From Pseudovibrio sp. Alg231-02 (GTDB taxonomy: Bacteria > Pseudomonadota > Alphaproteobacteria > Rhizobiales > Stappiaceae): 64,000 nt of DNA. Positions 1-64,000 of this stretch are shown here, piece by piece (position 1 is the stretch's first letter; each line of letters begins with the position of its first letter). The notes under the pieces are model-generated. The model did no database searches, was not told the origin of the DNA, and saw nothing but the letters and a program-made list of their open reading frames with translations. Both the position numbers and the translations under genes were made by a program. The stretch is taken from contig NZ_FREX01000005.1 of the NCBI RefSeq assembly GCF_900143565.1, forward strand, positions 186,001-250,000. The letters run 5' to 3'.

Positions 1-682
1 ATTCATAACGGTCCAGATGCGACTGAGCGCCCGGCATCACTTTATCCAGCTCTTCACGAGTTGCATCATCCAACTCAACTGGAGGCAACTGCCCCCGTGT
101 AGAACGCTCTTCTGCCAGACGCTTTTCTTCCCGAGTCACACCACACCAGAAGTTCCCACGCGGTTGAGGCCACAAACCATGCAATGCAAAGTGGCTCGCA
201 TCAAACCGTCCTTCCACCTGAGAAGAACACTCCGGTATCTCTTGATGTGTTTGACAAAAAGCAGGTTGCCAGCTCGCAGCAAGCAGGAACTCAGCGTCTG
301 CCGAAGGCCCTTTGACAGCAGGGCGAACCACATTTGATCCAGCAGAACCTCCAGAACCATTGCCAGTATTCTGCTCGCTACCATCAGCTTTAACCAGATG
401 CAGACCACAGGAAACATCCACCCAACGCTCAGCTGGATTTACGCCATTCATGCGAATGAAGTAATGAGATGCTTGCGATTTGTTCTTCCCAAGCAGTTCA
501 TAGGCTCGCATCCGTTCCACATGAACGTTTCCAGGATTTGTCTGCTTACGAATAGATTGAAATGCTGGACAGGCTTCCTCAGCAAGAAAGAAACCCTCCA
601 ACTTCACTTGAGAAGCAGCAGGCAAAACAGAGGCCACGCTCAAAAGCGCAGCCCCGACAATCACTTTAGAAAGAAAATGCAT
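1..682 (-). CDS. Secreted ribonuclease T2 family protein (3' end outside window)
   Basis: Reading leftwards from an ATG at 682, the frame stays open to the window edge, giving 227 residues of a longer protein. Residues 1-23 look like a Sec signal peptide. Residues 138-143 (SWQPAF, then Cys144) and 168-172 (HGLWP) match the start and the first catalytic box (CAS1, with its catalytic His168) of RNase T2 enzymes, which cut RNA through 2',3'-cyclic phosphates. The last visible residues (HLDRYE) lead straight into where the second box, EWxKHG, should come, so that box lies just outside. Unusual is a segment of about 100 residues between signal peptide and the RNase domain, with a Gly/Ser-rich linker near 108-116. 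The enzyme would act in the periplasm or outside the cell. Family call is firm; completeness is unknown. Confidence 0.88.
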   Translation of the reverse strand, partial: MHFLSKVIVGAALLSVASVLPAASQVKLEGFFLAEEACPAFQSIRKQTNPGNVHVERMRAYELLGKNKSQASHYFIRMNGVNPAERWVDVSCGLHLVKADGSEQNTGNGSGGSAGSNVVRPAVKGPSADAEFLLAASWQPAFCQTHQEIPECSSQVEGRFDASHFALHGLWPQPRGNFWCGVTREEKRLAEERSTRGQLPPVELDDATREELDKVMPGAQSHLDRYE

Positions 683-805
683 GTGGTCCTCCAAAATACC
701 TTTTGCAGCAATAAGCAGCATGCAGATTATTCAAAACCAGATACATTGACTTCCTGTGACAGTTCACCCCCACTATTTTAGGGGCAAGTTCTCAACTAAT
801 GCAGA

Positions 806-1669
806 TTACGCCAACCACCGTTTGCGGCGTTTGTAGTGTTTGCCATCACGGAAGGATTTACGCCCTTCTCCACCAACACCTAGATAGAACTCTTTCACGT
901 CTTCGTTTTCGCGCAAAGAATCAGCATCACCATCCAGCACGATACGGCCAGCTTCCATGATGTACCCATAGGTCGCGTATTTAAGCGCAACGTTGGTATT
1001 CTGCTCAGCAAGAAGGAAGGACACACCTTCATTCTTGTTCAGTTTCTTCACGATCTCAAAGATTTCTTCCTGCAACTGTGGAGCAAGGCCCATGCTTGGC
1101 TCATCCAGCAAAATCATGTCTGGGCGGCTCATCAAGGCACGACCCACTGCACACATCTGCTGCTCACCACCAGAAGTATAACCCGCTTGAGATCCCCGAC
1201 GCTCACGCAGACGCGGGAAGTAGTCATACACCATTTCCAGATCGCGCTTGATCTCAGCATTGCCATCTTTGCGGGTATAGGCACCAGTCATCAGGTTGTC
1301 TTCAATGGAAAGGTGGCCAAAACAACGACGGCCTTCCATGACCTGAATGCATCCGCGCTGAACCAGTTCGTTCGGAGAAAGCGCCTGAACTTGCTTTCCT
1401 TGAAAAATAATATTGCCCTTCGTCACTTCTCCACGTTCTGCTTGCAGCAGGTTGGAGATCGCTTTCAGGGTCGTTGTCTTCCCGGCACCGTTCGCACCCA
1501 GCAGAGCAACAATACCACCCTTAGGCACGGTCAAAGAAACACCTTTGAGAACCAGAACCACGTGGTCGTAAATGACTTCGATGTTGTTGATAGACAAAAT
1601 GTCTTCGGCAACCTGCAGGTTAGCGGCTGGTGCCTTGGATTTTGATGTCTGTTCTGCAATTGCGTTCAT
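806..1669 (-). CDS. Branched-chain-type ABC transporter ATP-binding protein (LivF-like)
   Basis: A 287-residue ATPase of the LivF/HAAT group that powers uptake through the LivH/LivM-type permeases encoded upstream. Visible are a Walker A box (GANGAGKTT), the signature SGGEQQ and a Walker B box (ILLDEPSMGL). I place the start at the ATG at 1669, preceded by an AAGG-like ribosome site; the frame extends to 1753 but that part does not look like protein of this family. It is the last gene of the six-gene minus-strand operon 8024-806. The tail is unusually basic (KHYKRRKRW). Substrate cannot be read from the ATPase; the linked acyl-CoA ligase points to a carboxylic acid rather than an amino acid. 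Confidence 0.93.
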   Translation of the reverse strand: MNAIAEQTSKSKAPAANLQVAEDILSINNIEVIYDHVVLVLKGVSLTVPKGGIVALLGANGAGKTTTLKAISNLLQAERGEVTKGNIIFQGKQVQALSPNELVQRGCIQVMEGRRCFGHLSIEDNLMTGAYTRKDGNAEIKRDLEMVYDYFPRLRERRGSQAGYTSGGEQQMCAVGRALMSRPDMILLDEPSMGLAPQLQEEIFEIVKKLNKNEGVSFLLAEQNTNVALKYATYGYIMEAGRIVLDGDADSLRENEDVKEFYLGVGGEGRKSFRDGKHYKRRKRWLA

Positions 1670-1756
1670 GAGATCAGCCTTAACCTGCGAACATTCCGAT
1701 TGTTTGAATTCGATAAATTGGCCGGGCACCACTGCGCCCGACCAAAACAACAAGGC

Positions 1757-3070
1757 TTAGTTACAAGCGAGGTCGCCACGACCTGGCCAAGGAGCATTGT
1801 TTTTCGCGTAGTCAGCAGCTTTTTCCAGCTCAAGCGGCTTGATCAGTTCACGGTTTGGAGTCAGCAGGTCACTTGCCTGTACAAACTCTTCGCCGTTCCA
1901 CTCAAGCATCCATGCACCAGAGTGACCAGTATGGTTGTCACAAGCCATCTTCAGTGGAGGTGTCATGCCCTTCATACCCAGCTCTTCAAGGCGAGCTGCA
2001 GTGATGTCCAGATTTTCAAGGCCCCAGCGCAGCTGTTCAGCATTGATGTTCTTTTCACCAAAGTTGTCCTGAGCGGTTTTTGCTGCTTCAGCAAGGATCA
2101 TGGAGATGATGATACCGCGCTGGTAGAAGATGGTGTCCATGTCAGCTTCAGATTTGATTTCTGAGTTGCCTTTGGAAACAACATGCTTACGGATGTCTTC
2201 GAGCACAGGGAAGTTACCTGGAGCGTTGAAGCTGACAGACTTGTAGCCCTTCGCTTTAGCGCCAACGTTCTGCAGGTCAGCATCAGAGCCAGACCACCAG
2301 ATGCCGATGAAGTTTTCCATTGGGTAGCGTGTCTTAACCGCTTCGGTGATCGCACCGGCGTTCATAGCACCCCAACCCCACATAACGACGTTGTCTGGAC
2401 GCTCACGACGGATCTGCAACCACTGCGCAGACTGGTTCTGCATTTCTTTCAGACCAACAGGGATCGGAACCAGCTTGAAATCATGCATTTCAGCGAGTTT
2501 TTCCAGAAGCGGAATTGGCTCTTTACCGAATGGGTGGTCAAGATGCAGAAGAACGATCTTCTTACCCTTCAGCGAAGACATGTCACCACCAGCAATGTAG
2601 TCGAGGATCATGTATGCGCCATCCCAGTAGGACACTGGTGGGTTAAACGCCCACGCAAACGTATCACCGTCTGACATTGGCGAGAAACCGTAGCCAGGTG
2701 CCAGAATAGGAATACGGTCCACGTTGGTGCGAGGCATAACCTGCAAAGTGATACCGGTTGACCATGGCTGAGTTACGAGAGCTTCTCCCTTAGTCTTCTC
2801 GTAGCACTCAACGCCTTTGTTGGTGTTGTAACCGGTTTCACACTCGATGTAATCGATTGGCACGCCGCCAATACCACCATCACGTTCGTTCAGCATAAGC
2901 ATGTAATCACGCTGGCCGTTCATGATTGGCGTACCAGTACCCGCAAATGGGCCAGTACGGTATGTCAGGTTTGGAAAGTTAAGACCGTCTGCTGCCATTG
3001 CAGCTGTGCTCATGGCAACTGCAAGGGCACCTGCTGCAACAGCCTTACCTAAATTCGTAAAGTGTTTCAT
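1757..3070 (-). CDS. ABC transporter periplasmic substrate-binding protein (LivJ/HAAT type)
   Basis: A 437-residue periplasmic binding protein of the branched-chain amino acid/amide (HAAT) class. The first 26 residues form a Sec signal peptide ending AMA-ADG. The mature part begins with the family pattern TYRTGPFAGTGTPIMNG and carries the phrase RDYMLMLNERDGGIGG, as in amide and aromatic-acid binding members. It sits between the permease genes (upstream) and the LivF ATPase (downstream), and starts behind a strong GGAGGAAAAT ribosome site. It is longer than typical LivJ (about 370 residues), which fits the subgroup that travels with long-chain acyl-CoA synthetases. The ligand is not known; an aromatic, fatty or dicarboxylic acid is inferred from the neighbouring ligase. 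Confidence 0.9.
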   Translation of the reverse strand: MKHFTNLGKAVAAGALAVAMSTAAMAADGLNFPNLTYRTGPFAGTGTPIMNGQRDYMLMLNERDGGIGGVPIDYIECETGYNTNKGVECYEKTKGEALVTQPWSTGITLQVMPRTNVDRIPILAPGYGFSPMSDGDTFAWAFNPPVSYWDGAYMILDYIAGGDMSSLKGKKIVLLHLDHPFGKEPIPLLEKLAEMHDFKLVPIPVGLKEMQNQSAQWLQIRRERPDNVVMWGWGAMNAGAITEAVKTRYPMENFIGIWWSGSDADLQNVGAKAKGYKSVSFNAPGNFPVLEDIRKHVVSKGNSEIKSEADMDTIFYQRGIIISMILAEAAKTAQDNFGEKNINAEQLRWGLENLDITAARLEELGMKGMTPPLKMACDNHTGHSGAWMLEWNGEEFVQASDLLTPNRELIKPLELEKAADYAKNNAPWPGRGDLACN

Positions 3071-3142
3071 ATTTTCCTCCGCGTTTGCGGCTCCCGCCGC
3101 GGACCATTTCCTCTATTCCCCAGCTGCTCCCGCAGTTCTTTA

Positions 3143-4219
3143 TTAGTGAGGGAATGGCCAAATGATGAGCTTTTCACGAATAAGCGCCCAGAACCGCGCA
3201 AGACCGTGAGGCTCGACAATCAAGAACATGATAATGAGAGAACCAACCACCATAACGTTGACGTGTTCCATGGTGGCAGAACCGATACTCAGGCCAAGCA
3301 TTTCTGGCAGAAGGTTCAGCACAACTGGCAGAGCCACAATCAGGATCGCTCCGAGGAAGTTCCCCATCACACTGCCAAGGCCACCAATGATCGCGATAAA
3401 GACGATCTGGAAACTCATTGGAATGTCAAAGAGGTTTGGCTCGGCAGCACCTTTCCAGAAGAACACCATCAGCGCGCCGGCGATACCCACGATATAGGAG
3501 CTGACAGCAAAGGCAGACAGCTTTGCACGCATCAGGTTGATGCCTACCAGCTCCGCAGCAATATCCATGTCACGAACAGCCTTCCACGTACGGCCATATC
3601 GGCCACGTGTCAGGTTGATCATCGCAAAGGTCACAACAGATACGATGCCAAGAACAAAGTAGTACTGAACCATAGGCGATGCATTCGGACCAGTCACAAC
3701 AAGACCGAAGATGTCCATGGTGCGCACTTCAATCGCCCCGGATGCATTGTAGTTGTAAAGCCACGCCCACTTCTCAAAGAGCCACACCAGAAAGAACTGC
3801 GAAGCAAGCGTCGCAATCGCAAGGTAGAAGCCTTTAATGCGCAGCGACGGCAAACCAAACGCAACCCCAACCGCAGCTGAGAAGAAGCCAGAAAGGAACA
3901 ACGCAACAATGATGTTCATTTCCGGGAAGATCGTAGTGATCTTGTAGCAAGCATAAGCGCCAACGCCCATGAAGCCCGCAGTCCCCAGCGAAAGCTGTCC
4001 GGCATAACCGGTCAAAATGTTCAGGCCAAGCGAGGCCAGAGAATAAATCAGCACAGGCACAAGCAGAGCCTTGTAGGTGAACTCCGATGCGAACATCGGA
4101 AAGATCACATACATAGCAGCAAGGATCACAACCAGCAGGACCATATCCTGCTTGATTGGGAAGAGCGCCTGATCACTTTCATAGGTCGTTTTGAACTGAC
4201 CAGAAGTTCTGTAAAACAC
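3143..4219 (-). CDS. Branched-chain-type ABC transporter permease (LivM-like)
   Basis: A 358-residue inner-membrane permease with about ten hydrophobic helices. The segment YSLASLGLNILTGYAGQLSLG near residues 79-99 is diagnostic for LivM. It starts with GTG at 4219, supported by GGGAGG a few bases upstream. It pairs with the LivH-like permease encoded 12 bases upstream to form the membrane channel of the transporter. The N-terminal 30 residues are polar and extend beyond the usual LivM start, as in the acyl-CoA-ligase-linked subgroup. Confidence 0.93.
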   Translation of the reverse strand: MFYRTSGQFKTTYESDQALFPIKQDMVLLVVILAAMYVIFPMFASEFTYKALLVPVLIYSLASLGLNILTGYAGQLSLGTAGFMGVGAYACYKITTIFPEMNIIVALFLSGFFSAAVGVAFGLPSLRIKGFYLAIATLASQFFLVWLFEKWAWLYNYNASGAIEVRTMDIFGLVVTGPNASPMVQYYFVLGIVSVVTFAMINLTRGRYGRTWKAVRDMDIAAELVGINLMRAKLSAFAVSSYIVGIAGALMVFFWKGAAEPNLFDIPMSFQIVFIAIIGGLGSVMGNFLGAILIVALPVVLNLLPEMLGLSIGSATMEHVNVMVVGSLIIMFLIVEPHGLARFWALIREKLIIWPFPH

Positions 4220-4231
4220 GTCAGGCCTCCC

Positions 4232-5215
4232 TTACACGCGCTCGATGATTTTCTCACCGAACAGCCCTTGCGGACGGAACAGCAGAACAATCAAAGCAAA
4301 GATGAAGGCGAACCAGGTTTCGGTGTTGCCACCAAACAGAGGCTGACCCCAGTAGATTTCGAAGACTTTTTCAAGAAGGCCGATGGCAATGCCGCCTATA
4401 ATCGCGCCTGATACAGATTCCAGACCACCAAGCATCAGCACTGGCAAGGCCTTGTACGCAATCACTTCCAAAGCGAAAGACACACCCGCACGAGCTCCCC
4501 AGACGACACCAGTGGCAAGAGCAATCACACCTGCAATAAACCAGACCAGAACCCAGATAGTGCTGAGGGAGATACCAACAGACAGCGCTGCAGTATGATC
4601 ATCACCCAGTGCACGGATCGCACGACCCATCGCAGATTTGTTCAGGAACACCAGCAGGCTGATAACCAGCACGATCGCCATAACAACCGCGAACACGTCT
4701 TTCTCTTCCAGAAGCAGGAAGCCGCCGAACGGTTCAAATTCAATAGCACCGGTTGGAATACCAAGCGCTTCGGTGATCATCACCTTGTTCTCACCACCGA
4801 ACACGAACTCACCAAAACCGATGAGGAACATGGTGATACCGATGGTTGCCATGAACAGAATAATGTCGGGCTGCCCGACAAGCGGACGAAGCACAACACG
4901 CTCAACGCTCATCGCCAACGCATACATGATGCCAAGAGTAAGCGGCATCGCGATTGCAGCAGCAACAAACTCGTTGCCAACAAACGGAACCAGGAAGGTA
5001 TGCAGGCCAACCAAAGACAGCGCAGCAAACACAACCATAATGCCTTGCGCAAAGTTAAAGATGCGCGAGGATTTAAAGATGAGAACGAAACCAAGTGCAA
5101 TCAGCGCATAAAGAACACCGGAGACGAGACCTTCCCACAACACCTGTAGAAAGAAGTCCGGCATTCCGTACATCTGAACAAATGGATCAATTAGTACGTT
5201 ATAAAGTGTTTCCAT
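4232..5215 (-). CDS. Branched-chain-type ABC transporter permease (LivH-like)
   Basis: A 327-residue integral membrane protein with the LivH-type phrases GLVSGVLYALIALGFVLIF (residues 30-48) and FNFAQG (54-59). It forms the second half of the transport channel with the LivM-like protein. Start ATG at 5215 follows a GGGAGCA ribosome site; the gene lies 11 bases after the LivG-type ATPase gene. About 40 residues longer than E. coli LivH, mostly as an N-terminal extension. Confidence 0.93.
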   Translation of the reverse strand: METLYNVLIDPFVQMYGMPDFFLQVLWEGLVSGVLYALIALGFVLIFKSSRIFNFAQGIMVVFAALSLVGLHTFLVPFVGNEFVAAAIAMPLTLGIMYALAMSVERVVLRPLVGQPDIILFMATIGITMFLIGFGEFVFGGENKVMITEALGIPTGAIEFEPFGGFLLLEEKDVFAVVMAIVLVISLLVFLNKSAMGRAIRALGDDHTAALSVGISLSTIWVLVWFIAGVIALATGVVWGARAGVSFALEVIAYKALPVLMLGGLESVSGAIIGGIAIGLLEKVFEIYWGQPLFGGNTETWFAFIFALIVLLFRPQGLFGEKIIERV

Positions 5216-5226
5216 GGGGGTGCTCC

Positions 5227-6045
5227 CTAGTGTGACACGCCCAGATAGGCATCAATAACTTCTGGGTTGCTCTGCACTTCTTCTGGCACGCCATCAGCGA
5301 TCTTGCGGCCATAGTCCAAAACAACGACACGGTCGGAAAGGTCCATCACAACACCCATGTCATGCTCAATCAGAGCAATCGTAGTGCCGAGCTGATCATT
5401 CACATCCAGAATGAAGCGGCTCATGTCCTCTTTCTCTTCCAGGTTCATCCCTGCCATCGGCTCATCGAGCAGCAGCAGTTCTGGCTCCATCGCCAACGCA
5501 CGAGCAAGCTCAACACGCTTCTGCAAGCCGTAAGGAAGCGTTCCCACTGGTGTGCGGCGAATATGCTGGATTTCGAGAAAGTCGATGATTTCCTCGACCT
5601 TCTTACGATGCTCAATCTCTTCCCTCTGAGCAGGCCCCCAATAGAGCATCTGCCAGAATAAGTTCTGCTTCATCCGCGTTGCACGTCCCGCCATGATGTT
5701 GTCCAGCGTGGACATACCCTTAAACAAAGCAACGTTCTGGAAGGTTCGAGCGATACCCTGACTAACCGCAAGATGCGGTTTCATGGACCTGCGCTTTTCG
5801 CCGTTGAAGGTGATCACACCTTCCTGAGGCTGATAGAAACCATTGATCACGTTGAGCATGGACGTCTTGCCAGCACCATTGGGACCAATGATCGCGCGAA
5901 TTTCACCCTTCTTGATGTTGAAGGAGATGTTCGTGATTGCCTTAACGCCGCCAAAGGAGAGAGAAACGTTCTCAAGATCCAGCAGAACCTCGCGCTCCTC
6001 GGCCCTTTTTTTGACCTCTTCGAGCGTTGGATCCATTACAGTCAT
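5227..6045 (-). CDS. Branched-chain-type ABC transporter ATP-binding protein (LivG-like)
   Basis: A 272-residue ATPase of the LivG type: Walker A (GPNGAGKTS), the family phrase INGFYQP, a signature region replaced by LPYGLQKRVELARAL, and Walker B (LLLLDEPMAGM). Degenerate LSGGQ (here PYGLQ) is normal for LivG. The start codon overlaps the stop of the acyl-CoA ligase (ATGA), so the two are translationally coupled. It works as heterodimer with the LivF-like ATPase at the end of the operon. Confidence 0.93.
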   Translation of the reverse strand: MTVMDPTLEEVKKRAEEREVLLDLENVSLSFGGVKAITNISFNIKKGEIRAIIGPNGAGKTSMLNVINGFYQPQEGVITFNGEKRRSMKPHLAVSQGIARTFQNVALFKGMSTLDNIMAGRATRMKQNLFWQMLYWGPAQREEIEHRKKVEEIIDFLEIQHIRRTPVGTLPYGLQKRVELARALAMEPELLLLDEPMAGMNLEEKEDMSRFILDVNDQLGTTIALIEHDMGVVMDLSDRVVVLDYGRKIADGVPEEVQSNPEVIDAYLGVSH

Positions 6046-8024
6046 TCTGCCGCCTCCCCAATCGCGGACATTGCTTTAGTGCTATGGGTGTCCATGTCCC
6101 GGATCTCGACAGTGGCTTCAATCGTGCCTTGACGGCCATCTTCAAAGGTCACCTCGGTCACCACATGCTTGGAGGTCTCACCCGCATAGAATGCTTCAAT
6201 CAGAGGCGCATATCGGTCAGCAACGAAGTTACGACGGACTTTCTGAGTACGTGTCAGCTCACCATCATCCGGATCCAGCTCTTTATGCAAAACAAGGAAA
6301 CGTTTGATCTGGGCACCAGCCATCATTGGCTCTTCAGAAAGATCCTTGTTCACCTGATCCACATGGCTTTGGATTGTTTTGTAAACGTCAGGATGTGCGG
6401 CCAGTTCCTGATAGGAAGCATATGCAATGTTGTTCCGCTCAGCCCAGTTACCAACCGCAACAAGGTCAATATTCACAAAGGCACAAACGTAGTCGCGCTC
6501 GTTTCCGAAGGTCACAGCTTCTTTGATGTTCGGGAAGAACTTTAGCTTGTTCTCAATGTACTTCGGCGCAAACATGGAGCCATCAGTCAGCTTGCCCACG
6601 TCCTTCGCACGGTCAATGATCTTCAGGTGTCCATTCTCAAGGAACATGCCAGCATCACCAGTGTGAACCCAGCCATCCTCAGTCTTGGTATCCTTCGTTG
6701 CCTCATCGTTCTTGTAGTAACCAAGGAACGCACCCGGCGAGCGATACATAACCTCACCACTCTCCGCGATCTTCACTTCAACATCTGGCATAGGAACGCC
6801 AACCGTATCAGCATAAATCTGGCCATCAGGCTGAGAGGTAATGAACACGGAAGATTCCGTCTGCCCGTAAAGCTGCTTCAGGTTTAGGCCGATTGAGCGG
6901 TAGAACTTGAAGATCTCTGGACCAATCGCTTCACCCGCGGTGTAAGCCACACGAACACGGGAAAAACCCATCTCGTTCTTCAGCGGCCCATACACACAGA
7001 ACTCACCGACAGCATACTTCATGCGCTCAAACAGAGAGACTTTCTCTCCGTTCAAAATGCGCTCACCAACCTGGTTTGCATAAGCGAGGAAGTAGTCAAA
7101 CAGCTTCTTCTTCATCTTGCCCGCATCTTCCATGCGAACTGTGATGTGCGTCAGCATGCCCTCAAACACCCGCGGCGGTGCAAACATGTAAGTTGGGGCA
7201 ATTTCCTTGCGGTCAATCGAAACTGTTTCCGGACCTTCAGGACAGTTCACGCAGTACCCGGCTGTAAGACACTGTGCGTAGGAGAACACATGGTCACCAA
7301 CCCATGCCATCGGCAGGTATGCGACTGTGTCTGCATTCTCATCCAGGTTATCAAACTTGTTCGCATTCTGAACAGCAACAACCAGGTTATTGAAGGTCAG
7401 CATCACCCCTTTCGGACGACCGGTCGTACCGGAGGTGTAAAGGATCACAGCAACGTCTTCACTCTTGCCAGCATTGACGGCATCAAACCAGTCATCCGCT
7501 AGCTTCTCATCGTTGTCGAGCAGGGTCTGCCCGGCTTCCTGAACGCTCAGGTAACGATGAAGGCTTGTGTGGTCGTAATCACGAAGGCCTTTAGGGTCTT
7601 CGTAAATGATGTGCTCGAGCAGCGGTAGCTTCTCGGACATCTCAAGCAGCTTATCAACCTGCTCCTGATCTTCAACAACCGCAAAGCGCACTTCTGCGTG
7701 GCCAAGCACGTAGCCGATCTCTTCTGCCACTGAGTCAGAATAGACTGGGATCGGAATACCACCCAGCGCCTGCACGGCCGCAAAGACCCAATAAAGATGC
7801 GGACGGTTTGCACCAATCACCGCAACCTTGTCGCCCTCTTTGCATCCAAGGCTCTTGAGCCCAAGAGAAAGCTTGCGCACTTCTCCAAGGACCTCACGCC
7901 AGGTCCAGCTCTGCCAGATCCCGAGGTCCTTTTCGCGATACGCGGGACGATCCCCCCATTCCCGCGCATTCCGAATAAGCAACTGCGGAAATGTGTCCAT
8001 ACCCGCTGACGGAGGCACCTGCAT
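6042..8024 (-). CDS. Long-chain acyl-CoA synthetase / AMP-dependent ligase (FAA1-like)
   Basis: A 660-residue ANL-superfamily enzyme that activates a carboxylic acid to its acyl-CoA through an acyl-AMP intermediate. Visible are the P-loop-like motif YTSGTTGRPKG, the adenylate motif YGQTE, and the hinge region TGDAG...IIDRAKD. It is first in the operon with a complete Liv-type importer, so uptake and CoA activation of one acid are probably coupled in the cytoplasm. I use ATG 8024, which has AGAGGTGA at correct spacing; the frame also extends to a TTG at 8045. The arrangement of this ligase with five Liv-type genes is known in many Alpha- and Betaproteobacteria, but the substrate is unknown. 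Confidence 0.92.
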   Translation of the reverse strand: MQVPPSAGMDTFPQLLIRNAREWGDRPAYREKDLGIWQSWTWREVLGEVRKLSLGLKSLGCKEGDKVAVIGANRPHLYWVFAAVQALGGIPIPVYSDSVAEEIGYVLGHAEVRFAVVEDQEQVDKLLEMSEKLPLLEHIIYEDPKGLRDYDHTSLHRYLSVQEAGQTLLDNDEKLADDWFDAVNAGKSEDVAVILYTSGTTGRPKGVMLTFNNLVVAVQNANKFDNLDENADTVAYLPMAWVGDHVFSYAQCLTAGYCVNCPEGPETVSIDRKEIAPTYMFAPPRVFEGMLTHITVRMEDAGKMKKKLFDYFLAYANQVGERILNGEKVSLFERMKYAVGEFCVYGPLKNEMGFSRVRVAYTAGEAIGPEIFKFYRSIGLNLKQLYGQTESSVFITSQPDGQIYADTVGVPMPDVEVKIAESGEVMYRSPGAFLGYYKNDEATKDTKTEDGWVHTGDAGMFLENGHLKIIDRAKDVGKLTDGSMFAPKYIENKLKFFPNIKEAVTFGNERDYVCAFVNIDLVAVGNWAERNNIAYASYQELAAHPDVYKTIQSHVDQVNKDLSEEPMMAGAQIKRFLVLHKELDPDDGELTRTQKVRRNFVADRYAPLIEAFYAGETSKHVVTEVTFEDGRQGTIEATVEIRDMDTHSTKAMSAIGEAAE

Positions 8025-8474
8025 CTTTGAATCACCTCTCACCAAAGGTCATCTTGTGCCTTTGGTCTGCCTGTTTACTCTGAGGAAATACGAAAGACTA
8101 ATAGCCCCGCCTCGCAAGTCCTCCACCTGCGAGTTCCTCCCTGGACTTATTCTTAGCAAGATACGAAAGCTTTTTTAATGGGTTTTATTCATTGCGCGTT
8201 GCAACCTTGAGCACTTGTGCAATGCAAAACCGTGATATTTCAACGAGTTACATTCAAAAAACTCTATACTAAGGTATACATGCATTATATTTGTCACGCA
8301 TAAGCGAAATACTATAGGTAAATCAATGCCCAATACTTTTGAATAGGTTTCAATTCCTTTTTGTAGATCATTGGACTAAGTCAAAAAAGAATCACTACTT
8401 TGGGCTATGGGCACTGCAACAAAAAAGGGGCGCGAATACTCGCGCCCCTTACATATACTAAGCGATTAATACTT
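8025..8474. promoter_or_regulatory. Intergenic region: leader of the ligase/Liv operon and end of the TRAP operon
   Basis: No credible gene is seen in these 450 bases. The right end holds the TRAP terminator. The left part must hold the minus-strand promoter of the ligase operon. Within it, CATTGCGC at 8190-8197 and GTGCAATG at 8217-8224 form an imperfect inverted repeat (7 of 8) with a second TTGCAA core between them (8199-8204), a plausible regulator site. No regulator gene is adjacent. Confidence 0.4.
8424..8450 (-). terminator. Rho-independent terminator of the TRAP operon
   Basis: Arms AAGGGGCGCG and CGCGCCCCTT enclose a short loop; on the minus strand the stem is followed by a run of T (A-run at 8420-8425 on the plus strand). 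It lies 24 bases after the dctM stop codon. Confidence 0.9.
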
Positions 8475-10055
8475 TTAGCCGTAGATCACTTTTGGCAACC
8501 ATGTTGCCATTTCCGGCAGGTACCACAGGATGATCAGCATCAGAACCTGAATGAGAACAAACGGGATGATACCGAAGTAAATGTCTGAGGTTTTCACTGA
8601 CGGTGGTGCCACACCCCGCAGATAGAACAGCGCAAAGCCGAACGGAGGCGTCAGGAACGATGTCTGCAAGTTTACAGCCATCATCACACCCAGCCATGCA
8701 GGGCTCATCGGTTCACCATTAGGCATCTCAAGTTGCAGCAGAATTGGTGCAACAAGCGGAACAACCACGAACACGATTTCCAGGAAGTCCAGGAAGAAGC
8801 CCAACACGAACATTACAGCCATAACCGCAATAATCGCACCCAGCGCACCACCCGGCAGACCGGTCAGCGCTTCCTTCACCAGTTCTTCGCCACCCAGATC
8901 ACGGAAGATCAGGGAGAAGAATGTTGCGCCGATCAGGATCACAAACACCATACAGGTGATCTGTGTGGTCGACTGCATCACTGGCATAAGCACTTTCTTC
9001 GCCATCACGCGGTAAAGCGAAACGAGCAACCCATAAGCAAGCACTGCGCAGGCAAAACCAGCAACCCAGATACCAATCATATCACCGGTTGGGATCTCGT
9101 TACGTGCAACACGCAGATCCATGAAGGATGTCAGAACCAACATCACAACAAGAGACAGCACCGCCAGATACACCGGCCAAGGCTTGTCTTCTTCCATGCG
9201 GTATCCAGCAAGCAACAACGCACCAACAGCCCCCACAGCAGCAGCTTCAGTTGGTGTCGCAATACCTACGAGAATTGAACCAAGCACCGCGATAATAAGC
9301 GCAATTGGCGGCACAAGAGCGTGAAGAACCTGACTGAGGGTTGGTCCCGCAGACCCGTCATCACGCATTGGAGGCGCTTTGTGCGGTTGTGTGAACGCAA
9401 CAAACAGCTGGTACACAATGTAAAGGCCAACAAGTGCAAGACCAGGAATAAGCGCCCCTGCAAATAAATCCCCTACAGAGAATGGATCTGGAGCAAAATT
9501 ACCCATCTCACGCTGAGCGATCTGGTAGCCGTTGGAAAGCTGGTCAGCAAGGAACACAAGCACGATGGAAGGCGGAATAATCTGCCCCAACGTACCGGAG
9601 GCTGCAATCGAACCGCAGGCAAGACGCGGGCTGTAACCGTTACGCAGCATGGTCGGCAGAGACAAAAGCCCCATAGTCACCACGGTGGCGCCCACAATAC
9701 CGGTTGAGGCTGCAAGCAGAGCACCCACAATCGTGACAGAAAGCCCCAGACCGCCCGGCATACGCCCAAACAACCGGCCCATGGTTTCCAGCAGCTCTTC
9801 CGCAACCTTGGAACGCTCCAGCATCACCCCCATGAAGATGAAGAGTGGAACCGCGATCAGGGTTTCGTTGGACATGGTGCCGAAAATTCGGCTCGGGATC
9901 GCACCAAGGGTCACGCTACCGCCAAAGAACGACGCGATCAGAGCGAAAATCAGTGCGACACCAGCAAGAGTAAATGCAACAGGGAAGCCCGCCAGCAAAC
10001 AAATACAGGCAACCGCAAACATCAAAATATCAAGAGTATGAAGAAGTCCATCCAT
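8475..10055 (-). CDS. TRAP transporter large permease (DctM-like, TakM type)
   Basis: A 526-residue inner-membrane protein with about 13-14 hydrophobic segments that drives sodium-coupled uptake of an organic acid delivered by the periplasmic binding protein. It shows the DctM patterns MSNETLIAVPLFIFMG (near residue 61) and ASGTLGQIIPPSI (near 151). It is about 100 residues longer than standard DctM, as in the keto-acid/mannitol-chloroaromatic subgroup. It is the last gene of the operon dctP-dctQ-dctM, six bases after dctQ, and is followed by a terminator. Confidence 0.94.
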   Translation of the reverse strand: MDGLLHTLDILMFAVACICLLAGFPVAFTLAGVALIFALIASFFGGSVTLGAIPSRIFGTMSNETLIAVPLFIFMGVMLERSKVAEELLETMGRLFGRMPGGLGLSVTIVGALLAASTGIVGATVVTMGLLSLPTMLRNGYSPRLACGSIAASGTLGQIIPPSIVLVFLADQLSNGYQIAQREMGNFAPDPFSVGDLFAGALIPGLALVGLYIVYQLFVAFTQPHKAPPMRDDGSAGPTLSQVLHALVPPIALIIAVLGSILVGIATPTEAAAVGAVGALLLAGYRMEEDKPWPVYLAVLSLVVMLVLTSFMDLRVARNEIPTGDMIGIWVAGFACAVLAYGLLVSLYRVMAKKVLMPVMQSTTQITCMVFVILIGATFFSLIFRDLGGEELVKEALTGLPGGALGAIIAVMAVMFVLGFFLDFLEIVFVVVPLVAPILLQLEMPNGEPMSPAWLGVMMAVNLQTSFLTPPFGFALFYLRGVAPPSVKTSDIYFGIIPFVLIQVLMLIILWYLPEMATWLPKVIYG

Positions 10056-10061
10056 CTCCGA

Positions 10062-10595
10062 TTACTCCTGGATCTGACGAAATGAGTCGAGGGCCTTCTT
10101 GTCACCGCGAAGGGCAAGAACACTTCGAATAATAATGGCGACACCCTGTAAGGAAACGAGAACGGCAAAGGCGATAATCGCACTCTTCAGAAGATACCGT
10201 CCTTGAATGCCGGATGCCTCCTGAGACCCTTCCCAGATTGCCCAGGAACTGAGCACATAGCCCCAGGACCAATAGACAATCACCGCACACATCGGAAGAA
10301 GGAAGAACACCGAACCAAGCAGATCAACCATCGCTTTGATACGTGGGCGTGCATCACGGTAGAAGATATCGACCCGCACGTGCCCATCTACGCTTAGCGT
10401 ATAAGCAGCAGCCGACATAAACAGGAAACCGTGCATGTAGGTGATGGATTCTTGCATCCAGATGGAACCGATACCGAAAACGTATCTCATCACCACCACT
10501 GTAAATTGGACAAGCACAATGCCCAAAGTCAGCCAGGCGCAGCTCTTGCCGATGCCACGATTGACTGAGGTAATCAGGTTCATTAGGGCGCGCAT
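10062..10595 (-). CDS. TRAP transporter small permease (DctQ-like)
   Basis: A 177-residue membrane protein with four hydrophobic helices, the usual DctQ plan. The phrase WMQESITYMHGFLFMSAAAYTLSVDGHVRVD (split over residues 42-72) is typical: a helix 2 followed by the conserved HVRVD loop. It forms a complex with the DctM-like protein six bases downstream and follows the binding protein gene after a 130-base gap holding a hairpin. Confidence 0.92.
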   Translation of the reverse strand: MRALMNLITSVNRGIGKSCAWLTLGIVLVQFTVVVMRYVFGIGSIWMQESITYMHGFLFMSAAAYTLSVDGHVRVDIFYRDARPRIKAMVDLLGSVFFLLPMCAVIVYWSWGYVLSSWAIWEGSQEASGIQGRYLLKSAIIAFAVLVSLQGVAIIIRSVLALRGDKKALDSFRQIQE

Positions 10596-10679
10596 GCCCG
10601 CCTCTTCGTCTTGGTCTAAACCAAGCCTCTAGGATTATTATTGGGCCCCAAAGGCCAAGATAGAGCTCTTGAAAGAAAA

Positions 10680-10704
10680 GCTCCCCGCAAGGATTGCGGA
10701 GAGC
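10680..10704 (-). terminator. Hairpin with T-run between dctP and dctQ (partial terminator)
   Basis: The mRNA arms GCTCTCCGCAA and TTGCGGGGAGC pair with one G-U, loop of three, followed on the minus strand by TTTTCTTTC. Placed just after the dctP stop it probably lets most transcripts end there, giving more binding protein than permease. Confidence 0.7.
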
Positions 10705-10724
10705 GAGTGCAGCAATAAGTAAAA

Positions 10725-11813
10725 TTAGCCCAGGATACGATCGCGAGCTGTCAGGTAGTTACGCTCAGCAAGGCTGGACCATGCAGAGGTTTCCTTACGA
10801 GATTTAACGTAGCTTTCGTAGATGCGCTTGGAGATGTCATCTGTCTCAGCCACTTCAGCAACAACTTCTTCAGCTTTACGGCCAATTGCATCGAACACGT
10901 CGTCGGAGAAGTCACGAACCTGAACGTTGTGCTTGGTCAGGAGAGTTTCCAGGGCAGCACCGTTGTTGTGGTTGTACTCAGCGAACATGTAGTTGTTCTC
11001 TGCCATACATGCAGAACGGATCAACTCCTGCTGACCAGGTGTGAAGCTTTCCCAAACACCTTTGTTCATGCCGAAGGACAGACCAGCACCTGGCTCATGG
11101 AAGCCTTTGGTGTAGTAGTACTTAGCAACTTTATAGAAACCAAACGCCATGTCGTTCCATGCGCCAACCCACTCGGTTGCGTCGATCGCGCCGGACTGCA
11201 TTGCAGGGAAGATTTCAGAACCAGGAAGCGCAACAGCTGATGCACCAAGACGGCGAAGAACTTCACCACCCAGACCAGGCATACGCATTTTCAGGCCTTT
11301 GAGGTCTTCAAGAGATTTGATCTCTTTGTTGAACCAGCCACCTGCCTGCAGACCGGTGTTACCAGCCAGGAAGGATTTAACGTTGAACTGACCAGCAAGC
11401 TCATCCCAAAGCTGTTGACCACCACCGAAGTGCATCCATGCTTCCAGCTCAGCAGCTGTCATGCCCATTGGAACAGCAGTGAAGAAGCCAAATGCTTTGT
11501 GCTTGCCGAGCCAGTAGTAGTCAGCAGCGTGGTACATGTCAGCTGTACCATTGGAAACAGCGTCGAAGCTCTCAAATGCAGGAACAAGTTCACCGGCAGC
11601 AAACAGCTTTACAGTCAGCTGACCTTCACTGGCAGCAGTGATACGGTCAGCGATGCGCTGTGCGCCAGTGCCGAGACCCGGGAAGTTCTTAGGCCAGGTG
11701 GTGACCATTTTCAGTTCGCGCTTACCAGCTGCGAGTGCTGGAGCTGCAAGAGTAGCTGCGCCAGCGGTTGCACCTGCCAAACCAGCATTTTTCAGAAAAC
11801 TACGGCGGTCCAT
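10725..11813 (-). CDS. TRAP transporter substrate-binding protein, TakP-like (2-oxo acid type)
   Basis: A 362-residue periplasmic binding protein exported folded through Tat: the N-terminus reads MDRRSFLKNAG followed by a hydrophobic stretch and an Ala-rich cleavage site near residue 29. The mature chain has the phrases GNTGLQAGGWF, DATEWVGAWND and FGFYKVAKYYY, close to those of TakP from Rhodobacter sphaeroides, which binds 2-oxo acids such as pyruvate. The start at 11813 has GGGAGG seven bases before it; an in-frame ATG 15 bases upstream lies before that site. It begins the operon with dctQ and dctM. The substrate is inferred from the TakP resemblance only. Confidence 0.92.
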   Translation of the reverse strand: MDRRSFLKNAGLAGATAGAATLAAPALAAGKRELKMVTTWPKNFPGLGTGAQRIADRITAASEGQLTVKLFAAGELVPAFESFDAVSNGTADMYHAADYYWLGKHKAFGFFTAVPMGMTAAELEAWMHFGGGQQLWDELAGQFNVKSFLAGNTGLQAGGWFNKEIKSLEDLKGLKMRMPGLGGEVLRRLGASAVALPGSEIFPAMQSGAIDATEWVGAWNDMAFGFYKVAKYYYTKGFHEPGAGLSFGMNKGVWESFTPGQQELIRSACMAENNYMFAEYNHNNGAALETLLTKHNVQVRDFSDDVFDAIGRKAEEVVAEVAETDDISKRIYESYVKSRKETSAWSSLAERNYLTARDRILG

Positions 11814-12517
11814 AAAAACTCCTCCCAAGAGCTTCTTAAATCAAATCTCTTTATGCCTCCGCAGAATTGAACCTCTTCCATTGAGATCTCTGCGACAACA
11901 TGACCAACTTCTTATAACCCTAAAACTACGTGAAAATACAAGGAAATCTGCACCCTATTGGACAAATTAATTATTCTTGGATCAACTGAGCGTACCTCAT
12001 CTATGCGTTTTCAACCGAAACCAGCCGTAACGTAACTATCGAAACATTTTTAGGAATCTCCGCCCTTGAGGGCTAACAATCAACCTCCGAAATCGGAATT
12101 CATAGCCTTTTATTTCAATGTTAATAAGTCAGCCTACATGACCTAACTGGCTTGAGCATTGCTCCATTAATTTTCTGGGTGAATTAAGCCACACAGGTGG
12201 TAGATGCTTTAAAATACAATAATTTAGAGGAAACTAATCTACAGTTTCAGTTGAAACTGAGCAGAGGTGCGCAGACACGATGCCACCCGATAAATCCGAG
12301 ACCCTAGACCTCAATCAGGTCGGCATTGCAAAGCGAAGACAGCTAACATTTAAAGATGCGTTCCGATGCACAAACAACTATCCACACGAAGGTGTGGTTT
12401 TCTACAGGTTCGCGCATTAACGATAGCGCGAATTTCTTCGAAAACGCCCATACGAAATTGCTTGAAAGCAAACTTCTCAGGCATTTCGAGAGCGATTCTT
12501 CCAAAAATTGCCGTAAT
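11814..12517. promoter_or_regulatory. 704-base gene-free region with operator-like palindrome
   Basis: The region precedes the TRAP operon (minus) and follows the ZevAB-like gene. It is clearly AT-richer than its surroundings. It contains one short open frame, 12280-12420 plus strand (46 codons), with only a weak distant AGAGG site and no recognisable family, which I do not call as a gene. A perfect 8-base inverted repeat sits at 12242-12259 and a small hairpin (CCACAC/GTGTGG) at 12382-12397. I see no tRNA or riboswitch. Confidence 0.45.
12242..12259. promoter_or_regulatory. Perfect palindrome CAGTTTCA-gt-TGAAACTG, possible operator
   Basis: Eight-base arms separated by two bases, a typical dimer-binding site for a transcription factor. 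It lies about 430 bases before the TRAP operon start and 260 bases beyond the ZevAB-like stop, so its target is uncertain. Confidence 0.4.
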
Positions 12518-14374
12518 CTAGAACAGACCTGCCGTTGCGCCACCATTCAGCCCAGCAATCAGCATCAACGTTCCCATCAGCAAAATAGTCAGAGCGCCAA
12601 CCACCTCAAAACCGCGCAAAATAACCGTACCAGCCTGACTGTCGGCACCCCAGATCCGCAAGGCAACCTCACGCGAGAGCACTGCGAGACTCGCCAGAAC
12701 AGAAACGGTAATACCTGTCCCCAATGCCATCACGAGCGTGGAGGCCACACCAGCCCAAATCATGCCCTGAGAAAACGCAAACGCAAGCACGATCAAAGCA
12801 CCGGTGCATGGACGAAGCCCCACTGCCAGAATGATTGACCAGATGCTTGTGAGTGTCATGGCTGAGTTCTGAACCATCTTCGGATCCGGCGCATGCGCAT
12901 GCCCACAGCTGGAACAAACCTCTCCATGCTCAGAATGCTCATGTTGATGATGGTCGTGATCATGTGAATGACCGCAGCTCGAAGCAGGCTTTTTACCAAA
13001 CCATGGCTTCAAAACACGTTGCCAAACAAGGTAGAGGCCAAGCAGGAAGACCAACACATAAGAGCCAAGCTCAAACCAGCGGGCTGTTGCATTAATCGCC
13101 GTACTGGTCAGATGCAAAAGGACTCCAGCCCCGCCAACCAGCACAATCGCTGTCACTGCTTGCGCAAAGGCAGAAGCAAAGGAGAGCGCGATCCCTTTCT
13201 TCAAAGTCTGCTCATCTGCAATCACGTAAGAAGAAATCACTGCCTTACCATGCCCCGGCCCTGCAGCGTGGAACACACCATACGCAAAGCTGATCAGCAT
13301 CAGAAGCCACCCGGCAGAAGGGTTGTTGCGGAAGTTTCTCAGCGCGCTTGTCAGCTTAAGATAAAACTCATTCTGCAACCGAGTAATGGTCGCCATGCCT
13401 TGCTGGAAAATATTCATATCCGGACCACGCAGTTCAGCAGTATCCGCAGTCTCACGCTCAGAAACGGAAGACAGCGTCATCGGCTCACCACCTTGCGCAA
13501 GCGCTGCCACTGCATCTTCTGCAGACGCAGGTGCACTCTCAACTGGCCCAGGTGTAATCTCGGAAATGAATTTAGTATTGCCCGTAGAAGCTGTTGTAGT
13601 CGCCACACCATCGCACGACACAATCACCTGATTGACAAGCGCTGCTGTGTATCCCTGCAACTCTTCAGGAACATTACGCTGGTCAGCACCGATCGTTGCC
13701 AACTGGGCAGCAATTTGTCCGTCCAGCTCAGGAGGATGGACCAGCTCAACAGAGCATTTTCCGGGAGCATTCTTCAGCGTCACGGCCATATCTGCCTTAG
13801 GCCATTTAAAATCGATGTAGTAGGTTGGGTCATAAACATCGAGTGTGATCGGCTCGTCAGTCTTGATCTTCTCTTTGAGCGGCAGTGTAAAGCTCAACTC
13901 CACCAATGACACAGGGCTCGTGTCTGGCTGACTGCGACCAGCTGCAATCTCTTCAGCAATTGCTGCTCGGTCTTCATCGCTGATCAACCAGTAATCATCA
14001 AAGGCCACCTTGATCATTTTCATGGATGGATCAAATGGCTCGGAGAAATCTATCTCCGCTTTGCTATCATCCCCAAACGTGAAGTAACCGTACTCTCCAA
14101 GACCCTCAATGTTGATCTTAGCCAGCTCATCCAGCTCATTTCTCTCGAAAAATCCATTCTGATTGGCATCCAACCCCTGCACGGCATAGGCCGTGTACAG
14201 GTCGTCAAACAGCCATTTGTGCCGAATGTGAGTCAGATACCCGTCATCATCAAACACCAACTCGGCGCGCGCTTGCACAAACATATGCGGATGCGCTGCA
14301 ACCTGTTGAGAAGGCAACAGAAATACCAGCAGCATGCAGAATGCGGTCAAAAACCGTAGGAGCTTATGAGACAT
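12518..14374 (-). CDS. ZevA/ZevB-like fusion: DUF1007 periplasmic domain plus NicO/RcnA-type metal transporter
   Basis: A 618-residue protein. Residues 1-27 are a signal peptide; residues about 28-220 form a DUF1007 domain beginning HPHMFV, with an EF-hand-like DANQNGFFERNEL stretch. After a linker, residues about 330-610 are a NicO/RcnA-type membrane domain with about six helices, the motif HAAGPGHGK and the motif GLRPCTGAL. Between helices lies a cytosolic or periplasmic metal-binding loop rich in His and Cys (about residues 465-495, containing two SCGHxH units). In Haemophilus influenzae the two halves are separate proteins, ZevA and ZevB, described as a zinc uptake system; RcnA relatives export nickel and cobalt. 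Zinc import is therefore plausible, nickel/cobalt possible. Single gene, transcribed leftwards from a 230-base divergent gap with leucine dehydrogenase. Confidence 0.85.
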   Translation of the reverse strand: MSHKLLRFLTAFCMLLVFLLPSQQVAAHPHMFVQARAELVFDDDGYLTHIRHKWLFDDLYTAYAVQGLDANQNGFFERNELDELAKINIEGLGEYGYFTFGDDSKAEIDFSEPFDPSMKMIKVAFDDYWLISDEDRAAIAEEIAAGRSQPDTSPVSLVELSFTLPLKEKIKTDEPITLDVYDPTYYIDFKWPKADMAVTLKNAPGKCSVELVHPPELDGQIAAQLATIGADQRNVPEELQGYTAALVNQVIVSCDGVATTTASTGNTKFISEITPGPVESAPASAEDAVAALAQGGEPMTLSSVSERETADTAELRGPDMNIFQQGMATITRLQNEFYLKLTSALRNFRNNPSAGWLLMLISFAYGVFHAAGPGHGKAVISSYVIADEQTLKKGIALSFASAFAQAVTAIVLVGGAGVLLHLTSTAINATARWFELGSYVLVFLLGLYLVWQRVLKPWFGKKPASSCGHSHDHDHHQHEHSEHGEVCSSCGHAHAPDPKMVQNSAMTLTSIWSIILAVGLRPCTGALIVLAFAFSQGMIWAGVASTLVMALGTGITVSVLASLAVLSREVALRIWGADSQAGTVILRGFEVVGALTILLMGTLMLIAGLNGGATAGLF

Positions 14375-14535
14375 GGCGCCTTAACAAAATGTGAGAACCC
14401 GACACGACAAGTGTAATAAAATAACGGCAAATTCAAGACCCATTTATTGAAGGTCCTGAGATACGTTTTTCCCGTAATTTAGAACCATTCGGATAATTCT
14501 TCCGAATTTGATGCCCATCACCTACGAAATAAACC

Positions 14536-14565
14536 GGATATTGCTTTAAGAATAAATCAATATCC
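14536..14565. promoter_or_regulatory. Inverted repeat GGATATTG/CAATATCC upstream of leucine dehydrogenase
   Basis: Perfect 8-base arms with a 14-base spacer in the divergent gap 14375-14604, 40 bases before the leucine dehydrogenase start. The size suits an operator or an Lrp/LysR-type site. Confidence 0.45.
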
Positions 14566-14604
14566 CCGCAACGCTTCTTGTTCAATTTCGTTTGGGAGGG
14601 CTGA

Positions 14605-15693
14605 ATGAACGTGCCATTGCATAATAAAATAACGATCGATACCTACATGACCCCATTGGATCATCCAGAATTCGCTGGCCACGAGCAAATCGTATTTGCA
14701 ACAGACAACGAGACGGGCCTGAAAGCGATCATCGCGGTTCACAATACCAATCGCGGTCCCGGTCTCGGTGGATGTCGCATGTGGAACTATGCAAGCGCAA
14801 ATGAAGCTCTGACTGATGTTCTCCGCCTCTCAAAAGGCATGACCTATAAGAATGCATTGGCTGACCTTGCTTTGGGAGGAGGAAAGTCAGTCATCATCGC
14901 AAACCCGCGTACTGATAAGACCCCAGAGCTTCTCAGAGCATTCGGCAGACACATCAATCGCCTTTCCGGTAGCTACATCACCGCAGAAGATGTGGGCATC
15001 AGCTCAGATGATATGGAAATCATTGGCAGCGAAACTCAGTTTGCTCGCGGGACAGATGCCACTGGTTTTGGCGATCCTTCGCCGTACACTGCACTGGGAA
15101 CCTTCGTTGGCATCAAAGCAGCTGCCAAGCACAAATTTGGCTCTGAAGACCTTTCAGGCCTGACTGTATCACTCAAAGGTCTGGGCCATGTGGGATATGA
15201 TGTAGCCCGCCAGCTGCATGAAGCAGGCGCTAACCTGATTGTCTCCGACATCTATGATCCGGCAGTGACACGCGCAATCGAAGAGCTCGGTGCATCCAGC
15301 GTATCGCCAGACGACGCACATCTCGTCAAAGCAGATATCTTTGCCCCATGTGCGCTTGGCGGTGGCCTGAATGCTGCAACTATCCCGGAGCTGAAAGTAG
15401 CTGTGGTCGCAGGAGCTGCAAACAATCAGCTGGAAACACAGGAAGACGGCGCAGCTCTCATGAAGCGCGGCATCCTGTACGCTCCAGATTACGCCATCAA
15501 TGCAGGCGGTGTAATCTCTGTCGCTTTGGGCGAGCCTGGTGCATCAGACTCAATCGTGCGTCAGAAGACCCTCGCGATCGGTGGCACGCTTGCTCAGATC
15601 TTCGATCGAGCTGATGCGGAAAAGCGCCCAACCAACATCATCGCAGATGAGTTGGCTGAAGAGCGCTTCCAGCATCACCATAATCCAGCTTAA
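14605..15693 (+). CDS. Leucine dehydrogenase (Glu/Leu/Phe/Val dehydrogenase family)
   Basis: A 362-residue cytoplasmic enzyme that interconverts branched-chain amino acids and their 2-oxo acids with NAD. The N-terminal substrate domain has GPGLGGCRMW and the catalytic lysines of KGMTYKNALA and GGGKSVI; the nucleotide domain has GLGHVGYDVARQL (a GxGxxG Rossmann motif). Length matches leucine dehydrogenases rather than the longer glutamate dehydrogenases. The start at 14605 follows GGGAGGG. It is monocistronic and converges on a LysR gene 14 bases beyond its stop. The product, a 2-oxo acid, belongs to the class of compounds taken up by the nearby TakP-like system, though no link is shown. Confidence 0.92.
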   Translation: MNVPLHNKITIDTYMTPLDHPEFAGHEQIVFATDNETGLKAIIAVHNTNRGPGLGGCRMWNYASANEALTDVLRLSKGMTYKNALADLALGGGKSVIIANPRTDKTPELLRAFGRHINRLSGSYITAEDVGISSDDMEIIGSETQFARGTDATGFGDPSPYTALGTFVGIKAAAKHKFGSEDLSGLTVSLKGLGHVGYDVARQLHEAGANLIVSDIYDPAVTRAIEELGASSVSPDDAHLVKADIFAPCALGGGLNAATIPELKVAVVAGAANNQLETQEDGAALMKRGILYAPDYAINAGGVISVALGEPGASDSIVRQKTLAIGGTLAQIFDRADAEKRPTNIIADELAEERFQHHHNPA

Positions 15694-15707
15694 AACGGAG
15701 GGCTGAT

Positions 15708-16649
15708 CTAGCCCTCTTTTGGCAAAGGTCCATCAAGCATTTTGGGGCAGTCACCATGCTGCTCCAATTGCTTGTGCCAGTTGACCATGTAGTCAACAAA
15801 GGCACGCACCTTCGCAGACAGATGCCTACGATGCGGATAGACCGCGTACATCGCAGGCCCTGGCACTTCGTAGTCTTCTAACGCCGGAATCAGCGTACCT
15901 GCCATCAACTCTTCCAGCACATAAAAGATCGGCAAACGCACAACGCCAAGGCCTGCCAGCGCTGCTGCAACCGCAGTTTTCGCACTGTTCACATGCATCG
16001 GCCCTTTAACGGGAACAGAAAACCGCTCTCCATTTGCCAGAAACATCCAATTGGTCTTGTGCTTGTAGTTGGTATCAATGATGCACGGCATATTCGCCAA
16101 ATCACTTGCCTTCTCAGGCATACCATATGCTTCCCAATACGCAGGAGAGGCACAAACCATGACACGAACATCCCGAATCTTCCGCGCAATCAGACTGGAA
16201 TCCTCAAGCTCTGCTACACGAATGGCGACATCATATCCTTCCTCGACAATATCGACGAAACGATCTTCCATCTCGATGTCCAGCTCAACGCGCGGATGTT
16301 CCTGCAAAAACGAAGCAAGCACTCTGCCCAGCGTCGCTTCAGAGAACGAACGCGGAGCACTGAGCCGTAACCGGCCACGCACCTCCCGATGGTCTTGCTG
16401 TACAGCATCTTTCAGGTCATCAAACCGCTGCAACAGCTCACCGGCTTCGCGGAAGTAGGCTTCACCAACCTGGGTCAGAGAAATCTGGCGGGTCGTCCTG
16501 TTCAGCAGGCGCACGCCCAGTTCGTCTTCCAGCTCGCTCACGTACTTGGAAATAAGCGCCTTGGAGCGCCCCATATCCCGTGCTGCAGCCGAAAAGCCAC
16601 CGCTTTCTACCACCTGCAAAAAACATCTAATTCGTGTGATGGAATCCAT
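15708..16649 (-). CDS. LysR family transcriptional regulator
   Basis: A 313-residue regulator. The N-terminal winged helix (residues 1-60) reads FLQVVESGGFSAAARDMGRS then ISKYVSELEDELGVRLLNRTTRQ, as in the CrgA/AaeR branch of LysR proteins. The C-terminal part is the periplasmic-binding-like effector domain. It lies 26 bases after the DUF2937 gene and could be read from the same transcript. Neighbouring leucine dehydrogenase converges, so the target is not evident. Confidence 0.93.
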   Translation of the reverse strand: MDSITRIRCFLQVVESGGFSAAARDMGRSKALISKYVSELEDELGVRLLNRTTRQISLTQVGEAYFREAGELLQRFDDLKDAVQQDHREVRGRLRLSAPRSFSEATLGRVLASFLQEHPRVELDIEMEDRFVDIVEEGYDVAIRVAELEDSSLIARKIRDVRVMVCASPAYWEAYGMPEKASDLANMPCIIDTNYKHKTNWMFLANGERFSVPVKGPMHVNSAKTAVAAALAGLGVVRLPIFYVLEELMAGTLIPALEDYEVPGPAMYAVYPHRRHLSAKVRAFVDYMVNWHKQLEQHGDCPKMLDGPLPKEG

Positions 16650-16675
16650 CGATCAAACCTCATAGGTGGTCGCAG

Positions 16676-17200
16676 TCAACGAGCATCAGCCTGTTGTCTT
16701 TGTAGGCGCTTCCGGCGACGTCTCACACGCCCTGTTATGCCAACCATCCGCAAAAGAAACAAACCCGCCGCAAACCCAAGCCCAGCCAGCACTCCACCTT
16801 CAATGGTCACAGGCACAGCAGGCTCAAAGTCTTCCCAGGTTGCCTTGGAAAGCTTAGTGTCCGGCTCTTTCATGAAGATCCAGACGCGCTCAAACACAGC
16901 AGCGGTTTCCATCGCCAATTGCTGTTCTTTCAAAGCCTCAAGGCGATCCAATGACCGCTCAACGCTCATCCCGCGCAACTGCACAAACTCATCCGCACTC
17001 TGTGCCATATGCGTTAATGCAGCAGAAGCGCTTCGGTGGGTAGCAGTCGCATCCGCAACAAAATCGGCTTTCACTTCCTCCAGCGCATCAATAGCGCCGC
17101 CCATACGCTGACGGTATTGCTGGGCAAACTCAGGAAGCTGAGAGGTCACAGTGCCGCTTACAAGCGCAACGCCAAGCGTCAATACCCTTGCAAACATCAT
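16676..17200 (-). CDS. DUF2937 family membrane protein
   Basis: A 174-residue protein with a helix or signal at residues 1-20, the DUF2937 hallmark SQLPEFAQQYRQR just after it, a long helical middle region, one clear membrane helix near 134-152, and a very basic tail (RRRRKRLQR). Topology suggests a periplasmic helical domain between two membrane anchors. Function of the family is unknown. It is the third gene of the CobW-WD40-DUF2937 run, 19 bases after the WD40 gene. Confidence 0.8.
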   Translation of the reverse strand: MMFARVLTLGVALVSGTVTSQLPEFAQQYRQRMGGAIDALEEVKADFVADATATHRSASAALTHMAQSADEFVQLRGMSVERSLDRLEALKEQQLAMETAAVFERVWIFMKEPDTKLSKATWEDFEPAVPVTIEGGVLAGLGFAAGLFLLRMVGITGRVRRRRKRLQRQQADAR

Positions 17201-17219
17201 TGCAAACCTCTCCTCTAAG

Positions 17220-18197
17220 TTAATCTACCAGAGTGATCACTCCAGCAGCACCTTCTTCTGTACCAAATGCCAGCCGGTTCCCCTTCTTATCCCAGGCAAG
17301 GGCAGAAACAGGACCAGCACCCGGACGGCGCAACAGCACTTCAGCATTATCGTGGAACCGAACGGCCATCACCATGCCATCCTGATAACCAATCGCCACC
17401 ATTTCTTCAGTTGGATGGCAGCAAACAGTCGTCACCATGCTGTCCCCGCGCACGCCAAGCTCCAGTGGTGCCTGCCCCATAGGACCACTCTTGCCCATAA
17501 ACGGCCAGAGGATCGCAGCCTGAGCACCAGACGTGGCCAGATACTTGCCCTTGGCAGACCAGCTCACTGACTTCACCTTACCCGGATAACCGGTCATGCG
17601 CATGTCTTGGCTGTCGGCCAAACGCCATCCGTGCAGAGCGTTCTCCTGCATAGTGGTCACAAGGTACTTTCCTTCAGGAGAATACGTGACCAGACTATGC
17701 GCACCTTTCCAACTCAGTTCCTGCGGATCACCTGCGGCATTCACCCAAAACAACGTCACGCCATCATAGCGGGATGCAGCAAGACGCATCCCTTTAGGCG
17801 CAAACGCCAAACCAGCAAAGGCACGCGGCAGCTGAAATTCTTTGATCTCGCCGCTCTTCAGACGAACCCAAGCCGTACGACCAGATGCATAGGCCACACT
17901 GTCCTGCGGACCAGCTGCAATAATGTCGATCCATTTACGCGGCTGCTCAGCAAGCTCTTCAACACTTCCATCTGCGCTAACTTTACAAATCTTGCCATCA
18001 CCACCACCGGTGATCAGAGATTTGCCATCTAAAGAAGGCGTTGCACAAAGCAGGCCGTTTTTGTGAACCGGTGTCTGGGTTTCCGGCCCACCAGCAAAAA
18101 AGACAGAACCTTCACCGCTGGCAAAGGCAGCTACATCACCCAGAAATGTCGCAGAAACAACAAATCCATCGGTATCAAGAGGAGCAGTTACAGGCAC
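17220..18197 (-). CDS. WD40-repeat beta-propeller protein
   Basis: A 325-residue cytoplasmic protein (no signal peptide) made of repeated WD40-like blades, for example KSVSWSAKGKYLATSGAQAAILW near residues 204-226 and VSALAWDKKGNRLAFGTEEG near the C-terminus. It starts six bases after the CobW GTPase stop, so the two are co-transcribed and probably co-translated. WD40 proteins next to COG0523 GTPases recur in Alphaproteobacteria; a scaffold or client for metal delivery is an inference. Confidence 0.87.
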   Translation of the reverse strand: MPVTAPLDTDGFVVSATFLGDVAAFASGEGSVFFAGGPETQTPVHKNGLLCATPSLDGKSLITGGGDGKICKVSADGSVEELAEQPRKWIDIIAAGPQDSVAYASGRTAWVRLKSGEIKEFQLPRAFAGLAFAPKGMRLAASRYDGVTLFWVNAAGDPQELSWKGAHSLVTYSPEGKYLVTTMQENALHGWRLADSQDMRMTGYPGKVKSVSWSAKGKYLATSGAQAAILWPFMGKSGPMGQAPLELGVRGDSMVTTVCCHPTEEMVAIGYQDGMVMAVRFHDNAEVLLRRPGAGPVSALAWDKKGNRLAFGTEEGAAGVITLVD

Positions 18198-18203
18198 CAG
18201 AAC

Positions 18204-19301
18204 TTACTCCGCAACACAGGCTTCAAACGCAGTTTTCAGCGCAGCACCATCTAGCTCACGGCCGATGAAGACAATGCGGCTTTCCCGCTTTTCATCATCT
18301 CGCCAGTCACGCTGATGATTGCCCTCTACGATCATATGAATGCCTTGCACCACATAGCGCTGCGGATCATCCTTGAACGACAGGATACCCTTCATGCGCA
18401 AAATGTTCGGCCCTTGAATCTGCGTAATCTGATTGATCCAGTCAAAGAAGACCTTCGGGTCCAGATCACCAACCGTGAAGGAATAGGACTTCACAGAGTG
18501 CGTGTCCTCATGGTCGTGATCACAATCTGGGCCACACTCATGGTCAGGGTGGTCATGATCATGTTTGTGATCGTGCCCATGGTGGTGGTGATCATGGTCG
18601 TGATCACAATCCGGACCACACTCATGATCGTGCGCGTGCTCAGCCTTTTTCAAAAACTCCGGATCAAGATCAAGAATACGATCCAACTCAAAGGCTCCAC
18701 GATCCAGAACATCCGAAATCGCGATCTGGCAGCGTTCTGTGTGGTGGATCTTCGCATACGGGTTGATCTTACGGATCGCCGCTTCAACACCAGCCAGTTC
18801 CTCTGCTGAAACAAGATCGGTCTTGTTCAGCAAAATCACGTCAGAAAACGCAATCTGATCTTCTGCTTCCTTAGTGTCTTTCAAACGCTGCTGGACATGG
18901 CGGGCATCAACAACCGCAACAACAGCATCAAGCCTAGCCGCATCGCGCACGTCATCATCCATGAAGAACGTCTGTGCAACAGGAGCCGGATCAGCAACAC
19001 CCGTGGTCTCCACGATGATCGCATCAAACGCGCCTTTGCGTTTCATCAGGTTCTCAACGGTGCGGATCAAATCACCACGAACTGTACAGCAGATACAGCC
19101 GTTGTTCATTTCATAAACTTCCTCGTCGGACTCAACGAGAAGGTCATTGTCGATACCGATTTCGCCGAACTCATTGACGATCACAGCATAGCGCGTGCCA
19201 TGGTTTTCACTCAGAATACGGTTCAGCAAAGTGGTTTTACCTGCGCCCAGATATCCGGTCAGCACGGTAACAGGAATACGGCTATCAGCAGCCTCGGACA
19301 T
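18204..19301 (-). CDS. CobW/COG0523 family metallochaperone GTPase with His-rich region
   Basis: A 365-residue P-loop GTPase of the G3E family: G1 box GYLGAGKTTLLN (residues 16-27), the metal-binding CICC motif (about 71-74), and NKTDL for guanine recognition. Residues about 229-270 form a metal-binding insert with two copies of ECGPDCDHDH and many further His. Members with CxCC and such inserts (ZigA, ZNG1, YeiR/YjiA relatives) handle zinc; CobW itself serves cobalt in B12 synthesis, but no cobalamin genes are near. It heads the CobW-WD40-DUF2937 operon. I could not see a convincing Zur site in the 190 bases upstream. Confidence 0.93.
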   Translation of the reverse strand: MSEAADSRIPVTVLTGYLGAGKTTLLNRILSENHGTRYAVIVNEFGEIGIDNDLLVESDEEVYEMNNGCICCTVRGDLIRTVENLMKRKGAFDAIIVETTGVADPAPVAQTFFMDDDVRDAARLDAVVAVVDARHVQQRLKDTKEAEDQIAFSDVILLNKTDLVSAEELAGVEAAIRKINPYAKIHHTERCQIAISDVLDRGAFELDRILDLDPEFLKKAEHAHDHECGPDCDHDHDHHHHGHDHKHDHDHPDHECGPDCDHDHEDTHSVKSYSFTVGDLDPKVFFDWINQITQIQGPNILRMKGILSFKDDPQRYVVQGIHMIVEGNHQRDWRDDEKRESRIVFIGRELDGAALKTAFEACVAE

Positions 19302-19495
19302 TTACGTCTCCTTGGATGGGTGTGCGCTCGCACTCAGCTGGCACTTAGAGCAAATTCATGCAAATGAGCGCAGCTATGCGATAATCTCTTGCCCTCAATA
19401 TAGACAGTTGCTCTGCCAGCAAAAGACCCTAGCTGCGGATTAGCTGTTATCGCACCTTCTGTCCCCCAGGAATTGGCAGCACCATCTAGCCCACG

Positions 19496-19732
19496 TCACA
19501 ATCCAAGCTTGCGCCGAAGCTCCAGAACAAGCAGAAAACCAATGCAAAAGATGATGAAGAACACCGCAAAGCTAATGGCAACCGGCATACTGCTGTTCAG
19601 CAAGGGAGAGAAGAAAAACATATAAATCAAAATCATCATCGCCATTGTCACAACAATGCGCGCCGGGCTTCTCGTCACAAACTGAAAAACACCCAAAGAC
19701 CTGATCTTCTCAGGCACACGAAGACCACTCAT
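19496..19732 (-). CDS. Small two-helix membrane protein, function unknown
   Basis: About 78 residues (start ATG at 19732; another ATG lies at 19744). Two strongly hydrophobic segments span roughly residues 25-45 and 50-70, followed by a short basic tail LRRKLGL. No family recognised. It sits alone between the CobW promoter region and the divergent aminotransferase. The hydrophobic pattern and charged ends argue that it is real. Confidence 0.6.
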   Translation of the reverse strand: MSGLRVPEKIRSLGVFQFVTRSPARIVVTMAMMILIYMFFFSPLLNSSMPVAISFAVFFIIFCIGFLLVLELRRKLGL

Positions 19733-19926
19733 AAAAATCTCCATTCAAAACATAAGGTGATCCTAGGCTCGTTATTTGACAGAAGCAAGAAACCGACACC
19801 GATAGCTTAAACAGGAATACCTCACCTCCAGCGCTCAACCCACTCAACTAATTTCCGTTTGCATTCAATCGCTTCCATCCCCTACCATCCAGCCGATCGT
19901 TTTGGGGAACTGGGAGGCCAACCATC

Positions 19927-21105
19927 ATGCTGAAAACCATAGAGGCGTTTGACCGCATCGGGGATGAAAACGCATTCGCCGTTTTGGCACGGGCTACTGA
20001 GCTCGCTCAGCAGGGCCGCGATATCATCAATCTCGGCATCGGTCAGCCAGACTTCAAAACACCAGAACACATCGTGGAGGCAGCCGTCAAAGCGTTACGC
20101 GATGGCCACCACGGTTACACCGGTGCAACGGGTATTCTCCCGCTCCGCGAAACCATCGCAGCAAGCGTGCATGCTGAAACTGGAGCGAATGTCTCACCAG
20201 ACAACGTGATGGTCGTTCCCGGCGGCAAGGTCTCCATGTTCATGGCAATCCTGATGTTTGGTGAGCCCGGCAAGGAAATCCTCTACCCAGACCCCGGCTT
20301 CCCAATCTATCGCTCCATGATTGAGTTCACCGGAGCAACACCAATCCCGGTGCCAATCCGTGAAGAAAACGACTTTGCTTTCTCAGCCGAGGAAACCCTG
20401 AACCTCATCAATAAGCGCACAGCTCTACTCATCCTCAACTCCCCGGCCAACCCGACAGGCGGCGTGACACCGCGCTCTGAGATAGAGAAGCTGGTAAAGG
20501 GATTGGAAAACCATCCAAACCTGCCAGTCCTATCTGACGAGATTTACTCCCGCATGACCTATGACGGGCTTAAGCACACGTCCTTAATGGAATTCGAGCA
20601 GCTCAAAGACCAACTCATCCTACTCAATGGCTGGTCCAAAACTTGGGCTATGACAGGCTGGCGCATGGGCTATTCCGTCTGGCCGGCTTCTCTTATTGAT
20701 AAAGCCCGCAAGCTTGCCGTGAACTGCTGGTCGTGCGTCAACACACCCAGTCAATACGCAGGCATTGCCGCCATCGAAGGCCCACAGGATGCAGTAGATC
20801 AGATGATGCTGGCTTTTGACCGACGACGTAAGCTCGTGGTGGAGGGACTAAACGCCCTGCCCGGCATCTCCTGCAACACACCCAAAGGCGCCTTCTACGC
20901 CTTCCCGAATATCAAAGAAACAAAATGGCAAGCAAAGCCCTTAGCTTCAGCGCTCTTGGAGGAAGCCGGTGTTGCGCTCATCGGCGGACCTGATTTTGGT
21001 GTCCTGGGAGAGGGATATCTGCGCTTCTCCTATGCCAATTCAGAGGAGAACATCAGCCGTGCATTAAGCCGTGTGGGTGATTTCCTCAGCACCCACACCA
21101 AGTAG
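19927..21105 (+). CDS. Class I/II pyridoxal-phosphate aminotransferase (aspartate aminotransferase family)
   Basis: A 392-residue fold-type I enzyme. Motifs are GIGQPDF (N-terminus), NSPANPTGG (about 175-183), the PLP-binding lysine in SKTWAMTGWRMGY, and the C-terminal arginine in LRFSYANS. It transfers amino groups between amino acids and 2-oxo acids in the cytoplasm; the subgroup often acts on aromatic or neutral amino acids but I cannot assign the substrate. Start ATG 19927 follows GGGAGG. It is monocistronic, converging on the inhibitor-like gene seven bases beyond its stop. Confidence 0.92.
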   Translation: MLKTIEAFDRIGDENAFAVLARATELAQQGRDIINLGIGQPDFKTPEHIVEAAVKALRDGHHGYTGATGILPLRETIAASVHAETGANVSPDNVMVVPGGKVSMFMAILMFGEPGKEILYPDPGFPIYRSMIEFTGATPIPVPIREENDFAFSAEETLNLINKRTALLILNSPANPTGGVTPRSEIEKLVKGLENHPNLPVLSDEIYSRMTYDGLKHTSLMEFEQLKDQLILLNGWSKTWAMTGWRMGYSVWPASLIDKARKLAVNCWSCVNTPSQYAGIAAIEGPQDAVDQMMLAFDRRRKLVVEGLNALPGISCNTPKGAFYAFPNIKETKWQAKPLASALLEEAGVALIGGPDFGVLGEGYLRFSYANSEENISRALSRVGDFLSTHTK

Positions 21106-21112
21106 GAAAGCT

Positions 21113-21559
21113 CTAACGCTGCGCTGTTACCACAATGGCCTTTTCGATCAAGTCGGAAAGGTCTGGGGCATTGCTGTCCTGATGCACAGGCTGCATGATG
21201 AGGAACAGAGAGGAAGGCCCAACCGAGGTCAACCCATCAAGCTCATCAATATCAAACTGGAGCACGACTTTCCCGTCTGCATCCATCAGCGACAAGCCAT
21301 CATCATAGCTCCACTGCCACGCTGTGGCTTTGGAGATAGGCGCATAAAGTCCCTGACAATTCTTGGTCTCAAACGAGTTGCCATATCCACTCGCAGCAGG
21401 CTCAGAACCAAGCTGCGCGGAGCAGGTTTTAGACGACAACACATCAGAAATTGACCAGTGACCAGAAATTACACTGGCTTGACCGGATAGGACGCCAAAG
21501 CTAGCTAACGCCAGGGTTGCGCCGGCAGCTACTACTGTTTTTCTCAAAATCCCATGCAT
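21113..21559 (-). CDS. Secreted AprI/Inh-type metalloprotease inhibitor-like protein
   Basis: A 148-residue exported protein with a Sec signal peptide (residues 1-28, ending GQAS). The mature part follows the Inh pattern: GHWSISD at the start, two cysteines about 22 residues apart (a probable disulfide), the W-WSYDDGLSLMDADGKVVLQF strand region and a C-terminal strand. Inh proteins are small periplasmic beta-barrels that block serralysin-type metalloproteases in the producing cell. No protease gene is adjacent, so the partner is unknown. Family call is by pattern and moderate. Confidence 0.62.
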   Translation of the reverse strand: MHGILRKTVVAAGATLALASFGVLSGQASVISGHWSISDVLSSKTCSAQLGSEPAASGYGNSFETKNCQGLYAPISKATAWQWSYDDGLSLMDADGKVVLQFDIDELDGLTSVGPSSLFLIMQPVHQDSNAPDLSDLIEKAIVVTAQR

Positions 21560-22129
21560 ACGAACAGCCTCCAGGATCTGTTTTATGTACAGATTCTGGG
21601 CGCAATCAGTTAACTCAAGGTTAACAGGAAATTAAGTGAGAGATAACAGATCTAAAAACATAACTTATTCATGGATTTAACTCAAAAACAAATACACGCA
21701 TTACTTGTTGAGTACAGATACAATCTAAAATAAATCTAATTACATACTAGTTATTATTTACATGAAGTGCAAAACGCACTCGTTTTAGGTGATTTGCATT
21801 TCGCATCAAAAGACAACCAAGCAAGGCAAGCCCCCCAAAACTCAAAGGCCACCGCGAGGAGCACTCAAAAATGAGCAGTCCTCTCAACCTAGCGAAGCGA
21901 GTCGATTTAGAGAGTTAGCCAACGAGAAGAACCATACACGTCATGGCGAGTGTAAAAAAACCAAACATCTTCAAGTCTTTATGATCTTCGATACTTCCAC
22001 GAGAACTGACCATGACGAAACTCCAAACGCAATACAAGATGCCGCTTAGATAAGCGCGGCATAGTAAACATAGAGTTTCAATGAGGCAGTTTCACGATCA
22101 CCAAACTGCCTTTTGGTTTCAAATGGCAG
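21560..22129. other. 570-base AT-rich region without a recognised gene, ending in a + strand terminator
   Basis: The stretch divides the inhibitor-like gene from lacI; both flanking genes are on the minus strand. Three very short frames lie in the same plus-strand frame: 21871-21918 (15 codons, behind GAGGAG), 21943-21984 and 22012-22050. They could be remnants of one broken small gene or chance. The region ends with two hairpins, one of which is a good plus-strand terminator although no plus-strand gene lies upstream. An unrecognised small RNA or small gene is possible. Confidence 0.4.
22039..22119 (+). terminator. Two tandem hairpins; the second is a + strand intrinsic terminator
   Basis: First hairpin: ATGCCGC (22039-22045) with GCGGCAT (22056-22062). 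Second: AGGCAGTTT (22084-22092) with AAACTGCCT (22103-22111) followed by TTTGGTTT on the plus strand. The minus strand after the second stem lacks a T-run, so it is not the natural terminator for lacI. Confidence 0.65.
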
Positions 22130-23194
22130 TTACTCAGGGTTCGCGCACAGCCCGTCCACTGACACCAGCCGCTCACCCGGAGGCGGCGCACTCTCACGAA
22201 TTCGCAGCTTAGGCTCGATTAGCGTCAGTTCATTACTGAGCTTTTCGCCATTCATCTGTGAAAGCATGAGTTCTGCAGCATTCACACCAATGGTTCCGGC
22301 CCCATTGTCCACAGTGGTCAGGGCTGGTGTTCTATTTTCCGTACCCTCGGTGTCATCGTAACCAACAATTGCCAGGCCCGGCCCCGGCTCAACGCCAAGT
22401 CGCCGAACAGCACTCATTACACCCAGTGCCACAAGGTCGTTGAAACACACCACAGCCGTTGGTCGAGGATCCGTCTGCACAATCTGCTTGGCAATGGATC
22501 GGCCATCATCCTGCGTCATCAACTCAGGAATATCCAACTGCTCATCCGCATTGATCCCCGCATCCTCAAGCGCTGAGCGCCAGCCGCGGTTCCGGTCGCG
22601 TCCGGCAGAACTGCCACGCCGGCCACCAACCATTGCGATCTGGGTATGCCCTTGCTCAATCAGATGTTTTGTAATGCGGTAGGACCCAAGGAAGTCATCT
22701 CCGCGAACGCAAGGCGCATCCGCCCCGGCCACATCGCGGCAAACCAGCGTGACTGGCACTCCTTGCCGCACAATGGAGTTGATGTCCTTGTCAGTCGTGC
22801 CAACCGAAGCGCACAGAATAAGCCCATCAACCCGATGCTGCAGCAGCGTATCGGTGAAATGCTTCTGCCGCTCGACAATATCGCGGTGATTACAAATCAG
22901 AATGGTCTTGTTGTGCAGCGCCAGAGTTTCTTCCAGCCCACGAAACACCTCAGCAAAATAGGGATTGAGAATATCGTGAACCGCCACCCCAATCATATTG
23001 GATTGAGATGTCCGCAAAGATGCAGCTGACCGATTATAGATATAGCCCACTTCCTCAGCATAGGCTTTCACCCGTGCTTTCGTGGCTTTAGCGATCAAAG
23101 GGGAATCTCTCAAAGCCAAAGAAACCGTAGCCGTCGAAACGCCCAGTTTCTCAGCAAGATCTCCTAATCTCAATGGTTTACCTGTGCCGCTCAA
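22130..23194 (-). CDS. LacI family transcriptional regulator
   Basis: A 354-residue repressor. Residues 8-30 form the LacI helix-turn-helix (DLAEKLGVSTATVSLALRDS), with the hinge helix ending SAASLRTSQSNMIGV; the rest is the sugar-binding-like effector domain. No transport or sugar catabolic genes adjoin it, so the regulated genes are elsewhere. Closest in style to the LacI proteins that control sugar ABC transporters in Rhizobiales. Confidence 0.93.
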   Translation of the reverse strand: MSGTGKPLRLGDLAEKLGVSTATVSLALRDSPLIAKATKARVKAYAEEVGYIYNRSAASLRTSQSNMIGVAVHDILNPYFAEVFRGLEETLALHNKTILICNHRDIVERQKHFTDTLLQHRVDGLILCASVGTTDKDINSIVRQGVPVTLVCRDVAGADAPCVRGDDFLGSYRITKHLIEQGHTQIAMVGGRRGSSAGRDRNRGWRSALEDAGINADEQLDIPELMTQDDGRSIAKQIVQTDPRPTAVVCFNDLVALGVMSAVRRLGVEPGPGLAIVGYDDTEGTENRTPALTTVDNGAGTIGVNAAELMLSQMNGEKLSNELTLIEPKLRIRESAPPPGERLVSVDGLCANPE

Positions 23195-23378
23195 TGCCGA
23201 TGTCCTCGCATATCCAGCCGGATCCAGTTTGTATTCTTAAGCACTTATGCACAGCAACATTAGAAAATAGCAATACTCCACACTGCCAACAAAGAGAATT
23301 CATTATGAATTCTCAAGTTTTAGCCACTTGCCAAACCCATCAAACATGCTGATATTTTTTAGCGAAATACATAAGCAA

Positions 23379-23924
23379 ATGACAGGTTTCGAGAAAATGT
23401 ATTCAGACTTCAAATTATTGGCCCAGTACAACACCTGGATGAATGCAAGGCTTTACGAATGCGCGGAGCAGCTGAGCGATGCGCAACTCAAAGAAAACCG
23501 CGGTGCGTTCTTCAAATCAGTCTTCGCGACCTTCAATCATATCGTGGTGGGAGATCTGGCCTGGCTGCGCCGTTTCGCAAAGCATTCCCAAACATATGAG
23601 AGCCTGCAGCAACTTGATCAGTTTCCAGTGCCAACAGCACTCACATCCATTCCGTACGACAGCTGGTCAGACCTGAAGGCTGCACGGCAAAAGCTGGACG
23701 CAATCATTGAAGAATTTGCAGGGGACATCACCGTCACCCAAGCGGAGAACGCTCTCACCTATGCCAACATGAAAGGCATTCCTGCAACGAAAAACTTTGG
23801 GGACTTGGTGCTGCATTTCTTCAACCACCAAACCCACCACAGAGGGCAGATAACAACCCTTCTCACTCAGTTTGGACTGGAAACACCAGATACAGACCTG
23901 CTGTTCCTCTGCCAGGACGCTTAA
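23379..23924 (+). CDS. DinB family protein (DUF664-like four-helix metal protein)
   Basis: About 181 residues with this start; the frame extends upstream to 23328 and another ATG lies at 23397, with no strong ribosome site for any, so the start is uncertain. The domain begins FKLLAQYNTWMN and has the three-histidine metal site expected of DinB proteins: FNHIVVGD and FFNHQTHHRGQ. DinB-fold proteins include bacillithiol-type transferases and damage-inducible proteins; the function of this proteobacterial branch is unknown. Monocistronic, converging on marR. Confidence 0.85.
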   Translation: MTGFEKMYSDFKLLAQYNTWMNARLYECAEQLSDAQLKENRGAFFKSVFATFNHIVVGDLAWLRRFAKHSQTYESLQQLDQFPVPTALTSIPYDSWSDLKAARQKLDAIIEEFAGDITVTQAENALTYANMKGIPATKNFGDLVLHFFNHQTHHRGQITTLLTQFGLETPDTDLLFLCQDA

Positions 23925-23941
23925 ATCAATAAAAAATCATT

Positions 23942-23962
23942 GGCCTGTGTTTAACGCAGGCC
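23942..23962 (-). terminator. Intrinsic terminator between dinB-like gene and marR
   Basis: GGCCTG arms pair with CAGGCC around a 9-base loop; on the minus strand the stem is followed, after four bases, by GATTTTTTATTG. It most likely ends the MarR transcript. Confidence 0.6.
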
Positions 23963-23975
23963 TTGCGCCTTCAGC

Positions 23976-24503
23976 TTAATCAGCAGCTTCCAGCTCTACC
24001 TTCTTCGCAGCCTGCTCTTGCGCAGTTTTATCTTCGTTCTCCAGCTCATCTTCCAAATCCGGATCATCTTCAAAGCTGGCAGACAGGTTCTTCTCAACCT
24101 GACGCAACAAGCGACGAAGCTTCTTGCGGTCTTTGTCATCCATACCTGCAAGCGCTTCTTTCTCAAGACGCTTCCATGCACGATCTACCAGCAAAATCCG
24201 GTCACGACCTTCTTCACTCAGGAACACGCGCGCAAGCCTGCCGTCTGTTTCCGAAATGCGGCGGAAAACAAGCCCTTGAGCTGTCAGGCGTGTCACCATT
24301 TTTGTCACGGTTGGCGGCTGAACCCCAAGCGCCAGAGCCAACTGGCTCATGGTCTTGCCATCAGTCTCGCTCAAAACTTTCAGAACAGCTTCCTGCCCCG
24401 GATGCAATCCGATGCGCGAAAGGTGTGCCCCAGAACGCGCCCGCTGCGCCTTCGCTGCTTGCGCAAGACGAAATGTCGTGCTTTTTTTAAAATTAAAACC
24501 CAT
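23976..24503 (-). CDS. MarR family transcriptional regulator
   Basis: A 175-residue winged-helix regulator. The DNA-binding part reads MSQLALALGVQPPTVTKMVTRLTAQGLVFRR, followed by the wing SETDGRLARVFLSEEG. The C-terminal 35 residues are an acidic, helical extension (DDPDLEDELENED) beyond normal MarR length. No divergent efflux or catabolic gene is adjacent. Confidence 0.92.
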   Translation of the reverse strand: MGFNFKKSTTFRLAQAAKAQRARSGAHLSRIGLHPGQEAVLKVLSETDGKTMSQLALALGVQPPTVTKMVTRLTAQGLVFRRISETDGRLARVFLSEEGRDRILLVDRAWKRLEKEALAGMDDKDRKKLRRLLRQVEKNLSASFEDDPDLEDELENEDKTAQEQAAKKVELEAAD

Positions 24504-24680
24504 GGTCTGGCTAATCTCGCTGCTGTCCCGATCAACGTAAAACGCCCGAAAAAAGGCGCCGTACAGCAGTGATAGCCGCCGAATATATAACTCAGATGAC
24601 AGTTCGATAATTATTTAGTGACCTAATGAGATTTCTTAGGTGTTTAAGCTCTTTAGTTCTACTCAGTGGGATTTTTGAGG

Positions 24681-25442
24681 TTACGCGGATACTTTTATCC
24701 GGTGTCCCATCGCTCGCTCCAACGCATCCACCGCTTCACGGCAGTACGACGCGTATTGTGATTCCATACGGTAGTTCAGCGAGCGTGGGTAAGAAGCATC
24801 CAGCGCCATATCATGGGTAATTCGCCCCGGCGTAGCGGCCATAACCACAATACGGGAAGACAGAAACACACTCTCATAAACAGAGTGCGTCACGAACAGG
24901 ATCGTCCAGTCATGGGTGGATTTCAGCTCAAGCAGATCATCATTCAGCTTGTTACGGGTGATCTCATCCAGCGCTGCGAACGGCTCATCCATCAGCAACA
25001 GCTTCGGCTTGGTCACAAGAGCACGAGCGATGGAAACCCGCATCTTCATGCCGCCAGAAAGTTCAGAGGGCATGTACGCTGCGAAACTGGAAAGCCCGAC
25101 CATCTCCAGCGCGTCTTCAACGCGATCCTTCGCATCACGCTTGGAAACACCCTTCACCTTCAACGGCCAATAGACATTCTCAAAGGTATTCGCCCAAGGC
25201 AGCAAGGTCGGTTCCTGAAAAACAAACCCAACCTCACCCTGTCCAGACCGGATAATCTCGCCCGAGCTTGGCTCCTCCAACCCGGAAATGAGCCGCAGAA
25301 TAGTAGACTTCCCACACCCTGACGGCCCCAGAATACTCAAAAACTCCCCCGCCCGCACATCAAGACTAAACCCATCGATAGCGGTGGTGCCATTTTCGAA
25401 GGTCTTAGAGATGTTGTTTAGGGACAGGAGGGGGGAGTTCAT
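24681..25442 (-). CDS. ABC transporter ATP-binding protein of the nitrate/sulfonate/taurine type, orphan
   Basis: A 253-residue ATPase of the SsuB/TauB/NrtD group: Walker A GPSGCGKST, Q-loop VFQEPTLLPW, signature LSGGMKMRVSIARAL, Walker B LLLMDEPFAALDE, switch His in FVTHSVYE. Start ATG at 25442 has AAGGAAAG upstream. The permease and substrate-binding protein that such an ATPase needs are missing on both sides: downstream is MarR, upstream is a secreted protein of another kind. The next gene beyond is a creatininase, a family often found with exactly this transporter type, so this looks like a leftover of a broken operon. Confidence 0.9.
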   Translation of the reverse strand: MNSPLLSLNNISKTFENGTTAIDGFSLDVRAGEFLSILGPSGCGKSTILRLISGLEEPSSGEIIRSGQGEVGFVFQEPTLLPWANTFENVYWPLKVKGVSKRDAKDRVEDALEMVGLSSFAAYMPSELSGGMKMRVSIARALVTKPKLLLMDEPFAALDEITRNKLNDDLLELKSTHDWTILFVTHSVYESVFLSSRIVVMAATPGRITHDMALDASYPRSLNYRMESQYASYCREAVDALERAMGHRIKVSA

Positions 25443-25620
25443 TATCTTTCCTTGAGTTAAGATTGAACACAAAACCCGAGCATATCGGGTTTCAATGCAC
25501 AAACGGCTCAATAACTTTCAAACTTCAAGCAAAACTCTGATGCCACGATCACAAACCTTCAAGAGAATAAAGAGATATCATCATCTATATAGAAGGCAAG
25601 CAATAGGCATTCAGATCGAT

Positions 25621-26604
25621 TTAATTCCAGAAAGTGGTCATATCACCTCTAACTACTTTCTTGCAGTCTCTGACATCATTGCCCCCCGGTGCAACATCTG
25701 CACCACAAGCTGACGAATTTCCCGCTACTCCAAGATATTGATGTGTCCATCCCACGAGACTATTTTTATCATTAGTTAATCCATATTCTGAGCGCAAAAG
25801 CTTGTTCGAGGCAGAAACAGCTGCATTCATATTTTTCTTTACATCATCCGGACCCGCTGCAGCTGAAGCTTGAACCATCTGCTCACAGAATGCGCCAATA
25901 GAAAGCATTTTTCCGCTGTGTGAAACACTGGTCGCCACACTCCAAAGATTATCTAAAACCCCAAGTCTAAAATCAGAAAGATACTTCGCCGCATTTTTTG
26001 CCAGCGGAACACCTCCTGGATAGTCAGGGGACAGATACTCAAAGTCCTTACCAGTAGTATATTTAGCGCTGCTAAAGTCTGAGCTCCCTGCGCCCGCAAA
26101 ATATCCCCCCAAAATCCAGCCAATAATTGCACCAGTATTACTAAATCTGGTTTCGTTTTTTAGGACGGATAAAATACTATCAGTTTCCAAAGTATCCGGG
26201 GTACCAACTTTCTCAGCTGCAGATTTGCAAGAAAAAAACAGTACTCTTTTTAATGAATCAGTCTGACCCACCCTTGCTGTGTTTAGGCGTGTAGCAAATT
26301 GTTGGGTTGTCATACCAGCAATTTGATTGCAGTTACCGTGTGTCGAAACGACCAACTTTTCCAGATCTTTAAATGAAGTATTGCCTTCAAGCTGATAAAT
26401 TTGTCCATCAGCCCTCATGTAGAAAACATTGTCGGTACCTAACTGATCTTGGCTCCAAATCAAATTTCTGGAGTTTGTGAAACGGTCGCAGAAGCTAGTG
26501 GTAATAAGCACACCATTCGCAGCCCCAGCCTCACCAGCCATCACCCCAGCCAGCGCCAGAGCAACGCCACCAAGTAGTCCTTTTCGTGTCTTTCTGGAAA
26601 ACAT
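25621..26604 (-). CDS. Secreted hypothetical protein with possible caspase-like His/Cys dyad
   Basis: A 327-residue protein starting at ATG 26604 behind GGAGAAG. Residues 1-29 are a Sec signal peptide. I do not recognise a named family. Residues 80-130 have the layout of clan CD (caspase/gingipain/CHAT-like) peptidases: a hydrophobic strand leading to STHGN (His89) and, 37 residues on, VLFFSCKS (Cys126). Four to five further Cys, including two near the C-terminus, suggest disulfides. The gene is visibly AT-richer than its neighbours and separates an orphan ABC ATPase from a creatininase, which suggests recent arrival. An alternative is an inactive or unrelated exported alpha/beta protein. The peptidase idea is inference. 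Confidence 0.6.
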   Translation of the reverse strand: MFSRKTRKGLLGGVALALAGVMAGEAGAANGVLITTSFCDRFTNSRNLIWSQDQLGTDNVFYMRADGQIYQLEGNTSFKDLEKLVVSTHGNCNQIAGMTTQQFATRLNTARVGQTDSLKRVLFFSCKSAAEKVGTPDTLETDSILSVLKNETRFSNTGAIIGWILGGYFAGAGSSDFSSAKYTTGKDFEYLSPDYPGGVPLAKNAAKYLSDFRLGVLDNLWSVATSVSHSGKMLSIGAFCEQMVQASAAAGPDDVKKNMNAAVSASNKLLRSEYGLTNDKNSLVGWTHQYLGVAGNSSACGADVAPGGNDVRDCKKVVRGDMTTFWN

Positions 26605-26811
26605 AATCGGCTTCTCCTTCTTATTGTTAGCCAACAAGAAGGACGAGGCACAGCTCTTCACGTGAGCCATCAGCCCCAACAGCCAATCACCAGAGTAAAC
26701 GCCTCCCTACCCACTACCTCTGAAAAACCGGAGCATCCTGTTCCTTCCCCCATGACGTCCGCGCTTCAACACGTTACTCTGCACGCAAGACAACAAGCAC
26801 CGGAAAACCAC

Positions 26812-27615
26812 ATGAGCGCCCTGCCCCGCCGTTTTTGGCATGAGATGACAACAACTGACTTCTCGAAGAGTGACACCAGCGAGTGGATCGCGGTGTTGCC
26901 GATTGCGGCGATTGAGCAGCATGGCCCGCACCTGCCGGTCTATACCGACACCTGCATCGCAGAGGGGCAAGTCGCTCGCACGGTTGAGCTGTTGCCCGAT
27001 GATCTACCAGTCACATTCCTGCCCGTTCAGGCCGTCGGCAAGTCAGACGAGCATCACTCATTCCCGGGCACACTCAGCCTCACATGGGAAACTGCCGTCA
27101 AAGCCTGGATTGAGATCGGGGAATGTGTTGCCAGAGCAGGCATCCGCAAGCTGGTGCTGGCCAACTCCCACGGCGGCAACTCACCGCTGATGGACATCAT
27201 CACCCGCGAGCTGCGCCTTAAGCACAACATGCTGGCCGTGGAATCCAGCTGGCTCCGCTTCGGCCAACCAGAAGGCCTCTATGCTGAGGAAGAGTTCACC
27301 TACGGTATTCACGGCGGAGATATCGAAACCTCCATCATGCTCTCCTTACGTCCTGATCTGGTACGCATGGATCAGGCGATAGACTTCACCTCTACCCAAA
27401 CCGACCACATCAACAAAGATGCCTACCTGCGGGCCCATGGCCGCCATCAATATGGCTGGATGAGTGAGGACCTGAACAAGACCGGCGCCCTCGGTAATGC
27501 GGTGCTCGCCACAGCGGAGAAAGGTCAGGCATCCCTCACACACGCCTCGCAGGAGTTCATTAAACTCCTGCGCGATGTGCAGAGATTTGACGTCTCATCC
27601 TTCACCAAGAATTAA
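26812..27615 (+). CDS. Creatininase (creatinine amidohydrolase) family protein
   Basis: About 267 residues from ATG 26812; the frame is open to 26662 but the extra 50 residues are low in family character. Metal-binding motifs of the family are present: the Glu-Gln-His of AAIEQHGPHLP, the Asp of YTDT, and HGG of NSHGGNSPL, with a later Glu in GGDIETS. The family hydrolyses cyclic amides or related amides (creatinine, formamides in riboflavin-type pathways). Divergent from the secreted His/Cys protein gene. In related genomes such genes often neighbour nitrate/taurine-type ABC transporters, one ATPase of which remains nearby. Confidence 0.9.
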   Translation: MSALPRRFWHEMTTTDFSKSDTSEWIAVLPIAAIEQHGPHLPVYTDTCIAEGQVARTVELLPDDLPVTFLPVQAVGKSDEHHSFPGTLSLTWETAVKAWIEIGECVARAGIRKLVLANSHGGNSPLMDIITRELRLKHNMLAVESSWLRFGQPEGLYAEEEFTYGIHGGDIETSIMLSLRPDLVRMDQAIDFTSTQTDHINKDAYLRAHGRHQYGWMSEDLNKTGALGNAVLATAEKGQASLTHASQEFIKLLRDVQRFDVSSFTKN

Positions 27616-27684
27616 CTAGAGCCTGAATTAATCACATAATTTCAATGCGGTAACACCTCATAAAAAATTCCTCTTGCTATAAAT

Positions 27685-27698
27685 TGTCATTTATGACA
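27685..27698. promoter_or_regulatory. Palindrome TGTCAT-tt-ATGACA upstream of radical SAM gene
   Basis: Six-base perfect arms around two bases, 32 bases before the start codon at 27730. Position and symmetry suggest an operator overlapping the promoter or leader. Confidence 0.35.
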
Positions 27699-27729
27699 GT
27701 TTATTCAAAACAAACACATGAGGTTGGCA

Positions 27730-28971
27730 ATGAAGATCTGTCTCATCAAAGCATCTGCACCGAGCTATTTTAAAGATTACAAGAAAGCGCGTGGAGGCCC
27801 GCCTCAGTCCATCTTTTCAGCTGCGGCAGCAACCCCCCACCATTTTCAGCTGGAGATGCATGACGAAACCATCAAGATGGTCGATCCCCGCAAGGTGACT
27901 GCCGACCTCGTGGTGCTTTTCTTCGCAACCCCGGATGCCAACCGAGGCTACGAGCTCGCCTCAGCTTTCTCGGAAAAAGGCAGTCAGGTTGTGATCGGCG
28001 GCCTCCACGCCACCTTCATGCCAGAAGAAGCCAGCGAATATGCAGATGCGGTGATGACAGGCGAATGTGAAAACGTCTGGGATGAGTTGCTACAGGATGC
28101 GCAAAACCGCAGCCTCAAGCCGAGATACACCGGCACCTACGCCGACATGTCCAAGCTTAACCCATATCCGCGCCATCTCATCACCGCAGAGCAGTATGGC
28201 TGGGAATGGTCCGTGCTGGTCAGTCGCGGCTGCAAACACCACTGCAGCTTCTGCCTCATCCCCGGCATGCTTGGCAAAACCCGCTATCGCCCAATCCCCG
28301 ACATAATCAATGAGATTTCCGAAATGGAAACCGATTGGGTCGAACTTCACGCCGACCACCTGACGGAGGATCGCGAATACGCTTTGGAATTATTCAAAGC
28401 ATTAGAAACGCTCAAGATTAGATGGGCAGGCGAAACCACTATTCGCATAGCAGATGATCCGGAACTTCTGGAAGCCGCAGCAAGGTCCGGCGCGAAGTAC
28501 TTGCTCATTGGAATAGAAACCCCGTCCAAGGCAGCACTCAAGCGTGCAGGCAAGGGTTTTGTAAAACCTGAAAACTTAAAATCTCAAATTTCTAACATTC
28601 ATACACATGGAATTATTGTCGACACCACGGCTATTTTTGGCTTCGACGAGCATACACCAGAAATTTTCATCGAAACCGCCAAGTTCTATCATGACATAGG
28701 GGTAGATATTACCGCACCGGCCATCGCCATCCCCTTCCCCGGCTCCCGCTTCTACAAACAGCTGAAAGAGGAGGACAGATTGCTCTCTGACAATTGGGGA
28801 GAATTTGATGGTGCCCATGCGGTCTACCAGCCAAAAAACATGTCCTGTGAAGAGCTTGAGGCAGGTGCAGAAGAATTCTCGCAGCATTTTTACTCAATGT
28901 CGCGGTCAGCTTCGAGAAAACTTCGTCAGATAAAAGATTTCGGGTTGGCAACCACGCTTCAGATTACGTGA
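27730..28971 (+). CDS. B12-binding-domain radical SAM protein, substrate unknown
   Basis: A 413-residue cytoplasmic protein. The N-terminal 130 residues resemble a cobalamin-binding (BchE-type) Rossmann domain with VVIGGLHATFMPEEA and TGECE, lacking the DxHxxG of base-off B12 binders. The radical SAM core starts with SRGCKHHCSFC (CxxxCxxC for the 4Fe-4S cluster, near residues 177-184) and runs to about 360, with GIETPS in the middle. I prefer ATG 27730, behind TGAGG, to ATG 27718 four codons earlier. Monocistronic, with a shared terminator downstream. Members make methyl transfers or ring rearrangements; no biosynthetic partners adjoin, so no function is proposed. Confidence 0.87.
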   Translation: MKICLIKASAPSYFKDYKKARGGPPQSIFSAAAATPHHFQLEMHDETIKMVDPRKVTADLVVLFFATPDANRGYELASAFSEKGSQVVIGGLHATFMPEEASEYADAVMTGECENVWDELLQDAQNRSLKPRYTGTYADMSKLNPYPRHLITAEQYGWEWSVLVSRGCKHHCSFCLIPGMLGKTRYRPIPDIINEISEMETDWVELHADHLTEDREYALELFKALETLKIRWAGETTIRIADDPELLEAAARSGAKYLLIGIETPSKAALKRAGKGFVKPENLKSQISNIHTHGIIVDTTAIFGFDEHTPEIFIETAKFYHDIGVDITAPAIAIPFPGSRFYKQLKEEDRLLSDNWGEFDGAHAVYQPKNMSCEELEAGAEEFSQHFYSMSRSASRKLRQIKDFGLATTLQIT

Positions 28972-29046
28972 TTGCCAGCGCCTCATACCATAGGAAGGAT
29001 GGCTAAGCCTAAAGGATCCCAACCCTTAAACTTTACCGTCCAATTA

Positions 29047-29092
29047 AGGAGAGCTTAGAACAGTTTAACTGTCTCTACAGCTCTCCTTTTTC
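29047..29092 (+). terminator. Strong intrinsic terminator after radical SAM gene
   Basis: AGGAGAGCT (29047-29055) pairs with AGCTCTCCT (29079-29087) and is followed by TTTTTCC; inside the loop is a second palindrome ACAGTT-t-AACTGT. The stem overlaps the 3' end of the convergent ArsC-like gene. Confidence 0.85.
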
Positions 29093-29425
29093 CAAAATTT
29101 CGCCCCACAAAGACGCATCAAATCCAAGCAAAAGCTGTTTTCCACCAATAATAAGTGGCCTTTTAATTAATGAAGTTTCCTGTGCCATTAAGGCGATAGC
29201 GCTAGCCTGGTCCGTGACACCAGCCTTGGTTTCATCATCTAATTTGCGCCATGTGGTACCGCGTTTATTCAAAACAACGTCCCAACCGAATCGTTCACAG
29301 GCCTCTATCAGTGCATTTTCATCTGCACCATCTTTCTTGTAATCGTGAAAATTGTAGTTGATTTTAGATTCATCCAGAAGTTTACGAGCCTTGCGAACAC
29401 TGTCGCAATTGCGAATACCATACAT
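29075..29425 (-). CDS. ArsC/Spx-family thioredoxin-fold protein (YffB-like)
   Basis: A 116-residue protein beginning MYGIRNCDSVRKARK, the YffB hallmark with a single active-site Cys (position 7) followed by D rather than a CxxC pair. The C-terminal IKRPLIIGG matches the conserved Arg-Pro of ArsC-like folds. YffB-type proteins resemble arsenate reductase but appear to use glutathione; true arsenate reduction is unlikely without ars genes. Start at ATG 29425; the frame extends nine bases further to a TTG. Single gene on the minus strand. Confidence 0.85.
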   Translation of the reverse strand: MYGIRNCDSVRKARKLLDESKINYNFHDYKKDGADENALIEACERFGWDVVLNKRGTTWRKLDDETKAGVTDQASAIALMAQETSLIKRPLIIGGKQLLLGFDASLWGEILEKGEL

Positions 29426-29738
29426 AATCAACAAGATCAGAACCCTTCATTTCCTCATCATTAGATGAAATATACTCATCTTAACGTTAGTGCGTCTCTC
29501 AACTGACGCGCATTAAACCGCAAGAAATACATCCCTTAGCACCTGAATACGCTATGAAATTGCGCTGCGCCCACATTAATTCCTCGTTTCAACTACGCAA
29601 TGCCCCCTAGACGCATTCATTCATATGGGTAATATCACTAAGACGCCAGAATCCGCCTAATAAGTGGTCGGCGAAACCAGAGGGGCCCTGCAGAACAATT
29701 AATTTTCTGCATGAGGGGAAAAGGGGAGTTAATTTAGA
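29426..29738. promoter_or_regulatory. Leader region of the peptide ABC operon
   Basis: No gene seen in 313 bases. It must contain promoters for the ArsC-like gene (minus) and the peptide transporter (plus). A small inverted repeat AGATGA/TCATCT lies at 29463-29481. The binding-protein gene starts behind GGGAG (29726-29730). Confidence 0.4.
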
Positions 29739-31319
29739 ATGCGTTTAAAGATTGCATCCGCTGCATTGGCAATGACGCTTGCTGCTGGAACTCAGGTAAA
29801 TGCTGAAACGCTGAAGTTCGCATTTCAAGGTACATACAATCAGCTAGATCCATACAGCTTGAACGAAACATTCACCATGGCCATGCACGGCAATGTGTAT
29901 GAAGGTCTCGTTCGCCGTACAGCTGATCTCCAGATCGAGCCTGCACTTGCAGAAAGCTGGGAAGTTATTGAACCAACCCGCTGGCGCTTCCACCTGCGCA
30001 AGGGCGTAAAGTTCCACAACGGCAACGACTTCAATGCTGACGACGTGGTTTTCTCTGCAAACCGTGTTCGCGCTGAAGGCTCTGACCTGACAACCCGTAT
30101 CGCAGCGGACGTCAAGGTTGAGAAAGTAGACGACTACACCGTTGATTTCGTCCTGACAGGCGTAAACCCTATCCTGCACTCCGAGTGGTCCACTTGGTAC
30201 ATCATGGATAAGGAATGGACTGAAGCAAACAACGCTGTAAAAGTGACAAGCGCTTCTGACACCAATCCAAACTATGCATCTTTGAACACAAACGGCACCG
30301 GCCCGTTCAAGATTGCAACGCATGAGCCAGGCGTAAAAACCACTTTCACCGTAAACGACGGCTGGTGGGACCAGAAAGTACACAACCTGACTGGCGTTGA
30401 GTTCACTCCAATCGGATCTGATGCAACCCGCGTTGCAGCTCTTCTTTCCGGTGAGCTGGACATGGCGTTCCCGATCCCGGTACAGGACATCAAACGCGTG
30501 GACAGCAATGCAGGCACATCTGCACTGACCGGTCCTGAGCTGCGCACCATCTTCCTTGGCTTCGACCAGAAGCGTGATGAGCTGACCTACTCCAACATCA
30601 AAGGCAAGAACCCGTTCAAGGACGTTCGCGTTCGTAAGGCGTTCTATCAGGCAATTGACGTTGATGCGATCAAAGCGAAAATCATGCGTGGTCTGTCCGA
30701 GCCTGCTGCTCTGATGATCTCACCATTCCTGTTCGCAAACTCCGGTGACTTCTCCCGCTACCCGTACGATCCGGCTGCTGCAAAGGCACTTCTCGCAGAA
30801 GCAGGTTATGCAGACGGCTTTGAAGTTGGCATGGACTGCCCCAATGATCGCTACGTCAACGACGAAGCAATCTGTCAGGCAACTGCAGCATTCCTTGCGC
30901 GCGTAGGCATCAAAGTAAACCTGAATGCACAGCCTAAAGCGAAGTACTTCGCTAAGATCCTGGCATCTGGCGGCTTTGACACGTCCTTCTACATGCTCGG
31001 TTGGACCCCAGGTTCATTCGACAGCTACAACGTTCTGCTCAACCTCAACAACTGTCGTGATGACAAAGGTGCTGGCGGACCATTCAACCTCGGTGGTTAC
31101 TGTAACCCACGTGTTGATGAGCTGACAAAAATGGTTCTCTCCGAAAACGACGAAGAGAAGCGTAACAGCATGATCTCCGAAGCCTACACAATCCTGAACA
31201 ACGAAGTATCTCACATTCCACTGCACCAGCAGGGTCTGGCTTGGGGTGTATCCGACAAGGTTACTCTGAAGCAGCGTGCGGATAACGAGTTCCACTTCAA
31301 GTTTGTAGTGAAGAACTAA
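29739..31319 (+). CDS. ABC transporter periplasmic solute-binding protein, family 5 (DppA/OppA type)
   Basis: A 526-residue periplasmic protein with a signal peptide (residues 1-22, ending VNA-ETL). Typical SBP-5 phrases include LDPYSLNE, VYEGLVRR, WRFHLRKGVKFHNG and FKDVRVRKAFYQAID. It delivers a peptide or similar solute to the permease pair encoded next. An extra pair of Cys in the C-terminal half may form a disulfide (NNCRDD and GGYCNP). It is the first gene of a four-gene operon and is separated from the permeases by a strong hairpin. Confidence 0.93.
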   Translation: MRLKIASAALAMTLAAGTQVNAETLKFAFQGTYNQLDPYSLNETFTMAMHGNVYEGLVRRTADLQIEPALAESWEVIEPTRWRFHLRKGVKFHNGNDFNADDVVFSANRVRAEGSDLTTRIAADVKVEKVDDYTVDFVLTGVNPILHSEWSTWYIMDKEWTEANNAVKVTSASDTNPNYASLNTNGTGPFKIATHEPGVKTTFTVNDGWWDQKVHNLTGVEFTPIGSDATRVAALLSGELDMAFPIPVQDIKRVDSNAGTSALTGPELRTIFLGFDQKRDELTYSNIKGKNPFKDVRVRKAFYQAIDVDAIKAKIMRGLSEPAALMISPFLFANSGDFSRYPYDPAAAKALLAEAGYADGFEVGMDCPNDRYVNDEAICQATAAFLARVGIKVNLNAQPKAKYFAKILASGGFDTSFYMLGWTPGSFDSYNVLLNLNNCRDDKGAGGPFNLGGYCNPRVDELTKMVLSENDEEKRNSMISEAYTILNNEVSHIPLHQQGLAWGVSDKVTLKQRADNEFHFKFVVKN

Positions 31320-31346
31320 GTCTACGGCTTAGCCAACAAAATAATA

Positions 31347-31369
31347 GCCCGGCGCCCTAGGCGCCGGGC
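31347..31369 (+). terminator. GC-rich hairpin between binding protein and permease genes
   Basis: Ten-base perfect arms GCCCGGCGCC and GGCGCCGGGC around CTA, with only a weak following T-rich stretch (CTCTATTCT). Likely protects the upstream mRNA or partly stops transcription so that the binding protein is made in excess. Confidence 0.7.
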
Positions 31370-31401
31370 GCCTCTATTCTCAGGAACAACTATAAAACAC
31401 C

Positions 31402-32382
31402 ATGTTTGGCTTTATTTCCCGGCGTATCGCCATGGCTCTCGTGGTCATGTTTGTCGTAGCCTTAATCTCCTTCCTGCTCTTCCGCTTTGTTGGAGATCCT
31501 GTAAACCAGATGGTGGGCATTGAGACCACCCCGGAACAGCGTGAAGCCTTGCGCCAGCGCCTCGGTCTGAACGACCCTGTTCTCGTTCAGTTTTTCCGTT
31601 ATGTCCTGGGCGCAATCCAGTTTGACTTCGGTAACTCCTACCAGTTCAAGCAGCCTGTGGCAGACCTGATTGGTCGCCGTCTGCCTGCAACTCTGGAACT
31701 GTCCTTCGCCTCTGCAATTTTTGCATTGCTGCTGGGTATTCCAATGGGCGTTTACACAGGTCTGAACCGCGATTCCTGGCTCTCAAAGATGTTCCTGTCG
31801 GTATCTCTTGTAGGTATCTCTCTGCCAACATTCTTTATCGGCATCCTGTTTATCTTCTTCTTCTCGGTCACATTGCAGTGGCTGCCAAGCTTTGGCCGCG
31901 GCGAGGTCGTTGCCCTGGGGTCTTTCTGGGACACAGGCTTCCTGACCATCAGCGGTCTGAAGGCCATCATCCTGCCGGCAATTACGCTTGGGCTGTACCA
32001 GATGACCCTCATCATGCGCCTGATCCGCGCTGAGATGCTGGAAGTGATGCGGACCGACCACATCAAGTTCGCCCGCGCCCGCGGTTTGCCGAACCGGTCT
32101 GTCTATTACATCCACGCCCTCAAAAACACGATGGTCCCTGTGATCACCATCACCGGTCTGCAGCTCGGCTCCATCATCGCCTTCGCGATTATCACCGAGA
32201 CCGTGTTCCAGTGGCCGGGCATGGGCATCCTCTTCCTGCAAGCCGTGCAGAACGTGGATATTCCGATCATGGCAGCTTACCTGCTGCTCACCGCTTTCAT
32301 CTTCGTGTTCATCAACCTCATCGTAGACATTCTCTACGTCGTGATTGATCCACGCCTGCGCACCGAACGCGGCCGCGCATAA
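31402..32382 (+). CDS. Peptide ABC transporter permease (DppB-like)
   Basis: A 326-residue inner-membrane protein with six helices. Start MFGFISRRIAMALVVMF is classical for DppB; the coupling loop reads RLIRAEMLEVMRTDHIKFARARGLP (around residues 210-234). Pairs with the DppC-like permease 21 bases downstream. No frameshift or oddity seen. Confidence 0.94.
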   Translation: MFGFISRRIAMALVVMFVVALISFLLFRFVGDPVNQMVGIETTPEQREALRQRLGLNDPVLVQFFRYVLGAIQFDFGNSYQFKQPVADLIGRRLPATLELSFASAIFALLLGIPMGVYTGLNRDSWLSKMFLSVSLVGISLPTFFIGILFIFFFSVTLQWLPSFGRGEVVALGSFWDTGFLTISGLKAIILPAITLGLYQMTLIMRLIRAEMLEVMRTDHIKFARARGLPNRSVYYIHALKNTMVPVITITGLQLGSIIAFAIITETVFQWPGMGILFLQAVQNVDIPIMAAYLLLTAFIFVFINLIVDILYVVIDPRLRTERGRA

Positions 32383-32403
32383 GAAACGGTAAGGATAATA
32401 ATC

Positions 32404-33366
32404 ATGACAGATAACACACCAACCGTTTCCGGCAGTGAGGCTTCAGAAGCCCCGCGCTCCGCAATGGCCCGCTTCCTCGACAGCGACTTGCTGCACAGCT
32501 TCCTCAGCTCCAAGGTGACAGTCCTCGCGGCTTTCACCACGGTAGTGCTGATGCTCGCAGCCCTGTTTGCTCCGCTCGTCGCACCGTTCAACCCGTTCGA
32601 TCTGGCTCAGATCAGCATCATGGACGCACGCATTCCGCCGATTGGTATGGAATGGTCCGACCCACGCTACCTGCTGGGCACAGATGATCAGGGCCGCGAT
32701 CTGCTCTCTGGCATCCTGTATGGAATGCGTATTTCTCTGGCAGTGGGCTTCCTGTCTGTGGCATTTGCCGCAGTCCTCGGCATCTCCCTCGGCCTGATTT
32801 CCGGTTATGTCGGTGGCCGCACAGACGCGATCATCATGCGTATCGCTGAAGTCCAGCTTACCTTCCCGGCCATCCTGCTGGCATTGCTCATCGACGGCAT
32901 TGCAAACGGCATCTTTGGTAACATCGATCGTGAGACCTGGGCAATCTGGATTCTAACGTTCTCCATCGGCCTGTCATTCTGGGTGCAATACGCACGTACA
33001 GTTCGTGGCTCTACATTGGTGGAGAAGAACAAAGAGTATGTTCAGGCCGCCCGCGTCATTGGCATTCCGGCATGGATCATCATGATCCGCCACGTGCTGC
33101 CAAACGTGCTTGGTCCGGTTCTGGTTATTGCAACCATCAACCTTGCTCTGGCGATTATCACAGAAGCAACCCTCTCCTTCCTTGGCGTTGGTGTTCCATC
33201 AACACAGCCATCTCTGGGCACCCTGATCCGCATCGGCAACGACTTCCTGTTCTCAGGTGAGTGGTGGATCGCGATCTTCCCAGGTCTGGCGCTCGCGATC
33301 CTCGTGCTGGCAGTAAACCTGCTGGGCGACTGGCTCCGCGACGCTTTGAACCCGAAACTGCGCTAG
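32404..33366 (+). CDS. Peptide ABC transporter permease (DppC-like)
   Basis: A 320-residue permease with an extended polar N-terminus, the LLGTDDQGRDLLSGILYGMR pattern (about residues 95-114) that marks DppC/OppC, and the coupling loop VEKNKEYVQAARVIG. Ends with LNLLGDWLRDALNPKLR, also typical. Followed after 12 bases by the fused ATPase gene, behind GGGAGG. Confidence 0.94.
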   Translation: MTDNTPTVSGSEASEAPRSAMARFLDSDLLHSFLSSKVTVLAAFTTVVLMLAALFAPLVAPFNPFDLAQISIMDARIPPIGMEWSDPRYLLGTDDQGRDLLSGILYGMRISLAVGFLSVAFAAVLGISLGLISGYVGGRTDAIIMRIAEVQLTFPAILLALLIDGIANGIFGNIDRETWAIWILTFSIGLSFWVQYARTVRGSTLVEKNKEYVQAARVIGIPAWIIMIRHVLPNVLGPVLVIATINLALAIITEATLSFLGVGVPSTQPSLGTLIRIGNDFLFSGEWWIAIFPGLALAILVLAVNLLGDWLRDALNPKLR

Positions 33367-33378
33367 GGAGGCCAGACC

Positions 33379-35106
33379 ATGAGCATCTTAGATATTCGCG
33401 GCCTCACTGTTGAGTTTCCGAGCCGCAAAGACGTCTTCACGGCGTCCCGTAATGTCAATCTTTCCGTAGACGCCGGTAAAATCCTCGGCGTGGTTGGAGA
33501 GAGTGGCGCAGGCAAGTCCACCGTTGGCAACGCCGTCATCGGTCTTCTGGAAAATCCAGGCCGGATTGCCGAAGGTGAAATCCACCTCGACGGCAAACGT
33601 ATCGACAACCTCGCGGCTGAAAGCATGCGCAAACTGCGCGGCAAGCGCATTGGCATGATCTTTCAGGATCCGCTAACCTCTTTGGATCCACTCCAGACCA
33701 TCGAGTTCCAGCTGGTCGAAACCATCCGCCTGCACCTGCCGCTCTCCAAGACAGAAGCTCGCGCCCATGCGGTTGATCTGCTGGATCAGGTTGGCATTCC
33801 AAATCCGGAAGAACGCATTGCGCAATACCCGCACCAATTCTCCGGTGGTATGCGCCAGCGTGTGGTGATCGCTCTCGCTCTTTGCGCAGACCCGGAAGTT
33901 GTCATCGCAGATGAGCCAACAACCGCGCTTGACGTTTCCATTCAGGCTCAGATCCTGAAGCTGATGAAGCGTCTGTGTGAAGAGAAAAACGTGGCGATGG
34001 TCGTCATCACCCACGACATGGGTGTGATCGCAGATCTCACCGACCACGTTGCGGTGATGTACCGGGGTGATCTGGTTGAATACGGCGAATCCAAGCAGGT
34101 ACTGGGCGCTCCAAAGCACCCGTACACTCAAAGCCTGATCGCCGCCGTTCCGCGTCCGGACGTAAAAGTACACCGCTTCCCGCAGGTCGATTACATTGAA
34201 GGCTCAGCAAAGCCCTTCAAGCAAATCGACATCGGCACCCACTGGCTGGGCAAGGCGCGTGACTACAAATCTGTCGATGGCCCACTGCTCGATGTTAAAG
34301 ACATCACCATGAAGTTCCTCACCAAGGACGCATGGATTTCTAAAAACAGGCAGTACTTCACCGCTCTGGATAAAGTCAGCTTTGACATCCATGCAGGTGA
34401 AACCTTTGGCCTCGTGGGCGAAAGTGGTTCCGGTAAATCAACCATGGCCCGCGTCATCACTGGTCTTTACCACCCGGCAGGCGGCACCGCCCACTTTGCA
34501 GGACAGGAACTGACCAGCCTGAAAGACAAGAAGCAGGTTCTGGCGATGCGTCGCCAGATGCAGATGATCTTCCAGGATCCGTTCTCCTCCCTGAACTCCC
34601 GCATGCGTGTGCGTGATATTGTGGCTGAACCAATCAAGTTCCACAAACTCGCCAGCACCAACAGCGAAGTGAACCAGATCGTTGATGACCTTCTGGAGCA
34701 CGTCGGCCTAGGCATCGCAGCGGCAGCCAAGTTCCCGCACGAGTTCTCCGGTGGTCAGCGCCAGCGCATCTCCATTGCCCGCGCCTTGGCGACACGCCCT
34801 CGCTTCTTGGTTTGTGATGAACCAACTTCCGCGCTGGACGTATCCATTCAGGCACAAATCCTCAACCTGCTCAAAGACTTGCAGGACGAGCTGGGCCTCA
34901 CCATGCTGTTCATCAGCCACGACCTCGCAGTCATCCGCCAGATGTGTAACCGCACCGGTGTTATGCGCCACGGCCAGCTTCTGGAAGTTGCTGATACCGA
35001 AGACCTCTTCGACAAACCTCAACACGCTTACACTAGGGAGCTCCTCTCCCTGATGCCAAGCATGGACGGCCTGTCCCGCCAAAATCTGGAAGAAGAACTG
35101 GCCTAA
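33379..35106 (+). CDS. Peptide ABC transporter fused double ATPase (DppD-DppF type)
   Basis: A 575-residue protein with two complete ABC ATPase domains in one chain. Domain 1 has GESGAGKST (residues 40-48), FSGGMRQRV and [11 protein letters not shown]; domain 2 has GESGSGKST (about 350-358), [10 protein letters not shown] and [11 protein letters not shown]. Each carries the oligopeptide-type C-terminal region ([15 protein letters not shown]). A fused pair like YejF or GsiA replaces the separate DppD and DppF proteins. Last gene of the operon and followed by a terminator. Confidence 0.94.
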
Positions 35107-35130
35107 CACCACTCACATTCTAAAGACCAC

Positions 35131-35160
35131 AAAGGGCCCCCAGCGGGCCCTTTTCTTTTG
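35131..35160 (+). terminator. Intrinsic terminator of the peptide ABC operon
   Basis: AAAGGGCCC pairs with GGGCCCTTT around a short loop, followed by TCTTTTG. It lies 25 bases beyond the ATPase stop. Confidence 0.9.
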
Positions 35161-35306
35161 CCTGCAGAACCGACAATCCAGCCACTTAAATGTGATGCAC
35201 CAACCTACATCTCAGGCAAGCTCGAACCTTGAGTTCCATCCAAAAATCAAATATGGAATATTATTCGAATTATATTCCAGAATCAAAAAACGATAGAACC
35301 AACCTC

Positions 35307-36029
35307 ATGCAACCTTCTGGCAAGCAGCAAAAAACCAGAGTTCGCGAAGAAGCAATTTTGGAGAAGGCGCGAGAAATCGCCATTGCTGAAGGAGTTAGCG
35401 CCCTGAAAATGCCAGAACTTGCCAAGCTATCGCAAGTCTCCGTCGGCACGCTCTATCGCCACTTCGAAAGCAAGCAGGACGTCGTAGCCGCACTGGCATC
35501 CCAAGCCCTTGATATCCGCCATCAAAAACTAAAATTAGTAATCGATCAATTTCAAGAGCCTGAAATGCGATGCCTCGGCGTGATCATGTTGGACTTTCTT
35601 TTCAACATCGCCCATCCAGACGTGTTCCAAATAGAAATGCAATGTGCCTCACCTTCTTTCTGGCAGGAAACTCATAATATCAGGCGTCACAATCATCAGA
35701 TTGTAGCCTCAGATCTCTCTTCTTTTCTGGAAGGGCTCTGCTCAGAAATCTCTGGAACCACCACCGACCCCAAACACCTGACAACCGGTCTTTGGGCCTT
35801 CGTTTCAGGGATCTCGTTGGTTTGGTATGGCATGCCCCACGATCAGCCAGACAATCTGGAAGACGCCCTCGCCTTTCTCAGACCTCACCTCATGAATTTC
35901 ATCAAAGGATACGGGCTGCCGTCCTCTAACACCCAGCAAACTCTAAACCAGCTCGAACAGCATTTTCTCGCAACAAAATCCCAATGGCTATGGACTCTGA
36001 AAGGAACAACAACAAATGACGTTCATTAA
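35307..36029 (+). CDS. TetR family transcriptional regulator
   Basis: About 240 residues from ATG 35307; the frame is open further upstream (ATG 35253, TTG 35229) and no start has a clear ribosome site, but 35307 gives the usual TetR N-terminus. The helix-turn-helix reads MPELAKLSQVSVGTLYRHFESKQDVV. The ligand domain is unassigned. The stop codon lies inside the next gene, which starts 14 bases earlier, so regulator and periplasmic VOC protein are translationally coupled. Confidence 0.9.
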   Translation: MQPSGKQQKTRVREEAILEKAREIAIAEGVSALKMPELAKLSQVSVGTLYRHFESKQDVVAALASQALDIRHQKLKLVIDQFQEPEMRCLGVIMLDFLFNIAHPDVFQIEMQCASPSFWQETHNIRRHNHQIVASDLSSFLEGLCSEISGTTTDPKHLTTGLWAFVSGISLVWYGMPHDQPDNLEDALAFLRPHLMNFIKGYGLPSSNTQQTLNQLEQHFLATKSQWLWTLKGTTTNDVH

Positions 36030-36483
36030 GCAATGTATGATCGCCGTTCTGTCACTATTTGGCGCGCAGTTCGCAGCTCAGGCAGAACCAACTCAGCCGG
36101 CCATTTACATGGTCACCCTGCACACAGCAAACTTCCCTGAGATGAAAGCTTTCTTCAAAGACAAAATGAAGATGAAACTGATCTCAGAAAATGGAGAGTT
36201 CGCGGAGTTCAAATCCAACGGCCTCAGGCTGTCACTAGCCAGTCATGAATACCTCAGTTCCTTCCTGAACGCTGAAACACTCAATGGAATCCGCACGGGT
36301 TCAGGACTGGGCATCGGCTTCAAATATGAAACCACAGCGCAGGTTGATACCGCTTACGATGCCCTCTTAGCCAACGGCGTTAAAAGCGTTGCTGCACCTG
36401 CGCAGCAGCCTTGGGGCGAATACACCGCCTTCTTTGCAGACCCCGACGGGAACGTTCACGAGCTGGTTGCCGACACCAAATAA
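36016..36483 (+). CDS. Exported VOC (glyoxalase/bleomycin-resistance fold) protein
   Basis: A 155-residue protein with a Sec signal peptide (residues 1-23, ending AQAE) followed by one VOC domain: the strand-helix IYMVTLHTANFPEMKAFFKDKMKMKL, a middle strand pair, and the closing FFADPDGNVHELV with the conserved Glu. Most VOC enzymes are cytoplasmic; export to the periplasm is unusual. Metal ligands are only partly visible. Coupled to the TetR gene; probably regulated by it. Substrate unknown. Confidence 0.82.
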   Translation: MTFIKQCMIAVLSLFGAQFAAQAEPTQPAIYMVTLHTANFPEMKAFFKDKMKMKLISENGEFAEFKSNGLRLSLASHEYLSSFLNAETLNGIRTGSGLGIGFKYETTAQVDTAYDALLANGVKSVAAPAQQPWGEYTAFFADPDGNVHELVADTK

Positions 36484-36501
36484 AGCTAGCAATTCAGATA
36501 C

Positions 36502-36530
36502 AAAGGGGCCCAAACGGCCCCTTTTCTTTT
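36502..36530 (+). terminator. Intrinsic terminator after the tetR-VOC pair
   Basis: AAAGGGGCC pairs with GGCCCCTTT around CAAAC, followed by TCTTTT. Confidence 0.9.
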
Positions 36531-36744
36531 ACCTGCACTCAGCGTGATAAGTTAACACCACGACACAACCTCTAATTCAATAGCGTTTAAACTCCCCAAC
36601 AACCACTTCAGCTTGCATTACCTTAATAATAAAGCACTCAAGCACACGCGCAGTTTCGTTAAGAATACCCCTCTTAATCTCTGTGCGTCCACGAGGACTC
36701 AAAGCTACGAATGTGAACTTTTCCCGATCAAAGCAGGCTCAAAA

Positions 36745-37200
36745 ATGAAGAAAACAACTGCTACCATTGCTGGCCTTGGTGCACTGGCTCTTTTCATCTC
36801 ACCAGTCTTGGCCGACAATCACGACACAGGCCAACCCAAAGTCGAATTCTCTGACCTGTCTCTGGCCGATGGTTCACCAGATGACGGCACTTGCAAAACC
36901 CGTTATTCCAGCGGCTTTACTGCAACTCACAAAGACGACAAGGCCGACACAAGCCAGGATCAAGCAGCTTCCGAGGAAAACGATGGTGTTCTCATCGCAG
37001 AAACTGATGGCGTTATTGGCGAAGGTATCTTCACAATTTCCAACACCTACGAAATCGTCTTTGACGACAGCTCAGACGCCCCACCTGTCGAAGTGCAGAT
37101 GTTTGCTTCAGGTCTAGTCGGTGACAACCCGATTACAGGCGTATTCTCTGACGGAACCTGCCGCGGGCACATCACTGTGCAACACGAAGACAAATCCTGA
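36745..37200 (+). CDS. Secreted acidic protein of unknown function
   Basis: A 151-residue protein; the start at ATG 36745 gives a clean signal peptide (MKKTTATIAGLGALALFIS to about residue 22, VLA-DN). The mature chain is acidic with two Cys about 90 residues apart (DGTCKTR and DGTCRGH), probably joined as a disulfide, and looks mostly beta. No family recognised. Its own terminator follows. Two flanking intergenic regions indicate a single-gene unit. Confidence 0.72.
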   Translation: MKKTTATIAGLGALALFISPVLADNHDTGQPKVEFSDLSLADGSPDDGTCKTRYSSGFTATHKDDKADTSQDQAASEENDGVLIAETDGVIGEGIFTISNTYEIVFDDSSDAPPVEVQMFASGLVGDNPITGVFSDGTCRGHITVQHEDKS

Positions 37201-37264
37201 CGTAGCATCTGACCACGTCCTCAAAGCCAAGCAAAAGCTTTGACCAAACAGAAAGCAAATACGG

Positions 37265-37297
37265 AGCTACGCCATTCATAAGTGGCGTGGCTTTTTT
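37265..37297 (+). terminator. Intrinsic terminator after the secreted acidic protein gene
   Basis: AGCTACGCCA and TGGCGTGGCT pair with one G-T, eight-base loop, followed by TTTTT. Confidence 0.85.
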
Positions 37298-37449
37298 ACA
37301 TGATATCTTTACTACACGCTCCTCTTGCCCAACGGATACTGCTCCAAAAACCTAGGCTTTCTGCCAAATGATTGCGCTGTCAAACATTCGCCAAAGTTTC
37401 GATTATACATAGCAGGTTCGCGCCTTCTAACCCATGAACGAAGACTGTC

Positions 37450-38310
37450 ATGTTCCTGCGCAACTCAATAATTGGAGTAACAAGTTTACTCCTCATATCT
37501 TTCCTGGGAATTATACATCCAATCGGTGACAGCTTGTCTGTTCTCCGGCTGCCTCTGGCCGTCTTGCTTGCAATTCTCACACTGTTTTCCTACCGCCAGC
37601 CCAAGTTGATGATCATCGGCTTTCTAGTCGCATCAATCAGCAGCGGAACAGTATTGTGGGCCGATCAGGGAGTGCGCGTTCCAGAGAATTATGATCTCGC
37701 GGTCTATCAAAAGAACCTGAGTTTCCGCGCCGGAGATCGCATGGATGTCCTGAATGACATCCTCATGCTACAGCCAGAGGTGATCACGCTTCAGGAAGTG
37801 CACAAAAGGCATCTTCCCCTCATCAACTCACTCAAAAAGCAGTATCCCTACCACATCGTTTGTCCGTTTACCGCCGTCGGTGCAGTCGCTGTGCTCTCAC
37901 GCCTCCCCCTTGCTTCTGATGCTTATCGCTGTGAGATCGGCCTCGGCATAGCAGCACTGCACATCCAAAGCTCAGAGGGACCGCTCTGGGTGGTGTCTAT
38001 CCATCAGCACTGGCCATGGCCGTTTCCTCAAGAGACACAAGCTGGGAAAATCATCTCGATCTTATCAGAGCTGGATGGACTGAAGATGATTGCTGGCGAT
38101 TTTAACATGGTCCCGTGGTCGCACAATCTGGATGAATATACCGACGCCACAGACACTCAACTGGCCGGCCCATTTGAAGCAAGCTTCCTCTTCAAAGGCA
38201 CCTATGCCATGCGCATTGACCACGTCCTCGCACCAAAGGGCGGAAAGACCTTTCTCCGCCCTTACTACGGCTCCGACCACCACGGTTTGTTTGCCCGCGT
38301 GGACCTGTAA
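37450..38310 (+). CDS. Endonuclease/exonuclease/phosphatase (EEP) family protein with membrane anchor
   Basis: A 286-residue protein. Residues 1-75 hold two or three hydrophobic helices; the rest is an EEP domain facing the periplasm. Catalytic signatures: the metal-binding Glu in TLQEVH, His in IHQHWPW, AGDFNMVPWS (Asp-Asn pair), RIDHVL and GSDHHGL with the final Asp-His. This layout matches the membrane-bound DUF/EEP proteins related to YafD. The substrate may be a nucleic acid or phospho-lipid; not determined. The stop lies six bases from the convergent methyltransferase stop. Confidence 0.88.
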   Translation: MFLRNSIIGVTSLLLISFLGIIHPIGDSLSVLRLPLAVLLAILTLFSYRQPKLMIIGFLVASISSGTVLWADQGVRVPENYDLAVYQKNLSFRAGDRMDVLNDILMLQPEVITLQEVHKRHLPLINSLKKQYPYHIVCPFTAVGAVAVLSRLPLASDAYRCEIGLGIAALHIQSSEGPLWVVSIHQHWPWPFPQETQAGKIISILSELDGLKMIAGDFNMVPWSHNLDEYTDATDTQLAGPFEASFLFKGTYAMRIDHVLAPKGGKTFLRPYYGSDHHGLFARVDL

Positions 38311-38316
38311 GCGGTC

Positions 38317-38940
38317 TTACACCTTACGTGCGACTATGAAACGCCCCATGGGAGACGCCGGATAATTGCCAGTCTCAACAATCTTGAAGCCTGCCTGCTC
38401 AATCTGACGTCCCAATTCCACCTGCTTGAAGTAGGTCACATAGGGCGCATACCCAACAAGGCGCATCACATTGATCAGCCAGCGCCAGTAAAACGCGGAA
38501 TCACCCAAACATGGCGTCTTGGAAATGAGCAATCCACCCGGCTTCACAAGTCGCTGTACCTGATTGATTGCATCAGCCGGACCTTTGATCAGATGAATCA
38601 CGTTATACGCCATCACCACATCATAGGTCTTGCCATCAAGCACTGATCCACCTGCGGGAGCATGCACAAAACTCACATTCTCAACGCCGTCGTCCCACGC
38701 CTTTTCACGCCCAAACTCAATCATCTTGCCGGAAATATCGCTAGCGGTCATGTGCTTGACATGCTTGGCCAAAAGCATCGCCGTCGCCCCACTGCCACAG
38801 CCCAGCTCCAACACCTCTTGCTCCGGTGTGAGATAAGAACGGACACGGTCCATTGCCTTCTCATAGGAAGCAACGTCTTTCATTGATCGCGCCACATAAC
38901 TCGGCGCATGCTTGTCCCAAAATCCTGCGGAATTCTGCAT
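38317..38940 (-). CDS. Class I SAM-dependent methyltransferase
   Basis: A 207-residue cytoplasmic methyltransferase starting at ATG 38940 behind GGAGGG. Motif I is VLELGCGSGATAM (residues 44-56), followed by ASDISGKMIEFG and the post-motif YDVVMAYNVIHLI. The frame continues 339 bases upstream but that part overlaps the divergent LysR gene and is not used. Divergent from lysR with only 85 bases between start codons, so it is the likely target of that regulator. Substrate unknown, possibly a small lipid-like or quinone-like acceptor. Confidence 0.88.
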   Translation of the reverse strand: MQNSAGFWDKHAPSYVARSMKDVASYEKAMDRVRSYLTPEQEVLELGCGSGATAMLLAKHVKHMTASDISGKMIEFGREKAWDDGVENVSFVHAPAGGSVLDGKTYDVVMAYNVIHLIKGPADAINQVQRLVKPGGLLISKTPCLGDSAFYWRWLINVMRLVGYAPYVTYFKQVELGRQIEQAGFKIVETGNYPASPMGRFIVARKV

Positions 38941-38969
38941 CGGAAACCCTCCATTTCCTGCAGTGTATC

Positions 38970-39028
38970 CATGCATATTATCAAAACAAATTGCCAAAAT
39001 TCGCAGTTGAGGTATACAAATATGCATG
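38970..39028. promoter_or_regulatory. Widely spaced inverted repeat between methyltransferase and lysR
   Basis: CATGCATAT (38970-38978) and ATATGCATG (39020-39028) are perfect complements 41 bases apart in the 85-base divergent gap; the right arm overlaps the lysR start codon. The two half-sites may bind the LysR tetramer and serve both promoters. Confidence 0.45.
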
Positions 39029-39928
39029 AATTGGCAGAGCGTCTCATTCGACTGGAACCAGGCCCGCGCTTTCCTTGTCACAGCGGAGGAAGGCTCCCTT
39101 TCGGCTGCAGCAAGAGCCCTCGGCCTCACCCAACCCACACTGGGCAGGCAGGTCTCCGCGCTGGAAGAAGCGCTCGGCGTGACATTGTTCGAGCGTGTTG
39201 GCCGCTCACTCTCCCTCACGCAGGCCGGTTTTGAGCTGCTGGAGCATGTGAAATCCATGGGAGAGGCAGCCAACCGCATCTCATTGACAGCCTCCGGTCA
39301 GTCTCAGGAGATCGACGGAACCGTCTGCATCAGCGCAAGCGACACCGCCTCAGCCTTCATCCTCACACCCATTTTGAAGCAATTGCGCGAGATCGCACCC
39401 GGCATTCACGTGGAAATCATCGCCACCAACACCGTCAGTGATTTGCAGCAGCGTGAAGCAGATATCGCCATCCGCCATATCCGCCCGGAACAACCAGACC
39501 TGACCGCAAGACTTGTGAGGGAAACCACCGCACACTTCTATGCCAGCAAAACCTATCTGAACCGCAAGGGCCGCCCACAATCGGCCAATGACATGGCAAA
39601 CCACGACTTCATCGCCTTCGACAGGCCAGACAAGTTCCTCAAGTACTTCACCGAGTCTGGCTTGCCACTCAAAGAAAGCAACTTCAAACTAACAACCGCA
39701 AGCGGGCTGGTGGGGTGGCAACTGGTCCGAAATGATCTTGGCATCATCGTCATGATTCAAGAGATCGCGGAAATGTTCCCGGAAATGGAACAGGTGCTGC
39801 CAAGCTTTGAGCCATTCGTCGTGCCCTTCTGGCTGGCAACCCACCGCGAACTGCACACCTCAAAGCGCATCCGCCTGGTCTTCGACCTTCTGGCGGACAC
39901 GCTCTCAAGCAAACACTTACTAGGCTGA
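39026..39928 (+). CDS. LysR family transcriptional regulator
   Basis: A 300-residue regulator: DNA-binding region FLVTAEEGSLSAAARALGLTQPTLGRQVSALEEALG, then the effector domain. Divergent from the methyltransferase gene and converging with the SHMT-like gene, whose stop overlaps its last nine bases. The methyltransferase is the most likely target. Confidence 0.93.
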   Translation: MNWQSVSFDWNQARAFLVTAEEGSLSAAARALGLTQPTLGRQVSALEEALGVTLFERVGRSLSLTQAGFELLEHVKSMGEAANRISLTASGQSQEIDGTVCISASDTASAFILTPILKQLREIAPGIHVEIIATNTVSDLQQREADIAIRHIRPEQPDLTARLVRETTAHFYASKTYLNRKGRPQSANDMANHDFIAFDRPDKFLKYFTESGLPLKESNFKLTTASGLVGWQLVRNDLGIIVMIQEIAEMFPEMEQVLPSFEPFVVPFWLATHRELHTSKRIRLVFDLLADTLSSKHLLG

Positions 39929-41257
39929 TACAGGCTCTCCAGCCATCACATAATGCAGTTTCTTGAACTGCCGCCGCCAAGCAGAAACCTCAGGCAGATA
40001 CTGCTCAGGTAGATCAGAGCGCAGCGCTGCTGCAATCAACCGCGCCATCTCACCTGCATGTTCCACACCAACACCCCAGCGCACCAGTTCAGGCGTTCCA
40101 ATACGCAGCCCGTTCATATCGCCTTCCACCTCCGCAATCGGCAAGCCGATACCACAGGCAAGGAAACCAGCCTTACGGAGTTTCTTGGAAGCCGCCTGCC
40201 CACCACCGAAGGAAGCCGCCTCAACAGCAAACTGATGTGACTGCGTAAAGCCCTGCGCCTTGGCAAACACAGGAATGCCCTGCGCATCAAGCGCCTGTGC
40301 CAGTGCTTTTGAAAGGGCAATCATCTCAGCAGCATACGCTTGCCCATAGTCCCGCCAATCCAGCATGGTCACCGCCAGCGCAGCAGACTTCGCCGCATCA
40401 AAGTTGGCAGTCATACCGGGAAACGCGATGGCATCCATCCGCTCAATTAACTCAGCATCATTGGAGACAATCAGACCGCCCGCAGGCCCGCCAAGGCTCT
40501 TGTAGGTGCTCATGGTCATAAAATGAGCACCCTCTTCCAACGGATTCGCCCAGGCTCTGCCAGCAATGATCCCGCATTGATGCGCCGCATCAAACATCAC
40601 CTTCGCACCCACCTCATCGGCGATCTCACGAATAGCGCGCACAGGATGCTCAAACAAGTTGAGGCTGGACCCGACTGTGATCAACTTCGGTTTTTCCGCT
40701 TTAGCAAGCTCACGAAGCCCCTCCACATCAATGGTATAACCATCCGCATTCACCGGAGCAGGCACAGTGCGCAAACCATAAAGCCCGGCACAGCCTGCAA
40801 TGTGGTGGGTCACATGCCCACCAATGGAAGCTGGCGGCGCGATGATCGTATCACCCGGCTGACAGGTCGCCATAAACCCATAAAGATTAGCGATGGCTCC
40901 GGACGGCACACGGATCTCCGCATACTGCGCATCAAACACTTCCGCGCTCAACTCAGCCGCAATTACCTCAATCTCTTCAATAGCTTCCAACCCCATCTCG
41001 TATTTATCACCGGGGTAGCCAAGAGATGGACGAGAACCAATGCCAGAGGCCCAAAACGCCTCAGCCCTTGGGTTCATCACATTCGTTGCCGGGTTCAGAT
41101 TGAAGCACTGCTCCTCATGAATTTCCCTGTTCTGAGATGCCAACGCATCCAACTGACCCAAAAGAACCGCAGAACTCTGAGCCTGCGTCCGCTGCGCAAC
41201 CTCCTGCACCAGTGCTTCACAATGAGCCGGAACCCAATTTCGTTTCGCTAAAACCAT
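39920..41257 (-). CDS. Serine hydroxymethyltransferase-like PLP enzyme (GlyA paralogue)
   Basis: A 445-residue fold-type I PLP enzyme of the SHMT family starting at ATG 41257 behind GGGAGG; the upstream open frame is not needed. Seen are YPGDKYE (for the usual YxGxxY), SGAIANLYGF (for SGxxAN), and the PLP lysine in STYKSLGGPAGG, where canonical SHMT has STHKTLRGPRGG. The changes at these sites and the chromosomal setting suggest a specialised enzyme, such as one for alpha-methylserine or another beta-hydroxy amino acid, rather than the housekeeping GlyA. Divergent from a GcvA-type LysR gene 98 bases away. Confidence 0.85.
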   Translation of the reverse strand: MVLAKRNWVPAHCEALVQEVAQRTQAQSSAVLLGQLDALASQNREIHEEQCFNLNPATNVMNPRAEAFWASGIGSRPSLGYPGDKYEMGLEAIEEIEVIAAELSAEVFDAQYAEIRVPSGAIANLYGFMATCQPGDTIIAPPASIGGHVTHHIAGCAGLYGLRTVPAPVNADGYTIDVEGLRELAKAEKPKLITVGSSLNLFEHPVRAIREIADEVGAKVMFDAAHQCGIIAGRAWANPLEEGAHFMTMSTYKSLGGPAGGLIVSNDAELIERMDAIAFPGMTANFDAAKSAALAVTMLDWRDYGQAYAAEMIALSKALAQALDAQGIPVFAKAQGFTQSHQFAVEAASFGGGQAASKKLRKAGFLACGIGLPIAEVEGDMNGLRIGTPELVRWGVGVEHAGEMARLIAAALRSDLPEQYLPEVSAWRRQFKKLHYVMAGEPVSA

Positions 41258-41355
41258 CACAACCTCCCAATTGTTGAAAGGAGTGTGCGGACAGAAGGCT
41301 TGAGAGCGCAAACCAGAATATGTAATTATTGGCCTAGAAAAACTAAGGCTAATCC

Positions 41356-42234
41356 ATGTCAGTCTCTCCCTCCCGCCCCAAAGGGCCACCTCTCAACGCC
41401 CTTCGTGCATTCGAAGCTGCCGCCCGCCTTGGTGGCTTTGCCAATGCAGCAGAAGAACTGAGCGTCACCGCAGGCGCTGTCTCCCAGCACATCAAGGCAT
41501 TGGAGGAATGGGTCGGCGCGGACCTGTTCGAGCGCCGCTCTCAAGGCGTCCACCTGACAGAGCTGGGACAGGACATCGCCCCGCACTTCTCTAAGGCCTT
41601 CGATGAACTGGGCAACGCCGTCCGGCAATTACGAGCCAAAACCAGCCGCAAAACCATTCACATTGCCGCCCTGCCAAGCGTCGCCCAACTCTGGCTCTCT
41701 CCGCGTCTACCGAAGATCAGAGCAGCCCTGCCAGATACCAACATCTCTGTCATCGCACTGGAAACACCGCCCAATCTGGACCGCGAGATCTACGATCTCT
41801 CCATCTTCATCGGCAAACCCAAAAGCACAGCTCAAGAGCGCATCATCGCAGAGGATCTCATCACCCCGGTCTGCTCACCAGCAACAGCAAAAGGCCTGAA
41901 AAAACCGCAGGACCTTGAGACAGAAACCTTCCTCCACGATGTGATCTGGGCAGACGACTGGCAGGTCTGGGCCAACACAAACGCACCAACTCTGAATAGC
42001 TTGAGCGACGGCCCAAACTATTCCCTCTATGCCATAGCAATGGAAGAAGCGAAAAACGGTGCAGGCATCCTCATGGGTCACAAAGCCCTCGTCGAACCGT
42101 CTCTGAAGAAAGGTGACCTCCAAGCCCCTTTCATCCAGTGGCAAACAACCGGAAAATCCCTCATCCTGGAATGCGCCAGCCTACCAACCCCATCAAAAGA
42201 GATCACACAGATCATCTCACTCCTGCTGGCATAG
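41356..42234 (+). CDS. LysR family regulator, GcvA type
   Basis: A 292-residue regulator with the GcvA-group start PLNALRAFEAAARLGGFANAAEELSVTAGAVSQHIKALEEWVG. GcvA controls glycine cleavage in E. coli; here the divergent neighbour is a serine hydroxymethyltransferase-like gene, which fits control of serine/glycine-type metabolism. Its start follows the divergent 98-base promoter region. Confidence 0.93.
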   Translation: MSVSPSRPKGPPLNALRAFEAAARLGGFANAAEELSVTAGAVSQHIKALEEWVGADLFERRSQGVHLTELGQDIAPHFSKAFDELGNAVRQLRAKTSRKTIHIAALPSVAQLWLSPRLPKIRAALPDTNISVIALETPPNLDREIYDLSIFIGKPKSTAQERIIAEDLITPVCSPATAKGLKKPQDLETETFLHDVIWADDWQVWANTNAPTLNSLSDGPNYSLYAIAMEEAKNGAGILMGHKALVEPSLKKGDLQAPFIQWQTTGKSLILECASLPTPSKEITQIISLLLA

Positions 42235-42504
42235 CCTTTGAGCAGACACCGCTCGTTCCCATTACGTGACTATCCACAGAGCGCCTTTCCGCACTGAAAG
42301 GTCAGGGACAGGTCAAACTACGCAAAACCCTATGTGTTCCCTGCAAAAATGATCGGGCTGTGGTCACGGCTTCGATCAGGATCACAACACGACTACATCA
42401 CATAGGAGAGCTTGCGTATTTACCCTCTCTACAACCACTTGACCCGCCCTCACCAATGGTAATAAGTCCTGATGGTCTAAACTCGGCAACCGAAGATAGC
42501 TCTG

Positions 42505-44730
42505 ATGAACGCACCCTCAGCCTCTGCAGCCCAAACCGTCAAACTCGACATCACCGGAATGACATGTGCAGGTTGCGCATCTCGCTTGGAAAAGACTCTC
42601 CAGGCAACCGAAGGTGTGGTCAAAGCCACGGTCAATTTCGCACTTGAAATGGCAGAGGTGGAACACCTGCCTCAGGTCGCCGCAAATGATCTGGTGGACG
42701 TGGTCTCGACAGCTGGTTTTGAGGCCAGGGAGCGCCGGGACGAGGCAGAGGCAGCAAAGAAGGCTTTTGAAGAGCGCGAAGCACATAGCGACGCAGAAGA
42801 ACGCAAAACCTTTCAACTTTTCACGCTATCAACGCTCCTTGCGATTCCATTAGTCATTCCAATGGTTTTGATGGCGTTTGGTGTGCAATTCGAGCTCTCT
42901 GGCGTACTGCAGTTTGCATTAGCAACGCCAATCCAACTTTTCGTCGGTGCGCGATTCTACAAAGGTGCGTTTACAGCGCTGCGTCATGGCGGCGCCAACA
43001 TGGATGTCCTCGTCTCGCTCGGCACATCCGCCGCTTATCTGTACAGCGTTTATAACGTCTTCTTCGCCACACAGGCGCAGGCAACAGACCTCTATTTTGA
43101 AGCATCTGCTGTCATCCTCACCCTCATTCTGATGGGTAAGTATCTGGAAATACGGGCGAAACGCTCCACCTCAGCTGCTGTTCGCTCTTTGATCGCCCTG
43201 CGACCAACCACGGCCAACAAGATCGTCGGCGACAAGATTATCCCCGTCGGCATCTCAGACCTGCGCCTCGGTGATTACATTGTTATCAAACCGGGCGAGT
43301 GCGTTCCAACCGATGGCTTGATTGAAGAGGGTGAAAGCGAGCTGGATGAATCTATGCTCACCGGTGAGAACCTGCCCGTGCACAAAAACAAGGGTGATCA
43401 GGTAACCGGTGGAACAATCAACGGAGCGGGTGCAATTTTTGTCCGCACCACCGCCCTTGGTGAATCAACACGCTTAGCTCAGATTATCCGCCTTGTTGAA
43501 GGCGCACAGGCCTCCAAAGCACCGCTACAAAAATTAGTCGACAAAGTCGCAGCTATTTTTGTTCCCGTTATTGTACTGATCGCCCTCGCAACCTTCGCTG
43601 GCTGGATGCTTTACTCCGGCGATGTCACAACAGCCGTCAGCGCATCCGTCGCCGTCCTCGTCATCGCCTGCCCTTGCGCACTGGGACTTGCTACCCCGAC
43701 AGCACTTGTCGCAGGCACCGGCGCAGCTGCGAAGGCTGGCATACTTATCCGCGATATCGAAGCGCTGGAACGCGCCCACAAAGTCGATACAATCCTCTTT
43801 GATAAAACCGGCACGCTGACCGTCGGCAAGCCAGTTCTGACAGATGCTCAGGCGTTTGACCGCAATGACGACCGCCTGCTGACAATCGCAGCCAGCATCC
43901 AACTGGGCAGCGAACACCCACTCGCCAGCGCACTTATCCGCGCAGCAGAAGAGCGCAACCTCAAGCTCACCCGCCCACGCTCCATCAAGGCTATCCCCGG
44001 CAAGGGCCTGATTGCAGAGCTCACTGGACAGCAGGTCTCCATCGGCAACGCAGCCCTGATGAAAGACCTGAATGTCGCCCCATCCATGATGGGCGATGGC
44101 CTTGTAAAGACTTATGAATCCTCAGGTAAAACCGCAGTCACAGTCGCCCTTGGTGATCGTGCAATCGGTGTTCTAGCCTTTGTTGATCAGGCACGGGACT
44201 CCGCCCGTGAAGCTGTAGAATCCCTTAAGAAACAAGGCATTCGCACAGTAATGATCACCGGCGACACCGAACTTGCCGCCAAAAACATCGCAGATCAGGT
44301 CGGCGTTGACGAATTCCAGGCACGTGTTCAACCAGAGGGCAAGAACGAAGTCGTAAATGACTTGAAAGAACAAGGCTATAGAGTTGCAATGGTCGGCGAC
44401 GGCATCAACGATGCCCCTGCTCTGGCAGCTGCTGACCTCGGCATCGCAATGGGCTCCGGTGCTGATGTTGCATTGGAAACCGCTGGCGTCACACTCATGC
44501 GTTCTGAGCCAAAGATGATCCCCGCAGCACTGGACATCTCCAAGGCAACCCTCAGAAAAATCAGACAAAACCTGTTCTGGGCCTTCATCTACAACATCAT
44601 CGGCATTCCGCTGGCAGCGCTGGGATTGCTCTCCCCTGTCATCGCAGGAGCCGCCATGGCCATGAGTTCCGTCTCCGTGGTTACCAACGCCATGTTGCTG
44701 CGGCGCTGGAAACCGAAGAACATGAACTGA
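42505..44730 (+). CDS. copA: Copper-transporting P1B-type ATPase (CopA-like)
   Basis: A 741-residue membrane pump exporting Cu(I). One heavy-metal domain at residues about 10-75 carries GMTCAGCASR; eight hydrophobic segments follow. The membrane metal site is CPC (ACPCALGLATP), the actuator has TGEN, phosphorylation site DKTGTLT, the nucleotide domain SEHPLA, and the hinge GDGINDAPAL. The C-terminal YN...MSS signature (FIYNIIGIPLA, MAMSSVSVV) is specific for copper. No CueR-type regulator or copper chaperone gene is next to it. Ends with a strong terminator. Confidence 0.94.
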   Translation: MNAPSASAAQTVKLDITGMTCAGCASRLEKTLQATEGVVKATVNFALEMAEVEHLPQVAANDLVDVVSTAGFEARERRDEAEAAKKAFEEREAHSDAEERKTFQLFTLSTLLAIPLVIPMVLMAFGVQFELSGVLQFALATPIQLFVGARFYKGAFTALRHGGANMDVLVSLGTSAAYLYSVYNVFFATQAQATDLYFEASAVILTLILMGKYLEIRAKRSTSAAVRSLIALRPTTANKIVGDKIIPVGISDLRLGDYIVIKPGECVPTDGLIEEGESELDESMLTGENLPVHKNKGDQVTGGTINGAGAIFVRTTALGESTRLAQIIRLVEGAQASKAPLQKLVDKVAAIFVPVIVLIALATFAGWMLYSGDVTTAVSASVAVLVIACPCALGLATPTALVAGTGAAAKAGILIRDIEALERAHKVDTILFDKTGTLTVGKPVLTDAQAFDRNDDRLLTIAASIQLGSEHPLASALIRAAEERNLKLTRPRSIKAIPGKGLIAELTGQQVSIGNAALMKDLNVAPSMMGDGLVKTYESSGKTAVTVALGDRAIGVLAFVDQARDSAREAVESLKKQGIRTVMITGDTELAAKNIADQVGVDEFQARVQPEGKNEVVNDLKEQGYRVAMVGDGINDAPALAAADLGIAMGSGADVALETAGVTLMRSEPKMIPAALDISKATLRKIRQNLFWAFIYNIIGIPLAALGLLSPVIAGAAMAMSSVSVVTNAMLLRRWKPKNMN

Positions 44731-45065
44731 CATCATCAATCCAGCCCCTGAAAGACAAACTCAGGGGCTTTTTTGTATCTTCCCTCCCTCCGGTTGACCA
44801 ATACCGTTCTTTCTTAGAAGAACTCTGACCAATCATAAGAGCGCTAACTAGAAGAATAATGCTTCACCACATCTATCAGGCTGATGCAGTAGAAATAATT
44901 CAGTTAGACGGAAAACAAATAAGCTCTTCATAAGGTCAACCAATATATAAAATGGTTTGACAACTCCTCGAATCCATCCAATTCTTTCCGTTACATATCG
45001 CAGCCTCAGCATTCTATAGTTTCATCTCACGAATACATTCGCTGCGATCATCCGGGGGGAAGCAT
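44731..45065. promoter_or_regulatory. Leader of the orphan TRAP binding protein with repeated TTGACCAAT-like boxes
   Basis: After the copA terminator the 290 bases before dctP contain several related boxes: GGTTGACCAATACC (44792-44805), CTGACCAATCA (44825-44835), GTCAACCAATA (44935-44945) and TGGTTTGACA (44953-44962). The last two form an imperfect inverted repeat. They may bind the FadR-type regulator encoded downstream. No gene is seen. Confidence 0.4.
44743..44775 (+). terminator. Intrinsic terminator of copA
   Basis: AGCCCCTGA pairs with TCAGGGGCT around nine bases and is followed by TTTTTTG. Confidence 0.92.
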
Positions 45066-46049
45066 ATGTTTACGAGAAAGATTGCCAAAGCCACAGTTCT
45101 GGGTGCAGCTCTGCTTGCAACAACTTCATTCGGCTACGCGAAGACATTGAAACTCAGCCACAATCAGGGACCAGAGCACCCTCTGCACATTTCCATGCAG
45201 CACATGGCAGACAAAGTTGCAGAAGCCACCGGCGGATCTCTCAAAATCCGCATCTACGGCAATGGCGCACTGGGAACACAAAGAGAATCCATGGAGTTAG
45301 TGCAAGAAGGCACCCTCGCAATGGCCAAAACCAATGCCAGCGAGCTGGAAGCCTTTGAAGAGTCATACTCAGCGCTGAACCTGCCTTACATCTTCGTAGA
45401 CGAGAACCATTATTTCGATGTTCTCAGCGGCCCAATCGGTGACGACATCCTCGCAGCGTCAGCAGACAAAGGCTTTATTGGTCTGACCTTTTACGTGGAA
45501 GGTGCCCGCTCCTTCTACGCCAACAAAGAGATTCACTCTCCAGCTGATCTCAAAGGCATGAAGATCCGCGTCCAACCATCCCCCTCCGCAATCCGCATGG
45601 TAGAGCTGCTCGGCGGCAGCCCGACCCCAATCTCCTGGGGCGAATTGTACAGCGCACTTCAGCAGGGCGTGGTCGATGGTGCAGAGAATAACCCGCTGGC
45701 GCTGACCACAGCACGTCATGGTGAAGTCTCCAAGGTTTATTCCGATGACGGCCACACAATGATCCCGTCCATCGTAGTCATTTCAACCACGGTCTGGAAT
45801 TCGTTAAACACAGACGAACAAACAGCAATTCGTGATGCTGCCAAGTCCTCCATGCACTTCCATCGTGCGCAATGGAACGAGATGACTAAGAAGCATATAG
45901 AGCAGGCAAAGTCCGAGCTTAATGTGAAGTTCATTGAGGTGGATAAAGCACCATTCATCGAAGCTGTTTTGCCAATGCATGCAGAAGCCGCAGAAAAATC
46001 TGAGAGAGTTGGCTCCTTGATCACACGCATCAAAGCATTGACCCAATAA
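45066..46049 (+). CDS. TRAP transporter substrate-binding protein (DctP family), orphan
   Basis: A 327-residue periplasmic protein with a signal peptide (residues 1-25). The DctP patterns are GALGTQRESMELVQEGTL, GMKIRVQPSPS (with the conserved acid-binding Arg) and SWGELYSALQQGVVDGAENN. Resembles DctP proteins for hexuronates or C4-type acids. It has its own terminator and no DctQ/DctM genes beside it, so it must use permeases encoded elsewhere. The next gene is a FadR-type regulator, which may control it. Confidence 0.93.
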   Translation: MFTRKIAKATVLGAALLATTSFGYAKTLKLSHNQGPEHPLHISMQHMADKVAEATGGSLKIRIYGNGALGTQRESMELVQEGTLAMAKTNASELEAFEESYSALNLPYIFVDENHYFDVLSGPIGDDILAASADKGFIGLTFYVEGARSFYANKEIHSPADLKGMKIRVQPSPSAIRMVELLGGSPTPISWGELYSALQQGVVDGAENNPLALTTARHGEVSKVYSDDGHTMIPSIVVISTTVWNSLNTDEQTAIRDAAKSSMHFHRAQWNEMTKKHIEQAKSELNVKFIEVDKAPFIEAVLPMHAEAAEKSERVGSLITRIKALTQ

Positions 46050-46067
46050 GCCTTCTAATGGAATAAG

Positions 46068-46103
46068 AAAGGCCAGAGTACCAAGGCAAATCTCTGGCCT
46101 TTT
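46068..46103 (+). terminator. Intrinsic terminator of the orphan TRAP binding protein gene
   Basis: AAGGCCAGAG and CTCTGGCCTT form the stem, loop of 13, followed by TTGTC. Confidence 0.85.
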
Positions 46104-46196
46104 GTCTCGCTTGCAAATCTGCTTTATTTAGTATCTTAAGCGTGCAGCAATCACTAAAAATCCGCCAAACCGCGCAGGCATGGGAGAATGAGCGAA

Positions 46197-46943
46197 ATGG
46201 ATGGTCAGCGTCGCCGCTATCAGGAAGTAGCTGAAGTCTTGCGCAAAGAGTTAGGCAACGGAACGTTCAAGGTTGGAGATCGCCTCCGCCCGGAGCGCCA
46301 GATTGCTGAAGAAATGAACGTCAGCCGCTCACTCCTGCGCGAAGCTATGATCATGCTTGAGATCGAAGGCTTGATTGATGTGCGCAAAGGATCAGGCACT
46401 TACGTTGTACGCCTGCCGGATGCGGAGCAAGTTACTCCCACTTCAAATCTGGAAGACATCGGCCCGTTTGAGCTCCTGCAGGCACGTCAGCTTATGGAAA
46501 GCAACATCGCAGCCTTCGCAGCCTCCATGGTCACCAAAGCCGATATCCTGCGCATGCGCGATGCTTTGGAGCGTGAGCGCGAAGACCTTGCAAAAGGCTC
46601 CGGCGGATATGAGGCGGACGAAGAATTCCACCTGCTCATAGCAGAAGCCACCCAGAACTCGGTACTGGTCGATATGGTCAGAAACCTCTGGCAACAGCGC
46701 ACCCGTTCCAGAATGTGGGATAAGCTGCACGAACGCATCTTCGACAACACATACCGCGAAGAGTGGCTCAACGACCATCAGGATATCCTCGACGCTCTGA
46801 AGCGAAGAGACCCGCAAGCAGCAAAACAAGCGATGTGGCAACACCTTGAGAACGTCAAGAAACGCCTGATGGATTTATCAGACGTAGACGATCCGGCCTT
46901 TGATGCCTACCTGTTCCAGCAGGATCCGCTAACGCCCGCATAA
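46197..46943 (+). CDS. GntR family regulator, FadR/FCD subgroup
   Basis: A 248-residue regulator from ATG 46197, which has GGGAG at good spacing; ATG 46188 lies too close to that site. The winged helix has RLRPERQIAEEMNVSRSLLREAMIMLEIEGLIDVRKGSGTYV; the C-terminal FCD domain is all-helical with metal-binding residues (EEFHLLIAEAT and the H in LNDHQDI). Style is close to ExuR/UxuR-like regulators of hexuronate use. Located after the orphan TRAP binding protein. Confidence 0.92.
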   Translation: MDGQRRRYQEVAEVLRKELGNGTFKVGDRLRPERQIAEEMNVSRSLLREAMIMLEIEGLIDVRKGSGTYVVRLPDAEQVTPTSNLEDIGPFELLQARQLMESNIAAFAASMVTKADILRMRDALEREREDLAKGSGGYEADEEFHLLIAEATQNSVLVDMVRNLWQQRTRSRMWDKLHERIFDNTYREEWLNDHQDILDALKRRDPQAAKQAMWQHLENVKKRLMDLSDVDDPAFDAYLFQQDPLTPA

Positions 46944-47140
46944 CCCGCCAACGGGCATTAATAGAGCACAATTCATAGTACCGTTGCCAAATGGGGATTA
47001 TATCTTTGATAAATTCCCATAGACGTTTTGCACCCTTTACAGGCGGATGCGTTCGCGAGATGTTTACTACGTAAAATCAACAAGAGTGGGATGGAACAAG
47101 CTTCCACTTCGCACGCTGTGCATAGGGTGGCCCGGCAATC

Positions 47141-48694
47141 ATGCACGAGATTGAGCTTAAGCTTTCTGTAGACGAAACAACTCTGGAGCAACTGGCCAAA
47201 GCAAAACCACCAAAAGGCTTTGCGGTCAGTGAGCAATCCGTGAAACGTCTCCGTTCCGTGTATTACGACACGCCGGACCACACGCTCAAAAAAGCCCGTA
47301 TCTCGCTGCGCACGCGCCACAACGGCACCAACTGGCTACAAACCATCAAGCAAGGCGGCGGCATGCAGTCCGGGCTCTCCAAACGGATTGAGCTGGAACT
47401 GCCCATAGCCGGAATTGAGCCAGACTTCCATGTGATTTCTGATAATGAAATCAAGCAGAAGCTCTTATCTCTGCTTGAGGGCAAGCAATGGGGAATCCTG
47501 TTCGAGACCGCCATCACGCGCACTTTGACCTACTATACAGACAAAGCAGGTGCGAAGATTGAAGTGGCTCTGGATTCCGGCATAGCCAAAACAGCCACTA
47601 AAGAGCATCCGATCCATGAAGTAGAGCTGGAGCTGATGGAAGGCCCGGTCGAAAGCCTGTACAAACTGGCAGGCGCACTCATGAAAGATCGACCAATTCT
47701 GTTTTCCAGCAGTAACAAGGCAGGCATTGGCTATCGACTGGCAAGTGGTGAACCACCTGAGCTGCCCTCAGAAGCACTTCACTCCAACTACATAGAGTTG
47801 GAACCAGAAGACAACGCAGGCTCAGCCTTCCAAAAAATCCTCAGCGAATGCCTCAACCAGATTGTCGCCAACCGTTCTTGCGTCCTTCAGCAAAATATCT
47901 CTGAAGGCCCGCACCAACTACGTGTCGGACTGCGTAGATTAAGAAGTGCGTTCAATATCTACAAAGCAGCTTTCCCGGGCAACGAAACCATCGCAGCGCT
48001 GGATATCTCCGCAAAGCAATTGGCAACAACAGCAGGAAATCAAAGAGATATCGATGTACTGGTGGAAGATATCATCACACCGGTTATCCCGTTACTGCCA
48101 GACACGCACTCAGTCGAACCGCTCTTTGAAGCCATTAAACTGGCACATGTGGAAGCTCAGGTTGAACTGAGACAGGAGCTGATCGATCCAAAGCTCAACG
48201 GCTTCCTACTCCAACTGGGAGAACTGGCACACAGCTCAGCTTGGAAAGAGAACCTGGGACTAAGCGAGTTCAGGAAACTGGACCTACCAATTCAAACCTT
48301 CGCCCAAAATGCACTATCCAAGCGCTGGAAGGCCTGCGAAAAGCGGGCCGAGAACCTGCAGGACCTCACCATCGAGCAGCGCCACGACCTCCGCAAATCG
48401 CTCAAAAAAATGCGTTATACGGTTGAGTTCTTTCGCTCCCTCTATGAGCCAGAAGATCTGCGTATCTTCCTTAAGTGTCTGAAGCGCCTTCAAAATACCT
48501 TCGGCTATCTCAACGATGTGGCCATGGCTGATCGTCTGGTCGCAATGAAGCTTCCGCAATCCTTACAAAACAACGAAGTTTCAACGGTCATCGGTTTTGT
48601 CGCCGGTTGGCATCAGGCCAGAGCAGACAACGCATGGCTGGAAGCGCAGGAACGTTGGAACGCCGCCGTAGAAGCACCCAAGTACTGGCTCTAA
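47141..48694 (+). CDS. CYTH-CHAD domain inorganic triphosphatase-like protein
   Basis: A 517-residue cytoplasmic protein. The N-terminal CYTH tunnel domain (residues 1-200) starts EIELKLSV, with the usual acidic and basic residues (RLRSVYYDTP, SLRTRHNG, EVELELMEG). The C-terminal CHAD domain (about 225-510) has the paired histidines HQLRVGLRRLRSAF and HDLRKSLKKMRYTVEF. Such fusions (YgiF type) hydrolyse triphosphate, and CHAD domains bind polyphosphate. Its position next to the phosphonate cluster, nine bases from the phnF stop (convergent), is suggestive of phosphate metabolism but no co-transcription is seen. Confidence 0.92.
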   Translation: MHEIELKLSVDETTLEQLAKAKPPKGFAVSEQSVKRLRSVYYDTPDHTLKKARISLRTRHNGTNWLQTIKQGGGMQSGLSKRIELELPIAGIEPDFHVISDNEIKQKLLSLLEGKQWGILFETAITRTLTYYTDKAGAKIEVALDSGIAKTATKEHPIHEVELELMEGPVESLYKLAGALMKDRPILFSSSNKAGIGYRLASGEPPELPSEALHSNYIELEPEDNAGSAFQKILSECLNQIVANRSCVLQQNISEGPHQLRVGLRRLRSAFNIYKAAFPGNETIAALDISAKQLATTAGNQRDIDVLVEDIITPVIPLLPDTHSVEPLFEAIKLAHVEAQVELRQELIDPKLNGFLLQLGELAHSSAWKENLGLSEFRKLDLPIQTFAQNALSKRWKACEKRAENLQDLTIEQRHDLRKSLKKMRYTVEFFRSLYEPEDLRIFLKCLKRLQNTFGYLNDVAMADRLVAMKLPQSLQNNEVSTVIGFVAGWHQARADNAWLEAQERWNAAVEAPKYWL

Positions 48695-48702
48695 ACAAAA
48701 GA

Positions 48703-49455
48703 CTAGTCATTTCTGACGGTTAGGTGCATTCGGTCAGCAGCCACATAGGCTCGACCAATTTGTATAGGCGCCCCACTCGCAATCACATTGATAGATTCCA
48801 TCACGAGCACAGGCGATCCCTCGGAGATCTTAAGCAACTCCGCATTATGCGCACTACAAAGCGCCGCCGTAATCCGGGTTTCCTGACGCCGATAATCACC
48901 GAAACCATACTTCTCCATGATCTTGGTGATCGAGTTAGTCTCATTCAAATCTGAAGGCAGATTGGGAAAGCGAGACACTTCAAACCAGCGCGTTCCTGCG
49001 ATAATTGGTGTGCCATCTGCGTAACTCACAGACTCACATTTAAACAGTGCAGTGCCTGGTTCAATCTCCAACAGTTCGGATGTGTAAGCATCTGCAATCA
49101 CTTCGGTCGTGCGGAAGATATCCCCATAAACCTCCTGCGCCTGACCCGACAAGTTCTCCGAAAAGCGCGTGCGCGGACCGATGGGATAGACCAGCGGAGC
49201 CTTGGCAACAAAGGTTCCCCGCCCCTGATCTGAACGTAAAAAACCCTCTTCGATCAAAGTGGAAATCGCACGCCGAACAGTATGGCGGTTAACCTCAAAG
49301 CTATGTGCAAGCTCTTGTTCTGCAGGGATTTTCTCCCCCTCAGAAACCTCAGCTCGCGAAAGCTCAGAGCGCAGTACTTCAGCAATCTGCTTCCACATGG
49401 CAACGCCCGCACGTCGCTCAACAGGAGAGAATTCAAATTTCATCGCATTCGTCAT
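48703..49455 (-). CDS. phnF: PhnF, GntR/HutC-family repressor of phosphonate genes
   Basis: About 250 residues, start ATG 49455 (ATG 49443 is also possible). The N-terminal winged helix has KIPAEQELAHSFEVNRHTVRRAISTLIEEGFLRSDQGRGTFV, and the C-terminal UTRA domain is typical of PhnF. It is divergent from phnG with a perfect inverted repeat in the gap, so it probably represses both itself and the cluster. The 3' end converges on the CYTH-CHAD gene. Confidence 0.92.
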   Translation of the reverse strand: MTNAMKFEFSPVERRAGVAMWKQIAEVLRSELSRAEVSEGEKIPAEQELAHSFEVNRHTVRRAISTLIEEGFLRSDQGRGTFVAKAPLVYPIGPRTRFSENLSGQAQEVYGDIFRTTEVIADAYTSELLEIEPGTALFKCESVSYADGTPIIAGTRWFEVSRFPNLPSDLNETNSITKIMEKYGFGDYRRQETRITAALCSAHNAELLKISEGSPVLVMESINVIASGAPIQIGRAYVAADRMHLTVRND

Positions 49456-49499
49456 GTCTTCGTCATGAAACAACACTAATCAGTTGGCGAGCAAAATAT

Positions 49500-49519
49500 T
49501 TGTCTATACAACTAGACAA
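49500..49519. promoter_or_regulatory. Inverted repeat TTGTCTA-N6-TAGACAA, likely PhnF operator
   Basis: Seven-base perfect arms with a six-base spacer, in the 184-base gap between phnF and phnG and 44 bases before the phnF start. The symmetry and position match GntR/HutC operators. Confidence 0.7.
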
Positions 49520-49639
49520 CATTAGTTCTAGCTTAGCAACCAAATTCAGACGCGCGGATCCAATCTTTCGACAAACCCGCAAGGCGTCACCACACAATGC
49601 CAGAGAACCAGCGTGTTCCTGAAAGTTAAAGGGGCTGAA

Positions 49640-50110
49640 ATGACGGCAAGTTCGCTCAAAGAGCAATCACCGGAAATTGCAGCTAGGCAGAATGCCCTGG
49701 GCATTCTGGCAAAGGCCTCAGCGCAAAACCTTGCAGAAGCCTGGAAAAACCTCGGTTTAGAGCCGAGCTACACGGTTATCCGCCCAGCAGAAATCGGGCT
49801 CGTGATGGTCCGTGGCCGCGCTGGTGGCACCGGCGCTCCCTTCAACATGTGTGAAGCGACCGTCACTCGCTGCGTCATAGCTTTGGACGACGGGACCACC
49901 GGTTTCGGTCAAACCCTTGGCCGCGAAAAACAAAAGGTTCTGCTAGCAGCTCTCATTGACGCTCTTTGGCAACAACAAGAACACCGGGTTCTTGTTGAGA
50001 CGAAGGTTCTTCAGCCATTAGCCTCCGCTCAAGAACAAGCAGAAAACGAAACACGCGCTGAAGTCGCAGCCACCAAAGTTGATTTCTTCACCATGGTTCG
50101 GGGAGAATAA
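49640..50110 (+). CDS. phnG: C-P lyase complex subunit PhnG
   Basis: A 156-residue subunit of the PhnGHIJ core that attaches and processes phosphonate as ribose 1-phosphonate triphosphate. The family pattern VMVRGRAGGTGAPFNMCEATVTRCVI is seen at residues about 54-80. Start ATG 49640 behind AAAGGGG; the frame begins nine codons earlier. Next gene starts one base after its stop. Confidence 0.94.
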   Translation: MTASSLKEQSPEIAARQNALGILAKASAQNLAEAWKNLGLEPSYTVIRPAEIGLVMVRGRAGGTGAPFNMCEATVTRCVIALDDGTTGFGQTLGREKQKVLLAALIDALWQQQEHRVLVETKVLQPLASAQEQAENETRAEVAATKVDFFTMVRGE

Positions 50111-50111
50111 T

Positions 50112-50744
50112 ATGAGCACGCAAACAGCCTCCTCAATCTTCGCCAAAGCGCCTGCTCCGGGTCTGGCAGATCCAGTCCACGACGCCCAGTCCGTATTCCG
50201 CTCCGCCATGAACGCACTGGCGCAACCCGGAACTGTGCAACAGCTGGACAATCTCACACTTAGCCCTCCTGCTCCACTGTCTGTAGCTGCGACAGCGCTC
50301 GTGCTGACACTTTGCGATTATGACACACCGCTCTGGCTGGATCCTGCGCTCGCAACCAATGAAACCGTCAAGAATTACATCCGCTTCCACACGGCAGCAC
50401 CCTTCGTTGAAAGCCCTGCAGAAGCCGCTTTTGCGCTGGTCTCGGATGTAAAACTGCTCCCTGCTATCGCAAGCTTTGCCGCTGGCAATGCGGAATATCC
50501 AGACCGCTCAACCACGATCGTTTTGATGGTCGATGAGCTCACCGAAGACGACGGTATCACGCTGAAAGGTCCGGGCATAAAAACTGAGAAGCAGTTCAGC
50601 ATTGCTCCCGCACCAGCAATGTTTTGGCAGCAGATGCAAGACAACAGCACACTCTACCCACTCGGCATCGACATCATTTTTGCTGGAACCAATCAGGTCG
50701 TAGGCCTGCCTCGCTCCACTAAAATCACCGGTTTGGAGGCTTAA
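50112..50744 (+). CDS. phnH: C-P lyase complex subunit PhnH
   Basis: A 210-residue core subunit. The pattern GLADPVHDAQSVFRSAMNALAQPG near the N-terminus and LCDYDTPLWLDPAL are typical, as is PRSTKI near the C-terminus. Its start codon lies one base after the phnG stop. Three bases separate it from phnI. Confidence 0.94.
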   Translation: MSTQTASSIFAKAPAPGLADPVHDAQSVFRSAMNALAQPGTVQQLDNLTLSPPAPLSVAATALVLTLCDYDTPLWLDPALATNETVKNYIRFHTAAPFVESPAEAAFALVSDVKLLPAIASFAAGNAEYPDRSTTIVLMVDELTEDDGITLKGPGIKTEKQFSIAPAPAMFWQQMQDNSTLYPLGIDIIFAGTNQVVGLPRSTKITGLEA

Positions 50745-50747
50745 CTC

Positions 50748-51863
50748 ATGTATGTTGCTGTGAAAGGTGGCGAGAAAGCCATCCGAAACGCTCACAAGCT
50801 CATGGCACGGGATCGCCGCGGCGATACCAACGTGCCATCCCTGAGCCTCAAGCAAATCTCTGAGCAGCTTTACCTCTCTGTCTCCCGCGTGATGGCAGAA
50901 GGTTCTCTGCATGATGCAGAACTGGCAGCACTCGGCATCAAGCAATCTCGCGGCGATCTCATCGAGGCTGCCTTCCTGATGCGTGCTTACAGAACAACCC
51001 TGCCACGCTTTGGGTATTCCAAACCAATCGACACCGCTAAGATGCTGATCCGTCGCCGTATTTCCGCAACTTACAAGGATCTTCCAGGCGGACAGTTACT
51101 CGGACCAACCTTCGATTACACCCAGCGCCTGCTCGATTTCAAACTGGCAGCAGATGGCGAAGCTCCAGCACCAGAAGTGCAGGAGTTCGAGAAGGAAGAG
51201 GTCGTCCCACGCGTGACAGATCTCCTCAATGAGGAAGGCCTGATTGAACCAGATGAGCCAATCGCACCGGATGCTCCAGTAGGTGACATCACCCGCGAAC
51301 CGCTCACCTTCCCAGCAGACCGTGATCTGCGTTTGCAGAATCTGGCACGCGGTGACGAAGGTTTTCTGCTGGCACTTGGCTACTCCACCCAGCGTGGTTT
51401 TGGCAGAACTCACCCGTTTGCAGGAGAAATTCGTCTTGGGGAAGTCGAAGTTGACTTCTTCATGGAAGAGCTCGGCTTCGAAGTTCCCCTTGGCACCATG
51501 ACAGTCACCGAATGTCAGATGATCAACCAGTTTCAAGGTTCGGCTTCTACACCACCACAATTCACTCGCGGTTATGGTCTGGTTCCCGGACAGGGAGAGC
51601 GCAAAGTCATGGCAATGGCTCTGGTGGATCGCTCTTTGCGGGCTGAAGAGCTGGGCGAAGAAATAGACTCCCCAACGCAAGATCAGGAGTTCGTTCTGTC
51701 TCACTCAGACAATGTGCAGGCCACCGGCTTCGTTGAGCACCTCAAACTGCCCCACTACGTCGATTTCCAGTCAGAACTGGAGCTGATCCGCAAGATTCGC
51801 AAAGAGTGGCAAGGGAAACGTGAAGCGGCTGAACAGGAACTCGTAGCGGAGGCAGCACAATGA
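50748..51863 (+). CDS. phnI: C-P lyase subunit PhnI (purine ribonucleoside triphosphate phosphonylase)
   Basis: A 371-residue protein that displaces adenine from ATP with methylphosphonate in the first step. Starts MYVAVKGGEKAI, the family signature, and has LARGDEGFLLALGYSTQRGFGRTHPFAGEIRLGEVEV in the middle and LSHSDNVQATGFVEHLKLPHYVDFQSEL near the end. Length matches E. coli PhnI (354) with a small insert. ATGA overlap with phnJ. Confidence 0.95.
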   Translation: MYVAVKGGEKAIRNAHKLMARDRRGDTNVPSLSLKQISEQLYLSVSRVMAEGSLHDAELAALGIKQSRGDLIEAAFLMRAYRTTLPRFGYSKPIDTAKMLIRRRISATYKDLPGGQLLGPTFDYTQRLLDFKLAADGEAPAPEVQEFEKEEVVPRVTDLLNEEGLIEPDEPIAPDAPVGDITREPLTFPADRDLRLQNLARGDEGFLLALGYSTQRGFGRTHPFAGEIRLGEVEVDFFMEELGFEVPLGTMTVTECQMINQFQGSASTPPQFTRGYGLVPGQGERKVMAMALVDRSLRAEELGEEIDSPTQDQEFVLSHSDNVQATGFVEHLKLPHYVDFQSELELIRKIRKEWQGKREAAEQELVAEAAQ

Positions 51864-52771
51864 CCGAGCGTGTTGAAACACAAGGCATCTCCGACGAGCA
51901 CTACAACTTCGCTTATCTGGATGAGCAAACCAAACGCATGATCCGCCGCGCGATCCTCAAAGGCATCGCGGTCCCCGGCTATCAGGTTCCCTTCGCCGCC
52001 CGCGAAATGCCAATGCCATACGGCTGGGGCACCGGTGGTATTCAGGTAACAGCTGCAGTCATCGGCAAGCACGATTGCCTGAAGATGATCGATCAGGGGT
52101 CAGACGACACCACAAACGCCGTCGCCCTGCGCAACTTCTTTGTCGAAACAACAGGCGTAGACACTACCACAAAGACAAAAGACGCCAGCATCATCCAGAC
52201 CCGTCACCGCATCCCGGAAGAAACGCTGACAAAGGATCAGGTGCTCGTCTATCAGGTTCCGATCCCAGAGCCACTCCGCTTTCTGGAACCGCGCGAAACC
52301 GAGACCCGTAAGATGCACGCACTGGAAGAATACGGCCTCATGCATGTGAAGCTCTACGAGGACATCGCAAAGTTCGGCCACATAGCAACTGCCTACGCCT
52401 ACCCGGTCATGGTGCAGGACCGCTATGTGATGGACCCTTCCCCGACGCCAAAGTTCGACAATCCAAAGATGGACCAGATGGAAGCGCTCCAGCTGTTTGG
52501 CGCAGGCCGCGAAAAACGCATCTATGCCATCCCACCACATACCAAAGTGGTGAGCCTGGATTTTGAAGACCATCCATTTGAAGTGACCAAGTTCGACCAG
52601 CCTTGCGCCATCTGCGGGGCAGAAGAGGTCTATTTGGATGAGGTCATTTTGGATGACGACGGCAACCGCATGTTCGTGTGCTCTGACAGTGATTTCTGCG
52701 AGGAACGCCGCGAGGCCGGCCATGTCGGGCACCTTGGAACCAATCCTCTGGAAGCAGAAGGAAACGACTAA
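51860..52771 (+). CDS. phnJ: C-P lyase PhnJ (radical SAM alkylphosphonate carbon-phosphorus bond cleaving enzyme)
   Basis: A 303-residue enzyme that breaks the C-P bond with a 4Fe-4S cluster and SAM. The cluster cysteines are visible in CAICGAEEVYLDEV and, further on, CSDSDFC; the catalytic thiyl Cys is the last in this set. The N-terminus has NFAYLDEQTKRMIRRAILKGIAVPGYQVPF, typical of PhnJ. Starts within the phnI stop and its own stop overlaps the phnK start by one base (TAATG). Confidence 0.95.
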   Translation: MTERVETQGISDEHYNFAYLDEQTKRMIRRAILKGIAVPGYQVPFAAREMPMPYGWGTGGIQVTAAVIGKHDCLKMIDQGSDDTTNAVALRNFFVETTGVDTTTKTKDASIIQTRHRIPEETLTKDQVLVYQVPIPEPLRFLEPRETETRKMHALEEYGLMHVKLYEDIAKFGHIATAYAYPVMVQDRYVMDPSPTPKFDNPKMDQMEALQLFGAGREKRIYAIPPHTKVVSLDFEDHPFEVTKFDQPCAICGAEEVYLDEVILDDDGNRMFVCSDSDFCEERREAGHVGHLGTNPLEAEGND

Positions 52772-53568
52772 TGTCTCTGGATATTCAAAGCTCTGAAGAC
52801 TTTCCGCTGCTTCAGGTCAGTAACACGACAAAACTTTATGGCGGCCGCATCGGCTGTAAAGACGTCAGCTTCGATCTCTATCCGGGTGAGGTGCTTGCAA
52901 TTGTAGGCGAGAGTGGCTCGGGCAAAACAACGCTGCTCAACTGCCTTGCAACGCGCCTCACCCCGACCTCAGGTTCGGTCAACTACCGCAATCGCATGGG
53001 CCAGATGCGCAACCTCTACGAAATGAGTGAAGCCGAGCGCCGCATGCTCATGCGTACCGACTGGGGTTTCGTCCACCAGCATCCAGCAGACGGCCTGCGC
53101 ATGACAGTCTCTGCAGGGGCCAACGTTGGTGAACGCCTCATGGCAGTTGGCGCTCGCCACTACGGCAACATCCGCGACACTGCCACCGATTGGCTAGGCC
53201 GCGTCGAGATCGCAGAAGACCGCATTGACGATGACCCACGCGCATTCTCCGGCGGCATGCGCCAGCGTCTCCAGATTGCCAGAAACCTCGTCACAGCCCC
53301 ACGACTGGTCTTCATGGACGAACCAACTGGCGGCTTGGATGTGTCTGTTCAGGCACGCTTGCTGGACCTCCTGCGCGGTCTTGTCGCCGACCTCGGTCTC
53401 TCCGTGATCATCGTGACCCATGATCTGGCAGTGGCCCGCCTGCTCTCACACCGTATTCTGGTGATGCGCCACGGTCATGTCATCGAAAGCGGACTGACAG
53501 ATCAGGTACTGGACGACCCGCAAGAGAGCTACACCCAGCTCCTCGTCTCCTCCATCTTGCAGCCATAA
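52771..53568 (+). CDS. phnK: C-P lyase-associated ABC-type ATPase PhnK
   Basis: A 265-residue ATPase that docks on the C-P lyase core rather than on a membrane. Walker A GESGSGKTT, signature [14 protein letters not shown], Walker B LVFMDEPTGGLDVS, switch VTHDLAV. The dipeptide-transporter-like C-terminus is normal for PhnK. Eleven bases before phnL. Confidence 0.93.
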   Translation: MSLDIQSSEDFPLLQVSNTTKLYGGRIGCKDVSFDLYPGEVLAIVGESGSGKTTLLNCLATRLTPTSGSVNYRNRMGQMRNLYEMSEAERRMLMRTDWGFVHQHPADGLRMTVSAGANVGERLMAVGARHYGNIRDTATDWLGRVEIAEDRIDDDPRAFSGGMRQRLQIARNLVTAPRLVFMDEPTGGLDVSVQARLLDLLRGLVADLGLSVIIVTHDLAVARLLSHRILVMRHGHVIESGLTDQVLDDPQESYTQLLVSSILQP

Positions 53569-53578
53569 GGACAAGACA

Positions 53579-54289
53579 ATGACAAACACTCCGAAAACCA
53601 AGGTGCTTGTTTCCGACCTTGCCAAGTCCTTCAAGATGCACTTGCGAGATGGCTTGGAAATCCCTGTCGTCTCCGGTGTGAACTTCTCCGTTTCAGCAGG
53701 AGAATGTGTGGTTCTTGGCGGTCCGTCAGGTTCGGGTAAAAGTTCAATCCTGAAAATGATCTACGCCAACTACCGTTGCCAGAAAGGGCAGATCCTGATC
53801 ACGGATGGTGATGAGATTGTCAACGTAGCCGACGCAACTCCACGCCGCATTATCCGCCTGCGCGAAACCACAATCGGTTACGTCTCACAGTTCCTCCGCG
53901 CAATCCCACGCGTCCCAGCACTCACGCTGGTTGCCGAACCTCTTATGGCGCAAGGCGTTGCAGAAGACGAAGCGTTTGAGCGCGCTGGCAACTTGCTTTC
54001 CCGCCTCAATGTGCCAGAGCGCCTCTGGCAGTTACCACCAGCGACTTTCTCGGGCGGAGAACAGCAACGCGTCAACATCGCCCGCGGTTTCATCGCGCAC
54101 TACCCGATTCTTCTTCTCGACGAACCAACCGCCTCACTCGATGCAGCAAACCGAGCTGTTGTAGTTGAGCTGGTGGAAGAGAAGAAAACGCAAGGTGTAG
54201 CAATGGTCGGCATTCTTCACGATCATGACGTTCGCGATGCCATTGCGGACCGGATCATCGACGTAACTTCATTCGCGTCGGCTGCATAA
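53579..54289 (+). CDS. phnL: C-P lyase-associated ABC-type ATPase PhnL
   Basis: A 236-residue ATPase, the partner of PhnK in the C-P lyase assembly. Walker A GPSGSGKSS, signature FSGGEQQRVNIARGF, Walker B LLLDEPTASLD, and the late VGILHDHDVRDAIADRI seen in PhnL. Ends ITSFA-like near the downstream acetyltransferase gene. Confidence 0.93.
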   Translation: MTNTPKTKVLVSDLAKSFKMHLRDGLEIPVVSGVNFSVSAGECVVLGGPSGSGKSSILKMIYANYRCQKGQILITDGDEIVNVADATPRRIIRLRETTIGYVSQFLRAIPRVPALTLVAEPLMAQGVAEDEAFERAGNLLSRLNVPERLWQLPPATFSGGEQQRVNIARGFIAHYPILLLDEPTASLDAANRAVVVELVEEKKTQGVAMVGILHDHDVRDAIADRIIDVTSFASAA

Positions 54290-54331
54290 AGCATATCCGA
54301 AAGCGGTATGCAGAGAAGGGAAACTCGCTCC

Positions 54332-54955
54332 ATGATAAAGCACCCCAAAATTGCGGAGACGGTCATTGAGTCAACCGTCACCCATCGAGAGGCTGCAGTT
54401 GGCAAGCAATGCGAAGTGCTTGGCCCAACCTATCTGGAATATTGTGAGATTGGCGACTATTCCTACATTGGCCCGAACTCAACGGTTGCGGACACCACAA
54501 TCGGCAAGTTCACGGCCATTGCATCCAATGTTCGCCTTGGCCCTCCCAATCATCCCCTGGAGCGGGTTTCCCAACATCGCTTTACCTACACCCCCGAATA
54601 CTACCGCGAAGATAAAGAACGGGATCACCAGTTCTTTGCTGATCGCAGGGCTGCGCGTGTCATTATAGGCAATGACGTTTGGATCGGACACGGCGTAACC
54701 GTGCTACCCAGCGTAACGATTGGCGACGGCGCAATCCTTGCAGCAGGCGCTGTGGTGGCGAAAAGCGTGGAGCCCTACACCATCGTAGGCGGTGTCCCGG
54801 CAAAACCGATCAAGAGACGCTTCTCCAAGGAAGCTGCTGACCGGCTGATCCAACTCAAATGGTGGGACTGGTCAGAGGACATAATCTTCGAGCGGCTCCC
54901 TCTGTTTCAATCGATGACTGTGGAAAGGTTTCTGGAACACTTCGAACCAGCCTGA
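54332..54955 (+). CDS. Phosphonate-cluster hexapeptide-repeat acetyltransferase (TIGR03308-like)
   Basis: About 207 residues, starting at ATG 54332 with AAGGGAAA eight bases upstream; an ATG at 54308 is in frame. Left-handed beta-helix repeats are plain (IGDYSYIGPNSTVADTTIGKFTAIA; VIIGNDVWIGHGVTVLPSVTIGDGAILAAGAVVAKSV), with the conserved GGVPAKPIKRRF tail. This xenobiotic-type acyltransferase recurs in phn operons and might, like PhnO, acetylate aminoalkylphosphonates, but the family is not characterised. Follows phnL by 42 bases. Confidence 0.88.
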   Translation: MIKHPKIAETVIESTVTHREAAVGKQCEVLGPTYLEYCEIGDYSYIGPNSTVADTTIGKFTAIASNVRLGPPNHPLERVSQHRFTYTPEYYREDKERDHQFFADRRAARVIIGNDVWIGHGVTVLPSVTIGDGAILAAGAVVAKSVEPYTIVGGVPAKPIKRRFSKEAADRLIQLKWWDWSEDIIFERLPLFQSMTVERFLEHFEPA

Positions 54956-55013
54956 GGTGTCATAGGACTGACACCGTTTGCCCGGTACTTCGAAGCCCAA
55001 GGATATTCTGGAT

Positions 55014-55712
55014 ATGCGTTACTCAATCTATTTCACACACCCACAGTCAGCCACGCTCACGGAGTTGGGAAGCCAATGGCTCGGGCGCTCAGCCTTTTCC
55101 AATGAAAGCCTCGCACACCCGCACCTGAACGAGTTTGGGCCCGGGCACCTGCACTCAATCACCGAAGACGCACGTCGCTATGGCTTCCACGCCACCATGA
55201 AACCACCATTCCATCTGGCGGAAGGTAAATCGCAGGAAGATGCAAAAGCAGCTTTCAGCACGTTCGCCAAGCAAACATCTGCCTTCACCATCGAAGGACT
55301 TGCGCCAACCTTCCTCGGCAAGTTTCTCGCCCTGACACCGACGCAGCCGTCAGAACAGCTCAACGGACTGGCAGCGCAATGCATCAAACAGCTCGACCAT
55401 CTTCGCGCACCTTTGAGCGAACAAGACATCGAACGACGCCGCAAAGCGAACCTGACACCACAGCAGGATGCCTACATGCTGGAGTGGGGCTACCCCTACA
55501 TTTTCAAGCATTTCCATTTTCATATGACCCTGTCAAAACGACTTGAAGACGAGAACGAGCGCAAAGCTCTCAAAGCTGCCGCAGAAGACCACTTCAAGCC
55601 TGTCATTCATCAACCAATCTCCATTTCGCACCTCGCCCTCTGCGTTGAACCAGAGGCTGGGGCGCCATTTCAAGTCATTGAAATAAGACCATTGGAAGGA
55701 CAAGTAGCATGA
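55014..55712 (+). CDS. DUF1045 phosphonate-operon protein, 2H phosphoesterase fold
   Basis: A 232-residue protein of the DUF1045/TIGR03223 family known only from phosphonate gene neighbourhoods. It has the two HxT motifs that define 2H phosphoesterases: GFHATMKPPF near residue 60 and FHMTLSKRL near residue 168. Such enzymes open cyclic phosphodiesters. The C-P lyase path makes phosphoribosyl-1,2-cyclic phosphate, in E. coli hydrolysed by PhnP, which is missing here. The present protein is a candidate replacement (inference). Start ATG 55014; the stop overlaps the phnM start (ATGA), so the two are coupled. Confidence 0.9.
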   Translation: MRYSIYFTHPQSATLTELGSQWLGRSAFSNESLAHPHLNEFGPGHLHSITEDARRYGFHATMKPPFHLAEGKSQEDAKAAFSTFAKQTSAFTIEGLAPTFLGKFLALTPTQPSEQLNGLAAQCIKQLDHLRAPLSEQDIERRRKANLTPQQDAYMLEWGYPYIFKHFHFHMTLSKRLEDENERKALKAAAEDHFKPVIHQPISISHLALCVEPEAGAPFQVIEIRPLEGQVA

Positions 55713-56902
55713 GCGATGTATTAGTCGGCGAAGCGCCACATCAGACATCAACAATGGTCGAGCCACACACACCAATGACCTTCACCAACGCAAAACTGAT
55801 CCTCCCCGATCAGACGCTGGAAGGCACACTGGCAGTCGAAAATGGCATGATCAGCGACTTAAGCGACGGCAATACGTCCAATGCACTGGACTGCGAAGGC
55901 GACTACCTCATTCCCGGTCTTGTCGAGCTGCATACCGATCATCTCGAAAACCACTACAAGCCCCGCCCCGGCGTCACATGGAACGCAGTCTCTGCCGTTC
56001 AGGCCCACGACGCGCAGATTGCCTGTTCTGGCATCACCACCGTGTTCGATGCCCTGCGCGTTGGCATGGAAGACGACGCAGACCTGACTGCACAAGACAT
56101 GCGGGCCATGGCGGATGCAATCGAGATCGGTCAACAAGAAGGCCGCCTGCGCGCTGACCACTACATCCACCTGCGCTGCGAGGTTTCCGCCGACAATTGT
56201 GTTGAAGGCTTTGAGCTGTTCAATGACGATCCACGCGTTCGTCTCGCATCCTTGATGGACCACACACCGGGGCAACGCCAGTTCACCTCTCTGGATCAGT
56301 TCGAGCTTTACTACAAAACCAAGAAGGGTTTCTCGGACGAGCAAATGCAGGAATTCATGCTGCAAATGCAGGCCCGTGCAGATCGCAACTCCGATAAGAA
56401 CCGCCTTGCGATCGCAGACCGCGCCAAAGCTGCAGGCATGATGCTGGCCAGCCATGACGACGCGACCCTTGCCCACGTTGAGGAAGCAAACAAGTTTGGC
56501 ATCAACGTCGCTGAGTTCCCAACCACCATGGAAGCGGCAAAGGCCTCACACGAAGCTGGCATGGCTGTGTTGATGGGGGCTCCAAACGTGGTGCGCGGCA
56601 AGTCCCACTCCGGCAACATTTCCGCCCGTGAGCTGGCAGAAGCCGGTTATCTGGACGTCTTGTCCTCGGACTATGTTCCAGTCTCCCTTCTGCAAGCAGC
56701 CTTCTTGCTAGCCCAGCAAATTGAGCGCATCTCCATTCCCGAAGCCGTACAAAAGGTAACCAAGATCCCGTCAGAGGCTGTGGGCCTTACAGATCGCGGC
56801 GCACTTGAAGTTGGCCGCCGCGCGGACCTGGTGCAAGTGCGAATGGTTGGCGACGTGCCAATCGTCCGTGGTGTCTGGCGCGAAGGATATCGCGTCGCAT
56901 AG
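55709..56902 (+). CDS. phnM: PhnM, ribosyl triphosphonate pyrophosphohydrolase
   Basis: A 397-residue amidohydrolase-superfamily enzyme that removes pyrophosphate from ribosyl-1-phosphonate triphosphate. Metal ligands appear in LVELHTDHLENHYKPRPGV, the later DHTPGQRQ, and ASHDDAT. The extra N-terminal 23 residues relative to E. coli PhnM may be unused, since an internal Met precedes TFTNAKLILPD. Coupled to DUF1045 by ATGA overlap. Confidence 0.94.
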   Translation: MSDVLVGEAPHQTSTMVEPHTPMTFTNAKLILPDQTLEGTLAVENGMISDLSDGNTSNALDCEGDYLIPGLVELHTDHLENHYKPRPGVTWNAVSAVQAHDAQIACSGITTVFDALRVGMEDDADLTAQDMRAMADAIEIGQQEGRLRADHYIHLRCEVSADNCVEGFELFNDDPRVRLASLMDHTPGQRQFTSLDQFELYYKTKKGFSDEQMQEFMLQMQARADRNSDKNRLAIADRAKAAGMMLASHDDATLAHVEEANKFGINVAEFPTTMEAAKASHEAGMAVLMGAPNVVRGKSHSGNISARELAEAGYLDVLSSDYVPVSLLQAAFLLAQQIERISIPEAVQKVTKIPSEAVGLTDRGALEVGRRADLVQVRMVGDVPIVRGVWREGYRVA

Positions 56903-56928
56903 CACAGCTGATGAGAGGGGGATCTATC

Positions 56929-57561
56929 GTGACGGTTTTGGATACAGCTCAGGAGCAAGCAAAAAAGCTTGGCCCTGGCGCACTAATCATGGTCGTTGGG
57001 CCAAGCGGTGCAGGCAAAGATACACTGATTTATGGCTATAAAGAGCAGTGTGAAGGCGATACAAACATCATATTTGCCCGTCGCCTGATTACCCGTCCGG
57101 CAGATGCCGGCTCAGAACCGCACGAAGCAGTCTGCCACGAAGACATGTCGGAGCTCATCGATCAGGGACGCGTGGCATTGTCGTGGCCTGCTCATGGATT
57201 GACCTACGCTCTGCCGGAATGCGTCGATCACCACATCGCCAAAGGCGGGATTGCCATTGCAAATGGCTCACGAAAAGCCTTGGCAGAAGCCGTTGGCAAG
57301 TATGAGAAACTGCTGGTCGTACATATCACGGCACCAATCCACGTGCTCGCGCAACGCCTGTCCATGAGAGGCCGCGAAACCACAGAGGATATCGAGCAAC
57401 GTCTGAGACGCGCAGATCTTTCGCTACCGGAACTACCGCATCTGGTGGAAATACAAAACACAAACGACCCTCAGGACGGCATCAAGCAACTGGAACAAGC
57501 AATCACGGCATTTATGCGCGGAGCTTTTTCATTGCCTCTAAGCCCAGCAGGTGCGCGGTGA
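56929..57561 (+). CDS. phnN: PhnN, ribose 1,5-bisphosphate phosphokinase
   Basis: A 210-residue kinase that converts ribose 1,5-bisphosphate to PRPP. P-loop GPSGAGKDTL, then FARRLITRPADAG-SEPHEAV, FALSWPAHGLTYAL-type loop and a guanylate-kinase-like fold. I use the GTG at 56929 behind GAGGGGG; an ATG at 56911 precedes that site. Its last 50 bases overlap the 3' end of the convergent TetR gene. It ends the phn cluster. Confidence 0.93.
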   Translation: MTVLDTAQEQAKKLGPGALIMVVGPSGAGKDTLIYGYKEQCEGDTNIIFARRLITRPADAGSEPHEAVCHEDMSELIDQGRVALSWPAHGLTYALPECVDHHIAKGGIAIANGSRKALAEAVGKYEKLLVVHITAPIHVLAQRLSMRGRETTEDIEQRLRRADLSLPELPHLVEIQNTNDPQDGIKQLEQAITAFMRGAFSLPLSPAGAR

Positions 57562-58174
57562 TCATGCCAAACAAAGCCGGAGCAAATTCGTACTTGAGTG
57601 GAGCAAATTCTGGCTCCTCGTAGAGTGTCACCAGAACTGGCGGTGGATTGGTCACAGGCCACAGTCCGGCAACGAACACATGAATGCTGAAGAAGACACT
57701 CATCGCCTCTTCCGCATCAAGCCACGGCAACCCTTTTTGCAAAGCGCTTGTTGCTCGGGCAGCTTCCACCAGCAAGGCGCGCTTGAAATCACGTACACAA
57801 TCAATGGAGATATTCTTCTCCATTGTCGGAGCAATTTCACTCATCAGCTCACATAGCACCTGACGCGACGCGAACATTTCAGCAAGAAGCTTCGCCATAT
57901 CAGCGGGAGCCATCTCACCGGGGACTTCCTGCTCCAGATCCTCAATCAGCTTGACAAAATCACGTAGCAGCAACTCAACCAGAATGGCTTCCCGCGTTTC
58001 AAAATACCGATAAATGTTGGATTTCACGATACCTGCACGGCTGGCAATTGCCTGCAAGGTCAGTCCATCTACGCCGTCCTGCTCAAGCACGCAGGTCGCG
58101 GCACGTATAAGATCATTATGGCGCTGTGCCTTCGCTTCGGCAGATCTGGCGCGCTGAAAACTCTGGTTGGTCAT
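57512..58174 (-). CDS. TetR family transcriptional regulator
   Basis: About 220 residues from ATG 58174 (ATG 58204 also possible; neither has a clear ribosome site). Helix-turn-helix: LTLQAIASRAGIVKSNIYRYFETREAILVEL. The C-terminal domain resembles the DUF/YagT-linked TetR regulators. Divergent from the molybdenum hydroxylase genes, with an operator-like repeat in the gap, so it is their likely repressor. Converges on phnN. Confidence 0.92.
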   Translation of the reverse strand: MTNQSFQRARSAEAKAQRHNDLIRAATCVLEQDGVDGLTLQAIASRAGIVKSNIYRYFETREAILVELLLRDFVKLIEDLEQEVPGEMAPADMAKLLAEMFASRQVLCELMSEIAPTMEKNISIDCVRDFKRALLVEAARATSALQKGLPWLDAEEAMSVFFSIHVFVAGLWPVTNPPPVLVTLYEEPEFAPLKYEFAPALFGMITAHLLGLEAMKKLRA

Positions 58175-58228
58175 AGTTTGGTGATAGGTCTCATTCCAAT
58201 CCATGTCAATTAAACTTGGCAAGGTCCA

Positions 58229-58257
58229 TTGACAAACATCTGTCAGATCATAAGTTA
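58229..58257 (+). promoter_or_regulatory. Promoter with TGACA-N6-TGTCA operator for iorAB
   Basis: TTGACA (58229-58234) forms a good -35 box with a weaker TAAGTT -10 near 58251. The inverted repeat TGACA...TGTCA (58230-58245) overlaps the -35 box, as expected for TetR repression. It lies about 50 bases before the iorA start. Confidence 0.5.
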
Positions 58258-58304
58258 AGAGAACAAAAGTCTCCTAACTATAAATTTACGGGATCGCCAG
58301 ACAA

Positions 58305-58769
58305 ATGTACCCGAAGATACCTCTGACCGTGAATGGTCAAAAACAAGAGATAGAAGCCGACCCGGAAATGCCACTTCTGTGGGCGCTTCGGGACATTATG
58401 GATATCAAAGGCCCTAAATTCGGATGCGGTATTGCAGCCTGTGGCGCATGCACCGTTTTGATTGATGGGGAGGCCGTGCGTTCCTGCTCGCAGCCGGTTG
58501 GAGAAGTCGAAGGTGAGATCACCACCATCGAAGGCATCTCCCAAGGCGATGAACTGCATGCCGTTCAGCAAGCGTGGATGAAACACTCCGTTCCTCAATG
58601 CGGTTACTGCCAGTCCGGCCAGATCATGGCTGCAGTCGCTCTATTGGAGGAAAATCCAGACCCGACCGATGAAGACATCAGCGATGCCATGACCAATCTG
58701 TGTCGCTGTGGCACCTACCCAAAAATCAAAGCCGCGATCAAAGACGCAGCACAAACGCTGGGAGCTTGA
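58305..58769 (+). CDS. [2Fe-2S] small subunit of a molybdenum hydroxylase (IorA/YagT type)
   Basis: A 154-residue iron-sulfur protein. First cluster cysteines: GCGIAACGACTV with the fourth in VRSCSQP; second cluster: QCGYCQSGQIM and LCRCGTYPKI. It passes electrons from the large subunit encoded two bases later. Length and order match the IorA/aldehyde dehydrogenase small subunit. Confidence 0.93.
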   Translation: MYPKIPLTVNGQKQEIEADPEMPLLWALRDIMDIKGPKFGCGIAACGACTVLIDGEAVRSCSQPVGEVEGEITTIEGISQGDELHAVQQAWMKHSVPQCGYCQSGQIMAAVALLEENPDPTDEDISDAMTNLCRCGTYPKIKAAIKDAAQTLGA

Positions 58770-58771
58770 AG

Positions 58772-61054
58772 ATGAGCCGATTGGGAAAATACACCCGCCG
58801 TGCCTTTCTCGGCCTTGGCGTTGCAGCTGCCGGTGGTCTTGCCGTGGGCTTCTATTTCTACCAAAAACCCTATGCAAACCCATTGGACGCCAAGAAGGCT
58901 GAAGGTGAAACACCGTTCAATCCCTATGTGATGATTGATCAAGACAACACCATCACTATCATCGCTCCACGTGCTGAGATGGGTCAGGGCATCCACACAA
59001 CACTGGCAGCTCTGGTCGCCGAAGAGCTGGAAGTTCCACTTGAGCAGGTGGTTGTGGAACATGGTCCATCCAGCCCGGCTTATTTCAATGCTGCAATGCT
59101 GGAGGAATCCACCCCCTTCCCGTTTTATGATGAAAGTGTCTTGGCAGAACTTGCGCGCGGCTCGATGAAAATCGTCGCCAAGTTTCTCGGCCTGAACATG
59201 ACGGGCGGCTCCTCCTCTACGACGGATGCCTTCGTGAAGATGCGTGAAGCCGGATATGCCGCAAAGTTCGTCCTGCTAAAAGCAGCAGCAGAACACTTCG
59301 GCACCTCAGAAGATAATCTCACACTTGCAGACGGTACCATCACAGACCCAGCCTCCGGCAAGTCTGTCACTTATGGAGAGCTGGCCAGCAAAGCAGCTGC
59401 GGTCTCACCTCCAAGCGAGATGAAGCTTAAGAAAGCCAGTGACTGGAAGATCCTCGGCAAATCGCAAAAGCGTGTTGAGTTGAAAGACAAAGTCACCGGA
59501 GGCCGCATTTTCGGCATCGACGTACAACTGCCAAACATGCTTTACGGCACCGTAAGAATGGCCCCGCGCAAAGGTGTCAGCCTCAAGAGCTACGACAAGA
59601 CCGCAACACTCGCCATTCCTGGCGTCAAAGATGTCGTCGAAATCAGAACAATCACGGGTGAAGGTCTGGGCGTTGTCGCTGACAACACCTGGGCAGCGTT
59701 CAAAGGCGCTGAAGCCTTGGAGATCGAGTGGGACGATCCACTCTCCCTTCAAAACTCCGATCAAATGTGGTCCGCCCTTGAAAACGCACTGACGCAAGAA
59801 GCCACATTCGAGTTGGGTGGCACCGGATCTGATGCAGAGGTCTTTACATCTATCCCGGAAAGTGAAGCCGTATCAGCGCAATACCGTGTCCCATTCCTGG
59901 CCCACGCCACGATGGAGCCAATGAACGCGACAGCCCAGCACGACGAAAACACGATCCGTGTCTGGACTGGAACACAGGCTCCCGGCCTCATTCAGTCTGT
60001 TGTCTCCAGTCACTTCGACATGGACAGCGCCAACATTGACGTTACCACTACCCGTCTCGGTGGAGGCTTTGGACGTTGTCTGGAAGTCGACTTTGCGCTC
60101 TATGCTGCAGTCATTGCCAAAGCAACCGCACCAAATCCAGTAAAAGTGACTTGGACGCGCGAAGAAGACACGCAGCACGACACCTACCGTCCAATGGCGA
60201 TTGGCCAGTTCAAAGGTCAGGTGACACCGGATGGCACGTTAAAGACCATGGACATGCAGGTGGCTTCCCCATCCATCATCCAGAGCGTAATGCCACGGAT
60301 CTTCCCGGGTATCAGCCCTGCAGGTCCAGACAACACAGTACTCGATGGCGCCTTCAATCAGCCGCTGGATGTTGAAAACATCCGCTGTCAGGCTCACGTG
60401 GCAGATCTTCAGGTGCCTATTGGTTTCTGGCGCTCAGTCGGCAATTCCGTCAACGGTTTCTTTCATGAGAGCTTTATGGATGAAGCTGCACACAAAGCTG
60501 GCAAAGATCCACTTGAGTTCCGCTTGGCTCATCTAACCAGCGATGAATTCCGGCCAGCACGGGAAGCCTTGAAGCGCGTCGCAGAAATGTCCGGCTGGGG
60601 TACACCGCTACCCGCAGGCAAAGGCCGCGGCATCGCCCACGTTCTGTCCTTCGGTACGTGGACCGCACAAGTGGTTCAGGTTGATGTCACCGACAACACT
60701 GTCACTATTGAGGAAGTCTGGGCCGTTGCCGATCCGGGCATAGTTCTTGATCCGGGTATATTCAAGGATCAAATCATGTCCGGTATCAACTTCGGGCTCA
60801 GTCAGGCGCTGGGACAGGAAATCACATGGGTTGATGGCGAGATCGAACAAGCAAACTTCGACACGTTCGATGCCATGCGCATGCATCAAGCTCCCAAGAT
60901 CACCATTGAGTTGCTGGAGAATTCTCCACGAATGGGTGGTGCAGGCGAACCTGGTACACCACCATCAACGCCAGCATTGGCAAATGCAATCTTCGCAGCA
61001 ACAGGTAAGCGCATCAGGCAGATGCCACTCAGCAACGAGATCGACTTTATCTAA
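58772..61054 (+). CDS. Molybdopterin-binding large subunit of an aldehyde/isoquinoline oxidoreductase (IorB type), Tat-exported
   Basis: A 760-residue subunit starting ATG 58772, two bases after the small subunit. The N-terminus has a twin-arginine signal YTRRAFLGLG with a hydrophobic stretch. Cofactor motifs: APRAEMGQGIHT, LGGGFGRCLEVD, and the catalytic Glu in GGAGEPGTPP. The single-gene large subunit without a separate FAD subunit is the IorAB plan, exchanging electrons with a cytochrome c; no cytochrome gene follows. Substrate may be an aldehyde or N-heterocycle. A bidirectional terminator follows. Confidence 0.92.
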   Translation: MSRLGKYTRRAFLGLGVAAAGGLAVGFYFYQKPYANPLDAKKAEGETPFNPYVMIDQDNTITIIAPRAEMGQGIHTTLAALVAEELEVPLEQVVVEHGPSSPAYFNAAMLEESTPFPFYDESVLAELARGSMKIVAKFLGLNMTGGSSSTTDAFVKMREAGYAAKFVLLKAAAEHFGTSEDNLTLADGTITDPASGKSVTYGELASKAAAVSPPSEMKLKKASDWKILGKSQKRVELKDKVTGGRIFGIDVQLPNMLYGTVRMAPRKGVSLKSYDKTATLAIPGVKDVVEIRTITGEGLGVVADNTWAAFKGAEALEIEWDDPLSLQNSDQMWSALENALTQEATFELGGTGSDAEVFTSIPESEAVSAQYRVPFLAHATMEPMNATAQHDENTIRVWTGTQAPGLIQSVVSSHFDMDSANIDVTTTRLGGGFGRCLEVDFALYAAVIAKATAPNPVKVTWTREEDTQHDTYRPMAIGQFKGQVTPDGTLKTMDMQVASPSIIQSVMPRIFPGISPAGPDNTVLDGAFNQPLDVENIRCQAHVADLQVPIGFWRSVGNSVNGFFHESFMDEAAHKAGKDPLEFRLAHLTSDEFRPAREALKRVAEMSGWGTPLPAGKGRGIAHVLSFGTWTAQVVQVDVTDNTVTIEEVWAVADPGIVLDPGIFKDQIMSGINFGLSQALGQEITWVDGEIEQANFDTFDAMRMHQAPKITIELLENSPRMGGAGEPGTPPSTPALANAIFAATGKRIRQMPLSNEIDFI

Positions 61055-61055
61055 A

Positions 61056-61101
61056 GAGCGTTCCGTTTGATTGTATTCAATCAAACGACAAGAATTCGCT
61101 C
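61056..61101. repeat. Nested palindrome after iorB, possible dispersed intergenic repeat
   Basis: Inner arms CGTTTGATTG (61064-61073) and CAATCAAACG (61078-61087) around TATT; outer arms GAGCG (61056-61060) and CGCTC (61097-61101). It lies just past the iorB stop and is not a normal terminator, since a separate one follows. The structure looks like a small repetitive hairpin element; copies elsewhere cannot be checked here. Confidence 0.5.
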
Positions 61102-61110
61102 AAAACAAAA

Positions 61111-61141
61111 AAAGCCCAGAGCATTCACCGCTCCGGGCTTT
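61111..61141. terminator. Bidirectional terminator between iorB and the AsmA gene
   Basis: AAAGCCCAGAGC and GCTCCGGGCTTT pair with one mismatch, loop ATTCACC, with an A-run on the left (61104-61113) and T-run on the right, so it can end both the plus- and minus-strand transcripts. Confidence 0.85.
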
Positions 61142-61163
61142 TCATTTCTGTATGGAGGCTTGA

Positions 61164-64000
61164 TCAATCGGAGAGGAAGCCAGCTGGCATACCAAACGCT
61201 TCCTCCAGAGAGCTCAGTGTTGCATCAGGATCTGCGGTTCCATCAGCGACCGCTTCCACATTCACATTCCCCGGCCCACGCGGCACCACATCACGGCGCT
61301 TCAAGTCCCGCTTCGGAGCTGCGATCACCCGTGATTTCTTCGGTGTTGTAGCTGCAACCGCAGGCGTTGACGCCTCTCCCGGCTTGGCTACAGGCATGAC
61401 AACCTTAGAGGTATCAGTGTTCGCAACGGCTCCTTCGGCAAGAGGAGGCAGATCACCATCCCCAACCGAGGCTGTAGTCACATCATTATCTTCTGCTGAT
61501 GGCTGAGCAAGCACGGCTGGTTCAGCTGCCACATCCTTAGCAGCTTCAGGTGACGCAACAGCCGCATCTCTTGCAGCAGCAGCCCGCAAACGCTGCGCCT
61601 CTTCAACTGTCTTTGCAGTTTCAAGATCCTTCGCCAGCTTTTCAGAAAGCTTTTGTGTCTGCTTCACATCACCAAAAGACGCGCTTGCATACTCTTGAAT
61701 ATCGACAGGCTCAAAGCTCGGAAGGTTGATCGATCCACGGATCTTCAGCGGTGCCATATCCGCGGTCTGCGTCGTTGCAGCTCCCTCATCATCCAGCTTG
61801 GACTGATCGAGCAGGCTTGGCTGCAGATACCACAGGACCTCACCATCTTTGATGTTGATCGCACCGCGTCCTTCAACCAATGCAGTCTTGCTTTGCAACG
61901 TCAGTGCCTGAAATTCAGCAGTACCCTGATCAAAGATCACATCAGCACCCCAGCTGGAAAATTCAGTCTGATCATTGTCCGTAAACGGCCAACCCGTAAT
62001 GCCTTTGCCCCCGACAGAGGCAACCAACCGATCCACATCCAATTCATGCAACATGCCGTTGCCAAGCTGAAAGCTGAGCGCTCCACCCATATTGACCCAG
62101 AGGTCACTCGGTGTCTTACCGGAGGTGTTCACATCCATTTCAGCATACAGATTACCATCAACCCGCGGCATATCACTGAGCGATGCAAGGAATGGAGCCG
62201 CATCAATACCTTTTAGCGAGAACTCAGCAGAGATACCCGGTTTAACCGTTGCGCCGTTCAGAAGAAGTTTGCCAGCACCCTCGCCTTGATAAAGGCCAAC
62301 ACGGGCAACATCCAAAGCCAATCGGCCATCAGACAGCGCTGCTTTCAGCTCTGCATTCCGTCCACGAAGCGCACCAAGCTTCAGGTCCTGAATGGAAAGC
62401 GCCAGGTCCAGATCAAAACTGCGCAAGACGGAGAAGTCATAAGCGCCCTCGCCCTTGGCATTCTTCTCATCACTGCGAGAGAACATCTTATCGAAAGACG
62501 CATGCGCAACTTCCAATTCACCACTGAGCTTTGGAACTTCACCTGTATCCAGACGGCCAGTTCCTTTGAGGCTTGTGTCATCCAGAACAAACCGCGCATT
62601 CTCAAAGGCGACACCGCTATCATCAGCTTCAAACTGACCAGAAAGCTCCAGCTTCTGACCGCGCAGATAGCGAGGGAGCGGTCGACCATACCAACGGGCA
62701 AAATTGCTGAAGTCATCTGTCTGGAAAGCAAAGATCCCATCAAAGCCATCACGCAATGAGTACGGACCAGTCAAACTCCCGGAAAACATCTCACTGGAGA
62801 ACGCGAGATCTATATTCGCATCAGAGCGCAGACCACCCTGCAAAACAATCGGCTCACCATGCCAGCGCGCGGTGCCTTGCAGCTGTAGTGGCTGAGACAG
62901 GCCTGAGAAGACAAAAGTCAGATCCATGTCATCAAGAGCTTCGTCGCGCCCTTCAACCGCCAGCATATTTGGCAGGTGAATGTCAGCGACACGCCCCTTC
63001 CGCAGGATCGCACCACCATCAACTTCCAGCGCAGCAACCAACTCATCATAGGATTGGCCAACGCCGTAGAACGAAGCATCTACATTGGCAAAACCGGATG
63101 CAGGAACATCCAGCCCAACCAAGCGCAAAAGCTGCTCAAAATTCAATGACTGTCCGCTGACCTGCCCCTTCAACTCATAACCGTCTTCAAGGTAGTTCAG
63201 CGCAATGTTGCCGCCAAAGCCAACAGAGCCAGCAGTAATGGAAAGGTCTTTTGTGCGAACCCCACGTTGACGGAACTGCAGCTCACTTGTCAGTGCACCA
63301 CTGCCAACACCTTCTGGCAAGTTCGCATCCTGTTGTGCAGCAACAGCAGCAAGGCTCGGCAACTCAACAGAAACTTGTAGTGTGCCAACGGGCCGTGCAC
63401 CAAAGGCAAGCTGGCCATTAAAACGAACTTTCTCTTGAGCAGGTCCAGTTACATGAGCCTCAACAGACGTCGCGCGAGCCTCGCTCAGCGCGGTAACTGA
63501 TCCAACACGCCCACCAACAACATAACGCTCGTCACTCTGATTAAACGCACCTTCTGCTGTCAGGCCATCACCGTCATGCTCAAAATTAAGCACGAGATCG
63601 ATCTCAGAAAGAACTATTGGTGCTTCTTGCTCAGGTTCACTGTAAGAAACGACACCTTTTTGAATGCTGACGGTGTCCAAGTCCAACTGCTGCATAAAGG
63701 AAGCAACGCGGCCTGCAATATTTGCAGCAACCAGAGAGGCTTCCCCTTCGTCACCCTCAGAAAGCTGCGGCTGCCAGGACGCGCCGCCTTTCTGATCAAA
63801 TTCAAGCGTCCACTCTGGCTCGACAAGCTCAATGTTGCGGATGATGTTGCCACCAGTCAGCAAACGCAGAGAGTTCAGCTCGAACCGGGCTTTCTCTACC
63901 CGTGCAAACTCAATCCCGTCAGCTCGCGCAACACCTGCAACGCCAACATTATCAACTTCAATCGCCAGTGTCGGAAACAGATCCACACTCGTGCGCCCGT
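61164..64000 (-). CDS. AsmA family protein (5' end outside window)
   Basis: At least 945 residues; the frame runs off the right edge, so the N-terminal membrane anchor is missing. The repetitive AsmA/DUF748-like beta-structure is plain (LFPTLAIEVDNVGV, GGNIIRNIELVEPEWTLEFDQKGG, repeated DGFF-type strands). AsmA-like proteins span the periplasm as a groove and move lipids toward the outer membrane. The C-terminal 200 residues are a low-complexity, Ala/Pro/Thr-rich tail ending near RGPGNVNVEAVAD, beyond the common length. Single gene with its own terminator. Confidence 0.87.
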   Translation of the reverse strand, partial: GRTSVDLFPTLAIEVDNVGVAGVARADGIEFARVEKARFELNSLRLLTGGNIIRNIELVEPEWTLEFDQKGGASWQPQLSEGDEGEASLVAANIAGRVASFMQQLDLDTVSIQKGVVSYSEPEQEAPIVLSEIDLVLNFEHDGDGLTAEGAFNQSDERYVVGGRVGSVTALSEARATSVEAHVTGPAQEKVRFNGQLAFGARPVGTLQVSVELPSLAAVAAQQDANLPEGVGSGALTSELQFRQRGVRTKDLSITAGSVGFGGNIALNYLEDGYELKGQVSGQSLNFEQLLRLVGLDVPASGFANVDASFYGVGQSYDELVAALEVDGGAILRKGRVADIHLPNMLAVEGRDEALDDMDLTFVFSGLSQPLQLQGTARWHGEPIVLQGGLRSDANIDLAFSSEMFSGSLTGPYSLRDGFDGIFAFQTDDFSNFARWYGRPLPRYLRGQKLELSGQFEADDSGVAFENARFVLDDTSLKGTGRLDTGEVPKLSGELEVAHASFDKMFSRSDEKNAKGEGAYDFSVLRSFDLDLALSIQDLKLGALRGRNAELKAALSDGRLALDVARVGLYQGEGAGKLLLNGATVKPGISAEFSLKGIDAAPFLASLSDMPRVDGNLYAEMDVNTSGKTPSDLWVNMGGALSFQLGNGMLHELDVDRLVASVGGKGITGWPFTDNDQTEFSSWGADVIFDQGTAEFQALTLQSKTALVEGRGAINIKDGEVLWYLQPSLLDQSKLDDEGAATTQTADMAPLKIRGSINLPSFEPVDIQEYASASFGDVKQTQKLSEKLAKDLETAKTVEEAQRLRAAAARDAAVASPEAAKDVAAEPAVLAQPSAEDNDVTTASVGDGDLPPLAEGAVANTDTSKVVMPVAKPGEASTPAVAATTPKKSRVIAAPKRDLKRRDVVPRGPGNVNVEAVADGTADPDATLSSLEEAFGMPAGFLSD

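Follow-up and report, generated by a model that had tools for sequence, protein, structure and literature searches.

A DUF1045 protein in a Pseudovibrio C-P lyase operon as a putative 2H-fold phosphodiesterase replacing PhnP

The phn operon in the window (the whole 64,000-nucleotide stretch of Pseudovibrio sp. Alg231-02 DNA that was analysed) carries a DUF1045 gene whose product is, with a probability that we put at about 0.85, a phosphodiesterase with a 2H fold that serves the C-P lyase pathway by opening the cyclic phosphate to ribose 1,5-bisphosphate. This reading draws on family membership, catalytic motifs, predicted fold, operon position, the mutual exclusion of DUF1045 and PhnP in the samples surveyed, and the company of phnN, and it is from these that the substrate, the bond broken, the product, and independence from metal are proposed. 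In the mechanism that we envisage, PhnJ would release 5-phospho-alpha-D-ribosyl 1,2-cyclic phosphate, and the DUF1045 protein would open its five-membered ring, probably without a metal, using the histidines of its two HxT motifs as general acid and base. The bond to O2 would be broken and the phosphate would stay on C1, leaving ribose 1,5-bisphosphate to be converted to PRPP by PhnN of the same operon. The DUF1045 protein would in this way do the work of PhnP, an unrelated enzyme with a metallo-beta-lactamase (MBL) fold. Features of the operon are collected in Table 1.

Table 1. Coordinates of the phn operon and of features discussed in the text (positions in the window; scores are profile matches)
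Feature	Position	Strand	Evidence or remark
phnF, regulator, divergent	48703..49476	-	TIGR02325, 238.3 bits (cut-off 156.8)
Perfect palindrome TTGTCTA-N6-TAGACAA (TTGTCTATACAACTAGACAA)	49500..49519	.	In the phnF-phnG gap, the two genes being divergent; candidate PhnF operator
phnG	49613..50110	+	PF06754, 168.9 bits; ORF as listed
phnH	50079..50744	+	PF05845, 225 bits
phnI	50748..51863	+	PF05861, 537.9 bits
phnJ, the C-P lyase itself, which yields the cyclic phosphate	51860..52771	+	PF06007, 489.6 bits at G000:C16:237899-238714
phnK	52771..53568	+	TIGR02323, 402.4 bits
phnL	53579..54289	+	TIGR02324, 335.5 bits
Hexapeptide-repeat transferase of phn operons	54308..54955	+	TIGR03308, 244 bits (cut-off 201.65)
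DUF1045 / TIGR03223 gene	55014..55712	+	232 aa; proposed to be a 2H phosphodiesterase acting on phosphoribosyl 1,2-cyclic phosphate, from family, fold, and conservation
First HxT motif, HAT	55188..55196	+	Residues 59-61; H59 in 78/78 and T61 in 75/78 aligned copies
Second HxT motif, HMT	55521..55529	+	Residues 170-172; H170 in 76/78 and T172 in 72/78 aligned copies
phnM	55709..56902	+	TIGR02318, 487.8 bits; NF011983, 588.8 bits; ATGA overlap with DUF1045
phnN, ribose 1,5-bisphosphokinase, next pathway step	56911..57561	+	TIGR02322, 188.1 bits (cut-off 156)

The DUF1045 gene is an open reading frame with no internal stop and is present in a single copy in the genome. Its product scores 265.7 bits against TIGR03223, above the curated cut-off of 248.95, which makes it a full-length member of a family that NCBIfam classes as a hypothetical equivalog, and 194 bits against PF06299 (DUF1045). 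TIGR03223 was the only NCBIfam model matched at an E value of ≤0.001, so that TIGR03307 (PhnP) gave no match, and neither a PHP model nor NF041661 was matched in NCBIfam and Pfam profile searches. The closest named protein, from Pseudovibrio denitrificans, is 88% identical. The ATG at 55014 is supported as the start by an upstream AAGGA, by the TIGR03223 model, which begins at residue 1, and by R2, conserved in 77 of the 78 copies aligned, which fits this start.

The sequence-only reading of this DNA had taken two HxT motifs, HAT and HMT, as the mark of a 2H phosphoesterase. Both motifs are present and conserved over 78 aligned rows, which rules out their occurrence by chance (H59 and H170; Table 1); the two rows without H170 are broken pieces from a single genome (G194). 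The fold was likewise supported by a high-confidence predicted structure (pLDDT of 95.6), which matches 2H phosphoesterases, including Arabidopsis CPDase. The protein scores 30.3 bits against PF13563, the 2′-5′ RNA ligase superfamily (cut-off of 27), and since hhalign of a DUF1045 profile against E. coli ThpR alone gave no match, the link to 2H proteins is carried by the PF13563 score together with the motifs and the fold. A sequence search of the PDB found no DUF1045 relatives. Two HxT/S motifs, the fold, and a sequence match to a 2H model, by which the superfamily is recognized, were all found in this protein. In 2H enzymes, the histidines of the two HxT motifs serve as general acid and base.

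The gene order is that of a C-P lyase operon, in which a minus-strand phnF is followed by phnG-H-I-J-K-L, the TIGR03308 transferase, DUF1045, phnM, and phnN, with phnGHIJKL upstream and phnMN downstream of DUF1045. The ribosome binding site of DUF1045 is fair, and its stop codon overlaps the first phnM ATG at 55709 (ATGA), which is preceded by GGAAGGA; the coupling to phnM that had been claimed from the sequence therefore stands. Matches to the phnM family models start only near residue 23 of the ORF, so that its first 22 residues lie outside the family. For phnG, an ATG preceded by AAAGGGG, at 49640, is more likely to be the start than the listed one. Relatives of the transferase also occur in PHP-type loci (described below) that have no phnN. 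The palindrome between phnF and phnG may be a PhnF operator; it is the sole exact copy in the window, and 2 sites with up to 3 mismatches were found compared to 1.45 expected. A promoter scan gave 5 matches compared to 4.5 expected from shuffled sequences and thus showed no excess.

The same early reading had proposed an anticorrelation of phnP and DUF1045 as a check, and this held. In a first sample of 398 Pseudomonadota species genomes, 83 carried phnJ above the cut-off, and these comprised 62 with DUF1045 only, 19 with PhnP only, 2 with neither, and none with both. A second sample, the 250 genomes of one family (f43), held 23 with phnJ, of which 21 had DUF1045, 2 had PhnP, and none had both or neither, each gene lying a few kilobases from phnJ; one of these genomes (G585) carries a second DUF1045 copy far from phnJ. 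Pooled, with two genomes common to both samples counted once, 104 phnJ-bearing genomes comprised 82 with DUF1045 only, 20 with PhnP only, 2 with neither, and 0 with both. PhnP scores in the 83-genome set fall into two groups (≥296 or ≤86 bits), and the presence call is therefore independent of the threshold. TIGR03223 was counted from 190 bits, its curated cut-off being exceeded in only 41 of the 398 and 5 of the 23 genomes; broken copies in G194 aside, the next matches below 190 bits were at ~33 bits. Matches at 33.4 bits (G210) and 29.1 bits (G288) were scored as absent, and a PhnJ match of 18.9 bits (G040) and three small TIGR03223 fragments in G194 were left out. Within f43, phnF adjoins DUF1045 on one side in 17 of 20 loci, and in 11 of 20 phnN comes immediately after it, read in the same direction. 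No opener lay within 15 kb at 20 of 89 phnJ places, 18 of them in genomes with DUF1045 elsewhere.

Three phnF-N operons with phnN (L073 in G374, L074 in G377, and L243 in Pantoea sp. AS-PWVM4) stand in genomes with neither PhnP nor DUF1045. Second, divergent phn clusters, with PhnJ ~46% identical to the references and transporter genes of their own, occur in two further genomes (L075 in G067 and L076 in G339) and hold no ring opener in the stretch examined.

We also scanned named GTDB contigs with a phnJ profile, which confirmed at least 586 places, and analysed the best 80 of these with up to 10 kb on each side of phnJ, some loci ending at contig ends. Genes were counted at >60 bits for DUF1045, >130 for PhnP (first 150, then set so that L181, at 141 bits, counts), >60 for PHP, and >40 for PhnN. 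The 80 loci divided into 29 with PhnP, 17 with DUF1045, 12 with a PHP protein, and 22 with none of these; no locus had two, and the regular co-occurrence of phnP and DUF1045 named beforehand as evidence against the proposal was thus seen in 0 of 104 genomes and 0 of these 80 loci. The PHP proteins form a gene family found, among these best 80 of at least 586 loci, only where PhnP and DUF1045 are lacking; the three tested had NF041661 (phosphoribosyl 1,2-cyclic phosphate 1,2-diphosphodiesterase) as their best model, at 225 to 295 bits against a cut-off of 500. In the same 80 loci, phnN accompanied PhnP in 28 of 29 cases and DUF1045 in 14 of 17; it was found in 0 of 12 PHP loci and in 3 of the 22 loci without an opener. 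According to the accessible part of PMC11656708, the PHP enzyme Elen0235 cleaves a cyclic phosphodiester at both of its ester bonds, which would leave nothing for PhnN in PHP-type loci. Since phnN accompanies DUF1045 as it does PhnP, DUF1045 is predicted to leave the phosphate on C1; the 3 of 17 DUF1045 loci that show no phnN among these best 80 are a counterpoint.

Whole-genome searches extended these calls. PhnP was sought in 49 genomes (17 from DUF1045 loci, 10 from PHP loci, and 22 from loci with no opener) and was above the cut-off in one, L167, whose cluster is split over two contigs; the genome of L183 gave PhnP-like matches of 116 and 111 bits, and the rest gave ≤88 bits. DUF1045, sought in 49 genomes (27 with PhnP and 22 with no opener in the locus), was present in six: those of five loci without an opener (L199, L210, L212, L221, and L241) and one PhnP genome, L180 (also G697). 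No other genome was found to carry both DUF1045 and PhnP, and in this one they occupy separate phn clusters: L180 itself contains the PhnP-bearing cluster and a portion of a third, while DUF1045 lies on another contig, beside phnN (L250, 8461-9192). Sixteen of the 80 loci (best 80 of at least 586) were left with no DUF1045 or PhnP in the genome and no PHP in the locus, PHP having been sought in the 80 loci and in the genome of the window. In nine C-P lyase loci that span 17 to 21 kb and belong mostly to cyanobacteria and Thermodesulfobacteriota (L177, L183, L185, L186, L189, L193, L206, L213, and L230), neither PhnP, DUF1045, PHP, nor phnN is present. It may be, though this is somewhat less likely than not, that C-P lyase pathways use at least three unrelated ring openers (MBL PhnP, 2H DUF1045, and PHP PhnPP), that phnN is kept only where the phosphate stays on C1, and that some of the 16 opener-free loci among these 80 (cyanobacteria, sulfate reducers, a Pantoea) might use a further one; we rate this picture lower than we otherwise would because several of the 16 loci are incomplete, PHP was sought within loci, and L183 has the PhnP-like matches given above.

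The number of independent switches between DUF1045 and PhnP is few. On phnJ trees, the DUF1045 label needs only 2 changes (one tree) or 3 changes (the wider tree, in which, after the genome searches, five loci without an opener were relabelled as DUF1045 and one as PhnP). Fisher values such as 8e-17 therefore overstate the exclusion, given the relatedness of the genomes. In f43, the 2 genomes with PhnP have a divergent PhnJ, so they differ from the others in the whole cluster and not in one gene.

DUF1045 also occurs away from phn genes. Beyond the window, 77 copies were placed relative to phn genes: 49 are no more than 15 kb from phnJ (40 of these with phnM within 300 bases), 12 are near phnM or phnN, and 16 are near neither; in several genomes of the window's order, a DUF1045-phnM-phnN block stands apart from phnG-L. 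TIGR03223 without phnJ was seen in 7 of 398 genomes, 5 of them with no phnM or phnN nearby. Two loci in genomes without phnJ keep phnM-DUF1045 (L050 in G095) and phnM, DUF1045, and phnN (L056 in G322) and may represent a relic or another pathway. No copy lies near phnJ, phnM, or phnN in 6 of 62 genomes with both phnJ and DUF1045. One of the 16 orphans (L065) has phnC- and phnD-like genes alongside. On the DUF1045 tree, the orphans occupy scattered positions (11 label changes), and a single separate orphan subfamily was therefore rejected. Four orphans (L083, L084, L085, and L100) are second copies in genomes that also hold a phn-linked one; L083 and L084 adjoin an apparent FAD oxidoreductase, and three of the four have lost both HxT threonines and R142. 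In G194, two broken copies, excluded from the tree and the profile, lie beside further phn clusters (L078, contig C103), and the genome also has an intact copy in a different phn cluster.

These observations bear on the most durable alternative, an unlikely one, that DUF1045 is a 2H enzyme of phn operons acting on something else (a pathway side product, for instance, or a stray cyclic nucleotide) and that its exclusion of PhnP reflects lineage history. 2H enzymes act on several substrates, the switches are few, and copies lie away from phn genes, also in genomes without phnJ. However, gammaproteobacterial PhnP clusters nest within the DUF1045-bearing phnJ clade (wider tree, midpoint root), DUF1045 is never found in one locus with PHP, an enzyme unrelated to either, in the best 80 of at least 586 loci, and phnN goes with DUF1045 and PhnP but not with PHP. 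The scatter of the orphans, for its part, fits relocation.

A second alternative, less probable still, is that the ring is opened by another protein of this genome and that DUF1045 does something else. The genome (5.96 Mb) is 99.95% complete, so a PhnP overlooked through incompleteness was rejected, and PhnP is absent as a family member, as the sequence-only reading had supposed: the best TIGR03307 match reaches 34.6 bits against a cut-off of 272.25. This match is an MBL protein on contig C3 (L001 1474-2304 in G000), beside a gene that is presumably tatD. H76, H78, D80, H81, H143, D164, and H200 of E. coli PhnP are conserved in it, whereas H222 is not; all of these are taken to be metal ligands of PhnP. 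As a whole, however, it scores 57.8 bits to PhnP and 251.7 bits to its best model, NF038231 (GPMC; cut-off of 360, above its score), and similarly weak matches (25 to 59 bits), maybe to a different protein, occur in all 7 phnJ-negative genomes searched; it was rejected as the true opener. MBL paralogs of this kind may explain why phnP has been reported from Rhodobacterales (e.g., in the accessible part of PMC8774927). Besides two DnaE-sized proteins, the genome encodes one further PHP protein, on contig C8, which belongs to the CehA/McbA family (NF038032, 249.3 bits; cut-off of 80), has no NF041661 match, and was rejected as PhnPP. Neither protein accounts for the exclusion of PhnP by DUF1045. 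That DUF1045 breaks both ester bonds to give ribose 5-phosphate and phosphate directly, as Elen0235 would suggest by analogy, is scarcely credible given phnN in 14 of 17 DUF1045 and 0 of 12 PHP loci (best 80 of at least 586), phnN two genes on from DUF1045 in the window, and the fact that known 2H enzymes stop at the monoester.

A ring-opening role for DUF1045, which is supported here and very probably right, is already in print as a proposal. The accessible text of Martinez et al. 2013 (PMC3840354) puts forward just such a role for a 2H phosphoesterase, RcsF, in a marine cluster lacking phnP, and reports that E. coli deleted from phnH to phnP grew on methylphosphonate with the fosmid bearing that cluster, which carried many other genes. 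In the available part of a 2023 review (PMC10574752), Podzelinska 2009 is credited with 54 operons, 27 with PhnP and rcsF in 16 lacking phnP; rcsF of phn operons and DUF1045 are probably one family. Hove-Jensen 2014, as cited in the accessible part of PMC8235418, names DUF1045 a putative phosphoribosyl cyclic phosphodiesterase, and a DUF1045 protein is listed among those raised in a phosphate-stress proteome table of PMC10132767. A literature search, with subscription journals mostly outside its scope and sources partly available, found no enzyme assay of DUF1045 or RcsF. Our analysis adds a larger exclusion test, a comparison with a third, unrelated opener, and the argument from phnN, which gives a sharp prediction of the product, ribose 1,5-bisphosphate. 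If assayed and true, the proposal would assign an activity to a domain carried by 82 of 104 phnJ-bearing Pseudomonadota genomes sampled and would close a step, so far assigned by inference, in phosphonate use by such bacteria (methane release from methylphosphonate, and glyphosate serving as phosphate source).

Among known systems, TIGR03223/PF06299 is the family of the window protein itself, which scores above the curated cut-off in the same operon setting and shows no defining difference. Arabidopsis CPDase (PDB 1fsi, 1jh6, and 1jh7), whose substrate is an ADP-ribose cyclic phosphate, is ~15% identical to DUF1045 and, unlike it, lies outside any C-P lyase operon. YjcG (2d4g) and E. coli LigT/ThpR (5ldi and others) have RNA or unknown substrates, differing from what we propose for DUF1045, and the profile match to ThpR alone failed. 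PhnPP (Elen0235; NF041661) would share the substrate and pathway of DUF1045 but has a PHP fold and breaks both ester bonds, and its loci lack phnN (0 of 12 in the best 80 of at least 586). E. coli PhnP (TIGR03307) differs in its metallo-beta-lactamase fold, the two families giving no match to each other, yet it is the enzyme whose reaction and product DUF1045 is proposed to share, in the same company with phnN.
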